The notes beneath the pieces were generated by a model. The model was not told the DNA's origin. It saw nothing but the letters and a program-made list of their open reading frames with translations, and did no database searches. From Actinomycetota bacterium (GTDB lineage Bacteria; Actinomycetota; Thermoleophilia; Miltoncostaeales; Miltoncostaeaceae), in contig VGCE01000002.1 of NCBI GenBank assembly GCA_016870155.1, positions 1-64,000 on the forward strand: a stretch of 64,000 nucleotides of DNA, given 5' to 3'. Below are positions 1 through 64,000 of this stretch, in pieces. Made by a program: the position numbers and the translations under genes. The stretch's first letter is position 1; every line of letters begins with the position of its first letter.

Positions 1-44
1 AGGTCGACGACCCCCTCCGGCACGCCCCGGTGCCCGACCGTCAT
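1..44 (-). CDS. Start of a partial gene, possibly YceD/DUF177 family
   Basis: An ATG at 44 on the minus strand opens a frame that runs off the left edge of the window. Only 14 complete codons are visible, beginning MTVGHRGVPEG. It starts 4 bp after the stop of the SepIVA-like gene, so it is the next gene of the recG-rsmD-coaD-sepIVA operon. In mycobacteria the gene after sepIVA encodes a DUF177 (YceD) protein, usually followed by rpmF or rnc, so that family is the best guess. The guess rests on gene order only, because the peptide is too short to recognise. Confidence 0.35.
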   Translation of the reverse strand, partial: MTVGHRGVPEGVVD

Positions 45-47
45 GGC

Positions 48-551
48 CTAGTAGTCGTTCGCGTCGGAATCGTCGGTGACAAACGGGCTGTCGCTCGCGC
101 GGTCCTCCGACTTGCCCTGCAGGCGCTCGCGCCCGCGGCGCACCGCCGCGGTGAACTTCTCGAGGTTGACCTCGAGCGTGCCGAGCACCTCGTCGGCGTA
201 GTCCTCGGCGCCCAGGCGCACCTCGCGCTCGCGCTGCCGGGCCTCGTCGAGCAGGTCTGCCGCCTGCTTATCGGCGAGCTTCACGACCTCCTGCTGCGAG
301 GCCTGGCGCTCGGCCTTCTCCTTTGCCTCGTCCACGATGCGGTCGGCCTCGCGCTTGGCCTCGGCCAGCATCTCCTGGCGTTCCTTCACGATCCAGCGCG
401 CCTGCTTGATCTCCTCCGGCAGGGTGGATCGCATCTGGTCGAGGATCTCATAGACGGCCTCGCGGTCGATGCGCACCTGGTCCGTCAGGGGCACCGCGCG
501 CGCGTTGTGCACGAGGTCGTCCAACTTGTCGATGAGGGCGAGAACATCCAT
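48..551 (-). CDS. sepIVA: SepIVA/DivIVA-like coiled-coil cell-division protein
   Basis: This 167-residue protein is hydrophilic and strongly helical. The N-terminal part (LIDKLDDLVHNARAVPLT) matches the opening of mycobacterial SepIVA (Rv2927c), a DivIVA-family septal-site protein. Residues about 30-130 are a long Glu/Lys/Arg/Ala coiled coil and the tail is Asp-rich. It probably acts in the cytoplasm at the membrane or septum in envelope growth and division. The ATG at 551 is chosen over in-frame starts up to 623 because AAAGGA lies 8 nt upstream and the longer version would run into coaD. It sits 14 bp after coaD, and the following gene may be DUF177, the same neighbour as in mycobacteria. 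An unrelated DivIVA-like protein is the alternative. Confidence 0.72.
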   Translation of the reverse strand: MDVLALIDKLDDLVHNARAVPLTDQVRIDREAVYEILDQMRSTLPEEIKQARWIVKERQEMLAEAKREADRIVDEAKEKAERQASQQEVVKLADKQAADLLDEARQREREVRLGAEDYADEVLGTLEVNLEKFTAAVRRGRERLQGKSEDRASDSPFVTDDSDANDY

Positions 552-565
552 GGGGTCGTCCTTTG

Positions 566-1066
566 TCAGGCGGTGGGGCCGGTTCGGTGGAGAAGGGCCT
601 CGGCGACATGCGGCGGAACCCATCCGCTCACGTCAGCCCCCCAGGCGGCGGCCTCACGGACGCCGGAAGAACTGAGGAATGCCCACTCGGGCGATGCGGG
701 CAGGAAAACCGTCTCGACCTCAGGTGCGAGCCGGTGGTTGAACTGGGCCATCTGCGACTCGTAGTCGAAGTCGGCCGCGTTGCGGACGCCCTTCAGGATC
801 GCCGTGGCGCCCACCGCGAGGGCGTGCGAGGTCACCAGCTCACTGAAGCCCGTGACCTCCACATTCCCGAGATGCTCGACGCTCGTGCGCACCATGGTCT
901 TTCGCTCGTCCGCGGTGAAAAGCGGTTGCTTCCTGTTCGATCCTTCGGCGACGGCCACCACGACCGCGTCGAACAGGCGCGATGCCCGCTCGATGATGTC
1001 GAGATGTCCGTACGTGACCGGGTCGTAGGTACCCGGGCATAGGGCGTTTCGCCCTCCGGTGCTCAT
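566..1066 (-). CDS. coaD: Phosphopantetheine adenylyltransferase
   Basis: CoaD transfers AMP from ATP to 4'-phosphopantetheine, the penultimate step of coenzyme A synthesis, in the cytoplasm. The 166-residue length is normal. The nucleotidyltransferase signature TYDPVTYGHLD (residues 13-23, T/HxGH type) and the C-terminal SSSGVRE (132-138, ISSTxVRE type) are both present. The ATG at 1066 overlaps the rsmD TGA by 4 bp (ATGA), so translation is probably coupled. The rsmD-coaD pairing is widespread in bacteria. Confidence 0.96.
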   Translation of the reverse strand: MSTGGRNALCPGTYDPVTYGHLDIIERASRLFDAVVVAVAEGSNRKQPLFTADERKTMVRTSVEHLGNVEVTGFSELVTSHALAVGATAILKGVRNAADFDYESQMAQFNHRLAPEVETVFLPASPEWAFLSSSGVREAAAWGADVSGWVPPHVAEALLHRTGPTA

Positions 1067-1632
1067 GTTCCTTCTCCCGGCGTCCAGATCACGGTGATCT
1101 CCGTATCCCCATACCTTCGCGTGTCCTCACGTTCGACGGCGATGCGCGGAACCCCGCCGGAACCCATAATCGCACCCCGGGCGTGCTCGATGACCACGAT
1201 CGCCCCCGGGGCAAGCACTTCGGCCAGGGCCTCCCCCATCTCCTCCACGATCACGGGCAGCAGGTCGTAGGGCGGGTCGGCGAGCACCAGGTCGAACACC
1301 TCGCCGCCCTCGGCGGCGGCCTGCAGCGCCCCTCGCCAACCGCGCCGCACCAGGCGCAGGCGGTCACCGAGGCCCAGAACCGACGCGTTGGCCGCGATGG
1401 CCTCGGCCGCGCCGCGATCGTCGTCCACGCAGGTGGCGGTGGCCGCCCCGCGCGAGAGCGCCTCGATGGCCAGCGCCCCCGAACCGGCGAACAGATCGAG
1501 CACGCGATCGCCGACCACGGGGCCGACGATCGAGAACAGGGCCTCCTTCACGCGATCGGACGTCGGCCGGGTTCCCGTGCCCGGCGGGGCGACGAGCCTG
1601 CGGCCCCCGAGCTCCCCGGCGATCACCCTCAC
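1063..1632 (-). CDS. rsmD: 16S rRNA (guanine-966-N2)-methyltransferase RsmD
   Basis: A 189-residue class I SAM methyltransferase acting on the small-subunit rRNA. It opens with the family hallmark [13 protein letters not shown], followed by the SAM-binding loop DLFAGSG (46-52) and the catalytic DPPY (119-122). The frame is open far upstream, but that extension only shadows recG. The GTG at 1632 overlaps the recG stop by 4 bp (GTGA) and gives the standard family N-terminus. The 3' end overlaps coaD by 4 bp, making a tight recG-rsmD-coaD unit. Confidence 0.93.
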   Translation of the reverse strand: MRVIAGELGGRRLVAPPGTGTRPTSDRVKEALFSIVGPVVGDRVLDLFAGSGALAIEALSRGAATATCVDDDRGAAEAIAANASVLGLGDRLRLVRRGWRGALQAAAEGGEVFDLVLADPPYDLLPVIVEEMGEALAEVLAPGAIVVIEHARGAIMGSGGVPRIAVEREDTRRYGDTEITVIWTPGEGT

Positions 1633-3785
1633 GCGTCGAGCAGCCGGGGCATCTCGGGGAACGCCGCGCGCACGGCCTGGCCCAGCAGCACGTGCTCGGG
1701 CTGTTCGAGCCGGGGGTCGCGCTCGAGCGTGACCTTGGCGATGCGCCGCGCCTCGGCCAGCGACCGCCGGTCGCGCGAGAGCCGCGCGAAGCGCAGGTCG
1801 GTGGGCCCCGATTGCCTGAGGCCCATGATGCTGCCCTCGCCGCGGATGTCCAGGTCGATGTCCGCCAGCCGGAACCCATCGTTCGTCTGCACCAGGGCCT
1901 CCAGGCGGCGCACGCCGTCCTCTGCCGCAGGATCGGCGAACACCAGGCACGTGCCCGGGTGCTCGCCGCGTCCCACACGCCCGCGCAACTGGTGCAACTG
2001 CGCCAGCCCGAACCTGTCGGCGTCCTCCACCACCATCACCGTGGCGTTGGGCACGTCGATGCCCACCTCCACCACGGTGGTGGCCACCAGCAGGTCGGTG
2101 TCGCCCGCGGCGAATGCCGCCATGGCCGCGCGGCGCTCATCCGGCTTCTGCGCGCCGTGGGCCAAGCCCACCCTGAACTCACGAAAGGGGCCCTCGGCCA
2201 GGCGCCGGGCCTCCTCCACCGCCGAGCGCGCCGCCGTGCCCTCGTCCCCCTGGTCCACCATCGGGCAGATCACGTAGGCCTGGCGTCCCAGGCGCAACTG
2301 GGCGCGCACGTCCTCGTAGGCGTCCTCGCGCTCCTGCTCGCGCACCCAGCGCGTGGCGATCTCCTGGCGCCCCGGCGGCCGCCCGCGGATCGCCGACACA
2401 CGCAGGTCGCCGTACGCCGTGAGCGCCAGCGTGCGCGGGATCGGCGTGGCGGTCATGTAGAGCAGATGCGCGGCATCGGCGCCCGACCCCACGCGCTCGG
2501 CCAACGCCTGGCGCTGCTCCACGCCGAACCGGTGCTGCTCGTCCACCACCACGAGCCCCAGGCGATGGAACGACACCCCACCCACCAGCAGCGCCTGCGT
2601 GCCCACCACCACCTGCGCGGTGCCGGTGGCCACCGCCATCTCCCGTCGGTCGCGCTCGGCGCGCGGCACGTTGCCGGTGATCAGCACCGGCACGATGCCC
2701 GCGGGCGCGAGCAGAAAATCGAGCGTGCGCAGGTGCTGCTCGGCCAGAGTCTCGGTGGGCACCAGTATCGCCGCCTGTGCCCCTGCCTCCACGGCCTGGG
2801 CGCAGGCGAGGGCGGCGACCACCGTCTTTCCCGCGCCCACCTCGCCCTGGAGCAGCCGCCGCATGGGCCGCTCGCGCCGGATATCGCGGGACACCTGGCG
2901 GGTCACCCGCTCCTGCTCGGTCGTGAGCGTGAAGGGCAGCCCGTCGCGCACGCGATCGGCCAGCTGGCCGGTGGGCGTGAGCGGCAGGGCACGCCGCGCG
3001 ACCTCCTCGTGCCGGCGCACGGCGATGAGCCCGAGTTGCAGCACGAGCAGCTCCTCGAACGCCAGCCGGCGGCGCGCGGCGCGCGGCTCGCGGGCCGTGC
3101 GCGGGAAGTGCATGGCGGCCAGCGCGTCGGCCCGCGTGGGCAGCGACAGCCGGGTGCGCATCCACGAGGGCAGGATCTCCGGGGCGGCCCGCAGGTAGGG
3201 CCGCGCCGAGTCCACCATCTCGCGCAGGCGGCGCGCGGGCAGCGCCTCGGTGGCCGGGTACACCGGCACCAGGCCCTCGGTGTGCAGGCCCTCCGACGTG
3301 GCACCGCCCAGCACCTCGTGGGCCTTCACGGCCACCTGGCGCTGCGGCTTGAGCGACACCTTCCCGCGGATCATCAGCTCATCACCCGGTGCCAGCAGAC
3401 CGGCCAGGTATCCCTGGTTGAACCACATGGCCGAGATCGTGCCCGAGTCGTCGTGGACCTTCGCGCGCACGATCCTCAGGCCGCGGCGGCGGGTGGGCAC
3501 GACGGCGATGGAATCCAGCACCACGCGGAGCGTTGCCTCCTCCCCATCGGCGAGGCCCGAGATCGGCCGCGCCGCGTCGTACGACAGGTAGCGCGCCGGC
3601 AGGTGCTCCGCCAGCTCGCCGATACTGCGGATGCCGATGGCGGCCGCGCGCTGCGAGGTCGCGGTGCCCACGCCGGCCAGCTCATCCACCGGCGCCCACC
3701 ACCACGCCGCCCCGGGCCGATGGGCGCGCGCGGCCACGCCGTCGGATGCCCTGCGCAGCCCCAATGCGCCCTCGGGCACGCTCAC
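1629..3785 (-). CDS. recG: ATP-dependent DNA helicase RecG
   Basis: RecG is a branched-DNA helicase that remodels stalled replication forks and Holliday junctions. The 718-residue protein has an N-terminal wedge/OB region (about 30-165), a Walker A motif GEVGAGKT (314-321), a DEQH box (415-418) and TATPIPRT, then a second RecA-like domain with the QLRGRVGRG motif VI. The GTG at 3785 gives a slightly long N-terminus, and I see no clear ribosome-binding site, so the start could lie a few codons downstream. It is divergent from rpmB with only 89 bp between, and it heads the recG-rsmD-coaD-sepIVA operon. Confidence 0.95.
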
Positions 3786-3874
3786 GCTGGCAACCCGGGC
3801 CGGGTTGTGGCATCGTGCCGGGGCCGCGGTACCCGGTGCCGCTCCGTTTCTCCTACTCGAGGTATCCGGTAGAC

Positions 3875-4075
3875 ATGGCGAAGGTCTGCACGTCCTGCGG
3901 TAAGGGTCCCGCCTTCGGGAACAATCGCAGCCACTCGATGCGCGCGACGGCCCGTCGCTTCGACCCGAACCTCCAGAAGGTGCGCATCGTCGTGAACGGC
4001 ACGCCCACCCGCGCGTACGTCTGCACCCGCTGCCTGAAGGCCGGCAAGGTGCAGAAGGCCGTCTCCGGCGCCTAG
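3875..4075 (+). CDS. rpmB: 50S ribosomal protein L28
   Basis: A 66-residue basic ribosomal protein beginning [12 protein letters not shown], with the family pattern of histidine, arginine and lysine patches. Two CxxC pairs (C5/C8 and C50/C53) mark it as the zinc-binding (C+) form. GAGG lies 11 nt before the ATG. Its TAG is read from the same CTAG tetramer that supplies the TAG of the convergent ribH gene. It stands alone on the plus strand, as L28 genes beside recG often do in Actinobacteria and Firmicutes. Confidence 0.95.
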
Positions 4076-4581
4076 GACCGGCTCGCCCCTCCCGGGCCCA
4101 TCGCCCGGGCGGATGCCAGCAGGTTGATCATGGCCACGACCGCGTCCGCGGCCTCGTCGCCCTTATTACCCTTGTCGCCGCCGGCCCGTGCCTCGGCCTG
4201 CGCCGTGGAGTCGCAGGTGAGGATTCCGAAGGCGCACGGCACGCCGGTGTCGAGCGAGACGCGCATGAGGCCGCTGGCCGCGGCGTCGCACACGTACTCG
4301 AAGTGGGCGGTCTCGCCGCGGATCACCGCGCCGAGGGCCATGATGGCCGCGTAGCGCCCTGTGGCGGCCAGCGCCGCCGCGGCGGCCGGCGCCTCATACG
4401 CGCCCGGGATCCAGTGCACATCCACCCGGTCGGCGGCCAGGCCGCTCTCGCCCAGTCGAAGGATCGCGCCATCCAGCAGCGACTCGGCCACCGCGCGATG
4501 GAAACCCGCCACCACGGCGGCGATGCGGATGTCATCCACCGCCAGGGTCTCGGCGGGCGGAGCGGGATCAGTGCGTGCCAT
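4072..4581 (-). CDS. ribH: 6,7-dimethyl-8-ribityllumazine synthase
   Basis: RibH condenses the ribityl-pyrimidinedione with 3,4-dihydroxy-2-butanone 4-phosphate to give lumazine, the penultimate riboflavin step, usually as an icosahedral or pentameric assembly. The 169-residue protein shows the family landmarks [23 protein letters not shown] and the substrate-loop region around FGILTCD. The ATG at 4581 is preferred over the TTG at 4584 because a TACCCT box lies 8 nt before it and there is no Shine-Dalgarno sequence. The gene is separated from ribD/ribE/ribBA by about 3.7 kb of secreted-protein genes, which is unusual. A Gly/Lys/Asp-rich insert ([11 protein letters not shown]) lies near the C-terminus. 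Confidence 0.93.
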
Positions 4582-4589
4582 CAACAGAC

Positions 4590-4595
4590 AGGGTA
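4590..4595 (-). promoter_or_regulatory. -10 box for leaderless ribH
   Basis: TACCCT is read on the minus strand exactly 8 nt before the ribH ATG. The consensus actinobacterial -10 element is TANNNT, with transcription starting about 6-9 nt downstream, so the mRNA would begin at or next to the start codon. No convincing -35 is visible. Confidence 0.5.
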
Positions 4596-4679
4596 CGCGG
4601 CGCCCCGGCCGCCCGGGACCCCTCGCGGCGCATGCCTCGCGCCCAGGGTGCGGGGCATGCGGTGTGACACACTCGCCCG

Positions 4680-6515
4680 GTGACCCGCCTGTGCATGCTG
4701 ATCGCCCTCGCCACCACGGCGATGGCCACCGTGCTGGCGGGCACTGCCGCGGCGGCGCCGATGGACTTCACCAGGTGCCCCGGTCGCCCGGCGGTGCAGT
4801 GCGGCACTCTGGTGGTGCCACTCGACCGGGCGGATCCCGCGAAGGGCACGCTGTCGCTGCACGTGGAACGCCTGCCCGCGCGCTCTGCGCGCAGGGGCAC
4901 GTTCGTGCTGCTGGCGGGTGGGCCCGGGCAGGCCGGCACGCCGGTGAGCCCGGAGGACCCGGTGGCCATGGCCATCCCCGGCTGGGACTACGTGATGTTC
5001 GACCAGCGCGGCACGGGCAGGGCCGCGCTTCGCTGCAGAGCTCTCGACGCCCGGGGCGCGAGCGAGACCCCCGCCGCCGTGGGGAAGTGCGCAGAGCAGG
5101 TGGGCCCCAACCGGGCGTTCTACGGGTCGCGCGAGAGCGCCCTCGACATCAATGACCTGCGCGCGGGGCTCGGGCTGGAGTCGTTCGCGCTCGGCGGGGT
5201 GTCGTACGGCACCTATGTGGCCCAGTACTACGCGCAGATGTTCCCCACCCGCGTGAGTCACCTCGTGCTCGACTCCGTGGTGGACCCCGCCACCTTCAAC
5301 GGCCTCGACGCGCCCTTCTTCGCATCGGCCAACGCCGTGCTGCCCGCGCTTTGCGCCGGCAGGCGGTGCCGGGACATCACCAGCGATCCCGTGGCAGACC
5401 TGACCACCCTGCTGGCGCGCACGGCATCGACGGCGCTGCACGGGCGCCGCACCACGCTGTCGGGGTCGGTGGTGCGGTCGAGCATCGGCGGCCCCGGCAA
5501 CCAGGGCGACCTGCCGGCCCTGCTCGCCGCCGGCGACCTGGACATCGGGCTGCGCCGGCTGTGGCCGGGCGCCGCGCGGGCGGCGGCCTCGGGTGACGCG
5601 TCGCCCCTGATGCGCATCCTCACCATCGCCGCGAGCAGCGGCGCGCCCCCGCCGCCCACCGAGATCTCTTCCGCCCTGTTCTGGGCCACCACCTGCGAGG
5701 ACAGCCGGGTCCCCTGGACCTCGGCCACGCCGCTCGACCAGCGGCCGGCGCTGGCCCAGGCCAACGCCGATGCCAATGCCGCGGCATTCGCGCCCTTCAG
5801 CGCCGCCAATGCGCTTCCCGACTCCACCGCCAACGGCTGCACGGCGTGGCCGGAGGCCGCCACCGACCCCCTGCAGCCCGGACCACTCCCCCAGGTGCCC
5901 ACGCTGCTCCTCGCCGGCGGACAGGACATGCGCACGCCCACGGCGTCGGCGCAGGCCGTGGCCGCCCGGGCGCCCGGGTCGTTCCTGCTGCAGGTACCCG
6001 GCGCAGGGCACTCGGTGCTCGGCAGCACCACCTGCGCCGACAACCAACTGGCCAACCTTCTCGCAGGCCGGCGCGTGTCCACCGCCGCCTGCAATCGGGA
6101 GTCCCCCACCCCATGGCCCGTTCAGGCGCCCCCGGCCGGCCTCGCCGCGGTGGCCCCGAGCGGCGCGCGCGGCACCGCCGGGCGCGTGGCGCACGCCGCC
6201 CGCATGGCCGTGCGCGATGGCGTGGATGCCATGGACGCCGCCGCCGGGGCGGGGCTCGACAGGCTGCCGGGCATCCGCGGCGGCACCGCCCGCCAGCTCG
6301 GTTCCTTCGGCCCTCAGATCGTCTACTCGCGCTTCAGCGCCGTGCGAGGGGTGTCCATCACGGGCACGCTGCGGTTCAACGGACGGAGCTTCCAGGGGTC
6401 AGTACGGGTGAACGGCCCCGGCGCATGGGACGGCACGTTGCACCTGGCCCGCCGCGGCGAGCGCGCGTACACGGGATCCATCGGCGGCGTGCCGGTGCGC
6501 ATTCCCCTTGGCTAG
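4680..6515 (+). CDS. Secreted alpha/beta hydrolase (TAP-like peptidase/esterase)
   Basis: A 611-residue protein with an N-terminal Sec signal peptide (hydrophobic residues about 4-25, cleavage near AAAA). It has an alpha/beta-hydrolase fold of the tripeptidyl-aminopeptidase type: oxyanion region LLAGGPGQAG, FDQRGTGR, nucleophile S175 in GGVSYG, D416 in GGQDMRTP and H444 in GAGHSV. Such secreted enzymes hydrolyse peptides or esters outside the cell; the substrate cannot be told. After about residue 490 there is an extra domain of some 120 residues of no recognised family. The start is GTG at 4680. It lies between ribH and a decayed transporter remnant and shows no operon partner. Confidence 0.85.
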   Translation: MTRLCMLIALATTAMATVLAGTAAAAPMDFTRCPGRPAVQCGTLVVPLDRADPAKGTLSLHVERLPARSARRGTFVLLAGGPGQAGTPVSPEDPVAMAIPGWDYVMFDQRGTGRAALRCRALDARGASETPAAVGKCAEQVGPNRAFYGSRESALDINDLRAGLGLESFALGGVSYGTYVAQYYAQMFPTRVSHLVLDSVVDPATFNGLDAPFFASANAVLPALCAGRRCRDITSDPVADLTTLLARTASTALHGRRTTLSGSVVRSSIGGPGNQGDLPALLAAGDLDIGLRRLWPGAARAAASGDASPLMRILTIAASSGAPPPPTEISSALFWATTCEDSRVPWTSATPLDQRPALAQANADANAAAFAPFSAANALPDSTANGCTAWPEAATDPLQPGPLPQVPTLLLAGGQDMRTPTASAQAVAARAPGSFLLQVPGAGHSVLGSTTCADNQLANLLAGRRVSTAACNRESPTPWPVQAPPAGLAAVAPSGARGTAGRVAHAARMAVRDGVDAMDAAAGAGLDRLPGIRGGTARQLGSFGPQIVYSRFSAVRGVSITGTLRFNGRSFQGSVRVNGPGAWDGTLHLARRGERAYTGSIGGVPVRIPLG

Positions 6516-6544
6516 GGAATCCCCGGATCCGCGCCGCCCGCGAG

Positions 6545-6803
6545 GGACCTCTTCCCATGGTAACCGGAGGGCGTGCGCCGAGGGCGATGCCGACCAGCAG
6601 CAGCACGATGCCGAGGGCCTGCCACGCGCCGACGGTGGACTCCCCCACGCCAGCGCCGCCACCACGGCGATGGGCGGGGCCAGCACCTCGAACAACGACA
6701 CCCATGCCGCGCACAGCACGAAGGCGCTGAAGGCCCCCTTGCTGGCCCGCCACCGTGCCGCCGCGGTCGCGGTGACCACGGACGGCACGGCGGTGCGGAT
6801 CAG
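6545..6803 (-). pseudogene. Remnant of an EamA/DMT-family transporter C-terminus
   Basis: Two minus-strand frames together read like the last two helices of an EamA (drug/metabolite) transporter. One frame (about 6803-6650) gives VSLFEVLAPPIAVVAALAWG and the other continues ESTVGAWQALGIVLLLVGIA. The break falls in a run of five G (read on the minus strand) near 6645; one extra G would join them. An in-frame TAG at 6804-6806 cuts off the upstream part, and only about 12 bp separate it from the stop of the neighbouring propeller gene. The rest of the gene is gone, so this is debris rather than a simple sequencing slip. This segment fills the gap between the hydrolase and the Vgb-like gene. Confidence 0.6.
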
Positions 6804-6819
6804 CTAGGGCGCGTGCGCG

Positions 6820-8136
6820 CTACTTGACCGTGACGGGCGCGGTCTGCGCAGCCTTGTTGGCCGTGCTGCCCGGCCAGGAGTTCATCACCAGGGTCACCTT
6901 GCCGAGGAACGCCTTCGGCAGGCTCTTGGGCACGGTCACCTTCACGTTGGTGACGCCCTTCTTGCCCGTGGCATTCACCAGCACGCGGCTCTTGCCGTTG
7001 CCGACGATGCGCACCTGCACCTTGCCCTTGGCGCTGAGGTTCGCCTTGATGGTGTAGGTCTTGCCGCGGCGCATGGTGCTGGGGCGCGAATTCATCGTGC
7101 CGAACACGCGCGGTGCGGTGGTGATGCGCCCCAGCGCCGAGCAGCCGCCCTCGGTGAACCACAGCGCGCCGTCGGGACCCGTGACGATGCCGTTCGGGTT
7201 CGCCTGCGTGCTGGTGGCCGGGTACGAGGTGACCACGCCCGCCGTGGTGACCTTGCCGATGTTGCCGTTGCCCTGCGTGAACCACAGGGTGTTCGACCCG
7301 GCGGGGCCCGGGGTGATCTGCGCGGGCGCGGCGTTGGCCACCCCGATCGGGAACTCCCGGGAGATACCCAGCGGCGTGATCACGCCGACGGCCGGGTTGG
7401 AGTACTGCTGGTCGAGGAACCACACGTTGCCGTCCGGCCCCACCGTCATGCCGTTGAGCTGGACGTCGTTGTCGAGGTTGTAGATCTGGAACGCGCCCGA
7501 GGTGGACGTGGCGGCGATGCTGTTGCCCTCGAAGTCGCCGGTCCACAGGCGGCCGTCGCTGCCCGACACGATCTGCAGCGGGGTCTGCACGGGCGAGGGG
7601 AACTCCGTGATCACGCCGGCCGGGGTGATGCGACCCACCTTGCTGGCGTTGTACTCGGTGAACCACATGTTGCCGTCGCTGCCCTGGGTGATGCCCCAGG
7701 GGTTCGCGTTGGCCGTGGGGATCGCATAACTGGCGGCCGTGCCATTGGCGGCGATCTTCCCGATGCTGTTCGCCGCCTGGCCACCGTTGGTGAACCACGT
7801 GCTGCCATCAGCGGCAACGGCGATGCCCTGGGGCGACTGCACGTTGGTGGTGGTGAGCACCGAGAAGGCATTGGTGGCCGGGGTGTAGCGCTGCACGCTG
7901 TTGCCGCCGCGCGCCGTGAACACCAGCGATCCGGTGGCGCCGCTGCCGGTGCTTGCCACGAGGAACGGGTCATTCCCGAACGTGGGGATCGCGTACGTGC
8001 TGACCGAGGCATTGCCGAGCTGCGCAGGGGTGCAGGTGCCGGACGTGATGCCGGCAGAGGCGGGGCCGGCGATGGCCACCGCTGCGGCCACGACCCCTGC
8101 GGTGGCGGCCGCGCTCATGATGGAGCGACGGTTCAT
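6820..8136 (-). CDS. Secreted virginiamycin B lyase-like beta-propeller protein
   Basis: A 438-residue exported protein. The ATG at 8136 follows AAAGGA by 6 nt and begins a clear signal peptide (to about residue 29, ending ASA). Residues about 45-335 hold repeated units of the type IxxGPDGxxWFTE, the hallmark of Vgb/streptogramin-lyase and NHL-like propellers. The last 100 residues form a Lys-rich beta domain (TYTIKANLSAKGKVQVRI region) without propeller repeats. Many actinobacterial proteins of this type are not known to cleave streptogramins, so enzymatic activity should not be assumed. The frame is open upstream to 8568, but that part shadows ribBA. Confidence 0.8.
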   Translation of the reverse strand: MNRRSIMSAAATAGVVAAAVAIAGPASAGITSGTCTPAQLGNASVSTYAIPTFGNDPFLVASTGSGATGSLVFTARGGNSVQRYTPATNAFSVLTTTNVQSPQGIAVAADGSTWFTNGGQAANSIGKIAANGTAASYAIPTANANPWGITQGSDGNMWFTEYNASKVGRITPAGVITEFPSPVQTPLQIVSGSDGRLWTGDFEGNSIAATSTSGAFQIYNLDNDVQLNGMTVGPDGNVWFLDQQYSNPAVGVITPLGISREFPIGVANAAPAQITPGPAGSNTLWFTQGNGNIGKVTTAGVVTSYPATSTQANPNGIVTGPDGALWFTEGGCSALGRITTAPRVFGTMNSRPSTMRRGKTYTIKANLSAKGKVQVRIVGNGKSRVLVNATGKKGVTNVKVTVPKSLPKAFLGKVTLVMNSWPGSTANKAAQTAPVTVK

Positions 8137-8332
8137 AGGAGGTCCTTTCGTGGGGTAGCGCTCTGGCAAGGCTACCGCCACGGGCCTCGCACCACCAGCG
8201 GCGCGGCCACGCAGTTGGGGTCGCAATGTGTAGGTGCTCCCTCTGTCGATACACGTTGCCCACAAAGACCGCTCGTTGACGCATTTTCTCGGCATTGGTG
8301 TACCGACAACGCAGGCAGAGAATATGGCTTCC
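8137..8332. other. Intergenic region between ribBA and the propeller gene
   Basis: 196 bp, noticeably richer in A+T than its surroundings. On the minus strand TATTCT (8319-8324) could be a -10 box, which would leave a leader of about 180 nt before the propeller gene. I see no gene, FMN-riboswitch pattern or clean terminator hairpin here. Confidence 0.4.
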
Positions 8333-9574
8333 TTACTGGGGATTTTCCAAGTCGAGCCCGTTGTGGTGCAGGATGTGGCCCATCTTGTCGCGCTTGGTCT
8401 GCAGGTAGCGCGCGTTGTGGTCGCCGGGCTCCACCTCGATGGGCACCCGCTCCACCACCTTGAGGCCGTAGCCCTCGAGCCCCACGATCTTCTTGGGGTT
8501 GTTGGTGAGCTGCCGGATGGTGCTGAGCCCCAGGTCGACGAGGATCTGCGCCCCGATGCCGTAGTCACGCAGGTCGGCCGGGAAGCCCAGCTCGATGTTG
8601 GCCTCCACGGTGTCGCGGCCGGCGTCCTGCAGCTCGTAGGCGCGGAGCTTGTTGATGAGGCCGATGCCGCGGCCCTCCTGTGCGATGTACAGCAGCACGC
8701 CCTGGCCCTCGGCCTCGATCATCCGCAGCGCGGCATGCAGCTGGTCGCCGCAGTCGCAGCGCAGCGACCCGAACACGTCGCCGGTCATGCACTCGGAGTG
8801 CACGCGCACCAGGACGTCCTGCTTGCCCGCGACGTCGCCCTTCACCAGGGCCATGTGGTGCTTGCCGTCCACCGATGAGGTGTAGCCCACGGCCGTGAAC
8901 TCGCCGAACTCGGTGGGCAGCGGCACGGCCGCGCCGCGCTCGATGAGCCGCTCGGTACGACGGCGGTGCTCGATGAGGTCGGTGATGGTGACCATCTTCA
9001 GCCCGTGCTGCCGGGCGTAGCCGATGAGGTCGTCCACCCGGGCCATCTCGCCGTCGTCCTTCATGATCTCGCAGATGACACCGGAGGGGATCAGGCCCGC
9101 CATGCGCGCAAGGTCGACCGCCGCCTCGGTGTGGCCCGCCCGCTCGAGCACGCCACCGGCCTTCGCCCGCAACGGAAAGACATGGCCGGGCTTCACGAGG
9201 TCGCCGGCCGCAGAATCCGGGTCGATGGCCACCATGATCGTGCGCGATCGATCGGGCGCGCTGATGCCGGTCGTGATGCCCTCGCGGGCCTCGATGCTCT
9301 CGGTGAACGCGGTGCCCAGCGGCGTCTCATTGCGCTTCACCTGCTGCATCAGGCCCAACTGCTCGCAGCGCTCCTCGGTGAGCGCCAGGCACACCAGCCC
9401 ACGACCATGAGTGATCATGAAATTCACCGCGTCGGGAGTGGCGAACTGCCCCGCGATCACCAGATCGCCCTCGTTCTCGCGGTCCTCGGAGTCGACCACC
9501 ACGACCATGCGGCCGGCGCGGATGTCCTCGATGGCCTCCTCGATCGAGGAGAACGGCGTGGTGGTGGTGCTCAG
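8333..9574 (-). CDS. ribBA: Bifunctional DHBP synthase / GTP cyclohydrolase II
   Basis: The enzyme makes 3,4-dihydroxy-2-butanone 4-phosphate from ribulose 5-phosphate (N-terminal half, about 1-222) and opens GTP to the pyrimidine precursor (C-terminal half, about 223-413), feeding both branches of riboflavin synthesis. DHBP motifs [11 protein letters not shown] and [13 protein letters not shown] are intact. The cyclohydrolase zinc cysteines are C262, C273 and C275, followed by [17 protein letters not shown]. The first ATG (9508) would delete the conserved helix [14 protein letters not shown]. The frame upstream has no ATG, GTG or TTG, only a CTG at 9574 that overlaps the ribE stop (CTGA) and follows GGGGGAGGA by 5 nt, so CTG is taken as the start (413 residues). 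It is the last gene of the def-to-ribBA operon. Confidence 0.93.
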
Positions 9575-10182
9575 GAGGGTCCTCCCCCATCGATGTGCGG
9601 GCGCACGAGCGCCTCCACGTACTTTGCCACCACGTCGGCCTCGAGGTTGACTCTTCGGCCCACGGCCTGCGGGCCGAGGGTGGTCATCTCCATGGTGTGC
9701 GGAATCAGGGCGATGGTGAATCCTCCGGAATCGCGCGTGGCCACCGTGAGGCTCACGCCATCCACGGTGATGCTGCCCTTCTCCACCACGTAGCGCAGCA
9801 CCTCATCCGGGGCGGCCACCGACATCATCACCCCATCGCCCTCGGGCGTGGTGCCGCTCACGGTGCCGGTGCCGTCCACGTGCCCCTGCACGATGTGGCC
9901 GCCGAGGCGGTCTCCCACGCGCATCGCGCGCTCGAGGTTCACCCGGTCGCCGGGCTCGCGGTCACCCACCGAGGTCCGGCGCAGGGTCTCCTCCACGCAG
10001 TCGACGGCGAACCAGTCGTCGCCCATCTCCACCACGGTGAGGCACGCGCCGTTCACCGATACCGAGTCGCCGATGGCGAGGCCGTCACGCACGGCGTCGC
10101 AGCCGATCACCAGCCGAGCGCCCGCAGCGCTGGGGGTGCGCTCGCGCACCGTGCCCATCTCCTCCACCAGACCCGTGAACAC
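9571..10182 (-). CDS. ribE: Riboflavin synthase alpha subunit
   Basis: The enzyme dismutates two lumazine molecules to riboflavin. The 203-residue protein begins with the diagnostic MFTGLVEE (GTG start at 10182) and contains the usual two tandem lumazine-binding barrels (about 1-97 and 98-195), with [11 protein letters not shown] in the first and [11 protein letters not shown] in the second. It follows ribD by 4 bp, and its stop overlaps the non-ATG start of ribBA. Confidence 0.96.
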
Positions 10183-10186
10183 CCGA

Positions 10187-11332
10187 TCAGCCCTCCCCGG
10201 GAACGGGCCGCAACCGGCCCATCACCAGTACATCATCGCCGAGGCGCTCCACGCGTGGCGAGCGGATGCGCGGGGCATCGGCGATCTGGTCGGCGCCATG
10301 GCCGCGCGCGGCCATGGGCGCCCCGTCGCCACCGATCACCATGGGCGCCACCACCCAGGCCAGCACGTCGACCAGGTGGGCATCGAGCATGGCCCCGGCA
10401 ATCGTGGGGCCGCCCTCCACCAGCACCGACTGCACGTCGCGACGACCCAGGGCGTCGAGCGCCTGCGCCAGGTAGTCGGCTCCGTGGTCGGCGTCGGTCA
10501 GGTCCACCTCTGCCCCGGCGGCGCGCAGGGCATCAACCCGCCCGGCATCAGCCGCCGGCCCGGCCACCACCAGTAGCGGGGCCTCGTGGGTGCTCGCGAG
10601 CAGCGCGCAATCCGTTGACAGCCGCGCGTGGGGGTCGAGCACCACGCGCAGCGCCACGCGGCCGCCCGGCACCGGGACGTCCCGCGCGGTGAGCATGGGG
10701 TCGTCGGCCACGGCGGTGCCGATGCCCACCGCAACGGCGTCGCTCTCGGCGCGCCAGCGGTGCACCAGGGCCCGGGCCTCGGGGCCCGAAATCCACCGCG
10801 TGTTGCCCGTGCGCGTGGCCACGCGGCCGTCGAGCGAGGCGGCCATCTTCAGCAGCACCTCGGGACGCCCCGTGGCCGCCCATGTGAGGAACGCCGACGC
10901 CGCCTCGCGGGCGCGCACCGCGTCCTCACCATCGGCCACCGCCACCTCGATGCCGGCGTCCTGCAGCACCCGCACGCCCTCACCGCGGGTCCTCTCGAGG
11001 GGGTCGAGCGCACCCACCACCACCCGCGCGATGCCGGCGTCGATGATGGCCTGCGTGCAGGGCCCGGTGCGGCCGGTGTGGCTGCAGGGCTCGAGCGTGC
11101 ACACCAGCGTGGCGCCGCGGGCGGCATCACCGGCGGCGGCGATGGCCACGGGCTCGGCGTGCGGCAGGCCGGGACCGTCGTGCCAGCCCTCCCCCACCAC
11201 CTCATCGCCCCGGATGATCACCGCGCCCACCGACGGATTGGGGCTCACGTGCCCGCGCGCCCGCTGCGCGAGCTCGCACGCGCGGATGAGCTGGGTGCGC
11301 TCGGCGGTGCTGGGACGCCCGGGAGGGCTCAC
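10187..11332 (-). CDS. ribD: Bifunctional diaminohydroxyphosphoribosylaminopyrimidine deaminase / reductase
   Basis: RibD carries out the second and third steps of the GTP branch of riboflavin synthesis. The 381-residue protein has an N-terminal cytidine-deaminase-like domain with zinc ligands H58 (HAE) and C83/C92 (PCSHTGRTGPC), and a C-terminal DHFR-like reductase domain with LKMAASLDGRVA and VEGGPTIAG. The GTG at 11332 overlaps the rpe stop by 4 bp (GTGA); longer versions of the frame only shadow rpe. Confidence 0.95.
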   Translation of the reverse strand: MSPPGRPSTAERTQLIRACELAQRARGHVSPNPSVGAVIIRGDEVVGEGWHDGPGLPHAEPVAIAAAGDAARGATLVCTLEPCSHTGRTGPCTQAIIDAGIARVVVGALDPLERTRGEGVRVLQDAGIEVAVADGEDAVRAREAASAFLTWAATGRPEVLLKMAASLDGRVATRTGNTRWISGPEARALVHRWRAESDAVAVGIGTAVADDPMLTARDVPVPGGRVALRVVLDPHARLSTDCALLASTHEAPLLVVAGPAADAGRVDALRAAGAEVDLTDADHGADYLAQALDALGRRDVQSVLVEGGPTIAGAMLDAHLVDVLAWVVAPMVIGGDGAPMAARGHGADQIADAPRIRSPRVERLGDDVLVMGRLRPVPGEG

Positions 11333-12003
11333 GCCGATGCGACCCGCTCCGCGAGGTCGTCGTAGGAGGCCACCGGGTCGTCGGCCCCGAAGATGGCCGA
11401 CGCGGACACCAGCAGGTCGGCGCCCGACGCCCGGGCATCCGCGATGTTCGCCGGGCCGATGCCGCCATCCACCTGCACCGCCGCGCGCGGCGGCAGCATG
11501 TCGCGCAGCGCGCCGAGCCGCCCGAGGGTCTCGGGGATGAACGACTGGCCGCTGAACCCGGGGTTCACGCCCATGCAGTTGACGTAGTCGAGGCGGTCCA
11601 CCAGCGGCGCCACCACCTCGAGCGGCGTTCCCGGGTTGATCGCCAGCCCCGCCAGGCACCCGGCCTCGCGGATCTCGCCGAGCAGCTGGTGCGGATGCGG
11701 GTCGGCCTCCACGTGCACGCTCACCATGTCGGCGTGCGGGGCGTACCACCCGATGGCCTCGCGGGGGGCCTCGACCATGAGGTGCACGTCCACCAGCCCG
11801 CCGCGCGGGCGCACCAGCGACGCGACGCCCCGGGTGGTCCCGGTGCCGAGCATGAGGTTGGGCACGAAGCGGCCGTCCATGACGTCCACGTGGAACACCC
11901 GCGCGCCGGCCTCGAGCAGCGCGGACAGCTGTTCGCCGAGCCGCAGGGGGTCTGCGGACATCAACGAGGGGCACACCGCGGGAGTGGCGGGCGTCTCGGG
12001 CAT
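11329..12003 (-). CDS. rpe: Ribulose-phosphate 3-epimerase
   Basis: A 224-residue TIM barrel interconverting ribulose 5-phosphate and xylulose 5-phosphate. Family motifs are CPSLMSAD, HVDVMDGRFVPN, DVHLMVE, MGVNPGFSGQSF and QVDGGI. The ATG at 12003 starts 11 bp after the rsmB stop. Its place directly before ribD fits its product pool, since ribulose 5-phosphate is a RibBA substrate. Confidence 0.95.
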   Translation of the reverse strand: MPETPATPAVCPSLMSADPLRLGEQLSALLEAGARVFHVDVMDGRFVPNLMLGTGTTRGVASLVRPRGGLVDVHLMVEAPREAIGWYAPHADMVSVHVEADPHPHQLLGEIREAGCLAGLAINPGTPLEVVAPLVDRLDYVNCMGVNPGFSGQSFIPETLGRLGALRDMLPPRAAVQVDGGIGPANIADARASGADLLVSASAIFGADDPVASYDDLAERVASA

Positions 12004-12013
12004 CGGCGGCAGG

Positions 12014-13363
12014 TTATCGGCCCCGGAGCCTGGCCACGAAGAAGCCATCGGTGCCGTGTACGTGGGGCAGCAGGCGAAGCGCGCCCGGCAGGTGCGGCGA
12101 TGCCATGTGCGGGAACTCGCCCGAGAGGTCATCCACCTCGGCGCCGGACGCCTGCACCACGTCCTCATCCTCCTGCCGCAGGAGGCTGCAGGTGGAGTAC
12201 ACCAACCGCCCGCCGGGGCGCACCACCTCGAGCGCCCGCGCCAGCAGCCCCCGCTGTATCTCCACCAGCGGGGCCAGGGCCTCCTCGCGCCGGCGCCAGC
12301 GGGCGTCGGGGCGGGACGCCAGCACACCGGTACCCGTGCAGGGGGCGTCCACGAGCACGGCGTCGAATGGCCCGCCCGGCAGCGCGACCTCGCGGCCGTC
12401 GCCCTCCACCACGGTCATCGTGGCGCCCATGCGCCGTGCGGTGTCCCGCAGCGCCCGGGCCCGGGCGGGGTGGAGCTCCACCGCCACGATATCGGCCTCG
12501 CCACCGGCCAACGCCGCCAACTGGGTCGCCTTGGCGCCCGGCGCCGCGCAGAGGTCGAGCACCCGCTCGCCCGGCTGGGGCATGAGCGCCCGCGCGGGGA
12601 TCATCGACGCCCGGCTCTGGGCCATCACCCGGCCCTCCGCCCATGCCGTGCAGTCCTCGAGCGCGAACGGCGCCTGCAGCACCATGGCCTCGGGGATGAG
12701 CGGGTCAGGCAGCCAGGGCGGGAGCTCCGCCTCGATGTCCTCGCGCGGCCCGCGCAGGGTGTTGCAGCGCACGGCCGATTCGGGCGCCACGTTGGCGGCC
12801 GCCATCACGGCCTCGGCATCCGCCGGGCCAAGCGACTCCACGAGCCCCCGGGCGATCCAGTCCGGGAATGAGTGGCGCAGTGCGGTGTCCGCGGGGTCGA
12901 TGGCCGCGATGCGCGCCTTGCTGTCATCGGCGATGCGCCTCAGGATCGCGTTGACCAGGCCCGCGCGCGCAGACTCCTTGCCGCGCGGGCCGGGAAGCGA
13001 CCGCGCGAGCGTGGCCGCCTCGTTGACGGCCGCGAAGTCGGGGGTGCCGTCGGACGAGATGATCTCGTAGGCGCCCAGGCGCAGCACGTCGCGCACCTCG
13101 GGCTCGATGCGATCGGGCCTTTCGGCCACTCCGTCGATGAGCCAGTCGAGAAGGCGCCGCATCTGCACCGCGCCGTAGGCGAGGCGCTGCGCCTGCTGGC
13201 GGTCGCGGGGGTTCACCCGTGCGCGGGCACACTCGGCCGTGAGCGCCCGGTCGGCATACGCGCCATCGTCCACGCGGCGCAGCACCCCGAGCGCGATGCG
13301 CCGGGCGGGCGATGCCTGGGCGCGCGGCGCGCGCGGGTTACGCGGACGTGAGCGCGAGCTCAC
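12014..13363 (-). CDS. rsmB: 16S rRNA (cytosine-967-C5)-methyltransferase
   Basis: A 449-residue protein with an N-terminal NusB-like RNA-binding domain (about 18-150) and a C-terminal SAM methyltransferase. The SAM loop is LDLCAAPGAKATQ, and the two catalytic-loop cysteines lie in DAPCTGTG and STCSL. The GTG at 13363 overlaps the 3' end of fmt by 26 bp; the first 18 residues are basic and low-complexity. The def-fmt-rsmB order is common in bacteria. Confidence 0.95.
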   Translation of the reverse strand: MSSRSRPRNPRAPRAQASPARRIALGVLRRVDDGAYADRALTAECARARVNPRDRQQAQRLAYGAVQMRRLLDWLIDGVAERPDRIEPEVRDVLRLGAYEIISSDGTPDFAAVNEAATLARSLPGPRGKESARAGLVNAILRRIADDSKARIAAIDPADTALRHSFPDWIARGLVESLGPADAEAVMAAANVAPESAVRCNTLRGPREDIEAELPPWLPDPLIPEAMVLQAPFALEDCTAWAEGRVMAQSRASMIPARALMPQPGERVLDLCAAPGAKATQLAALAGGEADIVAVELHPARARALRDTARRMGATMTVVEGDGREVALPGGPFDAVLVDAPCTGTGVLASRPDARWRRREEALAPLVEIQRGLLARALEVVRPGGRLVYSTCSLLRQEDEDVVQASGAEVDDLSGEFPHMASPHLPGALRLLPHVHGTDGFFVARLRGR

Positions 13364-14249
13364 CGCGATACCCCCTCAGGAAGGCGTCGGCATGCATGCG
13401 GGCCTTGCCGGGCGGCTGCAGCTCCACGATCTCCAGGCCTCCCGATGCCGTTCCCAGCACCAGCCGGCCGGAGTCGCGCACCAGCCCGGGCACCGCCGCC
13501 GCATTGGTGGGCTTCACCGTCCACACCTTGAACTGCTGGCCGTCGATGCCCAGCGTGGCGCCGATGTGCGGCGAGAGGGCGCGCACCTGGTCGCGGATCT
13601 CCACGGCCGTGCGCGACGGCTTGATGGGGCGATCCTCATCGGTGATCTTCGGCGCCAGCGACGATCCCTCGCCCGGCTGCGGCGTGCTCACGAGGGTGCC
13701 CGCCTCGATGGCATCGAGCGCCCGCACCACCGCGGGGCCGGACGCCCCGGCCATCTTCATCAGCAGCGCCCCGGCATCGTCGTCGCGGGCGAGCGCCACG
13801 GGCACGGCCTCGATGATCGGCCCGGTGTCGAGGCCGGCGTCCATCAGCATGATCGTGGTGCCGGTCTGCTCCACTCCGTCCATGAGCTGGCGCTCCACGG
13901 GCGCTGCGCCGCGGTACAGCGGCAGCAGCGAGTAGTGGACGTTCACGCAGGGCCAGCCATCCAGCACGTCATCCTTGAGGATCTGCCCGAACGCGGCCAC
14001 CACCAGGGCCCCGGCATCGGCTTGGCGCATTACCTCGAGCGCCTCCGGGGCGTTGATGCTGGCGGGCTTGAGGGTGGCGATGCCGGCCGCATCCGCGGCC
14101 TCGCCCACCGGCGTGGGCGCCGGGGTGCGTCCGCGGCCGCGCGGGCGATCCTCGCGGGTGATCGCCAGCACCACCTCGTGGGGCGAGTCGAGGAGCGCCC
14201 TCAGCACCGGCACGGCGGGCGCGGGGCTGCCGGCGAACATGACCCTCAT
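13338..14249 (-). CDS. fmt: Methionyl-tRNA formyltransferase
   Basis: Fmt formylates initiator Met-tRNA using 10-formyltetrahydrofolate. The 303-residue protein starts MRVMFAGSPAPAVP and contains the catalytic Asn-His segment NVHYSLLPLYRGAAP with the Asp of GLDTGP. The C-terminal OB-like domain is present (about 205-303). The start is the ATG at 14249, 11 bp after the def stop; the frame upstream of it overlaps def and is not needed. Confidence 0.95.
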   Translation of the reverse strand: MRVMFAGSPAPAVPVLRALLDSPHEVVLAITREDRPRGRGRTPAPTPVGEAADAAGIATLKPASINAPEALEVMRQADAGALVVAAFGQILKDDVLDGWPCVNVHYSLLPLYRGAAPVERQLMDGVEQTGTTIMLMDAGLDTGPIIEAVPVALARDDDAGALLMKMAGASGPAVVRALDAIEAGTLVSTPQPGEGSSLAPKITDEDRPIKPSRTAVEIRDQVRALSPHIGATLGIDGQQFKVWTVKPTNAAAVPGLVRDSGRLVLGTASGGLEIVELQPPGKARMHADAFLRGYRGELALTSA

Positions 14250-14260
14250 GGGAACGGGCG

Positions 14261-14812
14261 CTAGGCGCTCGGGAGCAGCGACTCGCGCAGCTCGGCGAGG
14301 GCGGCCCGGCGGTCCTCGGGCGTGGCGCGGTCGAGCATGAGAATCCCGTCGAGGTGGTCGATCTCGTGCTGCACCACGCGCGCGGCGAATCCTTCCAGAT
14401 CGGCCTCGAACTCGGTGCCGTTGAGGTCCTGCGCCCTGATGCGGATCTCCACCGCCCGTGAGACGTCCACGTTCACCTCGCCGATCGAGAGGCATCCCTC
14501 GATCGCGATGTCCTCCTCGTCGCTGCGGCTGATGATCTCGGGATTCACCAGCGCGTGCGCGGGCTCGTCCTCATACGGCTGCACCACGATGAGTCGCCGC
14601 AGGCGCCCAAGCTGCGGCGCCGCCAGGCCCACCCCGCGGCCGTCGTCCATCAGGCGCACCATCTCGTGCACCTCGGCCACCAGCGCCTCGTCAAACACCT
14701 CTACGCGATCGGCGGGCGTGCGCAGCACGGGGTCGCCGTACTGGCGGATGAATTCCAGCGCTGCAAGCCGTGCGGCCTCGCGCTCGGGGTCCTCGAAGGA
14801 GCGTCGCGACAT
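14261..14812 (-). CDS. def: Peptide deformylase
   Basis: A metalloenzyme that removes the N-formyl group from nascent proteins. The 183-residue protein has all three motifs: GVGLAAPQ, EGCLSI and HEIDHL (metal ligands Cys, His, His). It heads the def-fmt-rsmB-rpe-ribD-ribE-ribBA gene string. There is no Shine-Dalgarno sequence before the ATG at 14812, but TAGCCT lies 6 nt upstream, which suggests a leaderless transcript. Confidence 0.96.
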   Translation of the reverse strand: MSRRSFEDPEREAARLAALEFIRQYGDPVLRTPADRVEVFDEALVAEVHEMVRLMDDGRGVGLAAPQLGRLRRLIVVQPYEDEPAHALVNPEIISRSDEEDIAIEGCLSIGEVNVDVSRAVEIRIRAQDLNGTEFEADLEGFAARVVQHEIDHLDGILMLDRATPEDRRAALAELRESLLPSA

Positions 14813-14818
14813 GGCTTC

Positions 14819-14824
14819 AGGCTA
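14819..14824 (-). promoter_or_regulatory. -10 box for the def operon
   Basis: TAGCCT on the minus strand ends 6 nt before the def ATG, matching the TANNNT plus short gap pattern seen at other operon heads in this window. Transcription would start at about the start codon. Confidence 0.5.
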
Positions 14825-14878
14825 CCACCGAGCCGAGGTTGCTCGGTGGGCCCCACAAGGCCCGCAACTGGCTGCATA

Positions 14879-14911
14879 CGTGCCCCGGGCTTGGCTGGAC
14901 ACGGGGGCACG
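14879..14911 (-). terminator. Possible terminator after the kinase gene
   Basis: An 8-bp perfect stem CGTGCCCC/GGGGCACG with a 17-nt loop lies about 35 bp beyond the kinase stop, between that gene and the def promoter. No T-run follows, so termination is only inferred. Confidence 0.35.
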
Positions 14912-14945
14912 CCGCGGCTCTCCCCGGTTCCCGGAGGTTCGGGCC

Positions 14946-16373
14946 CTAGCTCGGGGCGAGCAGCGAGGCCGGGCGGGACGCCGAGATCGCGTCCGCATAC
15001 CTGGCAGGGGCTGCGTTGGTGCCTCTCAACACCAAGACGCGGTCGGGGGATCCCGCTTGCGCGCCCGGCACCTGGGCGATAGCCCAGGTGTCACCCAACT
15101 GCAGGAAGTCGCCCTTCGCGCGGGCGATCGCCGCCGTGCCGCCGCCCTTAAGGTCAACCTCGATCACATCGAGGCCGCGACCTTCGAGCGCTGCCACGGT
15201 TGCCGCTGCGATTCCTGCTGCGGTTCGGCCGGTGCCTGCATTCACCGCGAACGCGCTGGCGTCGTCCAGCGAGGTCGCCGCCACGCGATCTGCCGCGGTG
15301 GCGCCCGGCACCGCGCCGCGCGGGGCCTCGCTGCCAGCCACCTCGCCGTCGGGCGTGGGGATCGCCGCCAGCGGCGGGCGCGCCGGGGCCGTCGTGGCCT
15401 CGGGGCCCGATGCGCTCATCAGCGCGAAGGCGCCCACCGCTCCACCGACCAGCAGCACCGATGCCGCCGCCAGCGAGGCGAACCCCATTCCCCGGCGCGC
15501 CGCGGGCGATGACCCCACCGCCCCATAGGGCATGGTGGAGTCGGGGCGCGGCATCGCGGAATCCAGGGCATCCACCAGCGCGGTGGCGCTGCGCGGACGA
15601 TCGCGGGGGTCCTTGGCCAGGCCCGCCTGCAGCGCCTTCTCGGCGCGGCGGGGAAGGTCGGGGCGTATCGACCGCGCGCGCGGCGGGATGCGCTCGAGGT
15701 GCGCGAACAGCACCGTGCCCACCTCGCCATCGGGGAACGGCCGACGGCCCGTGAGGCACTCGAAGGCCATGCAGGTGAACGCGTACAGGTCGGCTGCGGG
15801 ACGGGCGCGGCCCCCGCCGATCACCTCCGGCGCCATGTATGCAGCCGTGCCGATCATCTGGCCGGGCACCGTCGTGGTGCTGCCCACCGCGCGGGCCACG
15901 CCGAAGTCGGCGAGCCATGCGTGGCCGTCGGGCTCCAGCAGCACGTTCTCGGGCTTCACGTCGCGGTGCAGGCGCCCCTCGGCGTGGGCGGCGTCAAGAG
16001 CCGACGCCACCTGCCGCAATATCGCCAGTGCCCCATCGGGATGCAGCGGCCCCTGCGCCAGCCGATCAGCCAGCGTGCCGCCACGCGCGAGGTGCATGAC
16101 GATCCAGCCGGTGCCGTCCGACTCGCCGAAATCGAGGACGGGGATCACGTTGGGGTGATCCAGCGCGGTGAGCGCCTCGCACTCCCTGCGGAAGCGCATG
16201 CGGAACGCCGGGTCGTCCCACACATGCGGGTGGAAGAGCTTTATCGCCACCTCGCGCCCCAGCGACACATGGGTGGCGCGGTGCACGGTGGCCTGGCCGC
16301 CGCGGGCGATGGGCTCGCCGACGGCCCACCGGCCGGCGACGATGCCCTGAGTGGCGCCCGCGCCGGCCGTGAT
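14946..16373 (-). CDS. Membrane-anchored Ser/Thr protein kinase (PknB-like, no PASTA)
   Basis: A 475-residue Hanks-type kinase. The glycine-rich loop is ARGGQATVHRA (about 23-33), the ATP lysine is K45 (VAIK), the catalytic loop HRDVKPEN starts at H136 and the DFG motif at D156. A single transmembrane helix lies at about 297-318, with a 155-residue outer domain that lacks PASTA repeats and is unrecognised. The frame has no ATG, GTG or TTG between the upstream gene and the P-loop. An ATC at 16373, 5 nt after the GAGG of a GAGGAAGAGG sequence and 2 nt after the previous stop, is the most likely start. It is the fourth gene of metK-priA-unknown-kinase and probably signals envelope state; substrates are unknown. 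Confidence 0.88.
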   Translation of the reverse strand: MTAGAGATQGIVAGRWAVGEPIARGGQATVHRATHVSLGREVAIKLFHPHVWDDPAFRMRFRRECEALTALDHPNVIPVLDFGESDGTGWIVMHLARGGTLADRLAQGPLHPDGALAILRQVASALDAAHAEGRLHRDVKPENVLLEPDGHAWLADFGVARAVGSTTTVPGQMIGTAAYMAPEVIGGGRARPAADLYAFTCMAFECLTGRRPFPDGEVGTVLFAHLERIPPRARSIRPDLPRRAEKALQAGLAKDPRDRPRSATALVDALDSAMPRPDSTMPYGAVGSSPAARRGMGFASLAAASVLLVGGAVGAFALMSASGPEATTAPARPPLAAIPTPDGEVAGSEAPRGAVPGATAADRVAATSLDDASAFAVNAGTGRTAAGIAAATVAALEGRGLDVIEVDLKGGGTAAIARAKGDFLQLGDTWAIAQVPGAQAGSPDRVLVLRGTNAAPARYADAISASRPASLLAPS

Positions 16374-16375
16374 GG

Positions 16376-17197
16376 CTACCTCTTCCTCGGGAGGATGCGC
16401 CGGGCCACCGCCAGGGAGCCCGATGCGGCGGCGTCCCAGTCGGCGTCCGACCCGATGGCCACGTCGCCCCGGCCCTCGAGCACCAGGCGGGCCGACCCAC
16501 CGCGGATGATCAGCTCGGCCTTGGTGTCGCCGGTGCGCGGGAAGATCGCCGTGGCGCCGTCGGGCGCCTGATCGATGCGCGGGGCCGGCGAGAGGTCGTT
16601 GAGCCCGAAGAAGGCCGCGGTGACGGCCTCGCGGGCCTCGGGCGGCACGGTGGGCACGATGTCCTCGAGGCGGTAGAGCTCGGCTACGTTGGGCGTGAGG
16701 AAGTACTCGGCCTGCTGCAGCACGGCGAGGTCCACGCCCTCGGCCCTCCCGCGCTCCGGGCGCTCCTGTACCCAGTCGCGCACGCGCAGCCACGAGCAGT
16801 AGCGCGTCTCGGCGCCGGGGCCGGCGACGGCGTCCATGTAGGGGCCGGGCTTGCGGTCGGCGGTGATGCCCATCACGATGATGCGACCGTAGCCCGACAT
16901 GGCCCCCGCGGCGAGCACCAGGCGGTCGGATAGGTCGCCCTGGAACGTCAGCGACGTCTGGATGACCAGCGCCCAGGCCCTGTCGCGGTGCTGCACCACG
17001 ATGTCGATGACGTCGTCACCGGCCGGCACGAACTCGCGCACGATGGCCGTGTCGACGCCCTCGATGTCCTCGTCGAGGAACTCTCGCATGAGCGCGGTGC
17101 GGTGGTCGGTGCCGCACAGGGCGAGTACGGACGCCAGGACGTGGGTCCACTGTGCGCGGGGCCCGGACTGGGACGCGAAGATTCGCGGGGCAGGCAT
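16376..17197 (-). CDS. Unknown protein, degenerate PD-(D/E)XK-like N-terminal part
   Basis: A 273-residue protein of no family I can name. The ATG at 17197 follows GAGGA by about 8 nt. Residues about 15-115 look like a PD-(D/E)XK nuclease-like core: helices, then VREFVPAGDDVIDIVV, then WALVIQTS where an active enzyme would have an E-x-K, then GRIIVMGIT. The key Glu/Lys are replaced by Gln/Ser, so catalysis is doubtful. The last 55 residues form a separate beta-rich segment (AELIIRGGSARLVLEGRGD). Its stop lies 2 bp before the ATC start of the kinase, so the two are translationally coupled and may work together. The fold call is by eye only. Confidence 0.6.
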   Translation of the reverse strand: MPAPRIFASQSGPRAQWTHVLASVLALCGTDHRTALMREFLDEDIEGVDTAIVREFVPAGDDVIDIVVQHRDRAWALVIQTSLTFQGDLSDRLVLAAGAMSGYGRIIVMGITADRKPGPYMDAVAGPGAETRYCSWLRVRDWVQERPERGRAEGVDLAVLQQAEYFLTPNVAELYRLEDIVPTVPPEAREAVTAAFFGLNDLSPAPRIDQAPDGATAIFPRTGDTKAELIIRGGSARLVLEGRGDVAIGSDADWDAAASGSLAVARRILPRKR

Positions 17198-17258
17198 CGG
17201 AAGGTCCTCGTGTAGGTGGTTTTGCCGGGGGCAGGGTAGCGGTAAGGCGGGGCCGTTT

Positions 17259-19496
17259 TCAGGTGTCCTGCGGGTCGACGTCCACCCCGATGCGCACGCC
17301 GGTTCGCGATGCAGGGCCGCCCGGGGCGTCGAGCACGTGCCGCGTGGCCGCGGTGAGCGACGACGACCGCCTGGCCTGCAGCAGGATCGCCCGGCGGCTG
17401 CGCCCGCGCAGCCGGTGCAGGCGCGAGGGGCCGCGCACGGCGATGGACGGGTCGGCCTGCGCGAGCGCCTCGGCCATCTCGTCGGCCACCTCGGCCACCC
17501 GCTGCCTCGACTCCCCCTCCACGACCACGCGCAGCAGGTGCCCGTGCGGCGGCATGCCGCGCGCCTCGCGCCGCTGCACCTCGCCGCCCAGGAACTCCTC
17601 CACCGCGTGCCGGGCGCCCAGCTGCACGGCGCGGGCGGCGGGCTCCCAGGCCTGCACCACCACGGTGGAGTGCTCGCCCCTGCGGCGGCCCGCGCGCCCG
17701 GCCAGCTGCACGATGAGCGAGAACGCGCGCTCCTCGGCGCGGAAGTCCGCGCGCTGCAGGGCGGCGTCGGCATCGAGGATGGCCGCCACCGTGACGGCCG
17801 GAAGGTCATGCCCCTTGGCCACCATCTGCGTGCCCAGCAGGATCGCCGGGCCGGGTCGCGAGAACTCATCGAGCAGGCCCACGATGCCGCCGCGCCGCGC
17901 CACGTTGTCGGCGTCCAAGCGCACGAGGCGCGTGTCGGGGACGATGCGCGCCAGGGCGTCCTCCAGCGCCTGGGTGCCCGACCCCTGCCGCCCCACGTCC
18001 ACCGACCGGCACGACGGGCAGGTGGTGGGCGGAGCGCTCTCCAGGCCGCAGTGGTGGCACACCAGCCGGTCGTCATCGCCCTCCCGGTGCAGCACCATGG
18101 GCACATCGCAGTCGGGACAGCGGGCGATCCACCCGCACGAGCGGCAAAGCGTGGTGCGCGAGAAGCCGCGGCGGTTGAGCAGGATGATCGCCTTCTCGCC
18201 GCGCTCGCCCGCCTCCTGGAGCGCCTTGGCCAGCGGCCGCGACACCGGGCCCGCCGGCTGCGTGCGCATGTCCACCACCCGGACGGGCGGCATGTCCGCG
18301 CCGTCAGCACGGCAGGCAAGCGTCACGTGCTCGAGCGCATGCCAGGCCTCGGGCCGCGGCGTGGCGCTGCCGTACACCAGCACCGCCCCGCAGTCGACGG
18401 CCCGGCGATACGCCACCTGCCGGGCGTCGTAGCGCGGCGTGGCGTCCTGCTTGTACGAGGAGTCGTGCTCCTCGTCCACCACCACCAGGCCGAGGCGCGG
18501 TATCGGCGCGAACACCGCGCTGCGCGCGCCCAGCACCACATCGGCGTCGCCCGCTGCGATGCGCCGGTACTCCGCGGCGCGCTCGGCCGCGGCCAGCGCG
18601 GAGTGCCACACCGCCACCCGGTCGCCTAGGCGCGCGCGCAGCCGGCCGAGGAACTGCGGGGTGAGCGCGATCTCGGGCACCAGCACCAGCGAGCCGAGAC
18701 CCAGCTCGCGTGCCCGGGCGATGGCCCGCAGGTATACCTCGGTCTTGCCCGAGCCGGTGACCCCGTGCAGCAGCAGGGCATCGCCCTGGCCCGATCCCAG
18801 ACGTGCGGTGATGCGCGTCACGGCGGCCTGCTGCTCGGTCGTGAGGTCGGGCGGCGCGTCGGGAGGCGGCGGCGCGCCGAACCAGTTGAGCCCGCTCGCG
18901 TCGGCCCTCTCGGCATCGAGGGTGATCACGCCGTCGTCGGCCATGCGGCGCAGCGTGGGCATGGTGGTGCCCGCGATGCGCACCAGGTCGGCGGCCGGCA
19001 GCGTGCCCCCGGCCGATCGCAGCTCGGCCAGCACCGCCCCCTTGCGACCCCCCGGGTCGGCAGCGCCATCCACCGCGCGGGCCACGATGCGCTCGCGACC
19101 CTGGCCGGCGGGCGCGCCCAGGCGCCACGTGCCGTCCGGGCCGCGGCGGAGCGCCCCCTCCGATCCCGGTGGCAGCACCAGGCGCAGGCAGGCACCTAGC
19201 GGCGTGAGCGTGCGGGAGGCGACCCATCGGGCCAGGGCGATCAGGTCGGGCGGCACCGCCGGGGCGTCCACCACGCCCGCCACCGGCAGCAGCGTGCCCT
19301 CGTGCGTGGGGGGATCACGCCCCACCACCACGCCCAGCAGCGCCCGGCGACCGAGGCGCACGGCCACGAGCGCGCCGGGGACGGCCCGCGCGTGCAGGTG
19401 CGCGGGCACGGCGTAGTCGAGCGCCCTGTCGAGGGCGCGGGCGGCGACGAGGGGGACGACCTGCGCGGCCGCCCCCCCGTTCGCCGGATCAGCCAG
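17259..19496 (-). CDS. priA: Primosomal protein N' (replication restart helicase PriA)
   Basis: PriA binds stalled forks and reloads the replisome. It has Walker [10 protein letters not shown], a DEEHD box, eight zinc cysteines in four CxxC pairs ([14 protein letters not shown] and CHHCG...CPSC), and the helicase motif [10 protein letters not shown]. The first GTG (19409) would remove the conserved N-terminal strand [20 protein letters not shown]. The frame is open upstream without ATG/GTG/TTG as far as a CTG at 19496, which overlaps the metK stop by 8 bp and has GGGGA about 8 nt upstream. CTG is therefore proposed (745 residues), and GTG 19409 is the conservative alternative (716 residues). 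It lies between metK and the PD-(D/E)XK-like gene. Confidence 0.92.
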
Positions 19497-20664
19497 CCTG
19501 CTCGTCCCCGATGGCCGTGTTCTCCCAGGTGAACTCGGGCTCGGTGCGCCCGAAGTGACCGTATGCGGCGGTCTTCTGGTAAATCGGCCGGCGCAGGTCG
19601 AGGTGGTCGATGATGGCGGCCGGGCGCAGGTCGAACTTCTCGCCGATCCACTTGAGGATCTCCTCGTCGGGCCGGGTGCCCGTGCCGAAGGTCTGCACGT
19701 TCACCGACACCGGGTGCGCGACGCCGATGGCGTAGGCCACCTGCACCTCGGCGCGGTTGGCGAAGCCCGCGGCCACGACGTTCTTGGCCACCCAGCGCGC
19801 GGCGTACGCGGCGGAGCGGTCGACCTTGGAGGGGTCCTTCCCCGAGAAGGCGCCGCCGCCGTGGCGCGACATGCCGCCATAGGTATCAACGATGATCTTG
19901 CGGCCGGTCAGGCCGACGTCGCCCATGGGGCCACCCACCACGAATCGCCCCGTCGGGTTTATGTAGAAGGTGATGCCGTCATTCCACACGCCGAAGTCCT
20001 CGAGCACCGGCTTCACGACCTCGCGGGTGATCTCGTCGTGCAGTAGAACCTGCGAGGCGTCCGGCTTGTGCTGGCTCGACACCACCACGGCCTCCACGCC
20101 AACGGGGGTGGTGCCGTCGTAGCGCACGCTCACCTGCGACTTGCCGTCGGGCAGCAGAAAGGGCATCGACGATCGGCGCAGGGCCGCCATGCGCTCCACG
20201 ATGCGGTGCGACAGCACGATCGGCAGCGGCATGAGCACGGGGGTCTCGTCGCAGGCAAACCCGAACATCAGGCCCTGGTCGCCGGCGCCCTGCTCGTCGT
20301 AGCGGTCCTCTTCCCCGTGCGCGCGCTTCTCGAACGCGGTGTCCACGCCCTGCGCGATATCCGGGCTCTGCTTGTCGAGCGCAACCGAGATGCCGCACGT
20401 GGCCGCGTCGAAGCCGTCAGTCGAGTCGACGTACCCGATGCGCGTGATGGTGTCGCGCACCACCGCGGGGATGTCCACCTGCGCGGCGGTCGTCACCTCG
20501 CCGGCCACCATCACCTGGCCGGTGGTGATGAGCGTCTCGCATGCCACGCGGGACGAGGGGTCCTGCGCGAGCATGGCGTCGAGAACGCCGTCCGAGATCT
20601 GGTCGGCGATCTTGTCGGGATGACCCTCGGTGACCGACTCCGAGGTGAAGAGGTACTCGCTCAT
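19489..20664 (-). CDS. metK: S-adenosylmethionine synthetase
   Basis: MetK makes SAM from methionine and ATP. The 391-residue protein has normal length and all signatures: [19 protein letters not shown] at the N-terminus, GAGDQG (ATP site), GGGAFSGKD (phosphate-binding loop) and FGR near the C-terminus. The ATG at 20664 is preceded by AAGGAG at 5 nt. The 210-bp leader upstream can form strong alternative hairpins (see separate entry). metK is followed by priA with an 8-bp overlap if the CTG start is right, as in other Actinobacteria where metK-priA is a common pair. Confidence 0.97.
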
Positions 20665-20669
20665 GCGGC

Positions 20670-20785
20670 TCCTTGCCTTTGGATCCAGCGGGGCACCCTA
20701 CCAACGGGCAGGGTGGCGCTCGTAACCACGCCAGCTCGCCACCGCCAGCCGCTTACGTCCAGGACACGCCGACGCCGCCCCGATA
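20670..20785 (-). promoter_or_regulatory. Structured leader of metK, possible SAM-responsive element
   Basis: On the minus strand, just before the metK ribosome-binding site, a 9-bp hairpin (CACCCTGCC, loop CGTT, GGTAGGGTG; 20694-20715) overlaps a second possible stem (GGTGGCG with CGCCACC), sharing the bases CACC, so the two cannot form together. The hairpin is followed by GGGTGCCCCG, which resembles the 3' side of the SAM-I/SAM-IV riboswitch core. A distant CGGGGC (20777-20782) could also pair with GCCCCG. The canonical GGCAACC and the 5' domain of known SAM riboswitches are not evident, so this is a candidate only. Confidence 0.35.
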
Positions 20786-20874
20786 GGGGTGGGACCCGGA
20801 CGAACCCGCAACGGCAGCATCACGTGGCCGATCAAAGGCAGAGGCCGGGCGGCCCTGGTCCATCGGGCCTTGGC

Positions 20875-22554
20875 TTACTTCCCCATCCCGACGTACACCT
20901 CGACGGTGGGCGTCTCGCCCGCGGTGGCCCAGGCCGCGATCTGGGTGAGCGGCGCGATGTTCGCGCGCATGCGCGCACCATCCTTGCCGTCGAAGGCTCC
21001 ATTGGCCGCGAGGATCGGCACCGCCTTGCGAACGTCCACGTATGCGAGGCCGGTCACCTGGTCGGGCATGCCCTGCATGGCGGCCTTGAAGGCCGGCGTT
21101 GCCGCGAGCGAGTTGGCCGCGCTGCGCGGTGCGAGCACCGACGTGACGGCCTTGGCACCGTTGCCGATCGCGGCGAGGTCGCCGCGCACGCCCCACGCCA
21201 CCGACATGTCGTCGGCCGGGATGACCTGGCCCTTAACGCCATTCTCGGCGAACGGGGTGGCCTTGCCGATCCTGGCGTCGTCGGGGCCGAACTGCCGCAG
21301 CACCACCGGCACCGACTTGGACAGCGCGGTGAGGCTCTCCGCAGCCTGGGCGCCGCTCTTCACCTGGAGCGCGAGGGCAGCCTCCGGCGTCTTGCCCGCG
21401 CCACCCACCACCACGGCATGCTCGCCGCCTGTGAGGTTGCGGAGGTCGTCGGCGTTCACGCCAAGCAGCAGCGGGAGCTGCGCCGTGAGGGCGTCGATCT
21501 GCTTGCTCGTGGTGTCCGAGCCTGCGCTGGAGGCGGCCGACACTGCGCGCTGCACGGTGTCGGCGAGGCGGTTGAACCCGAGATATGCCACGGCGTCAGA
21601 CGGGGCCTGAGCGGTGAGCGTCGGCGTGTAGGGGGTCTGCTGCGCCGCCTGCGGGGCGTCCACGAGGACGGCCTTCATGCGCAGGCCGTCGGGCTGGACC
21701 GTGACCGACATGGCCGCGGCCCCGGTGATCTGGCCACCTGCCAGGTCTCCGACGTTCGGGATGATCTCGGATGCCGCGTTGCCGGCCTCCTCGACGTTCA
21801 TGTAACCCATGGCGAATACGTCATCAGGGAGCAGCGAGAGGGCCTCGTTGAAGCGGAACACTCCCGACAGGGCCGCGTCGCCCCCGGCGGCCTTCACCTC
21901 AAGCGCCTTCTTCACCACGTCGGCGGTGGAGCCGAGGATGAGCGACTCATCCGTAACGGCCGCATGGGTGCCCATGGTGGCGTCGGCGTAGAGCGCGGCG
22001 CCGTCCTGGGTGCCGGTCTGCTTCATCCCGCCGGGCGCCTTGGTGATGAGCGCCTTGATGTCCTCGGACTTGCCGGCGGCGATCTGCAGCACCGCCATCA
22101 TCGGCTGGTCGGCGGCCGTGACGGCAGCCCGGCCTGCTGCGCCCGCAGGGTCGGTGAGCGCGCCCTTGGCCACCGACTCCACATCGGGCACCTCGGTGAC
22201 GGCCACCGCGGCCGACTCCCCGAGGAGCGGCTTGAGATCGGTGTCCCACGCGATGCCCTCGCGGGCGAGCGCCGCGTCGAGCTCGGCGCGCATCTTGCCG
22301 AAGCCCGGGAAGAGCGTGCCGAGGCGGGTGAGGTTGGTCCACTGCGTCCCGGCGGTGTCGGTGGACATCTGCACGTAGAGCGGGCTCGAGGCGGGGATGT
22401 AGCCCGCGATCGAGGCCGGCGCGGAACCGGCGGAGGCGGTGCCGCCGCACCCCGAGAGGACGGCGATGCCACCGGCGGCGGTGGCGGCCGCGGCGATCGC
22501 GACGACAGGCATCACCGTGCGTCGCATGTGCCGCGTGCGGGTGGACGCGCTCAT
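20875..22554 (-). CDS. DUF3352-family lipoprotein
   Basis: A 559-residue exported protein. The N-terminus is a lipoprotein signal with lipobox LSGC (Cys at about 36), then an Ala/Gly/Ser linker. The body (about 45-559) has the layout of DUF3352 proteins: repeated modules with SPLYVQM, LGESAAVAVTEVP, GDLAAIG and YVDVRK segments. The family's function is unknown; it is placed outside the membrane by the lipobox. The ATG at 22554 follows GGAGG by 10 nt. It lies between gpsA and metK in the same direction, separated from gpsA by a hairpin and a possible promoter of its own. Confidence 0.75.
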   Translation of the reverse strand: MSASTRTRHMRRTVMPVVAIAAAATAAGGIAVLSGCGGTASAGSAPASIAGYIPASSPLYVQMSTDTAGTQWTNLTRLGTLFPGFGKMRAELDAALAREGIAWDTDLKPLLGESAAVAVTEVPDVESVAKGALTDPAGAAGRAAVTAADQPMMAVLQIAAGKSEDIKALITKAPGGMKQTGTQDGAALYADATMGTHAAVTDESLILGSTADVVKKALEVKAAGGDAALSGVFRFNEALSLLPDDVFAMGYMNVEEAGNAASEIIPNVGDLAGGQITGAAAMSVTVQPDGLRMKAVLVDAPQAAQQTPYTPTLTAQAPSDAVAYLGFNRLADTVQRAVSAASSAGSDTTSKQIDALTAQLPLLLGVNADDLRNLTGGEHAVVVGGAGKTPEAALALQVKSGAQAAESLTALSKSVPVVLRQFGPDDARIGKATPFAENGVKGQVIPADDMSVAWGVRGDLAAIGNGAKAVTSVLAPRSAANSLAATPAFKAAMQGMPDQVTGLAYVDVRKAVPILAANGAFDGKDGARMRANIAPLTQIAAWATAGETPTVEVYVGMGK

Positions 22555-22589
22555 CTTCAGGGAACCTCCGTCGACCGGTTACACCCCTA

Positions 22590-22595
22590 AAGATA
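22590..22595 (-). promoter_or_regulatory. Possible -10 box for the DUF3352 gene
   Basis: TATCTT on the minus strand lies about 35 nt before the ATG, leaving room for the GGAGG ribosome-binding site. No good -35 hexamer is visible at 17 nt, so this is a weak call. Confidence 0.35.
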
Positions 22596-22612
22596 GGACG
22601 GCCCGGCAAAGC

Positions 22613-22629
22613 ACCCGCGTCGGGCGGGT
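22613..22629 (-). terminator. Possible terminator after gpsA
   Basis: ACCCGC and GCGGGT form a 6-bp stem with a 5-nt loop, followed on the minus strand by GCTTTG. It lies about 50 bp beyond the gpsA stop and just ahead of the DUF3352 promoter region, the expected place for the end of the aroA-to-gpsA operon. Confidence 0.4.
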
Positions 22630-22681
22630 AAAGGCTCGGTTCAGAACACGCGCGAGGTCGTGACGGCACATGCCAACGCGC

Positions 22682-23674
22682 TCACCCCTCGGACGAGGGC
22701 GCGCGGGCCATGAGATTGCGCAGGCACTCGGCGGGCGGGCGCCCCTCGAATGCCGCGGCCGCCACCTGCTCGGATATCGGAAGCTCCACGCCGGCGGCCT
22801 CAGCGCGCGTGAGCAGCGCGCGGGCCGTAGCGAGGCCCTCCACGACCTGGCCGATCTCCCGCTCCACCGCGTCGGCGGGCATTCCGCGGGCGATCATCTC
22901 GCCCGCGCGGCGATTGCGGCTGTGGCGGCTGGTGCACGTGGCGATGAGGTCGCCCATTCCGGCCAGGCCCCGGAACGTGGCGTCCGTCGCGCCGCCTGCG
23001 CGCCCGAGGCGGGTCATCTCCGCCAGGCCGCGCGTGATGAGGGCCGCCTTGGCGTTGTCGCCGAACCCCAGGCCGTCCGACATTCCCGCCGCCAGGGCGA
23101 TGACGTTCTTGGCCGCGCCGCAGAGCTCGACGCCCAGGAGGTCGTCGTTCACGTACACGCGGAACGCCGGTCCCGACACCACCTGCTGCACGCGCGCCGC
23201 CAGGGCGGGGTGGCCGCTCACCACCGCGGCCGCGGGCTGCCCCTGGGCGACCTCCTCGGCGTGGTTGGGCCCCGAGAGCACGGCGAAGGGCACTCCCGGG
23301 GCGGCACCGGTCCAGACATCCGACAGCACGCGGCCGGTGCCGGGCTCGAGCCCCTTCGTGAGCGACAGCACGCCGGCTCCAGCGGGGATGCGCGGCCCGA
23401 GGGCGGCGGCCTCGGCGGCCACCGCGCGGCTGGGCAGGGCAATGACCAGCATCGACGCACCCTCGAGGGCCGCCGGGTCGGCCACATGGGTGACCAGCAC
23501 CTCATCGGGCAGCGCGACATCGCCGAGGTGTATGCGATCGTGGCGCGTCTCGCGCAGCGCCATGGCCTGCTCGGCCGAATGGCAGGCCAGCGCCACCCGC
23601 GCGCCCGCCTCGGCGACGACGCGCGCGAAGGTGCATCCCCAGGCTCCCGCGCCGATCACCACCACGTCGCTCAC
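22682..23674 (-). CDS. gpsA: Glycerol-3-phosphate dehydrogenase [NAD(P)+]
   Basis: GpsA reduces dihydroxyacetone phosphate to sn-glycerol 3-phosphate for phospholipid synthesis. The 330-residue protein has a Rossmann loop at the N-terminus (VVIGAGAWGCTFARV), LSLTKGLE, LSGPNHAEEVAQG and the catalytic-lysine segment CGAAKNVIALAAG. The GTG at 23674 overlaps the der stop by 4 bp. It closes the aroA-cmk-plsC-der-gpsA operon and pairs logically with plsC in phosphatidic-acid synthesis. Confidence 0.96.
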   Translation of the reverse strand: MSDVVVIGAGAWGCTFARVVAEAGARVALACHSAEQAMALRETRHDRIHLGDVALPDEVLVTHVADPAALEGASMLVIALPSRAVAAEAAALGPRIPAGAGVLSLTKGLEPGTGRVLSDVWTGAAPGVPFAVLSGPNHAEEVAQGQPAAAVVSGHPALAARVQQVVSGPAFRVYVNDDLLGVELCGAAKNVIALAAGMSDGLGFGDNAKAALITRGLAEMTRLGRAGGATDATFRGLAGMGDLIATCTSRHSRNRRAGEMIARGMPADAVEREIGQVVEGLATARALLTRAEAAGVELPISEQVAAAAFEGRPPAECLRNLMARAPSSEG

Positions 23675-25092
23675 CGGCGGCTCCTCACCTCGATGTCCAC
23701 TGGCACGCCCGCCAGGTCGAAGCGGTCGCGCAGGCGGTTCTCGAGCCAGAAACCGTAGTCGCGGGTCATGAGCGTGCGGTCGTTGACCTCGAGACGGAAG
23801 ACCGGCGGGGCCACCCCGGTCTGCACGAGGAACCTCATCGAGAGGCGCCGCTTGCCCTTGCGCGGGCCGGGGCGCTCCTCGGCCAGCTCGCGCAGCGCCT
23901 CGTTGAGCTCGTGCGTGGACAGCCGCGTACAGCTCTTCTCATAGAGCTTCATGGCCTGCGGGATGATGCGGTCGATGCCCTCCCCCGTGACGGCCGAGCA
24001 CGCCGCGATGGGCGGGTGCTGCCGGCTCTTGCGCCGCACGCGGCCGGCGAGGTCGGTGAGGTCGGGCTGCGCGAGGTCCCACTTGTTGAGCACCAGCAGG
24101 CTGGCGCAGTGGTTCTGGGCCGCCTGGTCGCAGGCGGCGAGGTCGGCCTCGGTGATGCCCTCGGTGGCGTCGGCCACCACGATCGCCACGTCAGAGCGCT
24201 CGGCCGACTCCAGCGCGCGCTGCTGGCTGTACACCTCCACCCGCTCGCGCATGCGCCCGCGACGCCTCAGGCCCGCGGTGTCGATGAGCACGATCTCCTG
24301 GCCGTCCCACTCGATGATGGTGTCCACCGGGTCGCGCGTGGTGCCCGGGAGGTCCTGCACGATCATGCGATCCTCGCCCAGCAGGGCATTGAGGATCGAG
24401 CTCTTGCCCACATTCGGGCGACCCATGATGCAGAAGGCCGGCAGGCGCGCGATCGATTCGTCGGGCGGATCCACCTCGGGCAGGCTCTCCACGAGCAGGT
24501 CGAGGAAGTCGCCGATGTTGCGCCCGTGCAGCGCCGACACCGTCACCACCTCGCCGAGGCCCAATCCCCAGAGGTCCTGCGCACGCATCTCGGCGTCGGC
24601 GTTGTCGCACTTGTTGGCCACCACGATCACCGGGCGGTGCGACCTGCGCAGGCGCTCGGCCACCTCGAGGTCGCCGGGCGTGGCCCCCACGGCGGCATCC
24701 ACCACGAACAGGATGAGGTCCGACTCGTCGATGGCCCTGATCGCCTGCGCCGAGATATCCCGGGCCATGGTGGACTCATCGGCCTCGTCGATGCCCCCGG
24801 TGTCGAGCACCTGGAAGTGCACGCCGTTCCACTCGGCCCCGCCCTGGCGACGGTCGCGCGTGGCGCCGGGCTTGGAGTCGACCACCGCCTCGCGGCGGCC
24901 CGTGAGCCGGTTGAACAGCGTGGACTTGCCCACGTTCGGGTAGCCCACCACGGCCACCACCGGCTGGCCGAGGGCCACCGTGCTGCCGCGCGGGGCGTGC
25001 CGCTCGCGCCCCAGCGGGCGATCGGGCATGCCGGGGCGCGATGCCCTCGGGGTGCGGCCGGGCTGTGCGCCGTCGCCGGGGCCATCGCTCAT
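23671..25092 (-). CDS. der: Ribosome-assembly GTPase Der (EngA)
   Basis: A 473-residue double GTPase needed for 50S subunit assembly. The two G domains carry GYPNVGKS and GRPNVGKS, with DTGG and DTAG switch motifs and NKCD and NKWD specificity motifs, followed by the C-terminal KH-like domain. The ATG at 25092 overlaps the plsC stop (ATGA). The first 40 residues are a basic, Pro/Gly-rich extension that is typical of actinobacterial Der. Confidence 0.96.
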   Translation of the reverse strand: MSDGPGDGAQPGRTPRASRPGMPDRPLGRERHAPRGSTVALGQPVVAVVGYPNVGKSTLFNRLTGRREAVVDSKPGATRDRRQGGAEWNGVHFQVLDTGGIDEADESTMARDISAQAIRAIDESDLILFVVDAAVGATPGDLEVAERLRRSHRPVIVVANKCDNADAEMRAQDLWGLGLGEVVTVSALHGRNIGDFLDLLVESLPEVDPPDESIARLPAFCIMGRPNVGKSSILNALLGEDRMIVQDLPGTTRDPVDTIIEWDGQEIVLIDTAGLRRRGRMRERVEVYSQQRALESAERSDVAIVVADATEGITEADLAACDQAAQNHCASLLVLNKWDLAQPDLTDLAGRVRRKSRQHPPIAACSAVTGEGIDRIIPQAMKLYEKSCTRLSTHELNEALRELAEERPGPRKGKRRLSMRFLVQTGVAPPVFRLEVNDRTLMTRDYGFWLENRLRDRFDLAGVPVDIEVRSRR

Positions 25093-25823
25093 TCGTCGTC
25101 CATCGTCGCGAGGATGGTCGGGGGGTCCTGCACCGGCCCGCCGATCTCCGGGAGCAGCTCGGCGATGGCGGCCATCATGCGCAGTGCGAGCTCCCCGGCG
25201 CGCTGGCCCCGCGATCCCTCGAGGCCCCCCTTCGACACCGGCGGGCCGAAGATGACCCGCGAGGGGCCGTGCTTCTCCTGGATTCCCCAGATGGCCGCGG
25301 GGATGACCGTGACGCCATCGGGCAGGCCCAGCGACGCGGCGCCCGGGTAGGGGTTGCGCAGCCGCTGGTCGCGCGAGCGAGTGCCCTCGGGGAACACGAT
25401 CACGCACTCGCCGCGCGCGAGCAGGCCCTTGGCAATGCGCACGGCGGTGCGATCGGCCTCGCCCCTGCGGATGGGGAACGCCCCGAGGGTGCCGATGAGC
25501 GCCCGCTGGATGCGGTTCTCGAACAGATCGGACTTCGCCATGTAGAACGCCCGGCGCGGGATGGCCGACCAGCCGACCAGGAACGGGTCGTTGTTGGTCA
25601 TGTGGTTCGACACGATGAGGATGCCGCCGGTGCGCGGGATGTTGTGCTTGCCGCGAACCTTCCTGGCCCGGTACCGGGTGCGGAAGTAGACCGACAGGAT
25701 GTTGCGGCCGATCCACCACCACCAGGCGGTGATGCGCACGTCGTCGGCCGACTGCGGGGTGGCCAGGCGGTCGTAGGCGGGCTCGGGCCCGGCATCGACG
25801 GCGGGCGTGGGTGCGTCGCTCAT
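25089..25823 (-). CDS. plsC: 1-acyl-sn-glycerol-3-phosphate acyltransferase family protein
   Basis: A 244-residue membrane-associated acyltransferase that probably makes phosphatidic acid from lysophosphatidic acid. It has the catalytic NHxxxxD box as NHMTNNDP and the substrate-binding FPEGTRS. Start and stop overlap cmk and der by 4 bp each. A second, more divergent PlsC-like gene occurs at 40106-40939, so which one is the main enzyme is not clear. Confidence 0.9.
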   Translation of the reverse strand: MSDAPTPAVDAGPEPAYDRLATPQSADDVRITAWWWWIGRNILSVYFRTRYRARKVRGKHNIPRTGGILIVSNHMTNNDPFLVGWSAIPRRAFYMAKSDLFENRIQRALIGTLGAFPIRRGEADRTAVRIAKGLLARGECVIVFPEGTRSRDQRLRNPYPGAASLGLPDGVTVIPAAIWGIQEKHGPSRVIFGPPVSKGGLEGSRGQRAGELALRMMAAIAELLPEIGGPVQDPPTILATMDDE

Positions 25824-26482
25824 GCGGCCACCTCGCGGGCCATCGATGCGATGCGCGTCACCACCTCGTCGATGCGGATGCCGGTGGTGTCCACCACCAC
25901 GGCGCCGTCGGCCACCACGAGGGGGCTGGCCGCGCGCGAGGAGTCGGCATGGTCGCGGCGCTCGACGTCGTCACGGATCACGCGCAGGTCCACCCGCTCG
26001 CCGCGTGCCGCGAGTTCGGCATGGCGACGTCGCGCGCGCTCGTCCACCGACGCCGTGAGGAACACCTTCACCTCGGCCTCGGGAAACACCACGCTGCCGA
26101 TGTCGCGGCCGTCGCACACCCAGTCGCCATGCTCCATGATCTGCCGCTGGCGGGCCACCAACGCGCTTCGCACCTCAGGATGCGCGGCCACCTCGGACAC
26201 CGCGGCGGTCACGTCGGCCTCGCGGATGGCCATGGTCACGTCATCGCCGCGCATCATCACCCGCGCGCCACCCGGGCCGCCCTCGAGCGACACCGGGTGC
26301 GTGCGGGCCAGCTCGGCCAGCTCCGGGCCATCATCAATGGCCACGCCATCGCGCAGCGCCACCAGCGTGAGCGCGCGGTACATCGCGCCGGTGTCGAGAT
26401 AGCCCACGCCCAGGGCGCCGGCGACCGCCCGGGCCACGGTGCTCTTGCCCGCTCCCGCGGGGCCGTCGATGGCCACGATCAC
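25820..26482 (-). CDS. cmk: Cytidylate kinase
   Basis: Cmk phosphorylates CMP and dCMP. The 220-residue protein has Walker A GPAGAGKST, YLDTGAMYRALT, the CMP-binding region CDGRDIGSVVFPEA and the lid RRRHAELAARGE. The GTG at 26482 overlaps the aroA stop (GTGA). The aroA-cmk-plsC-der gene order is widely conserved. Confidence 0.96.
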   Translation of the reverse strand: MIVAIDGPAGAGKSTVARAVAGALGVGYLDTGAMYRALTLVALRDGVAIDDGPELAELARTHPVSLEGGPGGARVMMRGDDVTMAIREADVTAAVSEVAAHPEVRSALVARQRQIMEHGDWVCDGRDIGSVVFPEAEVKVFLTASVDERARRRHAELAARGERVDLRVIRDDVERRDHADSSRAASPLVVADGAVVVDTTGIRIDEVVTRIASMAREVAA

Positions 26483-27789
26483 GCGGCCACCGCGCCCAGC
26501 GCGAGCATGTCGTCGGTGAAGCCCGGGTACGACACCGCCGCGGCCTCCATGCCGTGCACGGTCACTCCCCCGTCGCTCACCAGGCCGGCAAGCGCACCCA
26601 TCATCGCGAGGCGATGATCCCCGTGCGAGTGCACCTCGCCGCCGGGAATGGACATCTGCCCGCGCACCACGAAGCCGTCCTCGCGCTCATCGGCATTCGC
26701 CCCCACGGCGCGCAGCAACTCGACCACGGTGGCGATGCGGTCGCTCTCCTTCACGCGCAGCTCCCGGGCGCCGCCCACCACCGTGGTGCCGGCGGCCAGG
26801 GCGCCCAGCAGCCCCACCAGCGGCACCTCGTCCACCATCGCCGGCACCTCATCGGCGGTCACCTCGGTGGCGTGCAGCACGCCCGCACGGCGCACCAGCA
26901 CGTCGCCGCAGGGCTCGCCCGCCACGCCGGGGCCCGGCTCCACCGTGACATCCGCGCCCATGCGCCGCAGCACGCCCAGCAGGCCGGTGCGGCCGGGGTT
27001 GAGGTTGACCCCCGTCACGCGCACTGCCGGGTCGCCGCGCAGCACGCCAGCCACGATCGCGAAGGCGGCTGATGAGAAGTCGCCCGGCACCTTCATGTCA
27101 GGGAGGGCCAGGCCGGCCACGGGGCCGCTCACCCCCACCATGCCGTCGCGCTCGAGCACCTGCACGCCCGATGCCCGCAGCATGCGCTCGGTGTGATCGC
27201 GCGACGGCACCGGCTCGCGCACCCAGGTCTCGCCCTCGGCGTTGAGGCCCGCGAGCAGCACGCAGCTCTTCACCTGCGCGCTGGCCATGGGGAGCTCGTG
27301 CACCATTCCGTGCAGCGGCAGGCCGGGGCGCACGGCCACGGGCGGCGTGCCGGCCTCGCTGGGCGTGACGGCGGCGCCCATGGCCACGAGGGGATCGGCC
27401 ACCCGGCGCATAGGGCGGTTGCGCAGGGACTCGTCGCCATCGAGCACCGTCACCTCGCCGGGCGCCTGGCCTACGATGATTCCCGCGGCGAAGCGCATGA
27501 GCGTGCCCGCATTGCCGCAGTCGATGACCCGCGGGGGGTTAAGGCCGCGCACGCCGCGGCCGGTGATGACCACCCGGCCCGATGCGAGGTCGCCCTCCAC
27601 GCCGGCGCCCATCGCACGCACGGCATCGAGGGTGGCGCGGGTGTCCTCGGAGTCGAGGGGGTCGTCCACCGCCACGGGACGGTCGGACATCGCGCCCAGC
27701 AGCAAGGCCCGATGGGTGAGCGACTTGTCCGGGGGCACGGCGATCGCGCCCGCGACGGCGGTGGCCGGGCGGAAGGTGAGGCTGGTCAT
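26479..27789 (-). CDS. aroA: 3-phosphoshikimate 1-carboxyvinyltransferase (EPSP synthase)
   Basis: AroA joins shikimate 3-phosphate and phosphoenolpyruvate in the sixth step of the shikimate pathway. The 436-residue protein shows PPDKSLTHRALLLGA, GNAGTLMR (PEP-binding), LPMASAQVKSCVLLAGL and RELRVKESDR. The ATG at 27789 is preferred to the TTG at 27798 because TAGGAT lies 8 nt before the ATG and partly overlaps the TTG. It is divergent from recQ and heads the aroA-to-gpsA operon. Confidence 0.95.
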   Translation of the reverse strand: MTSLTFRPATAVAGAIAVPPDKSLTHRALLLGAMSDRPVAVDDPLDSEDTRATLDAVRAMGAGVEGDLASGRVVITGRGVRGLNPPRVIDCGNAGTLMRFAAGIIVGQAPGEVTVLDGDESLRNRPMRRVADPLVAMGAAVTPSEAGTPPVAVRPGLPLHGMVHELPMASAQVKSCVLLAGLNAEGETWVREPVPSRDHTERMLRASGVQVLERDGMVGVSGPVAGLALPDMKVPGDFSSAAFAIVAGVLRGDPAVRVTGVNLNPGRTGLLGVLRRMGADVTVEPGPGVAGEPCGDVLVRRAGVLHATEVTADEVPAMVDEVPLVGLLGALAAGTTVVGGARELRVKESDRIATVVELLRAVGANADEREDGFVVRGQMSIPGGEVHSHGDHRLAMMGALAGLVSDGGVTVHGMEAAAVSYPGFTDDMLALGAVAA

Positions 27790-27797
27790 CCGGGCCA

Positions 27798-27803
27798 ATC
27801 CTA
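27798..27803 (-). promoter_or_regulatory. -10 box for leaderless aroA
   Basis: TAGGAT on the minus strand ends 8 nt before the aroA ATG and no Shine-Dalgarno sequence is present. The gap to divergent recQ is only about 47 bp, so the two promoters must overlap in their upstream parts. Confidence 0.5.
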
Positions 27804-27821
27804 GGGGTCCGGGGAGGGCGC

Positions 27822-27827
27822 TACCCT
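27822..27827 (+). promoter_or_regulatory. -10 box for recQ
   Basis: TACCCT lies 9 nt before the GTG at 27837 (and 3 nt before the GTG at 27831). If transcription starts the usual 6-9 nt downstream, the 27837 GTG would be the first usable start codon. Confidence 0.4.
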
Positions 27828-27836
27828 CGCGTGCCC

Positions 27837-29687
27837 GTGAGCGCCATGCCGCAACTTCCCGTTGACCCGGTAGCCGACCTGGCCATGGTGGTCGCGCGGG
27901 CCGAGGCCGCCGGCGCGCTGGTTGCCGACGATGCCCCGACGGCCGACCGGCTGCTGGATGCCCTGCGCGACGACTGGCGCGACATGCAGGGCGAGGTCCG
28001 GGCCTCGCTCGGGCGCATCGCCGCGCCCCTGCGCGGCCGGCGCGATGCGCTCGATGCCCCCATGGCGCCGCGGCCGGGAACCCCGCGTCCGCTTCGCGAC
28101 GTGCTCGACCAGATGGGGGTCACGTCGCTGCGCCCCGGCCAGGACCGGCCCATCCTCGCCGCGCTCGCCGGCGCGGACAGCCTGGTGGTGATGCCCACCG
28201 GATCGGGCAAGTCGCTGTGCTTCCAGGCCCCGGCGTTCGCCTCGGGGGGCCTGACGGTGGTGGTGAGCCCGCTCATCGCGCTCATCCAGGACCAGCACGA
28301 CCGCCTCGCCGCAGCCGGGCTGCCGGTGGCCATGGTGACCAGCCTGCAGTCGGGCCGCGAGATGCGCGATGCCATCACGCGCATCGAGCGCGGCGAGGTG
28401 CGCCTGGTGCTGTGCGCGCCCGAGCGCTTCGCGCACGAGGCATTCACGCGGGCCGTGCAGGCCAACCCGGTTGACCTGCTGGCGATTGACGAGGCCCACT
28501 GCGTGTCGGAGTGGGGCCACGACTTCCGCCCCGAGTACCTGCAGCTCGCCAGGCTGCGCGAGGTGCTGGCGCCCCGTGCGGTGATGGCCCTCACGGCCAC
28601 CGCCACCCCCGCGGTGTCGGACGAGATCACCGCCCGCCTGGGGTTGCGCGACCCGGTGACCGTGCGCACGGGGTTCGACCGGCCCAACCTGGCCTTTGAC
28701 GTGGTGAGGCTTGACGGCAAGGGGGCGGTGGCGCGCAAGTGGGCCATGCTCGAGGCCGGCCTCGCGGCGCCCGAGGGCACCCCGGCCATCGTGTATTGCG
28801 GCACCCGCAAGGCCACCGAGGAGGTCGCCGACGGCCTGAAGGCGCGCGGCTTCCGCGCGGTCGGCTACCACGCCGGCATGGACGACGCCGGGCGCATGGC
28901 CGCCCAGGACGCCTTCATGTCGGGCGAGGCGGATGTCATCGCCGCCACCAACGCGTTCGGCATGGGCATCGACCGCTCCGACGTGCGCGGGGTGTGGCAC
29001 TGGTCGATCCCCACCTCGCTCGAGGGCTATTACCAGGAGGCCGGCCGCGGGGGGCGCGACGGCCTGCCCGGGCGCGCGGTGCTCCTGGCCATGCGCGCCG
29101 ACCTCGGCCGCCTCATCCGGTTCGCCAACCAGCACGACGGACCCGACGGCGGGCGCGTGGCGCGCGACCGCGCCTGGACGGCCTACCGCGCCATCAACGC
29201 CTACATCGAGTCACCCACGTGCCGCCGCCAGGTGATACTCGACCACTTCGGCGACGCCGCGCCGGCTGCCCCGGCGGCACGGTGCTGCGATGTGTGCGAC
29301 CCCCCGGCCGATCTTCAGGCCGCCGCGGCGCCCGGAACCGGAGCGCGAAACGTCCGCGCAGGAGGCGGAGCGGGGAGCGACCAAGGTGGCGGTGGCCGGT
29401 CTATTCGCCTTCGGCGAGATGATCGGGCGCCCGATACGCAAGCCGAGGTCGCGGTCGTCGAGATGGCCCCCGAGGACGAGGCGCTGTTCGAGCAGCTGCG
29501 CGAATGGCGCCGGGAGCGGGCAGACGGCAAGCCGGCCTACACGGTGTGCGCCGACGCGGCGCTGCGCACCATCGCGGTGAGCAGGCCGGCCGACGGGGCG
29601 GCGCTGCTCGCCGTGAAGGGCGTGGGCCCGGCGTTCATGGAGCGCCACGCGGCGAGCCTGTTCGACGTGCTGCAGCAGGCGGCGTGA
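27837..29687 (+). CDS. recQ: ATP-dependent DNA helicase RecQ with HRDC domain
   Basis: RecQ unwinds 3'-tailed duplexes in recombination and repair. The protein (616 residues from this GTG, 618 from the GTG at 27831) has an extra N-terminal segment of about 85 residues, Walker A MPTGSGKS (about 119-126), DEAH (218-221), the helicase motif QEAGRGGRDG, a zinc site CRRQ...CCDVC and a C-terminal HRDC domain (about 545-616). The link between zinc site and HRDC (29300-29440) is Gly/Ala-rich with poor third-position GC, whereas the +1 frame there has near-uniform GC3, so two compensating indels are suspected. It is followed by an alpha/beta hydrolase with a 4-bp overlap. Confidence 0.93.
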   Translation: MSAMPQLPVDPVADLAMVVARAEAAGALVADDAPTADRLLDALRDDWRDMQGEVRASLGRIAAPLRGRRDALDAPMAPRPGTPRPLRDVLDQMGVTSLRPGQDRPILAALAGADSLVVMPTGSGKSLCFQAPAFASGGLTVVVSPLIALIQDQHDRLAAAGLPVAMVTSLQSGREMRDAITRIERGEVRLVLCAPERFAHEAFTRAVQANPVDLLAIDEAHCVSEWGHDFRPEYLQLARLREVLAPRAVMALTATATPAVSDEITARLGLRDPVTVRTGFDRPNLAFDVVRLDGKGAVARKWAMLEAGLAAPEGTPAIVYCGTRKATEEVADGLKARGFRAVGYHAGMDDAGRMAAQDAFMSGEADVIAATNAFGMGIDRSDVRGVWHWSIPTSLEGYYQEAGRGGRDGLPGRAVLLAMRADLGRLIRFANQHDGPDGGRVARDRAWTAYRAINAYIESPTCRRQVILDHFGDAAPAAPAARCCDVCDPPADLQAAAAPGTGARNVRAGGGAGSDQGGGGRSIRLRRDDRAPDTQAEVAVVEMAPEDEALFEQLREWRRERADGKPAYTVCADAALRTIAVSRPADGAALLAVKGVGPAFMERHAASLFDVLQQAA

Positions 29688-30517
29688 GCGCGTTCGAGGT
29701 CGCGGGCGACGGCGTGAGCCTGCGCGGTGACGACGAGGGCGAGGGGCCGGCGATCCTCATGCTGCACGGGCTCTCGGCCACGCGGCGCTACGTGGTGCAT
29801 GGGTCAACGGCGCTCGAGCGCGACGGCTACCGGGTGATCACCTACGACGCACGGGGGCACGGGGAGTCGTCCCCCGCCCCCGCGCCCGACGACTACCGGT
29901 ACGCGCAGCTGGCCGACGACGCCCTGCGGGTGCTCGACGACCGCGGCGTGGCGCAGGCGGCGCTGGTGGGGATGTCAATGGGCGCGGCCGTGGCCGCCGC
30001 CGTGGCGCTGGGGCACCCGGATCGCGTGATGGCGCTGGTGGCCGTCACCCCGGCGCACCTCGGGGTGCCCACACGCGAGCCGGCCCGGTGGGATCGCCTG
30101 GCGGCGGGCCTGGAGGACAGCGGCCCCGACGGCTTCGTGCAGGCCTACGGCGACCCGGGGGTAGACCCTTCGAGCCTCGAGCTCATCCGCACCGTCATGC
30201 GCCAGCGCATGGCGCGCCACGCCCACCCCGATGCCGTGGCGGCCGCGCTGCGCTGCACTCCGCGCGGCGCGGCGTTCGACGGCGAGCAGGCGCTTGCCGC
30301 GATCACCTGCCCCACGCTGGTGCTGGGAAGCCGCGACCGCCTCGACCCCGAGCACCCACTGCGCACCGCCGAGACGTGGGCCGGGATCATCCCCGGCGCC
30401 GAGCTGGTGGTGGAGGACGATTCCGAGAGCCCGCTCGCGTGGCGCGGCGGCACCCTCAGCCGCGTGATCGCGGGCTTCCTCGCCGGGGCCGGCGTGACCC
30501 CCCGCGCCACGCGCTGA
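29684..30517 (+). CDS. Alpha/beta hydrolase
   Basis: A 277-residue cytoplasmic alpha/beta-hydrolase-fold protein without signal peptide. It has the oxyanion HG motif LMLHGLSATRR, DARGHGES, the nucleophile in GMSMGAAVAAA and a later acidic residue in GSRDRLDPEHP. The usual C-terminal His is not obvious at the expected place (VVEDDSESPLAW, where a G-H-x would normally lie), so the triad may be incomplete. The GTG at 29684 overlaps the recQ stop by 4 bp. Its last 62 bp overlap the 3' end of the convergent photolyase-like gene. The substrate is unknown. Confidence 0.82.
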   Translation: MSAFEVAGDGVSLRGDDEGEGPAILMLHGLSATRRYVVHGSTALERDGYRVITYDARGHGESSPAPAPDDYRYAQLADDALRVLDDRGVAQAALVGMSMGAAVAAAVALGHPDRVMALVAVTPAHLGVPTREPARWDRLAAGLEDSGPDGFVQAYGDPGVDPSSLELIRTVMRQRMARHAHPDAVAAALRCTPRGAAFDGEQALAAITCPTLVLGSRDRLDPEHPLRTAETWAGIIPGAELVVEDDSESPLAWRGGTLSRVIAGFLAGAGVTPRATR

Positions 30518-31703
30518 ACGACGCCACGCTGCCGCCACCGGGACGGCGCAGCCAGGGCCAGGGGTGCACGATCACCGGATCGATGGCACGGGCGCGCGAC
30601 CGCCAGCCCGACACCGGCGTGAACGTGGCGGCCACGGCGCGACCGGCCAGCACCTGCGCGGGATCGCCCCGGTGCACCGCCACCGGCCTGCGCGTGGCCA
30701 GGTCGGACAGGCACTCGGCGATGAAGATCAGTCGCTTGGGCGCGGGTCGCAGCCGCCCGAGGTAGCCCTCGTCGAACACGAACACCGCGGGAATCCCGGG
30801 GTGCGCCGCGAGCGCCGGGTCGTCATCGCCCAGCGACTCGGCGGTGATCCACACGGCCTCCGGCGCGCCGTGGCTCTCGGGCGCGGACGGGCCCGCGGTG
30901 GCGCCGGGGTCGGGGTCTGACCTCAGGCGGGGGTCGGGGTCGACGCGCACCGGAAGGTCGTCGGCCGGCCAGCGCTCGATGGGGCACCCCGTGCGCAGGG
31001 CGCAGCCGTCGCAGGTGCCCGGCGCGCGCCGCTCCACCTGCCCGCGCGCGAACCCGTACCTCTTGCCCGTGGCCATGCCGGCCGTCCACTGCCAGCCGAG
31101 GGCATTGGCCGCGCGCGATCCGTCGAGCAGTCGGCGGCGCATCCAGAGCTCACCGGATTCCCACGGCGCGCCGTGGCGGACCGCCCAATGCGATGCCAGC
31201 CACATGCGGGCCTGGTTGACCATCCAGCCGTCGTCCTCGAGCTCGCCCACCACCATGTCGATGCACGCCATGCGCCGGTCGATCACCTGGTCGGGCGACG
31301 ACCCGCGGTCGGGCGCCTGCAGTGCCCGCAGCGGGCGGCCGATGCCGGAACCCAGCCGCGCGTAAAGGTGCCGCGCGTACTCCTGCCACATCAGCTCATC
31401 CCGGAACTTCTCGACGTCGCGCGCGGGGCCGCCGTCAACGTGCTTCCAGGCGCGCGGCAGGGTGATGAGACCATGGCGTATCCACGGCGACAGGCCCGAC
31501 GCCCCACGGGCCTGCGGCGGCCACACCTCGTTGCGCTGCGCCGCGTACCCGCGCACGTCGAACCCATCGAGCGCGGCGTCGGCCGCCGACTGCCCGCCGC
31601 GAAAGCGCCCCGACGGCCCGTCGGGCCCCGAGGTGAGGTCGGCCAGGTGCTCGCGCACCCAGGTATCCTCGTCGCCCGCGGGCGGCACGGGCAGCAGGGT
31701 CAT
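30456..31703 (-). CDS. Photolyase/cryptochrome-like protein with inverted domain order
   Basis: A 415-residue flavoprotein of the photolyase/cryptochrome family. The FAD-binding helical domain comes first (about 30-225): FRGGQSAA, SGLSPWIRHGLI, ELMWQEYARHLY, NQARMWLASHWAV, ANALGWQWTAG. It is followed by CDGCALRTGCPIERWP (C231, C234, C240), a possible metal or Fe-S site. The antenna-like alpha/beta domain, normally N-terminal, comes last and is short (about 282-385): AVWITAESLGDDDPALAA, AVFVFDE, HRGDPAQVL. Function could be light-driven DNA repair or light sensing. The ATG at 31703 overlaps the GNAT gene stop, in the msrA-GNAT-photolyase string. The 3' end overlaps the convergent hydrolase by 62 bp. 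Confidence 0.82.
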   Translation of the reverse strand: MTLLPVPPAGDEDTWVREHLADLTSGPDGPSGRFRGGQSAADAALDGFDVRGYAAQRNEVWPPQARGASGLSPWIRHGLITLPRAWKHVDGGPARDVEKFRDELMWQEYARHLYARLGSGIGRPLRALQAPDRGSSPDQVIDRRMACIDMVVGELEDDGWMVNQARMWLASHWAVRHGAPWESGELWMRRRLLDGSRAANALGWQWTAGMATGKRYGFARGQVERRAPGTCDGCALRTGCPIERWPADDLPVRVDPDPRLRSDPDPGATAGPSAPESHGAPEAVWITAESLGDDDPALAAHPGIPAVFVFDEGYLGRLRPAPKRLIFIAECLSDLATRRPVAVHRGDPAQVLAGRAVAATFTPVSGWRSRARAIDPVIVHPWPWLRRPGGGSVASFSAWRGGSRRPRRGSPRSRG

Positions 31704-32161
31704 GGAATCGGCAGCGCCCGCTCGAACACGATGCGGTCCTCGCCCGGCCCGAGGTGGCCGACCTCAAGGGGCCCCTCGAACCCCAGCGCGCGATGGAACG
31801 CGACGGACCCCTCGCGCTGCGGCGCGGCCAGGGCGCGCATGCGCGTGCAGCCCCGCCCGGCGGCGCGATGCCCGAACTCGCGATACAGCGCGGCCCCCAC
31901 CCCCTGCCCCCTCAGCGCCGGGTCAACCGCGTGCAGGTGCACGTAGGCCAGGTGGGGCTCCGACGCGCTGATGAGGCCCAGAAGGAACCCCGCAGGCGCG
32001 CCATCGTCACGGGCGATCCATATCCCGTGCGGCCCCAGCTGGTCGAAGAACAGCCGATGCAGCGTGAGCCCCACCGGGTGGCCGAACCACTCATCGGCCA
32101 CCGCGCGCGCCGCGTCGAAGTCGGCGGCACTCAGCGGGCGCGGGGGCGCCAAGGCGTCCAC
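31700..32161 (-). CDS. GNAT-family N-acetyltransferase
   Basis: A 153-residue single-domain GNAT protein with the acetyl-CoA loop RGQGVGAALYREF and the C-terminal helix segment EGSVAFHRALGFEG. The acceptor substrate is unknown. The GTG at 32161 lies 6 bp after the msrA stop, and its stop overlaps the photolyase-like gene by 4 bp, so the three are probably co-expressed. Confidence 0.85.
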   Translation of the reverse strand: MDALAPPRPLSAADFDAARAVADEWFGHPVGLTLHRLFFDQLGPHGIWIARDDGAPAGFLLGLISASEPHLAYVHLHAVDPALRGQGVGAALYREFGHRAAGRGCTRMRALAAPQREGSVAFHRALGFEGPLEVGHLGPGEDRIVFERALPIP

Positions 32162-32167
32162 GTGCCC

Positions 32168-32824
32168 TCAGGCCATCTCGGCGATGCCCACCGGGCACGA
32201 CACCCCGGTGCCGCCCAGCCCGCAGTATCCGTTGGGGTTCTTGGCCAGGTACTGCTGGTGGTAGCCCTCGGCGTAGTAGAAGGGCCCGGCCGGGGCGATC
32301 TCGGTGGTGATGCGCCCGGCACCGGCGGCGTCGAGCGCCCCCTGGAACATCGCGCGCGATGACTCGGCCACCTGCAGCTGGCGGTCGTCCATGGCGAAGA
32401 TTGCCGAGCGGTACTGCGTGCCCACGTCGTTGCCCTGGCGAAACCCCTGCGTGGGGTCGTGACCCTCCCAGAAGGTGCGGAGCATCTCGCCGTACGAGGT
32501 GACCGCGGGATCGAACACCGCGAGCACCACCTCGGTGTGTCCCGTGCGCCCCGTGCAGACCTCCTCATACAGCGGGTTGCGCGTGAAGCCCCCGGCGTAG
32601 CCGACGGCGGTCGTCCACACGCCGGGCAACTGCCAGAACATGCGCTCGGCGCCCCAGAAGCAGCCCATCCCCATCACCACCTGCTCGTAGCCGTCGGGGA
32701 AGGGCGGCAGCAGCGGGTTGCCCAGCACCTCGTGCTCTGCCGGCACCCGGATGGTCTCGGTGCGCCCGGGAAGGGCGTCGTCCTCCGTCACCATCACCGG
32801 GTTGCCCAGTCCGAACATGCCCAT
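32168..32824 (-). CDS. msrA: Peptide methionine sulfoxide reductase MsrA
   Basis: MsrA repairs methionine-S-sulfoxide in oxidised proteins. The 218-residue protein is of the long form, with the catalytic Cys55 in GCFWGAE, GYAGG, HTEVV and the C-terminal resolving cysteines in [16 protein letters not shown] precedes the ATG at 32824. It leads a three-gene run with a GNAT acetyltransferase and a photolyase-like protein, which suggests an oxidative/light-damage theme. Confidence 0.95.
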
Positions 32825-32882
32825 CGCGCCTCCCGTGTCCCGTTGGACCTCGGGTGGAAGGTTAGGCCCTCACGGGCCGGGC

Positions 32883-33992
32883 TCACGCCCCTTCGGTGAC
32901 CCGGAATCCCTGGTCGGCGATGAGCGCGGCGGCCCTGCGCGCGGCGTCGTCGCCCGCCACGTCGAGCTCGAGAATGCCCGATGGCTCATCCGCACGCGCC
33001 GGGCTCAGGTGCAGGTCCTCGATGTTGATGTGCGCGTGCCCCAGCACCGTCGCGACCTCGCTGAGCACCCCCGGGCGGTTGGGCACCTCCACGGTGATCC
33101 TCACCACCTCGCCCACCACGGCGTCATCGGCGCGCATCAGCCGCTCGCGGCCCTCGGCGGCCGACTGGAAGAACCCCTCGAGCCACGCGCGGTCGCCGCG
33201 CTCAAGCGCGGCCTCCACCTCGGCCAGCTCGGCCCGGTGGTTGCGCGTGGCGTCGAGCACCGCCGCGCGGTTGCTGAGCAGGATGTCCGCCCACAGCGTG
33301 GGGCTCGACCCGGCGACGCGGGTGAGGTCGCGGAACGACGGTCCCGCCGACCCCAGGGCCTCGCGCCCCTGCGGTGCCGTGACGGCCGCCTGCCGCATGA
33401 GCCCCGATGCCATCACGTGCGGCAGGTGCGACACCAGGGCCATGAGGTGGTCGTGCACCTGCACGTCCACGGCCACCGGCACGGCTCCCACCGACGCCAC
33501 CATGCCGTGCACCCGCTCGAGCAGGTCGGGCCGTGTCTCGGCGGTGGGCGTGAGGAACCACGTGGCACCCACGAAGAGGTCATCGCGGGCGTTGGCGACG
33601 CCCGAGAGCTCTCCTCCTGCCACCGGGTGCCCGCCGCAGAAGCGCTCGCGCTCCACGGGCGTGAGGGCGTCGAGCACCTCGCTCTTCGCCGACCCGACAT
33701 CGGTGACCACGGTTCCCGCATCGGTGACGGCGAGCACCTCGCTCACCACGGCGGAGATGTCCCCGACGGGAGCGCATACCACCACCATCTCGGCACCCTC
33801 CGCGGCGACCGCGATATCCGGGGCGGCGTCCGTGATGGCACCCCGCTCGAGGGCGCCCTTGAGCGCCCCGTCAGCGGGGTCGAACCCGCGCACCACGGCC
33901 ACGCCCGCATCGCGCAGGGCCAGGCCCAGCGAGCCCCCGATCAGACCCACCCCGATGAGGGCGACCGGGCCGCCCAGCCCGGCCGTGGCCAC
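32883..33992 (-). CDS. tyrA: Prephenate dehydrogenase with C-terminal ACT domain
   Basis: TyrA oxidatively decarboxylates prephenate to 4-hydroxyphenylpyruvate in tyrosine synthesis. The 369-residue protein has the Rossmann loop ALIGVGLIGGSLGLAL, the substrate region GGHPVAGGE and HLPHVMAS, and an ACT domain at about 295-369 (ITVEVPNRPGVLSEVA), suggesting amino-acid feedback control. The GTG at 33992 shares one base with the aroF TAG. Upstream frame shadows aroF and is discarded. Confidence 0.94.
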   Translation of the reverse strand: MATAGLGGPVALIGVGLIGGSLGLALRDAGVAVVRGFDPADGALKGALERGAITDAAPDIAVAAEGAEMVVVCAPVGDISAVVSEVLAVTDAGTVVTDVGSAKSEVLDALTPVERERFCGGHPVAGGELSGVANARDDLFVGATWFLTPTAETRPDLLERVHGMVASVGAVPVAVDVQVHDHLMALVSHLPHVMASGLMRQAAVTAPQGREALGSAGPSFRDLTRVAGSSPTLWADILLSNRAAVLDATRNHRAELAEVEAALERGDRAWLEGFFQSAAEGRERLMRADDAVVGEVVRITVEVPNRPGVLSEVATVLGHAHINIEDLHLSPARADEPSGILELDVAGDDAARRAAALIADQGFRVTEGA

Positions 33993-35038
33993 TAGACCCC
34001 GGCGGGCACGGGCTCGCCGCCCGCCATCACCAGCCCCATCAGGTCGACGACGCGCTTGACGTCGGCCACCCATGCGGCGAAGGAGTCGGCGTAGAGCGCC
34101 TGCGGGCCGTCGCACAGGGCGTGCTCGGGCGCGGGGTGCACCTCGACGATCAGGCCGTCGGCACCGGCCGCGACGGCCGCGCGGGCCATGGGCAGGATGA
34201 AGTCGCGGCGACCCGTGGCGTGCGAGGGGTCGACGATCACGGGAAGCGCCGAGAGGTTCTTGGCCACCGGAACGGCCGAGAGGTCGAGCGTGGACCGCGT
34301 GGCGGTCTCGAACGTGCGGATGCCGCGCTCGCACAGCAGGATGCGCTCGTTGCCCTCCTTGGCGATGTACTCGGCCGAGAGCAGCCACTCCTCGATGGTG
34401 TTGGCCAGCCCGCGCTTGAGCAGCACGGCCTTGTCGGTGCGCCCGACCTCGCGCATGAGGTCGAAGTTCTGCATGTTGCGGGCGCCGAGCTGGATGACGT
34501 CAGCCACCTCGAGCACGTCGTCGAGCTGGCGGATGTCCATGAGCTCGGTGACGATGGGCAGGCCGGTCTCCTCGCGCGCCGTGGCGAGGATCTCCAGCGC
34601 GGGCTTGCCCAGGCCCTGGAAGGTGTAGGGCGAGGTGCGCGGCTTATAGGCGCCGCCGCGCAGCATGGCCGCGCCGGCGGCCTTCACCACGCGGGCGGTC
34701 TCGAGCGTCTGCTCGCGGGTCTCCACGGTGCACGGGCCGGCGATCAGCCCGAACGAGCCGCCGCCCACCTTCACGCCGTCCACCACCACGGGAAGGTCGC
34801 CGTGGCGGAACTCGCGTGACACCAGCTTGTACGGCTTGAGGATCGGCACCACGCGCTCCACCCCGTCCTGGCCAGCCAGGTCGAGCTGGGCGATCATCTC
34901 GCGGTCGTCACCGATCGCGCCGATGACGGTGACGAACTCGCCGCGCGACACGTGGGCCTCTGCCCCTGCGGCGATCACGCGGTCGACGACGGACTGGATC
35001 TGCCCGTCGCTCGCCCCTTCCTTCATCACGATCATCAT
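33992..35038 (-). CDS. aroF: 3-deoxy-7-phosphoheptulonate synthase (type I-beta, with N-terminal regulatory domain)
   Basis: DAHP synthase condenses erythrose 4-phosphate and phosphoenolpyruvate, the first step of the shikimate pathway. The 348-residue protein has the ferredoxin-like N-terminal domain of the Thermotoga-type enzyme (about 1-70, beginning MMIVMKEGAS), which binds Tyr/Phe in characterised members, followed by the barrel with GPCTVE, LRGGAYKPRTSPYTFQG, ERGIRTFE and PSHATGRRD. It sits between hisC and tyrA, consistent with a dedicated aromatic amino-acid operon. Confidence 0.95.
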   Translation of the reverse strand: MMIVMKEGASDGQIQSVVDRVIAAGAEAHVSRGEFVTVIGAIGDDREMIAQLDLAGQDGVERVVPILKPYKLVSREFRHGDLPVVVDGVKVGGGSFGLIAGPCTVETREQTLETARVVKAAGAAMLRGGAYKPRTSPYTFQGLGKPALEILATAREETGLPIVTELMDIRQLDDVLEVADVIQLGARNMQNFDLMREVGRTDKAVLLKRGLANTIEEWLLSAEYIAKEGNERILLCERGIRTFETATRSTLDLSAVPVAKNLSALPVIVDPSHATGRRDFILPMARAAVAAGADGLIVEVHPAPEHALCDGPQALYADSFAAWVADVKRVVDLMGLVMAGGEPVPAGV

Positions 35039-35084
35039 GGCTGCGGTCGTTCCTCGGTGGTGGTTCTGTTTGGTGGGAAGTGCC

Positions 35085-36203
35085 TTACGCGGCGGGCGCG
35101 GTGATGCCTGCCGCCGCGCCCAGCGCCGACAGGAATGCGTCGTTCTCGGATGGCGCCCCGATGGTCACCCGCAAGGTGCCGGGGCACCCGAGCGCGGAGC
35201 CGTTTCGGACGATGACCCCCTGCCTCAGGAGGCCCTCGTGCAGGACGCGGGCATCGGAGCCCGGGTCAGGCGGCTCCATGAGGATAAAGTTGCCGTGGCT
35301 CGGGGTAAAGGGCACCCCCATTTCGGTGAGCGCCGCCGACACCCGGTCGCGCTCGGAAATCGCCTCGTCTACGCGGGCCTGGATGGCCGCCGGGTGCCCC
35401 AGGCTCTCCAGCGCGGCCACCTGCGCCAACTGGTTGGTGTTGAACGGCTGGCGCACGGCGTCGAGGGCCTCGGTCCACGACGCGGATCCGATTCCGTAGC
35501 CCACGCGCAGGCCGCACAGGCCGTATGCCTTGCTGAACGTGCGCGTGACCAGCAGGTTCGGCCGGGTGCGGGCCAGCACCGACACCCGGCCGCGATCGGG
35601 CGCGGCCACGAAGTCGTAGTAGGCCTCGTCCACGAGCACGGCGAGGTCGTGGGGCACGAGATCCACGAATCGCTCGATCTCATCGGCCGACCGGTACACG
35701 CCCGTCGGGTTGTTGGGGTTGCAGATGATCACCAGGCGCGTGCGCTCGTCCACGGCGGCCGCCATGGCATCGAGGTCGTGTCCGCCGTCGGGCGCCAGCG
35801 GCACGGCAATGGCCTCGGCGCCGGCCTCTGCGGCCAGGTGCGGGTACATGGCGAACGACGGCGTGGCGTGGATGATGGTGGTGCCCGGGTCGAGCAGCGC
35901 GGTGCCCGCGTGCACGATGAGCTCGCATGAGCCATTGCCGATGGACACCTGCGCCAGGTCCACGGCGTGGCGGTCGGCGATTGCCGCGCGAAGGGCGCGC
36001 GCGGCGCCGTCGGGGTAGCGGTTGAGCCCCTGCAGGCCCTCGTCGATGACGGCCATCACCTCGGGCAGCGGCGGGAACGGGCTCTCGTTGGATGCCAGCT
36101 TCACCACCGACTCCAGGCCATACCGTTCCATCACCTCGGCCATGGTGAGGCCGGGCTCGTAGTGCGGAATGCCCTCGATGCGCGTGGACGTGCGGATGCC
36201 CAT
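35085..36203 (-). CDS. hisC: Histidinol-phosphate / aromatic amino-acid aminotransferase
   Basis: A 372-residue PLP enzyme of fold type I. Landmarks are KLASNESPFPP, ICNPNNPTGVY, VDEAYYDF, the PLP lysine in TFSKAYGLCGLRVGYG and the C-terminal LRVTIG. The family covers HisC and aromatic aminotransferases that cannot be separated by eye. Lying directly before aroF and tyrA, it more likely transaminates phenylpyruvate, 4-hydroxyphenylpyruvate or prephenate, possibly in addition to histidinol phosphate. It is divergent from the scpA operon. Confidence 0.88.
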   Translation of the reverse strand: MGIRTSTRIEGIPHYEPGLTMAEVMERYGLESVVKLASNESPFPPLPEVMAVIDEGLQGLNRYPDGAARALRAAIADRHAVDLAQVSIGNGSCELIVHAGTALLDPGTTIIHATPSFAMYPHLAAEAGAEAIAVPLAPDGGHDLDAMAAAVDERTRLVIICNPNNPTGVYRSADEIERFVDLVPHDLAVLVDEAYYDFVAAPDRGRVSVLARTRPNLLVTRTFSKAYGLCGLRVGYGIGSASWTEALDAVRQPFNTNQLAQVAALESLGHPAAIQARVDEAISERDRVSAALTEMGVPFTPSHGNFILMEPPDPGSDARVLHEGLLRQGVIVRNGSALGCPGTLRVTIGAPSENDAFLSALGAAAGITAPAA

Positions 36204-36262
36204 CGCGCGGCATCATCGCACGCACGCGCGAAATCGCGGACAGGGGCCGCCGGGGGCGCCGG

Positions 36263-36268
36263 TAATCT
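36263..36268 (+). promoter_or_regulatory. -10 box for leaderless scpA
   Basis: TAATCT lies 7 nt before the scpA GTG and no Shine-Dalgarno sequence is present, so transcription probably starts at the start codon. It lies in the 72-bp divergent gap with hisC. Confidence 0.5.
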
Positions 36269-36275
36269 TGGCCGG

Positions 36276-37001
36276 GTGCCAGCACTCGACGCGAGCGCGG
36301 CCCTTACGCAAGAGGTGCAGATCGACCTCTTCCAGGGGCCCTTTGACCTGCTCCTCACCCTGCTGCTCAGGGATGAGGTCGACATGCTCGAGCTCCCCCT
36401 GGCGCACCTCATCGAGGAGTCGGTAACCCCCTCGCACGAGGAGCGCTGGGACATCGACGCCGCGAGCCAGCTTCTGCTGCTGCTGGCCGCCATCGCGGAC
36501 CTCAAGGGTCGGCGCGTGCTGGGCGAGGACGGCGAGGACGAGCCCGATGTGGATGCCCTTGCCATGCGCGAGGCGCTGGAGGCCCGGCTGGTGGCATACG
36601 CGCCCTTCCAGCGGGCTGCGCTATGGCTGGCCGAGCGGCTTCGCGCCGCGCAGGGCCCGCGCTACCGGCGGGTGCCGCCCGGCACCGCGGCTGCCGTGCC
36701 CGTGCGCGACGACCCGGCCCGGCTTCGCGCCGCGATGGACACGATGGTGGAGGCGCCGCCCGCGCCGTCGCTCGAGCACATGGGCGTGCAGCGGCGCCCC
36801 CTGCCTGAGCTCCTCGGTCGGCTGCGGGAGTCGATCGCCCGGCTGCGCGAGGTGTCGTTCGAGCAGGTGGTGTCCGACTGCGACAGGCTCGAGGAGGCCC
36901 TCACGCTGCTGGCGGCGCTCGAGCTGGTGCGCCGCGGCGAGGCCGAACTTCGCCAGGACGTCCCGTTCGGCGACATCCTCATCACCGGCACCCGCGCATG
37001 A
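36276..37001 (+). CDS. scpA: Segregation and condensation protein A
   Basis: ScpA is the kleisin of the SMC-ScpAB complex that organises chromosomes. The 241-residue protein starts near VPALDASA and has the family block IDLFQGPFDLLLTLL, then LLRDEVDMLELPLAHL, and a C-terminal winged-helix region (SFEQVVSDCDRLEEALTLLAALELV). The GTG at 36276 is chosen because it immediately precedes the conserved block; upstream frame shadows hisC. It overlaps scpB by 4 bp. Confidence 0.95.
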   Translation: MPALDASAALTQEVQIDLFQGPFDLLLTLLLRDEVDMLELPLAHLIEESVTPSHEERWDIDAASQLLLLLAAIADLKGRRVLGEDGEDEPDVDALAMREALEARLVAYAPFQRAALWLAERLRAAQGPRYRRVPPGTAAAVPVRDDPARLRAAMDTMVEAPPAPSLEHMGVQRRPLPELLGRLRESIARLREVSFEQVVSDCDRLEEALTLLAALELVRRGEAELRQDVPFGDILITGTRA

Positions 37002-37579
37002 CCGGCCTGGCGCGCACCGTGGAGGCGCTGCTGTTCATCGCGCCCGAGCCGCTGGAGATGGGCACCATCGAGGACATCACCGGCGAGCCGGCGAGCGAGA
37101 TCACCCTGGCCCTGGGTGAGATACGCGAGCGGCACGCCGACGACACGGGGCTCGAGCTGGCAGAGATCGCCGGGGGCTGGGCGCTCCGCACCCGCGCCGA
37201 CCTTGCCCCCGCCTGCGACCGCCTGCGCGCCCGCCCGCGCGAGGACCGGCTCTCCCCCGCCGCAATGGAGACCCTCGCGGTGGTGGCGTACCTCGAGCCG
37301 GTCACCCGCCGCGAGATCGGGCGCCTTCGCGGAGTGGATGTGGACAGCACCGTAAGCAGCCTGCTCGACCGCGGGCTCATCGAGGAGCTCGAGACATCGG
37401 GCGCGGGCCCGGCCACCTTCCGCACCACCACGCTGTTCCTCGAGCGCTTCGGGCTGGCCCGGCGGGGCGACCTGCCGAGCCTGGAGCGCTTCGAGCTCAC
37501 GGGGCCCGAGGCCCAGGCGCTTCGCGCCCGCCTGCAGCAGGCCGAACTCATCGCGGAGGCCGAGACCGGCGATGGCTGA
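36998..37579 (+). CDS. scpB: Segregation and condensation protein B
   Basis: A 193-residue double winged-helix protein that dimerises on ScpA in the bacterial condensin complex. It begins LARTVEALLFIAPEP, with the second domain from LSPAAMETLAVVAYLEPVTR and the typical YRTT-like FRTTTLFLERFGL. The ATG overlaps scpA (ATGA) and its 3' end overlaps rluB by 8 bp. Confidence 0.95.
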   Translation: MTGLARTVEALLFIAPEPLEMGTIEDITGEPASEITLALGEIRERHADDTGLELAEIAGGWALRTRADLAPACDRLRARPREDRLSPAAMETLAVVAYLEPVTRREIGRLRGVDVDSTVSSLLDRGLIEELETSGAGPATFRTTTLFLERFGLARRGDLPSLERFELTGPEAQALRARLQQAELIAEAETGDG

Positions 37580-38294
37580 CATGCGGGTGCATCGCGCCCT
37601 GGCACAGGCCGGGGTCGCGAGCCGCCGCGCCGCCGAGAAGCTGGTCGCCGAGGGGCGGGTAACCGTGAACGGCGCCGTGGCCACGGTGGGCCAGGTGGTG
37701 GGCGACCGCGACGTGGTGGCCGTGGACGGCGCGCCGATCACCCCCGAGCCGCTGAGCACCTACATGCTCAACAAGGCGCTCGGCGTGGTGTCCACGGCGT
37801 CCGACCCGCAGGGCCGCCCCACGGTGCTCGACGGCCTGCCCGACGACGTGCGCCTCTACCCCATCGGCCGGCTCGACATCAACACCAGCGGCCTCTTGCT
37901 CATCACCAACGACGGCGACCTGGCCCATCGGCTCATGCACCCGCGCTCGAAGGTGCCGAAGGAATACGAGGCACTGGTGGAGGGACGGGTATCGTCCGCG
38001 TCCGTGCGACTGCTCCGCGACGGAATCGAACTCGACGACGGCCCTACCCAGCCGGCGAAGGTGGAGGTGATCGACCGCGACGCCAAGGGCGGCACGTGGC
38101 TGCGCATCGAGATCACCGAGGGCCGCAACCGGCAGGTGCGCCGCATGTGCGAGGCCGTGGGCCACCCCGTGCGGCGCCTGGTGCGTACCCGCTACGGAGG
38201 CCTGGGGCTGGGGCGCCTGCGCCGGGGCGAGCACCGCATGCTCTCGTCGGCCGAGATCGCCCGGCTGCAGGCACAGGTGGGGATGGCCAGGTGA
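37572..38294 (+). CDS. rluB: Ribosomal large-subunit pseudouridine synthase (RluB/RsuA family)
   Basis: A 240-residue pseudouridine synthase. It has an N-terminal S4 RNA-binding domain (about 4-65) and the catalytic aspartate in IGRLDINTSGLLLITNDG, then PKEY and GRNRQVRRMCEAVGHPV. Its position after scpAB is widely conserved and fits RluB, though RsuA/RluB/RluE cannot be separated by sequence alone. The ATG at 37572 overlaps scpB by 8 bp; the stop overlaps aroH (GTGA). Confidence 0.9.
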   Translation: MADMRVHRALAQAGVASRRAAEKLVAEGRVTVNGAVATVGQVVGDRDVVAVDGAPITPEPLSTYMLNKALGVVSTASDPQGRPTVLDGLPDDVRLYPIGRLDINTSGLLLITNDGDLAHRLMHPRSKVPKEYEALVEGRVSSASVRLLRDGIELDDGPTQPAKVEVIDRDAKGGTWLRIEITEGRNRQVRRMCEAVGHPVRRLVRTRYGGLGLGRLRRGEHRMLSSAEIARLQAQVGMAR

Positions 38295-38686
38295 GCGAGC
38301 GCATCCGCGCGATACGCGGCGCCATCACCGTGACCGAGGACACCCCCGACGAGGTGGTGTCGGCCACGCGTCTGATGCTCGAGGACATCATCGCCCGCAA
38401 CGATCTGTTGCCCGACGACATGGTGTCGCTCATCTTCACCGCCACCGGCGATGTGACCAGCCAGTTCCCCGCCGTGGCTGCCCGCGAGATGGGCCTGCTG
38501 GGGGTGCCGCTGCTCTGCGCCACCGAGATTCCCGTACCCGGCTCGCTGCCCATGTGCGTGCGCGTGATGCTGCATGCCTATATGCCCGTGGATGCTGAGG
38601 TTTCGCACAGCTACCTGCGCGAGGCCGTGCGGCTGCGCGACGACCTGGTGGACGGCGGCGACGCGGGTGGCAGCGCGAACTTGTAA
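38291..38686 (+). CDS. aroH: Chorismate mutase, AroH type
   Basis: A 131-residue trimeric-type (Bacillus AroH) chorismate mutase converting chorismate to prephenate. Diagnostic residues are IRAIRGAITV (active-site Arg), the segment around residue 38-60 with DMVSLIFTATGDV, FPAVAAREMG, VPLLCATEI and LPMCVRVMLHAY. The GTG at 38291 overlaps the rluB stop by 4 bp. It supplies prephenate for the tyrA enzyme encoded in the divergent operon 4 kb away. An ATACGG/CCGTAT stem lies 11-45 bp after the stop. Confidence 0.94.
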   Translation: MSERIRAIRGAITVTEDTPDEVVSATRLMLEDIIARNDLLPDDMVSLIFTATGDVTSQFPAVAAREMGLLGVPLLCATEIPVPGSLPMCVRVMLHAYMPVDAEVSHSYLREAVRLRDDLVDGGDAGGSANL

Positions 38687-38780
38687 AGCGTGTGTTGGGA
38701 TACGGCACCCCCGTTCCGCCTTACCCCGTATGGATGCCTAACCTCCCCGTGGCCCTTCCTCTCACCCTCGAGGTCGTCTC

Positions 38781-39641
38781 ATGAATCGCTTTGCAAAGCC
38801 GTTCGCAGTCGGCGCCGCGGGACTCGCGGGCGCCGTTGCAATCGGCGTCGGCTCCGCCGGCGCGCAGCCCATGCCGCCGCCTTGTTTACCCAACCAGTAT
38901 CCCACCCAGGCCCAGCCATGCATGCCCGCCGGCTTCACGCCGCCCACGCCGCCCTCGGGGGCCCCGCAGCCGGGCGGAACCGGCGGTAACGGTGGCGCCA
39001 TGCCTCCGGGCATGCCGATGCCAGGAGGAGGACCCGCAGGCCCCGGCGGCAACAGTGGAGCCGGGGGCATGATGCTTCCGCCGCTCGCCGCCTGCGCGCC
39101 CGGCCAGATTCCGACGGCGGCCGCTCCCTGCAAGTTCGACAGCACAGGCATGGCGGAGTGCGGCCCCGGGGGCCCGCCCAAGCTGGGCATTGACGGGTCG
39201 CTTCCGCCGGGCGCCGTGCCCTGCAAGCCCAAGGGCTTGGGCCCGCAGCTCGACATGGCACCGCCCAAGGAGGCCACGGCGAAGCTCATGACGCTCGACG
39301 TGGAGGTCGATGGCTCGGGTGAGACCCCGGGCACCTTCGACGTCACCCTCGTGGCGATCAAGAAGGGCATCGGCAAGGCCGCTCGCGCCCAGATGCAGGA
39401 GGCACTCGAGGGCGAGTCGTTCATCATCGACGCCACCAAGGCCAAGTGCTTCGCCGACAAGAAGTCGGACCCCGACGCCGTGGCCGACAAGGTGTCGTGC
39501 AAGGTGCTGAGCAAGGAGACCGACGACTCGGCCAGCACTCTGCGCGCCACCGTGGTGACGCGCATGAAGTTCGACGAGGCCACGCGCCAGCCGAGCTTCA
39601 AGGCGACCAAGTTCGTGATCCGCGGCAAGAGCAAGATCTAG
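38781..39641 (+). CDS. Secreted Cys/Pro/Gly-rich protein of unknown function
   Basis: A 286-residue exported protein. The ATG at 38781 follows GAGG by about 8 nt and begins a signal peptide (to about residue 28, SAGA). The next 140 residues are rich in Pro, Gly, Met and Cys and contain two copies of a CxPxQxPTxAxPC unit (PCLPNQYPTQAQPC and ACAPGQIPTAAAPC), plus a third partial copy ending AVPCKPKG. The last 120 residues are a charged alpha/beta domain (KLMTLDVEVDGSGETPG onward) with two further cysteines. I recognise no family. It is monocistronic between aroH and the convergent arfB. Confidence 0.7.
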   Translation: MNRFAKPFAVGAAGLAGAVAIGVGSAGAQPMPPPCLPNQYPTQAQPCMPAGFTPPTPPSGAPQPGGTGGNGGAMPPGMPMPGGGPAGPGGNSGAGGMMLPPLAACAPGQIPTAAAPCKFDSTGMAECGPGGPPKLGIDGSLPPGAVPCKPKGLGPQLDMAPPKEATAKLMTLDVEVDGSGETPGTFDVTLVAIKKGIGKAARAQMQEALEGESFIIDATKAKCFADKKSDPDAVADKVSCKVLSKETDDSASTLRATVVTRMKFDEATRQPSFKATKFVIRGKSKI

Positions 39642-39680
39642 GCGCGCACACCGCCCGGAGCCGCAGCATCGGGCCCGGCG

Positions 39681-40109
39681 TCAGTCCTCGTCAGAGGGCC
39701 GGCGCCGGGCCTTCTTCTTGCCCGCAAGCCGCTCGCGCTCGCGCCGCTGGCGTGCGCGGGCGCTGGCGCCGGGGCGCGTGGGCACGCGGCGGGGGTCCTC
39801 GGCCAGGGCCTCCACGATGAGCTCCACCATGCGGTCCACCGCCAGGGCGCGATTGCGCGCCTGATGGCGCTCGCGGCGGGCGCTCACGCGAAGCTCATCG
39901 GCCGAGGTGACGCGCGTGGAAAGCCGTGCGCGAATGAGATCGCGCCCGCGTGAGCCCACCGGGATGCGCCCGATGGGCATGCGCACTTCCACTCGCGTGG
40001 ACACCGCATTGACGTTCTGCCCGCCGGGGCCGCCGGACCGCGAGAACGTGACGCGCGCATGGCGCTCCACTGCCTCGCGAATACGGGGCTCGGAGGCCCG
40101 CCCGCTCAC
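39681..40109 (-). CDS. arfB: Peptidyl-tRNA hydrolase ArfB (YaeJ-like release factor)
   Basis: A 142-residue stalled-ribosome rescue factor. It has the GGQ catalytic motif at 29-31 (SRSGGPGGQNVN) and a long basic C-terminal tail (RARQRRERERLAGKKKARRR) like the one that enters the mRNA channel in E. coli ArfB. The GTG at 40109 overlaps the plsC2 stop by 4 bp; the upstream frame shadows that gene. It ends the trpS-plsC2-arfB operon. Confidence 0.92.
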   Translation of the reverse strand: MSGRASEPRIREAVERHARVTFSRSGGPGGQNVNAVSTRVEVRMPIGRIPVGSRGRDLIRARLSTRVTSADELRVSARRERHQARNRALAVDRMVELIVEALAEDPRRVPTRPGASARARQRRERERLAGKKKARRRPSDED

Positions 40110-40939
40110 GCGCCCGCCCCGGTGCCCCCCGGGGACGCATCCGCGCCGGTCACCCGGCGCGCCCGCTGCGCGTCCTCGGCTTCGCGGCGCAGGGCATCCT
40201 CCGCCCCACGGCGCAGGGCGTCCTTGGCGGCCTTGCCCACGAGGGGAATGCCGGGCGCACCCGTGGGCGGGTCCTGGTACGGACCACCCACCAGCGGCAC
40301 CATGCACGAAAGGTGCCACATGATGCGCTCCACGGCGCGGCGGTTGCGTCCCGCACGCGGCGACTCGCGGATGTCGTCCATGGGTATCGCCGGGCCGAAC
40401 CGGATGCGCACCGGGCCCTTGAGCATCTGGGAGTCCCAGATGGCGGCGGGGATCACCTGCACGTCAGGCCGGGTGGCGAAGTAGCCCGCGCCTGGGAAAC
40501 CGGGGCTCATGCGACCGGTGCGCGTGACGCCCCCCTCGGGGAAGATGAGCAGGGCCTCGCCACGGGCCAGCAGGTCGCGGCCCATGCGCACGGCCCAGAC
40601 GTCGGGCGACTGGCGCTTCACCGGGAACCCACCGATGCGCGAGAGCCAGGCCTCGAGCAGGCGGGGGCCGAAGAGCTCCTCCTTGCCCATGGTCCACACG
40701 GGACGGGGAAGCGCGGCCACGGCCACGAGCAGCGGATCGATGAACGCCACGTGGTTGCTCACGATGAGCGTCGGCCCGGCCTGTGGCAGGTGCTCCGCGC
40801 CTGCCACCCTCATGCGCAGCGGGCCGTACGACAGCGCCTTCAGCACGCCCTTGGTGGGAACCCACACGGGCTTCCACACGCGCGGGTGCCGCCGCGGGCG
40901 GAGGCGCTCGAACCCGTGGGTGCCCCGCCCCTCATCCAC
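40106..40939 (-). CDS. PlsC-like acyltransferase (second copy)
   Basis: A 277-residue lysophospholipid-acyltransferase-family protein with NHVAFIDP (NHxxxxD box) and FPEGGVTRTG. It is more divergent than the plsC at 25089 and carries a C-terminal extension rich in Arg/Glu/Ala (about 235-277). The GTG at 40939 begins 8 bp after the trpS stop; the long upstream frame shadows trpS. Substrate unknown: phosphatidic-acid synthesis or acylation of another lipid. Confidence 0.84.
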   Translation of the reverse strand: MDEGRGTHGFERLRPRRHPRVWKPVWVPTKGVLKALSYGPLRMRVAGAEHLPQAGPTLIVSNHVAFIDPLLVAVAALPRPVWTMGKEELFGPRLLEAWLSRIGGFPVKRQSPDVWAVRMGRDLLARGEALLIFPEGGVTRTGRMSPGFPGAGYFATRPDVQVIPAAIWDSQMLKGPVRIRFGPAIPMDDIRESPRAGRNRRAVERIMWHLSCMVPLVGGPYQDPPTGAPGIPLVGKAAKDALRRGAEDALRREAEDAQRARRVTGADASPGGTGAGA

Positions 40940-40947
40940 GACGCGCT

Positions 40948-41946
40948 CTACAGGCCCATGGCCGCGGTGGCCTCGGCCAACACAGGGCCGGCGATGGCCC
41001 GGGCGCGCTCGGCGCCCTCCTCGAGGATCGCCTCGAGCTCCGCGGGGTCGGCCATCAGCTGCTCGCGCCGATCGCGGATGGGGCCGATGAGCGCCTTCAC
41101 CTTCTCGGCCAGGTTGCGCTTGTCGGCCACGCAGCCCAGCGTGGCGGTGGTGCAGCCCTCGAAGATCTCCGTGATCTCGGCGTCGGACGCCCCCATGAGC
41201 TTCTGCCACGAGAACACGTTGCAGATCTCCGGGTTACCGGGGTCGTCCTTCTTGATGCGCTGCGGGTCGGTGACCATGCTCATCACCTGCTTGTCGATCT
41301 CCTCATCCGATGAGGCGAGGGTGATCGCGTTGCCATAGCTCTTGCTCATCTTGCGGCCGTCCATGCCCAGCAGCAGGGGGGCATCGGAGATGATGGCCTC
41401 GGGCTCCGGGAACACCGGGCCGTAGAGGTGGTTGAAGCGGCGCACGACCTCGCGCGAGAGCTCCAGGTGCGGCAGCTGGTCCTGGCCCACCGGCACGCGC
41501 GTGGCCTTGTAGAGGATGACGTCGGCGGTCTGCAGCAAGGGGTAGCCCAGGAACCCGTAGGTGAGCAGGTGCTCGCCGAGTTCGTCGATCTGCCCCTTGT
41601 AGGTGGGCACGCGCTCGAGCCACGACAGCGGGGTGATCATGCCCAGCAGGATCGCCAACTCGGCATGCTGGGGAACGTCGCTCTGGCGGAACACGATGCT
41701 GCGCTCGGGGTCCACCCCCGCGGCCAGCCAGTCGGCCACCATCTCGGTGCCTTTCGCGCGGATGCCCTGAACGTCTTCATAGCCTGTGGTGAGCGCGTGG
41801 AGGTCGGCCACCATGTAGATGCACTCGTAGTCGTCCTGCATGCGCACCCAGTTGCCCAGGGCGCCGAGCAGGTGACCCACGTGCAACTGACCCGTGGGGC
41901 GCATGCCCGAGAGCACGCGCGGGCGTGTGGCGGAGGCGGTGGACAC
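40948..41946 (-). CDS. trpS: Tryptophanyl-tRNA synthetase
   Basis: A class I synthetase charging tRNA-Trp. The 332-residue protein has the HIGH equivalent HVGH (22-25, in GMRPTGQLHVGH), GYPLLQTADVILY, GQDQLPHLELSRE and KMSKS. The GTG at 41946 is chosen because TACACT lies 8 nt upstream and the longer frame (to 41997) adds only non-conserved residues. It is divergent from the CPBP protease gene. Confidence 0.95.
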   Translation of the reverse strand: MSTASATRPRVLSGMRPTGQLHVGHLLGALGNWVRMQDDYECIYMVADLHALTTGYEDVQGIRAKGTEMVADWLAAGVDPERSIVFRQSDVPQHAELAILLGMITPLSWLERVPTYKGQIDELGEHLLTYGFLGYPLLQTADVILYKATRVPVGQDQLPHLELSREVVRRFNHLYGPVFPEPEAIISDAPLLLGMDGRKMSKSYGNAITLASSDEEIDKQVMSMVTDPQRIKKDDPGNPEICNVFSWQKLMGASDAEITEIFEGCTTATLGCVADKRNLAEKVKALIGPIRDRREQLMADPAELEAILEEGAERARAIAGPVLAEATAAMGL

Positions 41947-41954
41947 GGCGCGGG

Positions 41955-41960
41955 AGTGTA
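41955..41960 (-). promoter_or_regulatory. -10 box for leaderless trpS
   Basis: TACACT on the minus strand ends 8 nt before the trpS GTG. No Shine-Dalgarno sequence is present, matching the leaderless pattern of this genome. Confidence 0.5.
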
Positions 41961-42034
41961 GCCCTCGTGGCGGGAGCCGTTCGCACCGGGCGGCCACGCG
42001 TGCTGTTGCCCCACCGGGCCACAGAACCGCCCGT

Positions 42035-42040
42035 TACGCT
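42035..42040 (+). promoter_or_regulatory. -10 box for the CPBP protease gene
   Basis: TACGCT ends 8 nt before the ATG at 42049, with no ribosome-binding site in between. It is the mirror of the trpS arrangement on the other side of a 102-bp divergent gap. Confidence 0.45.
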
Positions 42041-42048
42041 GCGGAACG

Positions 42049-42789
42049 ATGCCTGACGCGCCACCTGCCGGTCCCCCCGTGCCTTCTCCTCCCATGCGGC
42101 GCATGTTCGCTCCCGGGGCGGCGTGGCGCATCGCATGGCCGATCGCCATGGTGGCCATCGGCATCGCAGCGCTGGTGCTGGTGGGCGCCCTATCGGACGC
42201 CATCGGTGCGTCAGCCGACTCCACCACGGCCATCGCCACCTTCATGGGCAGCGGGGTGATCCTGCTCGGCGGCCTGCTGCTGGTGCGGGCGCTGCCGCGG
42301 GCCCAGCGCCGGGTGACAGTCACCACCAAGGGTCGCCTGTGGCCGGGAATCGGTCTGGGCCTCGCGGTGGGCCTGGGATGCGTGGTGGGGTCGGGTGCCA
42401 TCATCGCCGCGGGCGCTGAGCTCGACGAGGGCGCGAAGCAGGCGCTCGAGGACCTCGACATCTCGGTGGGCGTCACGTGGTGGCAGATGACGCTCATGGT
42501 GGTGGCCCTGGTCATCTTCGCCCCACTGGGCGAGGAACTGCTGTTCCGCGGGCTGGAACTACGCGGCCTGGTGCGCCTGATGCCCTTCGCCCTCGCCGCC
42601 CCGCTGTCGGGCATCGTGTTCACGGCCGCGCACCTGGACGCCTATCTGGTGTGGCCCCGCGCCCTGGCCCTTGTGCTGGTGGGCTGGGTACTGGCCTGGC
42701 TCTACCGCTGGCGCGGCCTCGTGGGATCGGTGGTTGCCCACGGCACCGTGAACGCCGTGGCGGCCGTCGCCCTCATCGCGCAGGGATAA
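42049..42789 (+). CDS. CPBP-family intramembrane glutamic endopeptidase
   Basis: A 246-residue polytopic membrane protein with about six hydrophobic helices. The three motifs of the CPBP (Abi/CAAX) protease family are intact: EExxxR as GEELLFRG (E162, E163, R167), FxxxH as FTAAH (F191, H195) and HxxxN as HGTVN (H231, N235). Members cleave within or next to the membrane; the substrate here is unknown. It ends near a GC hairpin and is convergent with a frameshifted secreted-protein gene. Confidence 0.88.
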   Translation: MPDAPPAGPPVPSPPMRRMFAPGAAWRIAWPIAMVAIGIAALVLVGALSDAIGASADSTTAIATFMGSGVILLGGLLLVRALPRAQRRVTVTTKGRLWPGIGLGLAVGLGCVVGSGAIIAAGAELDEGAKQALEDLDISVGVTWWQMTLMVVALVIFAPLGEELLFRGLELRGLVRLMPFALAAPLSGIVFTAAHLDAYLVWPRALALVLVGWVLAWLYRWRGLVGSVVAHGTVNAVAAVALIAQG

Positions 42790-42790
42790 C

Positions 42791-42810
42791 CGCCCGCGCT
42801 GGGGCGGGCG
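42791..42810. terminator. Possible bidirectional terminator hairpin
   Basis: CGCCCG and CGGGCG form a 6-bp stem with an 8-nt loop just after the CPBP stop and before the end of the convergent secreted-protein gene, the expected place for a shared terminator. No T-run follows on either side. Confidence 0.35.
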
Positions 42811-42826
42811 ATCACGCCCGCACCCC

Positions 42827-43701
42827 TCAGCCGGTGCCGGCCCTGGCGCGCACGGTGAGCTTCGGCAGGGTGACCGTGCGGAGCGTCGTCCGGGTCGTGG
42901 CTGCGCCTCGGGGCGTGAAAGCGAGGGTCATGGTCACCTTCACGGGTCCCTTCAGGCGACGGCGCTGCACCCATGCCCTGGGCAGGCAGGTGGCCACCGC
43001 GCTTCCCGGAGCCGTGAATGCCTTGGTCGTCACGCAGGCGACCCGGCCAGCTGCGGTGCCGGTGACCGTGGCGGTGCCCGCTCCGGTGGTGGTGATCCTG
43101 GTGCGGATGATGCCGCCGACGCGGCGCGGGGTGGCTGCGGTGGCCGTCGCAGTGACCGCAGGGGGTGTCGGCGAACCGGCCGCGAAAGTCGCGCTCACGC
43201 TGGTGGCCTGGGTCATCGTCACCGTGCAGGTGGTCGAGGTACCCGTGCAGGCGCCGCCCCAGCTGCTGAACACCGAGTCGACTGCGGGATGCGCGGTGAG
43301 AGTGATGCTCGAGCCGATCGCGAACACACCGCTGCAGGTGAGCCCGCAGTCGATGCCCTGCGGTGCGGAGGTAACCGATCCCGACCCGGCGCCAGAGCGG
43401 GTGACGGTAAGGCGGTCGCGGATCCCGCGGGGCGGGTGGCGGCCTGGATGATGTAGTTGAAACCATATATGCGGGTCCACACTGCCGTCGCCGCGCCATC
43501 CGGACCGATTGCGATCTGCGGGCTGTCGGCGGTCTGTCCGGTGGCCGAGAGATCGACCGGGGTGCCGAAGTTGCCAAGCGCGGATGACGAGCCCGCAAGC
43601 AGCGTGACGGCCAGGAGCGCGCCGACAGACCACCTGCCTCTGAGCGGTCGCCTCATCCCGCCAAACCTGCCGTGGGTGCGTGGCCGTGATGGTGCGGGCA
43701 T
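42827..43701 (-). pseudogene. Frameshifted secreted repeat protein (propeller unit plus InlB-type beta repeat)
   Basis: The gene starts at ATG 43701 with GGAG upstream. It encodes a signal peptide (VGALLAVTLLAGSSSALG) and one propeller-like unit (FGTPVDLSATG ... AVWTRIYGFNYIIQAATRP). The frame then runs into nonsense. From about 43411 the other frame continues with LTVTRSGAGSGSVTSAPQG and an InlB/bacterial-repeat-like domain (WGGACTGTSTTCTVTMTQATSV), ending at 42827. One extra C at the GCCTT near 43410 would restore A-L-T-V-T across the junction. Relatives usually carry several propeller units; only one remains. It may be a true pseudogene or an assembly collapse with an indel. Confidence 0.65.
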
Positions 43702-43895
43702 CGGGTCTCCAGACCTGTGAGGGCAACCCCTCATAGGTCGAGGCCCAGAAGGAGCGGGAGGAGCGGGGAACTGCAGCCTCAGAGTCAACGATATGGCACG
43801 GTCGGCCGTACCACCGCGAGGAATGGGGCGACGCCCCCCGGCCCTCCACGGAGGAGGACGACGCCCGCGCTGCGTGCGCAGGTGGGGCGCCCCGA

Positions 43896-44135
43896 GATGG
43901 AGTTCCATGCCAACGCCCCCATCCACGGGGCGGCCAGCGAGGTGACCGTGCGGGTGTCGGCTGACAGCGACTCGGCTGACGTCGTGGTGGAGGTTGCCGA
44001 CAACGGCAGTGGCGTCAGCGAGGGTGCGCCCGGCCTCGGCAGTGCGGTGCCTACCGAGGCGACCGGGGTCGACTGGTCCATCGCACCGACTCCCACGGGG
44101 GGGGCGCCGAGGTGCGCGTCCGGATCACGGCCTGA
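43896..44135 (+). pseudogene. Remnant of a histidine-kinase-type ATPase (HATPase_c) domain
   Basis: The reading MEFHANAPIHGAASEVTV, then VVVEVADNGSGVSEG, PGLGSAV and a final GGAEVRVRIT is the shape of the end of a HATPase_c domain (N box, G1 box DxGxG, G2 box GLG). A run of eight G at 44097-44104 breaks the frame before the last strand; a two-base loss or one-base gain would let it end at the TGA at 44133. No dimerisation domain or upstream half is present, so this is a fragment about 80 codons long. Confidence 0.5.
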
Positions 44136-44167
44136 CCAGAGCCACAGTCGGCATAGTTGAGCGCGGA

Positions 44168-44266
44168 ATGCGTGAAGCGCTCGCGGCGTTCATCCAGTAC
44201 GAGCGCGAAGATGGCCGCGAGGTCCCCGCGCCTCGCAACCGCGCCGGGTACGTCACAGCGGGCTAG
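44168..44266 (+). pseudogene. Remnant of a HicB-family antitoxin C-terminus
   Basis: A 32-codon frame, MREALAAFIQYEREDG then REVPAPRNRAGYV, matches the C-terminal helix and the IPxPxxxA/GxYV tail of HicB antitoxins. The upstream in-frame codons (GLTRATVGIVERG) look like a decayed continuation, and no HicA toxin or complete HicB is present on either side. It lies 30 bp after the histidine-kinase remnant, forming a small patch of gene debris. Confidence 0.45.
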
Positions 44267-44272
44267 GAAAGG

Positions 44273-44302
44273 CGCGAGGGCGGCCCGAAGGCCGCCCTCG
44301 CG
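44273..44302 (-). terminator. Strong terminator hairpin after icd
   Basis: A perfect 13-bp stem (CGCGAGGGCGGCC and its complement) with a CGAA tetraloop lies 24 bp beyond the icd stop. On the minus strand it is followed by CCTTTCC. It is the strongest hairpin in the window. Confidence 0.65.
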
Positions 44303-44326
44303 GACACTCTCACATCGGTGAGGAGA

Positions 44327-45796
44327 TCAGTCCTCGCCCTGCGCCTTGGTGAAGCCGTCCTCGCCGTCGAAGCGCTGCAGCTTCTCGACGTGCGCCCACG
44401 TGTGCTCGGCGGCAACGGCCTGCAGCAGGTCGATGAGCTGGGCGTCGGAGAGCTCACCCGAGTCGTCGCGCAGCATGAAGCGGGCGCGCCATGCGTCGAC
44501 GGTGTCGGTGAGCACGTCGTTGGGCGGGTACACCATGGTGCCGCGGGAGTCGACCATCTTCAGGTAGAGGTCGCGGCCCTCGCAGATCTTCTCCATGCTC
44601 TGGCCGATCGACATCTTGTCGCCGGCCGACTCGATGAAGATGTCCACGCCGCACACCTGACGGGTCCTCGCCTTCACGTAGTCGGGGGCCGGGCCCAGGT
44701 CGGCCAGCTTGATCGGCTTGTAGTCGCGCACCTTCCAGTCCTTGGGCTTCTTGCCGAGGTTCTTGATGATCTCGTCGGTGTAGCCGATGGTGCCGGCCTG
44801 CTTCTCGTCGCCCACCACGTCGCGGGTCATGGCCTTGCCCTCCTCGAGGGTGGCGATGACGGCGTTCTCCATGAGGGCGGCCTCCTCGAACATGCCGAGG
44901 TGGCGCAGCATCATCACGCCCGAGAGGATCATGGCCGTCGGGTTGATGACGTTCTTGCCGGCGTACTTGGGCGCCGAGCCGTGCACGGCCTCGGCGATGA
45001 AGACGTCGCTGCCGATGTTGGCCGACGGCGCGAAGCCCAGGCCACCGATGAGCGCCGACGAGAGGTCGGACAGGATGTCGCCGTTCATGTTGGTGGTCAC
45101 CAGCACGCTGTACTGCTCGGGCAGCTTGACCAGCTGGTGGGCGGCGTTGTCGACGATGACGTGCCACGACTCGATGTCGTCGTACTCCGGCGCGATCTCC
45201 TCGAACACGCTCTTCAGCATGCCCTCGGTCATCTTCATGATGTTGGCCTTGGACATCGCCACGACCGACTCACGGCCCTCGGCGCGGGCGAGCTCGAACG
45301 CCAGGCGCACGATCTTCTCGGTGCCCTTGCGCGAGATGAGCTTGAGGCCCTCTGCGACACCCGGCGTGAGCATGTACTCGATGCCGGCGTAGAGGTCCTC
45401 GACGTTCTCACGCACGACCACGAGGTCGATGCCGCGGCCGCTGTAGGGGGTCTTCACGCCCGGGTACTCACGGGCGGGGCGGATGTTGCCGTAGGTCTCG
45501 AAGAGCTTGCGCAGCGTGACGTTGGCGCTCTTCTCGCCATATCCCACCGGCGTGCCGAGCGGGCCCTTCAGCACCACGCGGGTCTTGCGGATGGAGTCGA
45601 TGGTGTCCTGGCGGACGCCCGAGGGAAGGCCCTCGAGGAAGACACGCTCGCCTGCATGGCGCTCCTCCCACTCGATCGGGGCCCCGGTGGCCTCGATGAT
45701 GCGGACGGTCGAGTCCACGACCTCCGGGCCGATGCCGTCACCCGGGATGAGGGTTACGAGCGTCTTGCCCGACTCCGTTACGTGAAAGTTGCCCAA
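44327..45796 (-). CDS. icd: Isocitrate dehydrogenase (long, Thermus-like form)
   Basis: The enzyme decarboxylates isocitrate to 2-oxoglutarate in the TCA cycle. The 489-residue protein starts from TTG 45796, with GAGAGG 6 nt upstream. The IDH/IMDH core holds LIPGDGIGPEV, VRENVEDLYAGIEY, the metal/substrate aspartates in DNAAHQLVKLP and DILSDLSSALIGGLG, and EAVHGSAPKYAGKN. After about residue 345 an extra domain of about 145 residues follows, as in the Thermus-type enzyme. Cofactor choice cannot be settled by eye. A -10-like TATTCT lies at 45883-45888, leaving a leader of about 80 nt. Confidence 0.93.
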   Translation of the reverse strand: MGNFHVTESGKTLVTLIPGDGIGPEVVDSTVRIIEATGAPIEWEERHAGERVFLEGLPSGVRQDTIDSIRKTRVVLKGPLGTPVGYGEKSANVTLRKLFETYGNIRPAREYPGVKTPYSGRGIDLVVVRENVEDLYAGIEYMLTPGVAEGLKLISRKGTEKIVRLAFELARAEGRESVVAMSKANIMKMTEGMLKSVFEEIAPEYDDIESWHVIVDNAAHQLVKLPEQYSVLVTTNMNGDILSDLSSALIGGLGFAPSANIGSDVFIAEAVHGSAPKYAGKNVINPTAMILSGVMMLRHLGMFEEAALMENAVIATLEEGKAMTRDVVGDEKQAGTIGYTDEIIKNLGKKPKDWKVRDYKPIKLADLGPAPDYVKARTRQVCGVDIFIESAGDKMSIGQSMEKICEGRDLYLKMVDSRGTMVYPPNDVLTDTVDAWRARFMLRDDSGELSDAQLIDLLQAVAAEHTWAHVEKLQRFDGEDGFTKAQGED

Positions 45797-45882
45797 GGTG
45801 TGCCTCTCGTCGTCTTCCTGATGGCGCCGATGCGCCCCTCTGATGTGCCGGGCCGACCGATTCCCGGCCCAAAACCCGCGAA

Positions 45883-45888
45883 AGAATA
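45883..45888 (-). promoter_or_regulatory. Probable -10 box for icd
   Basis: TATTCT on the minus strand, in a locally A+T-rich stretch of the 151-bp divergent gap with the VOC gene, lies about 86 nt before the icd TTG start. The leader carries the GAGAGG ribosome-binding site. Confidence 0.4.
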
Positions 45889-45934
45889 GCCGCCCCCCGC
45901 AAGCACATGCCCATCGTTCGGTCGTGTGCGTCGG

Positions 45935-45940
45935 TAGCGT
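45935..45940 (+). promoter_or_regulatory. -10 box for the VOC gene
   Basis: TAGCGT ends 7 nt before the ATG at 45948 with no Shine-Dalgarno sequence between, another instance of the leaderless spacing. Confidence 0.45.
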
Positions 45941-45947
45941 GCAGGGC

Positions 45948-46499
45948 ATGTCCGAACTCGACCATGTGGTGTGGGCCGTGCCCTCCATCCGCGACGCGGC
46001 CGACGGCGTCCTGCAGCGCTGCGGGCTGCGTGCGCTGCCTGGCGGCGTGCACCCCGCATGGGGCACGCGCAACGCCGTGATCCCCCTGGATGGCGCCTAC
46101 CTCGAGCTGGTGGAGGTGGCCGACCCGGATGCCCCCCGCGTGGGCTTCACCGCACGCGTGGCCGAGGTGGCCGAGGCCGGCGGGGGGCTCGCTATGTGGT
46201 GCGAGCGAGTGGATGACATCGCGGCTGAGGCCGCCGTGCGGGGGTACGAGGTGGTGCCTGGTGCGCGCACGAACGACGACGGATCGCAGCTGCGGTGGCA
46301 GCTTGCCGGCATCGCGCAAGCCAGTGCCACGCCGGTTCTCCCCTTCCTCATCCAGTGGGACGACCCCGCAACGATGCCGGGGGCGATCGTCGTGGACCAC
46401 CCCTGCGGGGCGATCGAGCGCGTACACCTGGACGTGGGCCCGCATGGGCCGAAGGACCTGCGCATCACCACGGCCAGCGGGGAGACCGTGCTTCGCTGA
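45948..46499 (+). CDS. VOC (glyoxalase-like) family protein
   Basis: A 183-residue protein of the Glyoxalase_3-like group: MSELDHVVWAVPSI at the start, GTRNAVIPLDGAYLELVEV in the first half, and a second half (RWQLAGI ... PFLIQWDD ... ERVHLDVG). The His and Glu of the first half and the acidic second half fit a metal-binding VOC fold. The substrate is unknown. It is monocistronic and converges on yqeY with 21 bp between. Confidence 0.75.
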   Translation: MSELDHVVWAVPSIRDAADGVLQRCGLRALPGGVHPAWGTRNAVIPLDGAYLELVEVADPDAPRVGFTARVAEVAEAGGGLAMWCERVDDIAAEAAVRGYEVVPGARTNDDGSQLRWQLAGIAQASATPVLPFLIQWDDPATMPGAIVVDHPCGAIERVHLDVGPHGPKDLRITTASGETVLR

Positions 46500-46520
46500 G
46501 CGGGCGTGCGGCTTGGCGCG

Positions 46521-46967
46521 TCAGCCGCCCAGGCGGTCCTTCACCGTGGCGCTCACCACGCCGCCCTCGGCCTGGCCGCCGGTGCGGGCCATCACGGCCT
46601 TGATCACCGTGCCCATGTCCTTCATCGACGACGCCCCGGTCTCGGCGATGACCTTGTCGATTATGGCGTCGAGCTGGGCCTCGTCCATCTCGGGGGGCAG
46701 GTAGACGGTGAGGATCACCAGCTCGGCCTCCTCCTTGGTGGCCAGGTCCTCGCGGCCGGCGGCGCGGAACTGCTCGATGCTTTCTTTGTGCTGCTTGGCG
46801 ATGGAGCGCACCACCTTTATCTCGTCCTGCTGGTCGAGGTCAGCCCTCTTCTCGATGCGGGCGTTCTTGAGGGCCGCGAGCACGCGGCGCACCACGCCGA
46901 GGACGTCCTTCTCCCCCGCCCTCATGGCGGCTTTCATGTCGTCCGTCAGGCGCTGCTCCAAGCTCAT
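46521..46967 (-). CDS. yqeY: GatB/YqeY domain protein
   Basis: A 148-residue YqeY family protein: MSLEQRLTDDMKAAMRAGEK, LKNARIEKR, then YLPPEMDEAQLDAII and DMGTVIKAVM, the typical helical plus tail arrangement related to the GatB C-terminal domain. Its role is not settled; a link to amidotransferase or tRNA handling is inferred from the family. It follows gcvH by 9 bp in the same direction. Confidence 0.9.
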   Translation of the reverse strand: MSLEQRLTDDMKAAMRAGEKDVLGVVRRVLAALKNARIEKRADLDQQDEIKVVRSIAKQHKESIEQFRAAGREDLATKEEAELVILTVYLPPEMDEAQLDAIIDKVIAETGASSMKDMGTVIKAVMARTGGQAEGGVVSATVKDRLGG

Positions 46968-46976
46968 GCGCGCACC

Positions 46977-47375
46977 CTAGGCCGAGAGGCCCGCGATGTA
47001 GCCGCGGTAGCCCGGCTCGTCCATGAGGGCGTCGAGCTCAGACGGGTCGGAGAGGCGCACCGTGATGAGCCAGCCGTCGCCGTAGGGGTCGCTGTTAACC
47101 AGCTCGGGGGCGTCGCTGACCTTGTCGTTGACCGCGATGACCTCGCCGGATGCCGGGGCGATGATGTCGCTCACGGCCTTCACGCTCTCGAGCTCGCCGT
47201 ATGAACTGCCGGCGGTGACGGTGTCGCCCACCGCGGGCGGGTCGTAGAAGACCACCTCGCCCAGGGCGTCCTGGGCGTACCAGGTGATGCCGAAGGTGGC
47301 CTCGTCGCCATCCACCCGCGCCCAGTCGTGCTCGGGGTGGTAGCGCAGCTTTGCGGGATAGGTCTCGTCGCTCAC
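46977..47375 (-). CDS. gcvH: Glycine cleavage system H protein
   Basis: The lipoyl carrier of the glycine cleavage system. The 132-residue protein has the lipoylation site ESVKAVSD (K66), GDTVTAGSSYGELES and NSDPYGDGWLI. The GTG at 47375 overlaps the gcvT stop (GTGA). No gcvP is present in the window, so the glycine decarboxylase must be encoded elsewhere. Confidence 0.95.
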   Translation of the reverse strand: MSDETYPAKLRYHPEHDWARVDGDEATFGITWYAQDALGEVVFYDPPAVGDTVTAGSSYGELESVKAVSDIIAPASGEVIAVNDKVSDAPELVNSDPYGDGWLITVRLSDPSELDALMDEPGYRGYIAGLSA

Positions 47376-48475
47376 GAGTGATGCTCCTTGCGCGGTGATG
47401 AATCGACCATCGGCAGGGTGACCACCTCTGCCGCCTTCGGCTTTCCTCGCACGTCCACCTCGAGGCGCGTGCCCCGCTCGGCGTGCTCAGAGGAAACGTA
47501 CGCGAGTCCGGCGCCCACGCCGAGCGACGGCGAGAGGGTGCCGCTGGTGACCACGCCGACGGGCTGGCCGTCCACCAGCACGGGGCAGCCGCCGCGGGGG
47601 ATGCCCTTCTCGGTGAGCACGATCCCGACGAGCTTCTCGGGGGTGCCCTCGGCCGCCTCGCGCTGCATGCGCTCCGCCCCGGGGAACCCGCCGTGCTTGA
47701 GGTCGCAGGCCCACTTGAGGCCGGCGGGGATCGGCGTGCGCTCGCGCGAGAGCTCGTTGCCGTAGAGCGGGTAGCCCATCTCAAGCCGAAGGGTGTCGCG
47801 GGCGCCGAGGCCCGTGGCGTCGGGGCGGTCGGGGGTGCCCATGAGGGCGTCCCATACCGCGGGGGCGTCGGCGGCATCGCACATGATCTCCACCCCGGGC
47901 TCGCCGGTGTAGCCGGTGCGTGCCACCAGGCATGGCACGCCCGCCACGTGGGCCTCGGTGGCCTCCATGTACTGCAGCGAGAAGGGCTCGGGCGATGCCA
48001 CGGGCGTGAGGGCCCCGGTCCAGGCCGGGCCCTGCAGGGCCAGCATGCCGACGTCGGGCGAGCGGTTGATCACCTCGATGCCGGCGGGGGCCATGCCTGA
48101 GATGCGGTCCCAGCAGGCCCCGATGTTGGAGGCGTTCACCACAAGCAGGAAGCGGTCGAGCAGCGCGTAGGCGAGGAGGTCGTCGATCACCCCGCCGTCG
48201 TCGTCGGGCAGCAAGGTGTACTGCGCCTGCCCCGGGCCGATGCGCGTGACATCATTGGTGAGCGTGGCCTGCAGGAAGTCGCGTGCCCCCTGCCCCATCA
48301 CCTCGATCTGCCCCATGTGAGATACGTCGAACAGGCCGCAGCGCTCGCGCACCGCAAGGTGCTCGGCCCGCACGCCCAGATACTCCACGGGCATCTCCCA
48401 GCCCGCGAAGTCCACGATCTTCGCACCCGCCGCCGCATGGGCGTCGTAGAGGGCCGTCCTTCGGAGGTCGCTCAC
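47372..48475 (-). CDS. gcvT: Aminomethyltransferase (glycine cleavage T protein)
   Basis: GcvT transfers the aminomethyl carbon to tetrahydrofolate. The 367-residue protein starts [21 protein letters not shown] and has [35 protein letters not shown] and [11 protein letters not shown]. The GTG at 48475 is preferred over the one at 48499: it gives the family N-terminus and has TAGAGT 7 nt upstream. The palindrome at 48511-48577 lies just upstream of the promoter. Confidence 0.94.
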
Positions 48476-48482
48476 GCGCGGG

Positions 48483-48488
48483 ACTCTA
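48483..48488 (-). promoter_or_regulatory. -10 box for leaderless gcvT
   Basis: TAGAGT on the minus strand ends 7 nt before the GTG of gcvT. There is no glycine-riboswitch leader, because the transcript would start at the codon. Confidence 0.5.
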
Positions 48489-48510
48489 CGCAGCGACACG
48501 GAGCCTGCGG

Positions 48511-48577
48511 CCCGGTGTCAGGCACTTAACCGAGCCGCGCGCACGGCGCGATGCTCGGTTAAGTGCCTGACACCGGG
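48511..48577. repeat. Perfect 24-bp palindrome (REP-like) after ftsZ
   Basis: Arms 48511-48534 and 48554-48577 are exact reverse complements (outer part CCCGGTGTCAGGCACTTAA), with a 19-nt GC-rich spacer. It begins 5 bp after the ftsZ stop. The outer core GGTGTCAGGCAC recurs four times at the murC/murB junction. It may act as a terminator or mRNA stabiliser for the dcw/ftsZ transcript, but the core also resembles palindromic REP elements moved by Y1 (TnpA_REP) transposases. No such transposase is in the window. Confidence 0.75.
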
Positions 48578-48582
48578 GTTGG

Positions 48583-49665
48583 CTAGCTGTCCTTCAGGAA
48601 GCTCGGCACGTCGAGGGCGTCGCCGCTGTCGAACGACGGGCGCTCGCGGCGGGGCTCGCTTGCGCGCTCGCGGCCAAAGGCCGGACGGTCGCGCTCGGCG
48701 CGGCGGCGCACGATGTCCCTGGCGCCGTCGTCGAAGCCCGTGGCGATCACCGTCACGCGCACGTCGTCGCCCAGGGTGTCGTCCACCACGGTGCCGAAGA
48801 TCACGTTGCAATCCGGGTCGGCGGCCTCGCGCACCACGGTGGCGGCCTCGTCCACCTCGAACAGGCCGAGGTCCTTGGTGCCGGCGATCGAGAGGATCAC
48901 CCCGGTGGCGCCCTTCATGTTGGTCTCGAGCAGCGGCGACGACGTGGCCGCGCGCGCGGCCTCGGTGGCGCGGTTCTCGCCGGCGGCGATGCCGATGCCC
49001 ATGAGCGACGACCCGGCACCGCTCATGATGGTGCGCACGTCGGCGAAGTCGAGGTTGATGAGCCCGGGCACCGTGATGAGGTCGGTGATGCCCTGCACAC
49101 CCTGGCGCAGCACATCATCGGCCATGTTGAACGCCTCGGTGATGGGCGTGTTGCGGTCGACGATCTCGAGCAGGCGGTCGTTCGGGATGACGATGACCGA
49201 ATCCACCTGTTGGCGCAGCAGGTCGATGCCCTCGTCGGCACGGCGCGTGCGCTGGCGGCCCTCGAAGGCGAATGGCTTGGTGACCACGCCCACGGTGAGG
49301 GCGCCCTGCTCGCGCGATATCTGGGCGATCACGGGCGCGGCGCCCGTGCCGGTGCCGCCGCCCTCGCCGGCGGTGACGAACACCATGTCGGCGCCGCGCA
49401 CGGCCTCCTTGAGCTCCTCGCGGCTCTCCTCGGCGGCCTCGCGGCCGATGCGGGGCTCGGCGCCGGCGCCGAGGCCCCGGGTGATGGTGCCGCCGATGTG
49501 GATCTTCACGTCGGCGTCGCAGCCGGTGAGCGCCTGGGCGTCGGTGTTGACGGCGATGAACTCCACGCCGCGCACGCCATGGTCGATCATGCGGTTGACG
49601 GCGTTGGAACCTCCGCCGCCCACGCCGACGACCTTGATCACCGCCAGGTAGTTGCTGCTCTCCAC
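48583..49665 (-). CDS. ftsZ: Cell division GTPase FtsZ
   Basis: FtsZ polymerises into the division ring. The 360-residue protein has the tubulin signature GGGTGTGAA (102-110), NTDAQAL, the T7 loop NLDFADV and the conserved C-terminal peptide [10 protein letters not shown] after a short Arg/Glu-rich linker. The GTG at 49665 follows GGAGGA by 8 nt. Its own promoter lies at 49742-49770. A perfect palindrome follows the stop. FtsA and SepF genes are not adjacent in this window. Confidence 0.97.
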
Positions 49666-49741
49666 GACCCTGGTCCTCCTCGGGTACTCCGGATTCCCCA
49701 ACGCACGTTGCAGGGGGCTTGCAGACGTTTCGTCCGTTGCG

Positions 49742-49770
49742 ACCCTAATCCTCCCCGTAGATGGGGTCAA
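49742..49770 (-). promoter_or_regulatory. Promoter of ftsZ
   Basis: On the minus strand TTGACC (49765-49770) and TAGGGT (49742-49747) are separated by exactly 17 bp, a good sigma-70-type arrangement and the best full promoter in the window. It would give a leader of about 70 nt with the GGAGGA ribosome-binding site of ftsZ. Confidence 0.65.
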
Positions 49771-49803
49771 CCGCGGGTTGAGGCCGTGGGCGATGCCGCG
49801 TCC

Positions 49804-49828
49804 AACCCTCAACCAGAGGCTGAGGGTT
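49804..49828 (-). terminator. Hairpin after ftsQ
   Basis: AACCCTCA and TGAGGGTT form a perfect 8-bp stem with a 9-nt loop that begins inside the ftsQ stop codon region. On the minus strand the stem is followed by GGACG rather than T-rich sequence, so it may be an attenuator or 3'-end protector rather than a full terminator. Confidence 0.5.
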
Positions 49829-50718
49829 TACCCGGTGGTGTCCGAACCGCCGGTGGTGTCCGTGCCGCCCGTGGTGTCGGTGCCCCCGGTGGTGGACGTG
49901 CCATCGGCGCCCTCGATGGTGCGCACCACCTTCGAGCCCAGCATGGGCCGGCGGGGGTTGGAGATGTCGAGGTAGGCGGCCCTGGCCAGCACGGCGGGGT
50001 CGGCCTGCGACAGCACCGCGGCCAGCGCCTGGGCCTTCTCGGCCAGCTGACCGGGCGCGCCGATGCGCAGTTCGAGGCTATTGGCGAGGGCGGCGAACAG
50101 GCGCCCGTCGGAGTACCGCAGGTTTCGCAGGCGACCCGCCACCTCGGGCGGCAGCCAGCCGATGAACAGCAGCGCGGCCCTCTCGCCCGGGGCGGCGAGC
50201 ACCCCGCCGGGCGGCAGGGCCTTCACGCGGATCACCGGAAGGCCCGCCGTGGCATCGGCCCTGCCCATCAGCTGTCCGGATGGCGAGATCAGATACCTGC
50301 CCCCGGAGTCCACCGCCAGGATCGCCACCGGCTCGCCCATGGTCACATCGACGGTGATCGACCGCGGCCAATCGCGCGTGACCTTCACATCGATGATGCC
50401 CGGGAACCGCGTGAGGGCACGGCGCATGTCTCCCACGGGCACGCGCACCATGCTGCCGGTGCCTGCCACCAGCTCGGCGGTCTCCTGCACGGCGGCCGTG
50501 TCGGGGCCGGTATAGCCGTCGACGGTGACGTCCGAGATTCCGCATACCGGGCCGCTGACGATCCACAGCGCCAGCAGCAGCACGCCCACGGTGACCACCA
50601 GCCAGTAGGTGATGCCGCGCACCGCACGGTTGCGCACCACCGCCGATGCGCGATCCGCCGTGCTGGGCGGCCGGGGCTTGCGGGGGCGACTCGGCCTGCC
50701 GGGCCCACCCGTGGACAC
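49828..50718 (-). CDS. ftsQ: Cell division protein FtsQ
   Basis: A 296-residue bitopic membrane protein of the divisome. It has a basic Pro-rich cytoplasmic tail, a transmembrane helix at about 36-56 (YWLVVTVGVLLLALWIV), a POTRA domain (about 60-130) and the FtsQ beta domain. The C-terminus ends in a low-complexity tail made of GGTDTT units encoded by 18-bp tandem repeats. The GTG at 50718 abuts the murB stop with no gap. Confidence 0.93.
   Translation of the reverse strand: MSTGGPGRPSRPRKPRPPSTADRASAVVRNRAVRGITYWLVVTVGVLLLALWIVSGPVCGISDVTVDGYTGPDTAAVQETAELVAGTGSMVRVPVGDMRRALTRFPGIIDVKVTRDWPRSITVDVTMGEPVAILAVDSGGRYLISPSGQLMGRADATAGLPVIRVKALPPGGVLAAPGERAALLFIGWLPPEVAGRLRNLRYSDGRLFAALANSLELRIGAPGQLAEKAQALAAVLSQADPAVLARAAYLDISNPRRPMLGSKVVRTIEGADGTSTTGGTDTTGGTDTTGGSDTTG
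49836..49902 (-). repeat. 18-bp tandem repeat at the end of ftsQ
   Basis: Nearly four copies of an 18-bp unit encode the peptide tail GGTDTT repeated at the FtsQ C-terminus. Period and codon frame match, so unit number can change without a frameshift. The tail probably projects outside the cell. Confidence 0.7.
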
Positions 50719-51696
50719 CTAGGCGATCTCCGCCAGCGGCGGGGCGCCGATGCCCCACTCGGGATGCAGATAGCGCACCTCGGCATGCAGCACCGGGCCG
50801 CCGGCATCGCGCACGCGGCGGCGGGCCTCGTCCATGAGGGCGATCACATCGCGCGCCGAGGCGTGGGGGCCGGCCTCGATGAAGTTGGCGTGCACCGGCG
50901 AAATGCGGGCACCGCCGATGGCGTGTCCCTTGAGGCCCGTGGCCTCGATGAGCCTGCCCGCGGAGTCGCCCTCGGGGTTGGTGAACACGCTGCCGAAGGT
51001 GCGCACCCCCTGCGGCTGGGTGGATCGCCGGTGCGCGCGCAGCTCGCTGAGGCGGTCGCGGATGGCATCCGTAACACCCGGCTGCAACAGGAACCCCACG
51101 GCCGCCACCACCTGGTCACCCTGCACCGACGTGGTGCGGTAGCCCATCGCCAGGTCGTCGCGGCCCACCTTGCGGCGCCCCGAGGCATCGCACACCACGG
51201 CCCAGGCGAGCACCTGCGAGAGGTCCGAAGAGTACGCGCCGGCGTTCATGGCCACCGCGCCGCCCACGGTGCCGGGGATGCTGGCGCCGAACTCCAGGCC
51301 CGCCAGCCCCGCGGCGGCGGCGCGCTGCACCGCGCGCGGCAACGACGCTCCTCCCCCGCACCACAGCGTGCGCTCGCCGCGCACCGAGATGGACGACAGC
51401 CGCCCGGCCAGGCGGATGACCAGCCCGCGGAACCCGGCGTCGTCCACGATGAGGTTGGACCCCTTGCCCACCACCGCCACGGGTGCACCCTCGCCGGCCG
51501 CCCACGCAAGCGCGCGCGTGACCGCCGCGAACGACGTGCACGTGGCAAGCGCGTCGGCAGGCCCGCCCACGCGGATGCTGGTGAGCGGCGCCAGCGGGGC
51601 ATCGCGCTGCACCGGGGCCGGGGTGTCAGGCACCGGGGCCGGGGTGTCAGGCACCGGGGCCGAGGTGTCAGGCACCGGGGCCGAGGTGTCAGGCAC
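50719..51696 (-). CDS. murB: UDP-N-acetylenolpyruvoylglucosamine reductase
   Basis: MurB reduces the enolpyruvyl intermediate to UDP-MurNAc using FAD and NADPH. Conserved parts are LTSIRVGGPAD, GKGSNLIVDD, GASIPGTVGGAVAMNAGAY, the catalytic Ser region GSVFTNPEGDSAG and EVRYLHPEWG. The N-terminus before PLAPLTS is a run of VPDT(S/P)AP units from a 21-bp repeat, each unit starting with a GTG. I give the outermost GTG (51696, 325 residues), which overlaps murC by 8 bp; GTGs at 51675, 51654, 51633 and 51612 are equally in frame. Confidence 0.9.
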   Translation of the reverse strand: MPDTSAPVPDTSAPVPDTPAPVPDTPAPVQRDAPLAPLTSIRVGGPADALATCTSFAAVTRALAWAAGEGAPVAVVGKGSNLIVDDAGFRGLVIRLAGRLSSISVRGERTLWCGGGASLPRAVQRAAAAGLAGLEFGASIPGTVGGAVAMNAGAYSSDLSQVLAWAVVCDASGRRKVGRDDLAMGYRTTSVQGDQVVAAVGFLLQPGVTDAIRDRLSELRAHRRSTQPQGVRTFGSVFTNPEGDSAGRLIEATGLKGHAIGGARISPVHANFIEAGPHASARDVIALMDEARRRVRDAGGPVLHAEVRYLHPEWGIGAPPLAEIA

Positions 51697-51697
51697 C
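51609..51697 (-). repeat. 21-bp tandem repeat bridging murC and murB
   Basis: Four cores GGTGTCAGGCACC lie at 51622, 51643, 51664 and 51685, spaced by exactly 21 bp, with a partial fifth unit to the left. The rightmost copy holds the murC stop (TGA within GTGCCTGACACC). Read in the murB frame, each copy encodes GTG CCT GAC ACC, a start codon followed by P-D-T. The 21-bp period keeps the frame, so copy number can vary freely. Confidence 0.85.
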
Positions 51698-53020
51698 GTC
51701 GCCCCCAAGCGCCTGGAGCAGGAGCGGCCCCACGGTGGTGATGTCACCGGCGCCCATGGTGATCACCATGTCGCCATCGCGCAGATCGGGCACGATCACC
51801 GGGGGCACGTCGGACAACAGCGGCACGTAGAGGATCTCCCCGGGGCCGCTGACCGCGCGCAGCACCAGCTGGCCGTCCACGCCTGGCTCGGGGGCCTCTC
51901 GCGCCGGGTAGACGTCGGTGACCACCACCACGTCGGCCGAGGACAGCGCACGGCCGAAGTCATCTGCCAGCTCGCGGGTGCGCGAGTACAGGTGCGGCTG
52001 GAAGATGGCCACCACGCGCCCCGGGTGCAGGTCGCGTGCCGCGCGAAGGGTGGCCGTGACCTCGGCCGGGTGGTGCGCGTAGTCGTCCACCACCTGCACG
52101 CCGGCCACCGCGCCCTTGTGCTCGAAGCGGCGCCCCACGCCGGTAAAGGGCGCGATGCGCGCGATGGCGTCCTCAGGCGGCACCCCGCACCAGTCGGCCA
52201 GGGCGATGGCGCAGGCGGCGTTGGCGCGGTTGTGGGCGCCGGGCGTGGCGATGCCGAGGGCGAATGAGCGGCCGTCGGCCAGTACCAGCTCGGTGCCCTG
52301 CACCCAGCCCCACGCCCCGTCGGCGTCGCCCACCATGCGCACCGGGCACGGGGCGGAATCGGCCACCGCCCGCGCGCGGGCGTCCGGGCCGGCCACCAGC
52401 AGGCCGTCGGATGGCAGCGCGCTCACGAACTGCCGGAAGACATCCTCGACATCATCGATCGATGCGTAGGTGGAATGGTGGTCGTGGTCGACGTTCAGCA
52501 GGATCGCCGCCTCGGGGCTGAGGCGCAGAAGCGAGCGGTCGCTCTCATCCGCCTCGGCGCAAAACCAGGGTCCCTCACCCCGGGCCGCGCCGGTTCCGCG
52601 GCCCCACGGCACCTCGGCACCCACGCACAGCGTGGCCCCGCCCAGCGCGAGCGAGAGCATCGCGGTGGTCGTGGACTTGCCATGCGCCCCCGCCACGGCC
52701 AGGCCGCGGTGCCCCTGCATGAGCATGGCGAGGAGATCGGACCGGTGAAGCACGAGCAGCCCGCGCTCGCGCGCCGCGACCAGCTCGGGGTTGTCGTCGG
52801 GGATCGCCGTGGACGCGAACACGGCGTCCACGGCGCCGGGCAGGGCATCCGCTGCGTGGCCCGCACGCACGGTGGCCCCCGCGGCGCGGAGGGCGTCGAG
52901 CCCCGGGCCGTCCTCGCGGTCGGTGCCTGACACCGTCCAGCCCTCGTCGAGCGCGAGAAGGCCGAGCGCGCTCATGCCGGCGCCGCCGGCCCCCACCAGG
53001 TGGATGCTGCGCGTGCTCAC
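51689..53020 (-). CDS. murC: UDP-N-acetylmuramate--L-alanine ligase
   Basis: MurC adds L-Ala to UDP-MurNAc. The 443-residue protein has the N-terminal Rossmann loop HLVGAGGAGMSALG, the ATP-binding GAHGKSTTT, NVDHDHHSTY, and the C-terminal DDYAHHPAEV and FQPHLYSRT. The GTG at 53020 overlaps murG (GTGA). Its stop codon falls in the last unit of the 21-bp repeat, and the last residues (GGDGA) are partly repeat-encoded. Confidence 0.96.
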   Translation of the reverse strand: MSTRSIHLVGAGGAGMSALGLLALDEGWTVSGTDREDGPGLDALRAAGATVRAGHAADALPGAVDAVFASTAIPDDNPELVAARERGLLVLHRSDLLAMLMQGHRGLAVAGAHGKSTTTAMLSLALGGATLCVGAEVPWGRGTGAARGEGPWFCAEADESDRSLLRLSPEAAILLNVDHDHHSTYASIDDVEDVFRQFVSALPSDGLLVAGPDARARAVADSAPCPVRMVGDADGAWGWVQGTELVLADGRSFALGIATPGAHNRANAACAIALADWCGVPPEDAIARIAPFTGVGRRFEHKGAVAGVQVVDDYAHHPAEVTATLRAARDLHPGRVVAIFQPHLYSRTRELADDFGRALSSADVVVVTDVYPAREAPEPGVDGQLVLRAVSGPGEILYVPLLSDVPPVIVPDLRDGDMVITMGAGDITTVGPLLLQALGGDGA

Positions 53021-54144
53021 CGGCGGCGCAGTCGGCCGCGACCACGGCGGTCACGGCGGTCGCGCCCACCACCGCGAGGCGGCCGCGCCACCGACTCGAC
53101 CATGTCGGCGATGCGCTCGGCGGCGTCCGGGCGGGCGGCAGCGCGCGCGGCATCGCCCATCACCTCGAGGCGTCCGGGCTCGGCCAGCAGCGCCCCCACC
53201 AGCTCGCGCAGGCGGTCGCCCGTGCACTCATCATCGGTAAGCATGATCGCCGCTCCGGCATCGGACAGCCACCGCGCGTTGCCGGTCTGGTGGTCGGCCG
53301 TGGCGTGCGGGTAGGGAATGAGGATCGCCGGCCGGCCCACTGCGGCGAGCTCGAATACCGAGCCCCCCGAGCGCGAGATGACGAGATCGGCCGCGGCGAT
53401 TGCCTGGGGGAAGTCCTCGAGGAAGCCATGCACGTGGTAGCGCGGGCCGCCCCCGGCCGCCTCGACGCGCGCCCGGACATCGGCCTCATTGCGCTCGCCG
53501 GCCACGTGCACCACCTGGAAGGGCGGCGTGGGGCAGAAGGCGTCGATCGCGGCGTCGTTGACGGACTGCGCGCCCTGGCTGCCGCCCGCCACCAGCACGC
53601 AGGTGCCCGACGGGTCGATGCCCAGGTGAAGGCGACCGCCCTCGCGCGTGGCCTCGCGCACCGCGCGGCTCACCGGCCTGCCCGTGACCACGTACTTGCG
53701 GCCGCGCCTGCCGGCCACCGGGAATGCCAGGGCCACGCGCTTGGCGAACGGCGCGGCAAGGCGGTTGGCCAGGCCCAGGCGCGAATCGGCCTCCATCAGC
53801 AGCACGCGCCGGCGCGTAAGGCGCCCCGCGATTGCTGCGGGGCCGGCCATGTAGCCGCCGCCGCCCACCACCACCTGGGCCTTGCGACGGCGCAGCACGC
53901 CCATCATGCGCGGCACGGCGAGCACGGCCAGCACCGCGCGCCAGAGGTTCCTGATGCTCAGGCGGCGCTCGAACCCGCGAAGGGGCACGTGGTCCTCGCG
54001 GTAGCCGTTGCGCTCGGGGATGCCCGATCCCGCCCGGCCGCCCACGCCGACGAAGCTCACCTCATGCCCGCGGTCGCGAAGCTCCTCAGCCAGCGCGAGC
54101 GTCGGCATGATGTGCCCGGCGGTCCCCCCGGCCGCGATCACCAC
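53017..54144 (-). CDS. murG: UDP-GlcNAc:undecaprenyl-PP-MurNAc-pentapeptide transferase MurG
   Basis: MurG makes lipid II at the inner face of the membrane. The protein has the N-terminal loop IAAGGTAGHIMPTLALAEEL, GGGGYMAGPAAI, GGSQGAQSVND and the UDP-GlcNAc site SRSGGSVFELAAVGRPAILIPYPHATADHQ. The GTG at 54144 (375 residues) places the start at the usual VVIAAGG; an ATG at 54252 would add 36 Ser/Pro/Gly-rich residues that merely shadow ftsW. Even so it overlaps the ftsW 3' end by 59 bp. The C-terminus has a Gly/Arg-rich tail. Confidence 0.92.
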   Translation of the reverse strand: MVIAAGGTAGHIMPTLALAEELRDRGHEVSFVGVGGRAGSGIPERNGYREDHVPLRGFERRLSIRNLWRAVLAVLAVPRMMGVLRRRKAQVVVGGGGYMAGPAAIAGRLTRRRVLLMEADSRLGLANRLAAPFAKRVALAFPVAGRRGRKYVVTGRPVSRAVREATREGGRLHLGIDPSGTCVLVAGGSQGAQSVNDAAIDAFCPTPPFQVVHVAGERNEADVRARVEAAGGGPRYHVHGFLEDFPQAIAAADLVISRSGGSVFELAAVGRPAILIPYPHATADHQTGNARWLSDAGAAIMLTDDECTGDRLRELVGALLAEPGRLEVMGDAARAAARPDAAERIADMVESVARPPRGGGRDRRDRRGRGRLRRR

Positions 54145-55327
54145 GCGGAGCGGGTTCGGGGACGACCGTGAGCCGCCGCTCGCGCGACCTGCGGCTGATT
54201 CCGACGAGGATCCCGCTGGCTGCGGTGAGGACGACGAGGCTGCTTCCCCCATAGCTCACGAAGGGCAGCGGCACGCCGGTCACCGGAAGGAGTCCGAGCA
54301 CCGCGCCGAGGTTGACGATGGCCTGGATGCTGATGAGCGACACGAGCCCGCCGGCCAGGAGCCTCAGCCGGCGGTCGGGCGCCGTCACGGCGATACGGTA
54401 GCCGCTCCATATGACGGCCACGAGCAGGGCGATAACGCCCAGCACGCCGATGAGGCCGATCTCCTCGCCGATGGTGGCCATGATCATGTCCGTGTGCGCC
54501 TCGGGGAGGTAGTTCACCTTCTGCAGGCCGTTGCCCAGGCCCACGCCGTCCACCCCGCCGCTGCCCAGCGCGAGCTGCGCCTGCGTCACCTGGAAGCCGG
54601 TGCCCTCGGGGTCAGACCAGGGATCGAGGAACGACGTGACGCGCGCCATGCGGTAGGGGGCGATGGCCACCAGCGCGGCCGTGGCCACCGCCGCTGCGCC
54701 CACGAGCATGGCCAGTATGCGACCAGGAACACCGGTGATGACCAGCATGAGGAATCCCGTGCCGAGCATCACGGCGGTGGTGCCGAGGTCGGGCTCGAGC
54801 ATGATCAGCACCCCCATGCCCACCATGAGCCCGATCGGCAGCTTGAGACCGTCCCAGGTGTCGAGGCGATCGATGTTGCGGGCGAGGTAGCCGGCGAGCC
54901 ACACGATGAGCGCCAGCTTGGCGAGCTCGGACGGCTGCATCTGAATGGGCCCGAGGCCGATCCACGAGCGGGCGCCGTTGGCCTCGATCCCGAACCCGGG
55001 CACCAGCACCACCGCCAGCAGGCCGAGCGCCACGAACACCGCGGGCTTTCCGAGCTTGAGGATGGCGTTGGGATTGGCCCGCGCGCAGATGCCGAACGCC
55101 ACCAGGGCCACCACGGCGAAGATGCCCTGGCGCATCAGGGTGCCCGACGGGTTCTCGTCCGACAGCAGCGCGCTTGCGCTGGATGCCGAGTACACCATGA
55201 CGAGCCCGATGCACACGAGCACCAGGATGGCGATCGACAGCACGGCCTCCGGTGCGATGTCGCCGCCGCCCCGCACCTTGCGGGTGGACGCGGTGCGACG
55301 GGTGCTGTCAGAGGACGCGGGCGGCAC
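54086..55327 (-). CDS. ftsW: Lipid II polymerase / SEDS protein FtsW
   Basis: FtsW polymerises septal glycan with FtsI. The 413-residue protein has about ten transmembrane helices, LVMVYSASS near the start, the SEDS region GARSWIGLGPIQMQPSELAK, the extracellular-loop LGSGGVDGVGLGNG, and PFVSYGGSSL at the end. The GTG at 55327 follows AAAGGA by 5 nt. The last 30 residues after SRRSRERR are charged, not conserved, and encoded in the overlap with murG. Confidence 0.94.
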   Translation of the reverse strand: MPPASSDSTRRTASTRKVRGGGDIAPEAVLSIAILVLVCIGLVMVYSASSASALLSDENPSGTLMRQGIFAVVALVAFGICARANPNAILKLGKPAVFVALGLLAVVLVPGFGIEANGARSWIGLGPIQMQPSELAKLALIVWLAGYLARNIDRLDTWDGLKLPIGLMVGMGVLIMLEPDLGTTAVMLGTGFLMLVITGVPGRILAMLVGAAAVATAALVAIAPYRMARVTSFLDPWSDPEGTGFQVTQAQLALGSGGVDGVGLGNGLQKVNYLPEAHTDMIMATIGEEIGLIGVLGVIALLVAVIWSGYRIAVTAPDRRLRLLAGGLVSLISIQAIVNLGAVLGLLPVTGVPLPFVSYGGSSLVVLTAASGILVGISRRSRERRLTVVPEPAPRGDRGRGDRRAHHADARAG

Positions 55328-55358
55328 GAGAATCCTTTCGCCGCGGGCCCGCTGTTCC

Positions 55359-56675
55359 CTACCGGGCCCCGGCCTCCCGCGCGGCATCGCGGAACACCTC
55401 TCCGCGGTGCGCGTATCCCGAGAACTGGTCGAACGATGCGCATGCCGGCGCGAGCAGCACCACGTCACCGGTCTGGGCCTCGACCGCGGCCCGTGACACC
55501 GCCGTCGGGAGGTCCGGCAGCAGGGTGCTGGCCACGTGCTCGCCCTCGAGCGCCCGGGCGATGTCCGGGGCGGTCTCGCCGATGAGGTAGGCGTGCGCCA
55601 CAGCTGACGCCGCCGCCCGCGCCAGGTCGTCGAACGGGGTGTCCTTGCTGCTGCCCCCCGCGATCAGGCGCACCTGCGCGGGATAGGCGTCAAGCGCCGC
55701 GATGGCCGCCGCGGGGTTGGTGGCCTTGGAATCGTTGACGAACGTAACGCCGTCGGCCACGCCCACCACCTCGAGCCGGTGCGGCAGGCCCGGGAACGTT
55801 GCGAGGCCCCGTGCGATCTCCTCCGCGCCCATGCCGGCGTGCGCGGCCATGGCGGCAGCGGCCATCATGTTCTCGCGATTGTGGACTCCGGGCAGGGGAA
55901 ACTCGCTCCACGGCGCCACCAGTCCCAGCCCCTGCACGTGCAGCCCGCCCTCGGCCCATGACACCGCGTCAGGCCCCGGCGGGCCCGACGCCACCACGCG
56001 CCGCGTGGGCGACCTGCCCGTCGACTGCATGCCTGCGGCCACGATGGCCAGGTCGTGATCCCCCTGGTTGGCGAACAGGTTGAGCTTTGCCCGCCGGTAG
56101 GCCTCGAAGTCGGGGTAGCGGTCCATGTGGTCGGGGGTGATATTGAGCAGCACCGCGGCATGCGGCCGGAACGTCGGTGTGTCCTCGAGCTGGAACGACG
56201 AGCACTCGGCCACCAGCCAGGCGTCTCCCGCCAGCTGGCCCACCAGGCCGGCCATCGGCGTGCCCACATTGCCGCAGGCCACGGCGTCGAGCCCCCCGGC
56301 CCGCATCACGTGGGCCAGCAGCTCCGTGGTGGTGGTCTTGCCGTTGGTGCCGGTGATCCCCATGATCGGGTTGGGCATGGCGCGCGATGCCAGCTCGATC
56401 TCGCTCCACACCGGCGTGCCCGCGGCGTAGGCGGCGGCCAGCGGCGCGAACTCACGCGGCACGCCGGGGCTGCGCACCACCAGGTCGGCGGGCACGGGAT
56501 CGCTGCTGGGGGCGCGCACGTCGATGCCCGCCGAGGCCAGGTCGGCGGCGTCCACGGCGGCGGCGTCCACGGCCACCACGTGCCAGCCCAGCTCGCGCAG
56601 AAGCACGGCCGCAGCCCTGCCCGACGTCGCCACGCCCACCACCAGGGCCCGGCCGGGTTCCGGCAGCGCGCTCAC
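55359..56675 (-). CDS. murD: UDP-N-acetylmuramoyl-L-alanine--D-glutamate ligase
   Basis: MurD adds D-Glu to the stem peptide. The 438-residue protein has a short Rossmann-like N-domain (LVVGVATSGRAAA), ATP loop GITGTNGKTTTTE, LNITPDHMDRY, HNRENMMAAAA and NDSKATNPAAA, and the C-terminal SFDQFSGYAHRGEVF. The GTG at 56675 overlaps the mraY stop (GTGA). Confidence 0.96.
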   Translation of the reverse strand: MSALPEPGRALVVGVATSGRAAAVLLRELGWHVVAVDAAAVDAADLASAGIDVRAPSSDPVPADLVVRSPGVPREFAPLAAAYAAGTPVWSEIELASRAMPNPIMGITGTNGKTTTTELLAHVMRAGGLDAVACGNVGTPMAGLVGQLAGDAWLVAECSSFQLEDTPTFRPHAAVLLNITPDHMDRYPDFEAYRRAKLNLFANQGDHDLAIVAAGMQSTGRSPTRRVVASGPPGPDAVSWAEGGLHVQGLGLVAPWSEFPLPGVHNRENMMAAAAMAAHAGMGAEEIARGLATFPGLPHRLEVVGVADGVTFVNDSKATNPAAAIAALDAYPAQVRLIAGGSSKDTPFDDLARAAASAVAHAYLIGETAPDIARALEGEHVASTLLPDLPTAVSRAAVEAQTGDVVLLAPACASFDQFSGYAHRGEVFRDAAREAGAR

Positions 56676-57652
56676 GCCGGCAGCGTGCGGAAGAAGAGCG
56701 TGAAGCCGATGCCCGCGAACACCAGCGCGATGAGCCAGAACCGCACGATGATCTTGGTCTCGCTCCAGCCGGCCATCTCGAAGTGGTGGTGCACGGGCGC
56801 CATGAGGAACACCCTGCGGCGCGTGCGCTTGAACACCAGCACCTGGATCATCACCGAGATCGCCTCGATCACGAACACCCCGCCGATGAAGATGAGCAGC
56901 ACCTCGGTCTTGGTCATCACGGCCAGCGCGGCGATGGCCCCGCCCAGCGCGAACGAACCGGTGTCGCCCATGAAGATGGACGCCGGGTAGGAGTTGAACC
57001 AGATGAAGCCCACGCAGGCGCCCATGAGGCACGCGGCGAGGATCGCCAGGTCGCGCTGCCCCGTGACCACGAAGGTCATCCCTACGTAGGCCAGCAGCGC
57101 GATGGCCGTGGTGCCCGCGGCCAGGCCATCAAGGCCATCGGTGAGGTTGACGGCGTTGGTGGCCCCGGCCAGCACCAGGAACACCACCACCCCGAAGGCG
57201 ATGGGGCCGATCTCGAGCGAGTAGGCCACCACGTGGAAGTCGATGGTGGTGGGCACGCCCACCACGTTCACCGCGAGCACGGCCAGCGCCACGGCAATGG
57301 CCACGAGGCCGAGCATCTTCCAGCGCCCCGACAACCCCAGCGACCGCTTCCTGACGATCTTCATCCAGTCGTCGATGAACCCGAGGGCGCCGCAGGCGAG
57401 GGTGGTGAACAGCACGAGCATGGCCGCCGTGCTGCGCGACGAGAGGATGAGGAACGGCACGGTCATGGCGATGATGATGAGCAGTCCGCCCATGGTCGGG
57501 GTGCCCTGCTTCTCGGCGTGCGCGTCGGGGATCTCCCCCTGCGGACGGATGAACTGGCCCACGTCGTGGTCGCGCAGCCAACGGATGACCCGCGGCCCCA
57601 CGAACATCAGCAGCATGGCGGCGCCGATTGCCGCGATGAGCACGCGGGGCAC
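56672..57652 (-). CDS. mraY: Phospho-N-acetylmuramoyl-pentapeptide-transferase
   Basis: MraY transfers phospho-MurNAc-pentapeptide to undecaprenyl phosphate, making lipid I. The 326-residue integral membrane protein has about ten helices, the catalytic FIDDWMKI and NLTDGLDGLA aspartates, FMGDTGSFALGG and the loop MAPVHHHFE. The GTG at 57652 lies 3 bp after the murF stop. Confidence 0.97.
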   Translation of the reverse strand: MPRVLIAAIGAAMLLMFVGPRVIRWLRDHDVGQFIRPQGEIPDAHAEKQGTPTMGGLLIIIAMTVPFLILSSRSTAAMLVLFTTLACGALGFIDDWMKIVRKRSLGLSGRWKMLGLVAIAVALAVLAVNVVGVPTTIDFHVVAYSLEIGPIAFGVVVFLVLAGATNAVNLTDGLDGLAAGTTAIALLAYVGMTFVVTGQRDLAILAACLMGACVGFIWFNSYPASIFMGDTGSFALGGAIAALAVMTKTEVLLIFIGGVFVIEAISVMIQVLVFKRTRRRVFLMAPVHHHFEMAGWSETKIIVRFWLIALVFAGIGFTLFFRTLPA

Positions 57653-57655
57653 GGC

Positions 57656-58960
57656 CTAGCCCCCTCCGGTGATGGCCCGGGCCACGCGCTCCATGGCCAT
57701 GCCCCGCGAGCCCTTCACCAGCACCACGTCACCGGGCGCGATGAGGGCTGGCACGCCCGCTACGGCGGCGTCGGTATCGGCGAAGGCCACGCACTCCACT
57801 CCCTCGGCACCCTCCGGGTACGCCACCGCGCGCGGGCCCACCGCCACCAGCAGGTCAACGCCCATCGCGCGCGCGCGTTCCCCCACGCCCCGGTGGAAGT
57901 CCAGCTCGTCGGGACCCAGCTCGAGCATGTCCGCCAGCACGGCCACATGGCGACCCGGACGCCGGCAGAGGTCGGCCAGCGCGGCGTCCATGGCCGGCGG
58001 GTTCGCGTTGTAGCAGTCCTCGATAAGCGTGCCACCGCCCGGCAGGGGATGCTCGATGCCGCGCATGGCCGAGCGCTCGAGGGTCACCTGGGCGCCGGGG
58101 GCGGGCACCATGCCGAGCGCGATGGCCACCTCCACCGCCGCGGCGATGTTGCGCTGCTCCCAGGCCTTCAGTTCGCCCGCCGACACCGCGATGGCGGGCT
58201 CGTCGCCGAAGCGACGCACCTCGACCCCGGCGGGCAGTCGCGCGATGTGCTCGTCGAGCAGCGGCTCGACGTCGGGGAAGATGGCCACGCCGTCGGCTGG
58301 CAGCCCGCCCAGGATCTCTGCCTTGGTCGCCGCGATGGCCTCGATCGTGCCCAGCAGCTCCAGGTGCACGGGACCGATGGCCGTGATCACCGCCACATGG
58401 GGCGGCGCCAGCGCCACCAGCTCGGCGATCTGGCCGGGGGCCCGCATGCCCATCTCGATCACCGCCACCTCGGTGTGCTCCGGCAGGCCGAGGATGCTGA
58501 GCGGCACCCCCACCTCGGTGTTGCGATTACCGGGCGTGCCCTCGGCGCGCACCCCCGCGGCCCGCAGCACCGCCACCGTGGAGTCCTTCGTGGATGTCTT
58601 GCCGTACGACCCGGTGATGGCCACCACGCGGGCACCCAGGCGCTGCAGCGCCCCGCGCCCGATGGCCGCCAGGGCCTGCACGGGATCATGGTGCGCCAGC
58701 ACCGCGGCACCGGCGTCGCGCAGGTCGTCCCGGGTCGCGGTCCAGGCATCCTCCGAAACCAGCACCGCTGCCGCTCCCGCGGCGATGGCCCCGGCCGCGT
58801 GCAGCCCGCCGTCGGTGTTCTCGCCGGGCACGCCGACGAACAGTTGACCGCCCTGCACCGCGCGGCTGTCGGCGGTGGCGCCCTCGCACACCACATCATC
58901 GGGGCCGGCCACCTGCGACGCGCCCGACCACAGGGTCATGTCGCTGACGCCGAACCTCAC
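57656..58960 (-). CDS. murF: UDP-N-acetylmuramoyl-tripeptide--D-alanyl-D-alanine ligase
   Basis: MurF adds the D-Ala-D-Ala dipeptide. The 434-residue protein has ADSRAVQGGQLFVG, the ATP loop AITGSYGKTSTKD, NRNTEVGVPLS, EMGMRAPGQI, DCYNANPPAM and VLVKGSRGMAMERV. The GTG at 58960 overlaps the murE stop (GTGA). Confidence 0.96.
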   Translation of the reverse strand: MRFGVSDMTLWSGASQVAGPDDVVCEGATADSRAVQGGQLFVGVPGENTDGGLHAAGAIAAGAAAVLVSEDAWTATRDDLRDAGAAVLAHHDPVQALAAIGRGALQRLGARVVAITGSYGKTSTKDSTVAVLRAAGVRAEGTPGNRNTEVGVPLSILGLPEHTEVAVIEMGMRAPGQIAELVALAPPHVAVITAIGPVHLELLGTIEAIAATKAEILGGLPADGVAIFPDVEPLLDEHIARLPAGVEVRRFGDEPAIAVSAGELKAWEQRNIAAAVEVAIALGMVPAPGAQVTLERSAMRGIEHPLPGGGTLIEDCYNANPPAMDAALADLCRRPGRHVAVLADMLELGPDELDFHRGVGERARAMGVDLLVAVGPRAVAYPEGAEGVECVAFADTDAAVAGVPALIAPGDVVLVKGSRGMAMERVARAITGGG

Positions 58961-60426
58961 GCGGCCTGCCTCTCGCCCAGCACCTCGCGGGCCACGTCCC
59001 GGTCGTCGAAGGGCGTGACCACTCCCCGGGCCTCCTGCCCGGACTCATGGCCCTTGCCGGCGATCAGCACCACGTCGCCAGGCGCGGCCATGGCGATGGC
59101 ATCGGCGATGGCCGCCCGGCGGTCGGCCTGCACCACCAGCTCGGCCGCACCGGCATCGGCGCCGGCCACGATGTCGGCGATGATGGAATCGGGGTCCTCG
59201 CTACGCGGGTTGTCGGACGTGACGATGCACACGTCGGCAAGGGCACGGCCCAGCGCGCCCATCTGCGGGCGCTTGCCGGTGTCGCGGTCGCCGCCGCACC
59301 CGAACAGCACGATGAGGCGGCCGTCGCCCGCGAGGTCGCGCGTGGTGCGCAGCACGTTCTCGAGCGAGTCGGGGGTGTGCGCGTAGTCCACCAGCACCTG
59401 GAACGGCTGCCCCAGCTCGATGGGCTCGAGGCGCCCTGGCACGCCCCGCAGCGCCGCGATGCCCTCGGCCACCGCGCCTTGGTCGAGCGCCATGGCCTCG
59501 CCCACCGCGACCACGCCCAGCACGTTCATCACATTGAACCGCCCGCGCAGCGCGCTGGACACCTGCATGGTGCCGCGTGGGGTGCGCACGGTGGCGGTGA
59601 AACCCTGCGCACCCGTCGCGAGGGCCTCGGGCGCCACGTCGGCATCGGGGGCGTCGATGCCGTAGCCCACCACGCCGGGCCCCAGCAGCCGGCGCCCCCA
59701 CTCGTCGTCGGCGTTCACCGCCGACGACGGATCGGGGCCGTGCCCCTCAGGGCGCTCGAACAGCAGTTGCTTGGCCTCGAAGTACGACTGCATGTCGCCG
59801 TGGTAGTCGAGGTGGTCGCGGGTGAGGTTGGTGAAGATGGCACCGGCGAACTGCAGCCCCGCCACGCGGCGCTGGTGCAGCGCATGCGACGACACCTCCA
59901 TGGCGCAGGCGGTGTCGCCCGCGGCGCGCATGCCGGCCAGTAGCGCCTGCATCTCCACGCTCTCGGGCGTGGTGTGCGTGGGCACGGCCGAGCGCCCGCC
60001 CACCACCACCTCGACCGTGCCGATGAGCCCGCAGGGCATGCCGGCCGCCCGCATGACCGACTGCACCAGGTAGGCGCAGGTCGTCTTGCCGTTGGTGCCC
60101 GTGACCCCCACGACCTGCATGTGGTGCGAGGGGTCGCCGGCCAGGCGCGCCGCCATGATGGACATCGCCGCGCGGGGATCGGACGCCACCACCTGCGGCA
60201 CCGTCAGCGGCAGCGCATGGCCCACCAGCAGCGCGGCGGCGCCCCGCTGCACCGCATCGCGGGCGAAGTCGTGCCCATCGGCGTGCGTGCCGGGCAGGCA
60301 CGCGAAAAGATCGCCGGGGGCGACATCGCCCGACCGGTAGCGAATCGCCGTGATGTCGGGGGTGGCGGCATCGTGCGCCTCGAGCCGCGCGCCGGGCACG
60401 CCGCCGGTCAGGTCATCGAGCCTCAT
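58957..60426 (-). CDS. murE: UDP-MurNAc-tripeptide ligase MurE, meso-diaminopimelate type
   Basis: MurE adds the third residue of the stem peptide. The 489-residue protein has VTGTNGKTTCAYLVQ, TTPESVEMQ, NLTRDHLDYHG, VDYAHTPDSLENVL and DNPRSEDP. The DNPR motif is the one associated with meso-DAP selection (lysine enzymes have a different motif), so the cell wall is predicted to be meso-DAP type. The ATG at 60426 lies 37 bp after the ftsI stop. Confidence 0.95.
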   Translation of the reverse strand: MRLDDLTGGVPGARLEAHDAATPDITAIRYRSGDVAPGDLFACLPGTHADGHDFARDAVQRGAAALLVGHALPLTVPQVVASDPRAAMSIMAARLAGDPSHHMQVVGVTGTNGKTTCAYLVQSVMRAAGMPCGLIGTVEVVVGGRSAVPTHTTPESVEMQALLAGMRAAGDTACAMEVSSHALHQRRVAGLQFAGAIFTNLTRDHLDYHGDMQSYFEAKQLLFERPEGHGPDPSSAVNADDEWGRRLLGPGVVGYGIDAPDADVAPEALATGAQGFTATVRTPRGTMQVSSALRGRFNVMNVLGVVAVGEAMALDQGAVAEGIAALRGVPGRLEPIELGQPFQVLVDYAHTPDSLENVLRTTRDLAGDGRLIVLFGCGGDRDTGKRPQMGALGRALADVCIVTSDNPRSEDPDSIIADIVAGADAGAAELVVQADRRAAIADAIAMAAPGDVVLIAGKGHESGQEARGVVTPFDDRDVAREVLGERQAA

Positions 60427-60462
60427 CCGAAGGCCACGTTACCAGCGCTCCCGGCTAGCCCC

Positions 60463-62184
60463 CTATGGGGCGATATGCAAGTACCGAAGGGCGAATTCGG
60501 TGATCTGCTCGAACGCCGGGGCGGCCACGTCACCGCCGTAGAACGACCCCGCAGCGGGCTCGTCCACCATGACCGCGACCACCAGGCCCGGGCGCGTCGC
60601 CGGGGCGTAACCCACGAACGACGCGATGTAGGTGTCCACGTACTGGCCGGTGCTGGGATCGATCTTGTTGGCGGTGCCGGTCTTGCCGCCCACGGTGTAG
60701 CCCTCGATCTTGGCTTCCTTGCCGGTGCCGTCGTCACTCACCACCTTCTGCAGCATGATGTTCATGTGCTCGGCGGTGCGGGGGCTGATGATCTGCTGGC
60801 CACGCGGGTGCGTGACCTCGCGGTCGCCCACCTTCTTCACCAGGTGCGGCGGCACCATGCGGCCGCGGTTGGCGATGGCCCCGTAGGCCTCGGCGATCTG
60901 CGCCAGGCTCACCGACACGCCCTGCCCGATGGGGATGTTCAGGATCGACACCCCCGACCAGTCCTCGAACCTGGGCAGCGACCCCGACACCTCGCCCGGG
61001 TAGTCGAATCCGGTCTTGGCGCCGAACCCGAACTTCTGGATCCACTCGTAGGTCTTGCGCTGCCCGAGCTTCTGGGCGATGAGCACCGTCCCGATGTTGC
61101 TGGAGTTCTGGAGGATCTCCTGCACGCTCCACGACACCGACGGCCGGTAGTGGGCCTCCTTCAGCGTGCGGTCGTACATGGTGAGGGTCTCGGGCAGGTC
61201 GAACACCGTGTTGCGGGTGACCGCGCCGTCCTCGATGGCGCCGGCCACGGCCACGACCTTGAACGTGGAGCCCGGCTCGTAGGCATCGGTGATCGACCGC
61301 ACGCGCTCGTTCTCGGGCTGGAAGGTGTCGCGGTCATTCGGGTTGAAGCCCGGCGTGGTGGCCATGGCCAGCACCTCGCCGGTGTCGGACTTCATCACGA
61401 TCGCCGATGCCGCCTTGGCGTCGTTGGCGTCCACGGTCTTCTGCAGCACTTCCTCGGTCTTCTGCTGGATCGCGCTGTTGAGGGTGAGGGTGATGGGCTT
61501 GCCCGGCATGGGCGCGCGGTCGCGGATGATCTGCAGGGCGCGGCCGTCGGGGTCGCGGGCCTCCTCGCGCACGCCCTCCGTGCCCTTCAGCTGCGACTCC
61601 ATGGTCTTCTCGAATCCGGTGAGCCCCGCGCCCCAGTCGTCGGTCATGCCCACCAGCTGCGCGGCCACCGAGCCCAGCGGGTAGAGGCGCTTCTGGGTGT
61701 CCTGCAGGGTGATGCCCGGCAGGTCGAGCTTGCGCAGGTAGCGCTCGCGCTGCTGGTCCACGCCGGTGTTGAGCATGGCGTAGCCGCCGTTGCCCGAGAT
61801 GCGCTGCTCCACCTCGTCCACCGGCAGCTTCACCGCCGTGGCGATCTTCTCGGCCGTGCCGCGCTTGTCGGTGATCAGGTACGGCGTGGCGGTGACGGCC
61901 ACCGCGTGCTTGTCCACCGCCAGCTCGCGGCCGTCGGCCGACATGATCGGCCCGCGCGGGGCCGGCAGCTTGATGGTGCTCTCGTGCTGGTCCCTGGCCT
62001 TCTGCGACAGCTCACCGGCCTCGACCGTGGCGATCCAACCGGCCCGCAGGGCCATCACGCCGAGCACCGCGACCACCGCGAGGGCGATCACGTGAAGGCG
62101 CCGCGAGGGACCCTTCTCGTCGAACCGGCGCCGGCGCTTCGGCCGGGGCCTGTCAGCGCGTGCGCGGCGCCTGTCCTGGCGCAA
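60463..62184 (-). CDS. ftsI: Class B penicillin-binding protein FtsI (PBP3)
   Basis: The septal transpeptidase partner of FtsW. The 573-residue protein has a basic cytoplasmic tail, one transmembrane helix at about 31-47, a pedestal domain (with RGPIMSADGRELA) and the transpeptidase domain with the active serine S306 (STFK), SSN (361-363) and KTGT (501-504). No PASTA domains follow. The start is TTG at 62184, preceded by AAGGAA at 7 nt; it overlaps ftsL by 32 bp. Confidence 0.95.
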   Translation of the reverse strand: MRQDRRRARADRPRPKRRRRFDEKGPSRRLHVIALAVVAVLGVMALRAGWIATVEAGELSQKARDQHESTIKLPAPRGPIMSADGRELAVDKHAVAVTATPYLITDKRGTAEKIATAVKLPVDEVEQRISGNGGYAMLNTGVDQQRERYLRKLDLPGITLQDTQKRLYPLGSVAAQLVGMTDDWGAGLTGFEKTMESQLKGTEGVREEARDPDGRALQIIRDRAPMPGKPITLTLNSAIQQKTEEVLQKTVDANDAKAASAIVMKSDTGEVLAMATTPGFNPNDRDTFQPENERVRSITDAYEPGSTFKVVAVAGAIEDGAVTRNTVFDLPETLTMYDRTLKEAHYRPSVSWSVQEILQNSSNIGTVLIAQKLGQRKTYEWIQKFGFGAKTGFDYPGEVSGSLPRFEDWSGVSILNIPIGQGVSVSLAQIAEAYGAIANRGRMVPPHLVKKVGDREVTHPRGQQIISPRTAEHMNIMLQKVVSDDGTGKEAKIEGYTVGGKTGTANKIDPSTGQYVDTYIASFVGYAPATRPGLVVAVMVDEPAAGSFYGGDVAAPAFEQITEFALRYLHIAP

Positions 62185-62635
62185 TGCGCGCTTCCTTGGG
62201 GACGCTCACGTGAGTCAGCCCGCTGCCGGGCGCCAGCACCAGGCCCAGGCGCTTCGATGCCTGGTCCACCACCTGGCCATCCTTCTCGGCCAGCACCGCA
62301 CGCAAGCGCAGGATGTCCGACTGCGCCTGGTTGTACATGTCCACCGTGCGGCCGGTCTGCGTGGTGAGGTTGAGCCGCTGCACGTTGACGAACACCACGC
62401 CGCCGAGCAGCAGCGCGATGAGCGGCACCAGCACCCACGCCAGCCGCACGCCCTGCAGGCGCAGCCGCTCGCGCAGCGTGGACGTGGTGCGCGAGTGGAT
62501 GACGCGCGGCCGGGCGGGACGCGTGCCCTGCCCGGGAGCGCGGAGAGGGTGGCTGTCACCGGAACGGTGACTGTCACCGGGGTAGGCCCTGCCCGGCACG
62601 CGAACCGTGCGCGCCGCGCCGGACCGGGTGCTCAT
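62153..62635 (-). CDS. ftsL: FtsL-like bitopic division protein
   Basis: A 160-residue protein at the ftsL position between rsmH and ftsI. A long, basic cytoplasmic N-terminus (about 66 residues) is followed by one transmembrane helix (about 67-86, WVLVPLIALLLGGVVFVNV) and a coiled coil (about 88-130) that would pair with FtsB. Sequence conservation in FtsL is low, so the call rests on topology and gene order. The ATG at 62635 overlaps the rsmH stop (ATGA). A short GTCACCG/CGGTGAC inverted repeat lies in the N-terminal coding part. Confidence 0.85.
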   Translation of the reverse strand: MSTRSGAARTVRVPGRAYPGDSHRSGDSHPLRAPGQGTRPARPRVIHSRTTSTLRERLRLQGVRLAWVLVPLIALLLGGVVFVNVQRLNLTTQTGRTVDMYNQAQSDILRLRAVLAEKDGQVVDQASKRLGLVLAPGSGLTHVSVPKEARIAPGQAPRTR

Positions 62636-63615
62636 GCGTCCGCCTTGCGGATGACCCGCAGGCGTGCGGAGTGCGCGCGCGGGTTGGCGGCCACCTCGGC
62701 CGTGATGGCCTTGACGGCCCTGGGCGTGACCATGCGGCCCTCGGGCGACTGCCCGCAGCCGCACACCGGCATGTCGGGCGGGCAGATGCATCCGCGCGTG
62801 CGGTCGCGCATGAAGCGCTTCACCATGCGGTCCTCCAGCGACTGGAACGAGATCACGGCGAGGCGGCCGCCGGGGTCGAGCAGGTCGAAGGCCTCGGGGA
62901 GGGCGCGCTCGAGGATTCCCAGCTCGTCGTTCACCTCGATGCGCAGCGCCTGGAACACCCGCTTGGCCGGGTGGCCGCCCGCGAAGAGCGCCGGCGTGGG
63001 CACCGCGCCGCGGATGACCTCCACCAGGTCGCCGGTGGTGGTGATGGGCCGCTCCTCACGATGGCGCACGATGGCGCGGGCGATCTGCTTGGCGTAGCGC
63101 TCCTCGCCGTACTCGCGGAACCACCGGGTGAGATCGTGCTCGGAGGCCTTATCCACAAGGTCTGCGGCGGTCACCTCGAGGGCAGGGTCCATCCGCATGT
63201 CGAGGGGGGCCTGCCGCGAATACGAGAAGCCCCGCTCCGCGGTGTCCACCTGCATCGACGAGAGGCCGAGATCCATCAGGATGATGTCGGCTTTCGCCCC
63301 GTCCGATGCGAGGTCCTCGAGCCCGGTGGCGAAGTCGGCGCGCGCCAGGCGGGCCGGGCACGGCATGTCGGCGGCCAGCGCCTCGAAGTGGCGCGCGGCC
63401 TCAGGGTCGCGGTCGATTCCCGTGAGCTGGCCCGTGGGCCCGACGCGCGCGGCGAGCGCGGCGGCGTGGCCGCCGGCGCCGAAGGTGCAGTCCACCACGC
63501 GGTCGCCGGGCTCGGGCGCGGTGAGCGCCAGCACCTGGTCGAGGAGGACGGGCAGATGGGGTGCGCCGCCCGGTGCCGCCGGGACGGCCTCGATGCGCGG
63601 CGCGGCGGCGGTCAT
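62632..63615 (-). CDS. rsmH: 16S rRNA (cytosine-1402-N4)-methyltransferase RsmH
   Basis: RsmH (MraW) modifies the ribosomal P site. The 327-residue protein has HLPVLLDQVL, DCTFGAGGHA (SAM loop), DLGLSSMQVD, RGFSY, FQALRIEVNDEL, SFQSLEDRMVKRF and a Cys-rich segment CICPPDMPVCGCG. The ATG at 63615 overlaps mraZ by 4 bp; the frame upstream shadows mraZ. Confidence 0.96.
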   Translation of the reverse strand: MTAAAPRIEAVPAAPGGAPHLPVLLDQVLALTAPEPGDRVVDCTFGAGGHAAALAARVGPTGQLTGIDRDPEAARHFEALAADMPCPARLARADFATGLEDLASDGAKADIILMDLGLSSMQVDTAERGFSYSRQAPLDMRMDPALEVTAADLVDKASEHDLTRWFREYGEERYAKQIARAIVRHREERPITTTGDLVEVIRGAVPTPALFAGGHPAKRVFQALRIEVNDELGILERALPEAFDLLDPGGRLAVISFQSLEDRMVKRFMRDRTRGCICPPDMPVCGCGQSPEGRMVTPRAVKAITAEVAANPRAHSARLRVIRKADA

Positions 63616-64000
63616 CCCCGGCCCCCGTCGATGCGCTGCGACAGGCGGGCGGCCCGCTGGGCGACGCCGTCCTTGCGCAGCTTCGCGAAGCGCTGGTCGA
63701 GGCGCTGGGGATCCCACAGCTCCAGGTACGACCCGGCGCCGACCACCTTCACCTTGCCGTCAAGCCCCGCGTGGTCGCGCAACTCGGCCGGCACCAGCAG
63801 GCGGCCCTGCTTGTCGAGGCCCTCCTGCTCGAACGCGCCGGCGAGCAGGAACCTGCTGAGCTCGCGCTGGTCGTCGTCGAGCACGCTCATGCGGCCGAAG
63901 GTGTCCTCGATGAACGAGGGCCACTGGAAGCGGGGCACCACCACGAGGCAGTCGTCCAGCCACCAGGCGGTGACGGTGCCATCGGCGAAGGGCTCCCGCA
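63612..64000 (-). CDS. mraZ: Transcriptional regulator MraZ (5' end outside window)
   Basis: MraZ is the AbrB-like DNA-binding repressor that usually opens the dcw cluster and controls its own promoter. The visible 128 codons run from REPFADGTVTAWW through CLVVVPRFQWPSF, SRFLLAGAFEQEGLDKQGR, LLVPAELRDHAGL and YLELWDPQRLDQ, covering the end of the first repeat and all of the second. The frame is open to the right edge of the window, so the start codon lies beyond 64000; a GTG at 63944 is not the start because conserved residues precede it. Confidence 0.92.
   Translation of the reverse strand, partial: REPFADGTVTAWWLDDCLVVVPRFQWPSFIEDTFGRMSVLDDDQRELSRFLLAGAFEQEGLDKQGRLLVPAELRDHAGLDGKVKVVGAGSYLELWDPQRLDQRFAKLRKDGVAQRAARLSQRIDGGRG

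Follow-up and report, generated by a model that had tools for sequence, protein, structure and literature searches.

A photolyase-like protein of Actinomycetota with the FAD domain ahead of an antenna-type domain and four invariant cysteines

The locus and the order of the two domains

The window analyzed here, a stretch of 64,000 nucleotides from a bacterium of the Miltoncostaeaceae (Actinomycetota; contig VGCE01000002.1 of assembly GCA_016870155.1), carries on its reverse strand a gene for a photolyase-like protein of 415 amino acids (30456..31703), which starts with an ATG at 31703 and shares its start and end with about 50 relatives. Its start overlaps by 4 bp the stop of a GNAT acetyltransferase gene lying upstream on the same strand (31700..32161; PF00583, 1.2e-15), and this is in turn preceded, again on the reverse strand, by msrA (32168..32824; TIGR00401, 3e-61). 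A first-pass annotation of this DNA had described the photolyase-like gene as coupled to GNAT and msrA. Both genes are indeed next door, but the linkage is limited to the genus: the msrA-GNAT-photolyase order recurs in genomes closely related to that of the window, and none of the remaining actinobacterial loci fetched shows it. A functional tie to GNAT and MsrA was rejected because only these close relatives have the linkage, which is thus probably no functional clue.

At its 3' end the gene runs tail to tail into a convergent alpha/beta hydrolase gene, the two overlapping by 62 bp (window 30456-30517), and the last 14 or so photolyase codons are not conserved. Residues 402-415 and the stop codon (30456..30500, reverse strand) form a tail that overlaps the 3' end of the hydrolase gene; residues 403-415 have a pLDDT below 50 in the structure model, and GC3, which is 0.91-0.94 through residue 396, falls from about 0.92 to 0.74 in the tail. 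These unconserved codons, located where the convergent gene ends, are what would speak for a frameshift, an assembly fusion or a chance ORF. The likelihood of such an artifact is nevertheless negligible, given the steady GC3 up to residue 396, the conserved SFSAWR end ahead of the tail and the approximately 50 homologues, isolate genomes among them, that have the same arrangement. The frameshift fusion that the first-pass annotation had wished to see checked is thereby discarded.

In textbook photolyases the antenna domain comes first and the FAD domain second. The reverse order proposed by the first-pass annotation for the window protein is borne out by domain search, profile alignment and structure models. 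The FAD-binding helical domain spans residues 12-255 (30939..31670, reverse strand), as delimited by PF03441, phmmer, structure and the residue table. FAD_binding_7 (PF03441) is the only Pfam match found in the window protein (residues 147-213, 3.9e-11), and Pfam detects the FAD domain in all 25 of 25 actinobacterial members. A phmmer search against solved structures placed residues 35-212 on the C-terminal half of photolyases of class I, with 1tez at 3.5e-13, and in the model of the whole protein (pLDDT 89.8, pTM 0.90) residues 1-253 find their best fold match in the FeS-BCP PhrB (Z 16.3, rmsd 3.0, 245 residues), with class I enzymes close behind. Conserved residues of this domain include E103, W106, N163, M167, W181, D194, N200 and W204. 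It is followed by a linker that is variable in the family alignment (residues 243-279; 30867..30977, reverse strand).

The second domain, an antenna-type alpha/beta domain ending in SFSAWR, occupies residues 280-401 (30501..30866, reverse strand). A Pfam search with the window protein alone returned no antenna match, and it took comparisons of profiles and structures to reveal the domain. In Deinococcus relatives PF00875 hits the corresponding region at 2.3e-4 to 1e-3, and in 3 of the 25 actinobacterial members it gives weak hits to the C-terminal part (best 0.048). When 45 C-terminal domains of the family were made into a profile and compared with one built from 17 canonical antenna domains, the two aligned over 108 columns (E 3.2e-7, probability 93). 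The score was 48.0, as against at most 19.9 for the 20 controls with shuffled columns and 22.9 for the reversed profile. The C-terminal domain was also modelled alone (139 aa, pLDDT 84.3), and in structural re-alignment the best 50 rows were all photolyase or cryptochrome N-terminal domains (Z 8-10), the top match covering 106 residues (Z 9.9, rmsd 2.4, chain residues 1-132); a Foldseek search was weaker (best E 1.5e-3) and likewise led to a photolyase. What follows residue 280 is thus an antenna fold and not the unrelated domain that the first-pass annotation had allowed for. This antenna part had also been called short, and rightly so: in canonical antenna domains the closing motif vFTPFWrAW lies mostly about 140 residues past the first-strand motif, whereas in the window family SFSAWR follows after about 111, which indicates that the domain is shortened.

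Conserved features of the actinobacterial family

A scan of one genome per species yielded 49 loci from Actinomycetota, mostly full length. The approximately 50 relatives of the window protein, mostly full length as well, are 48-89% identical to it, and their hosts comprise Thermoleophilia and Miltoncostaeales MAGs (the window's own lineage), Rhodococcus, Nocardioides, Klenkia, Quadrisphaera, Williamsia and Acidimicrobiia, with cultured Rhodococcus, Nocardioides and Klenkia included. In the 45 distinct family proteins aligned, conservation extends from the first residues to the S-F-S-A-W end. The survey of homologues suggested by the first-pass annotation thus finds the FAD-first order in about 50 proteins and, since it is kept across full-length relatives, the succession of FAD domain and second domain is a property of the family and no accident of one genome. 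A permutation within the gene that would be unique to the window genome was rejected, the order being family-wide and common to Deinococcus and NewPHL-like proteins. In a sample of the phylum the gene is present in 25 of 396 genomes.

Several minor observations concern this distribution. One member of the genus (G019) holds two copies, at G019:C89:212-1447 and G019:C109:206-1450, whose identity to the window protein is 83% and 71%. Three public MAG records titled Bifidobacterium breve (L035, L041, L065) and one titled Acidobacteria (L037) contain the gene, its products sharing 50-89% of their residues with the protein of Thermoleophilia, and the organism names of these records are probably wrong. 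A fragment at L117:119-493 resembles the C-terminal antenna domain of the family alone (EAVWLMAESLGDDDPAL...) in a relative that does not have the full gene, and is possibly a decayed copy. The phage records searched gave FAD-domain matches only, to ordinary photolyases.

Four cysteines are invariant in 45 of 45 family proteins and share alignment columns with the four [4Fe-4S] ligands of FeS-BCP. C147, within a MACID motif (31263..31265, reverse strand), is the first predicted ligand, and the other three are arranged as C231-x2-C234-x5-C240 (30984..31013, reverse strand). Among the aligned cysteines are the equivalents of PhrB C350 and C438, both mutated in published work (PMC4619345). The same C-x2-C-x5-C spacing is found in Phr4 of Synechococcus RS9916 (C254, C257 and C263, in addition to C169; PMC9426592), and PF10576 weakly matches the cysteine region of 4 of the 25 actinobacterial members. 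The possible iron-sulfur site of the first-pass annotation is supported by the three invariant, FeS-BCP-aligned cysteines, to which C147, not listed there, is added as the fourth predicted ligand.

The lesion-site residues E103, W106, N163, M167 and W206 and the tryptophans W181 and W204 are likewise present in all 45 proteins. The (6-4) repair of PhrB requires H366 and is absent from the variants H366N and H366N/L370M, which carry the CPD counterparts (PMC4619345). An N349-type Asn together with Met or Leu at the lesion site characterizes CPD-specific photolyases of any class. Asn and Met at the positions of PhrB H366 and L370 (N163 and M167) are native to the actinobacterial family, the Deinococcus forms and the NewPHL-like proteins. 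Because N163 and M167 constitute the CPD set and H366N kills the (6-4) repair of PhrB, repair of CPDs rather than of (6-4) lesions is predicted, and from its residues the window protein is most likely a CPD photolyase. The flavin pocket is peculiar. At positions of the published list of A. nidulans photolyase FAD contacts that includes T240, R287 and D382 (PMC9426592), the family shows the changes T240A, R287Q (45/45) and D382S (44/45), of which R287Q and D382S are specific to it among all groups aligned. Since this pocket is unlike that of every other aligned group, the protein may differ in how it binds FAD or tunes its redox properties, and these two changes lower the confidence in ordinary flavin chemistry.

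Published inverted photolyases and the position of the family

The first-pass annotation knew of no functional description of this arrangement, a view that does not hold. The inverted build, FAD domain first, is already known in cyanobacteria and alphaproteobacteria, since it has been published for NewPHL (2020) and for Phr4/Phr5/Phr6 (2022); the actinobacterial branch is new, the kind is not. Phr7, the NewPHL of Emmerich et al. (2020, as cited in PMC9426592), is described there as having an N-terminal FAD domain and a C-terminal Z-domain and as repairing CPDs in ssDNA, and a 2026 paper summarizes the NewPHLs in the same terms of inverted topology and CPD repair in ssDNA (PMC13274461). In Synechococcus and Cyanobium, Haney et al. 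(2022) found a photolyase, Phr6, that has its domains reversed within one chain and carries four Fe-S cysteines. They described Phr4/Phr5 as its split form and called Phr4/Phr5 a (6-4) photolyase on the basis of the cysteines and a UV-C phenotype (PMC9426592). In the literature searched, outside of which most subscription journals lie, neither a description nor an assay of any member of the actinobacterial branch was found. New here are the R287Q and D382S changes in the flavin pocket, the strong co-occurrence with FeS-BCP (22/25) and a recurrent DUF2256/DUF3253 neighbor.

The Phr6 and Phr4/Phr5 proteins, compared here by published description and through the Deinococcus relatives, resemble the window protein in their N-terminal FAD domain, C-terminal antenna domain and four Fe-S cysteines with the C-x2-C-x5-C spacing. 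They differ from it in being cyanobacterial and mostly encoded by two genes, and Phr4/Phr5 were proposed to be (6-4) enzymes while the residues of the window family predict CPD repair. Three Deinococcus plasmid proteins (L082, L089, L090), annotated as 'FAD-binding domain-containing protein' and uncharacterized, share the domain order and the four cysteines, and their C-terminal antenna aligns with that of the window family at an hhalign probability of 99.3; they are about 30-35% identical to the window protein and, in contrast to it, keep R287 and D382. On a plasmid of Deinococcus sp. QL22 (L083:2441-3732), the FAD half and the antenna half are encoded by separate genes with a 4-bp overlap, the latter gene being annotated as 'hypothetical protein', a parallel to cyanobacterial phr4/phr5. 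The window protein probably belongs to an actinobacterial branch of inverted Fe-S photolyases, and the Deinococcus forms are the bridge to the known group. These photolyases, described in cyanobacteria, are hereby extended to Actinomycetota and Deinococcus, with Rhodococcus, Nocardioides and Klenkia as tractable cultured hosts.

Proteins with the usual domain order offer further comparisons. The FeS-BCP (6-4) photolyases (A. fabrum PhrB, RsCryB), which are among the closest fold matches of the window FAD domain, have the four aligned Fe-S ligands and a KPY-type motif ahead of them. They differ by their normal order, a DPRP antenna (PF04244, which gave no match in Pfam scans of the window protein or 25 members), His366 in place of Asn163, and P/M in place of W181/W204. 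Class I CPD photolyases share the FAD fold and the equivalents of W286, N349, W367 and W390, but have the antenna first and do not have the Fe-S cysteines. In the FAD-domain tree, which left out class II and DASH, class I photolyases split from all else (100/100) and the actinobacterial family forms one clade (100/100). The cysteine-bearing proteins (actinobacterial, Deinococcus and FeS-BCP) are one side of a branch whose support, 80/85, falls short of decisive. A topology that unites all inverted proteins was not rejected (p-AU 0.388), nor was one that places the actinobacterial proteins in one clade with the Deinococcus forms, used in place of the cyanobacterial sequences (p-AU 0.302). A single origin of the inversion and one of the Fe-S site are thus neither strongly supported nor rejected, with FeS-BCP on a very long branch.

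Candidate functions and genomic partners

Of the 25 genomes that carry the inverted gene, 22 also have FeS-BCP (PF04244), versus 25 of the 371 without it (Fisher 4e-20), and the association holds within genomes having a PF00875 photolyase (Fisher 2e-11). The genomes with the inverted gene span ten family codes, but both p values overstate the association because relatedness is unmodelled. A PF00875 photolyase is present in 25 of 25 sampled genomes with the inverted gene. Two genomes have the FeS-BCP and inverted genes as same-strand tandem neighbors separated by a few bp, the order in one being the reverse of that in the other (L113:4711-7406 and L114:4632-7405). Besides the inverted protein, the window genome encodes a photolyase of class I type (G000:C11) as well as an FeS-BCP in which the set of four cysteines is complete (G000:C6, L115). 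Cry-DASH was above the cut-off in 0 of 396 genomes, which fits replacement and gives no power on mutual exclusion.

The window protein is probably an inverted Fe-S photolyase, with the FAD domain first and the antenna domain second, that splits CPDs by light. It is conceivable, yet unlikely, that it has lost DNA repair and serves as a blue-light photoreceptor or redox sensor. The family-specific R287Q and D382S in the flavin pocket, together with R350Q beside the lesion site, would suit such a role, but the lesion-site residues E103, W106, N163, M167 and W206 are invariant, the gene co-occurs with repair photolyases, and no signaling or regulatory neighbor recurs outside Rhodococcus in the loci fetched. 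Also unlikely is the proposal that the actinobacterial proteins are Fe-S photolyases of a distinct type that cooperate genetically, and perhaps physically, with the FeS-BCP (6-4) photolyase, and whose re-tuned pocket (R287Q, D382S) would give them a different substrate or redox chemistry.

That the protein repairs (6-4) lesions, as Haney et al. proposed for cyanobacterial Phr4/Phr5 and Phr6 from their Fe-S cysteines, is quite unlikely. This reading agrees with the four cysteines in the FeS-BCP ligand columns, with an invariant tyrosine (Y216) matching PhrB Y424, and with the reduced UV-C survival, but unaffected UV-B survival, after loss of phr4/phr5 (PMC9426592); it conflicts with the replacement of the essential His366 by Asn163 in 45 of 45 proteins, the PhrB H366N variant being without repair, and with the separate FeS-BCP nearly always found in the same genomes. 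Very unlikely is an ordinary NewPHL, in which the C-terminal domain would merely seal the FAD site, no Fe-S cluster would be bound and CPDs would be repaired in ssDNA. Proteobacterial NewPHL-like proteins (alphaproteobacterial L084-L087 and L091, so named by annotation-free resemblance to the published description rather than by comparison with the D. shibae protein itself) do share with the window protein the inverted topology with N-terminal FAD domain, the RMW and GK(P)Y motifs, the CPD-type residue set and the W204/W181 pair. However, each of the five aligned retains at most one of the four cysteines, and their divergent C-terminal domains cannot be aligned with that of the window family (E 0.5), which does align with true antenna domains.

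For the favored CPD photolyase, blue or near-UV light would excite reduced FAD in the N-terminal domain. The excited flavin would donate an electron to a flipped-out pyrimidine dimer in the pocket and regain it when the dimer splits; going by the residue set, the predicted substrates are cyclobutane dimers. Photoreduction would likely be relayed through W204 and W181. The predicted [4Fe-4S] cluster on C147, C231, C234 and C240 would probably have a structural role, as assumed for PhrB from its insoluble cysteine mutants (PMC4619345), and the C-terminal domain would be a trimmed antenna fold capping the FAD domain. Within its genome the enzyme probably supplements the class I photolyase and the FeS-BCP, and it perhaps acts, as NewPHL does, on dimers in ssDNA. 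With Fe-S ligands and a CPD-type active site in one protein, the traits behind the earlier (6-4) label of Phr4/Phr5 are separated, and one small protein allows two questions to be tested, namely the role of the Fe-S cluster in photolyases and antenna function at the opposite end of the chain.

A small Cys-rich protein with DUF2256 and DUF3253 is encoded close to the inverted gene in eight loci (L044:4609-4983, L056:4627-4983, L062, L067, L072, L093, L094 and L097). The literature searched contained no paper that brings DUF2256 and photolyase together. A DUF2256/DUF3253 protein is also found near one FeS-BCP (L109), and in the window genome DUF2256 is encoded by a lone ORF (G000:C3:93389-93505).
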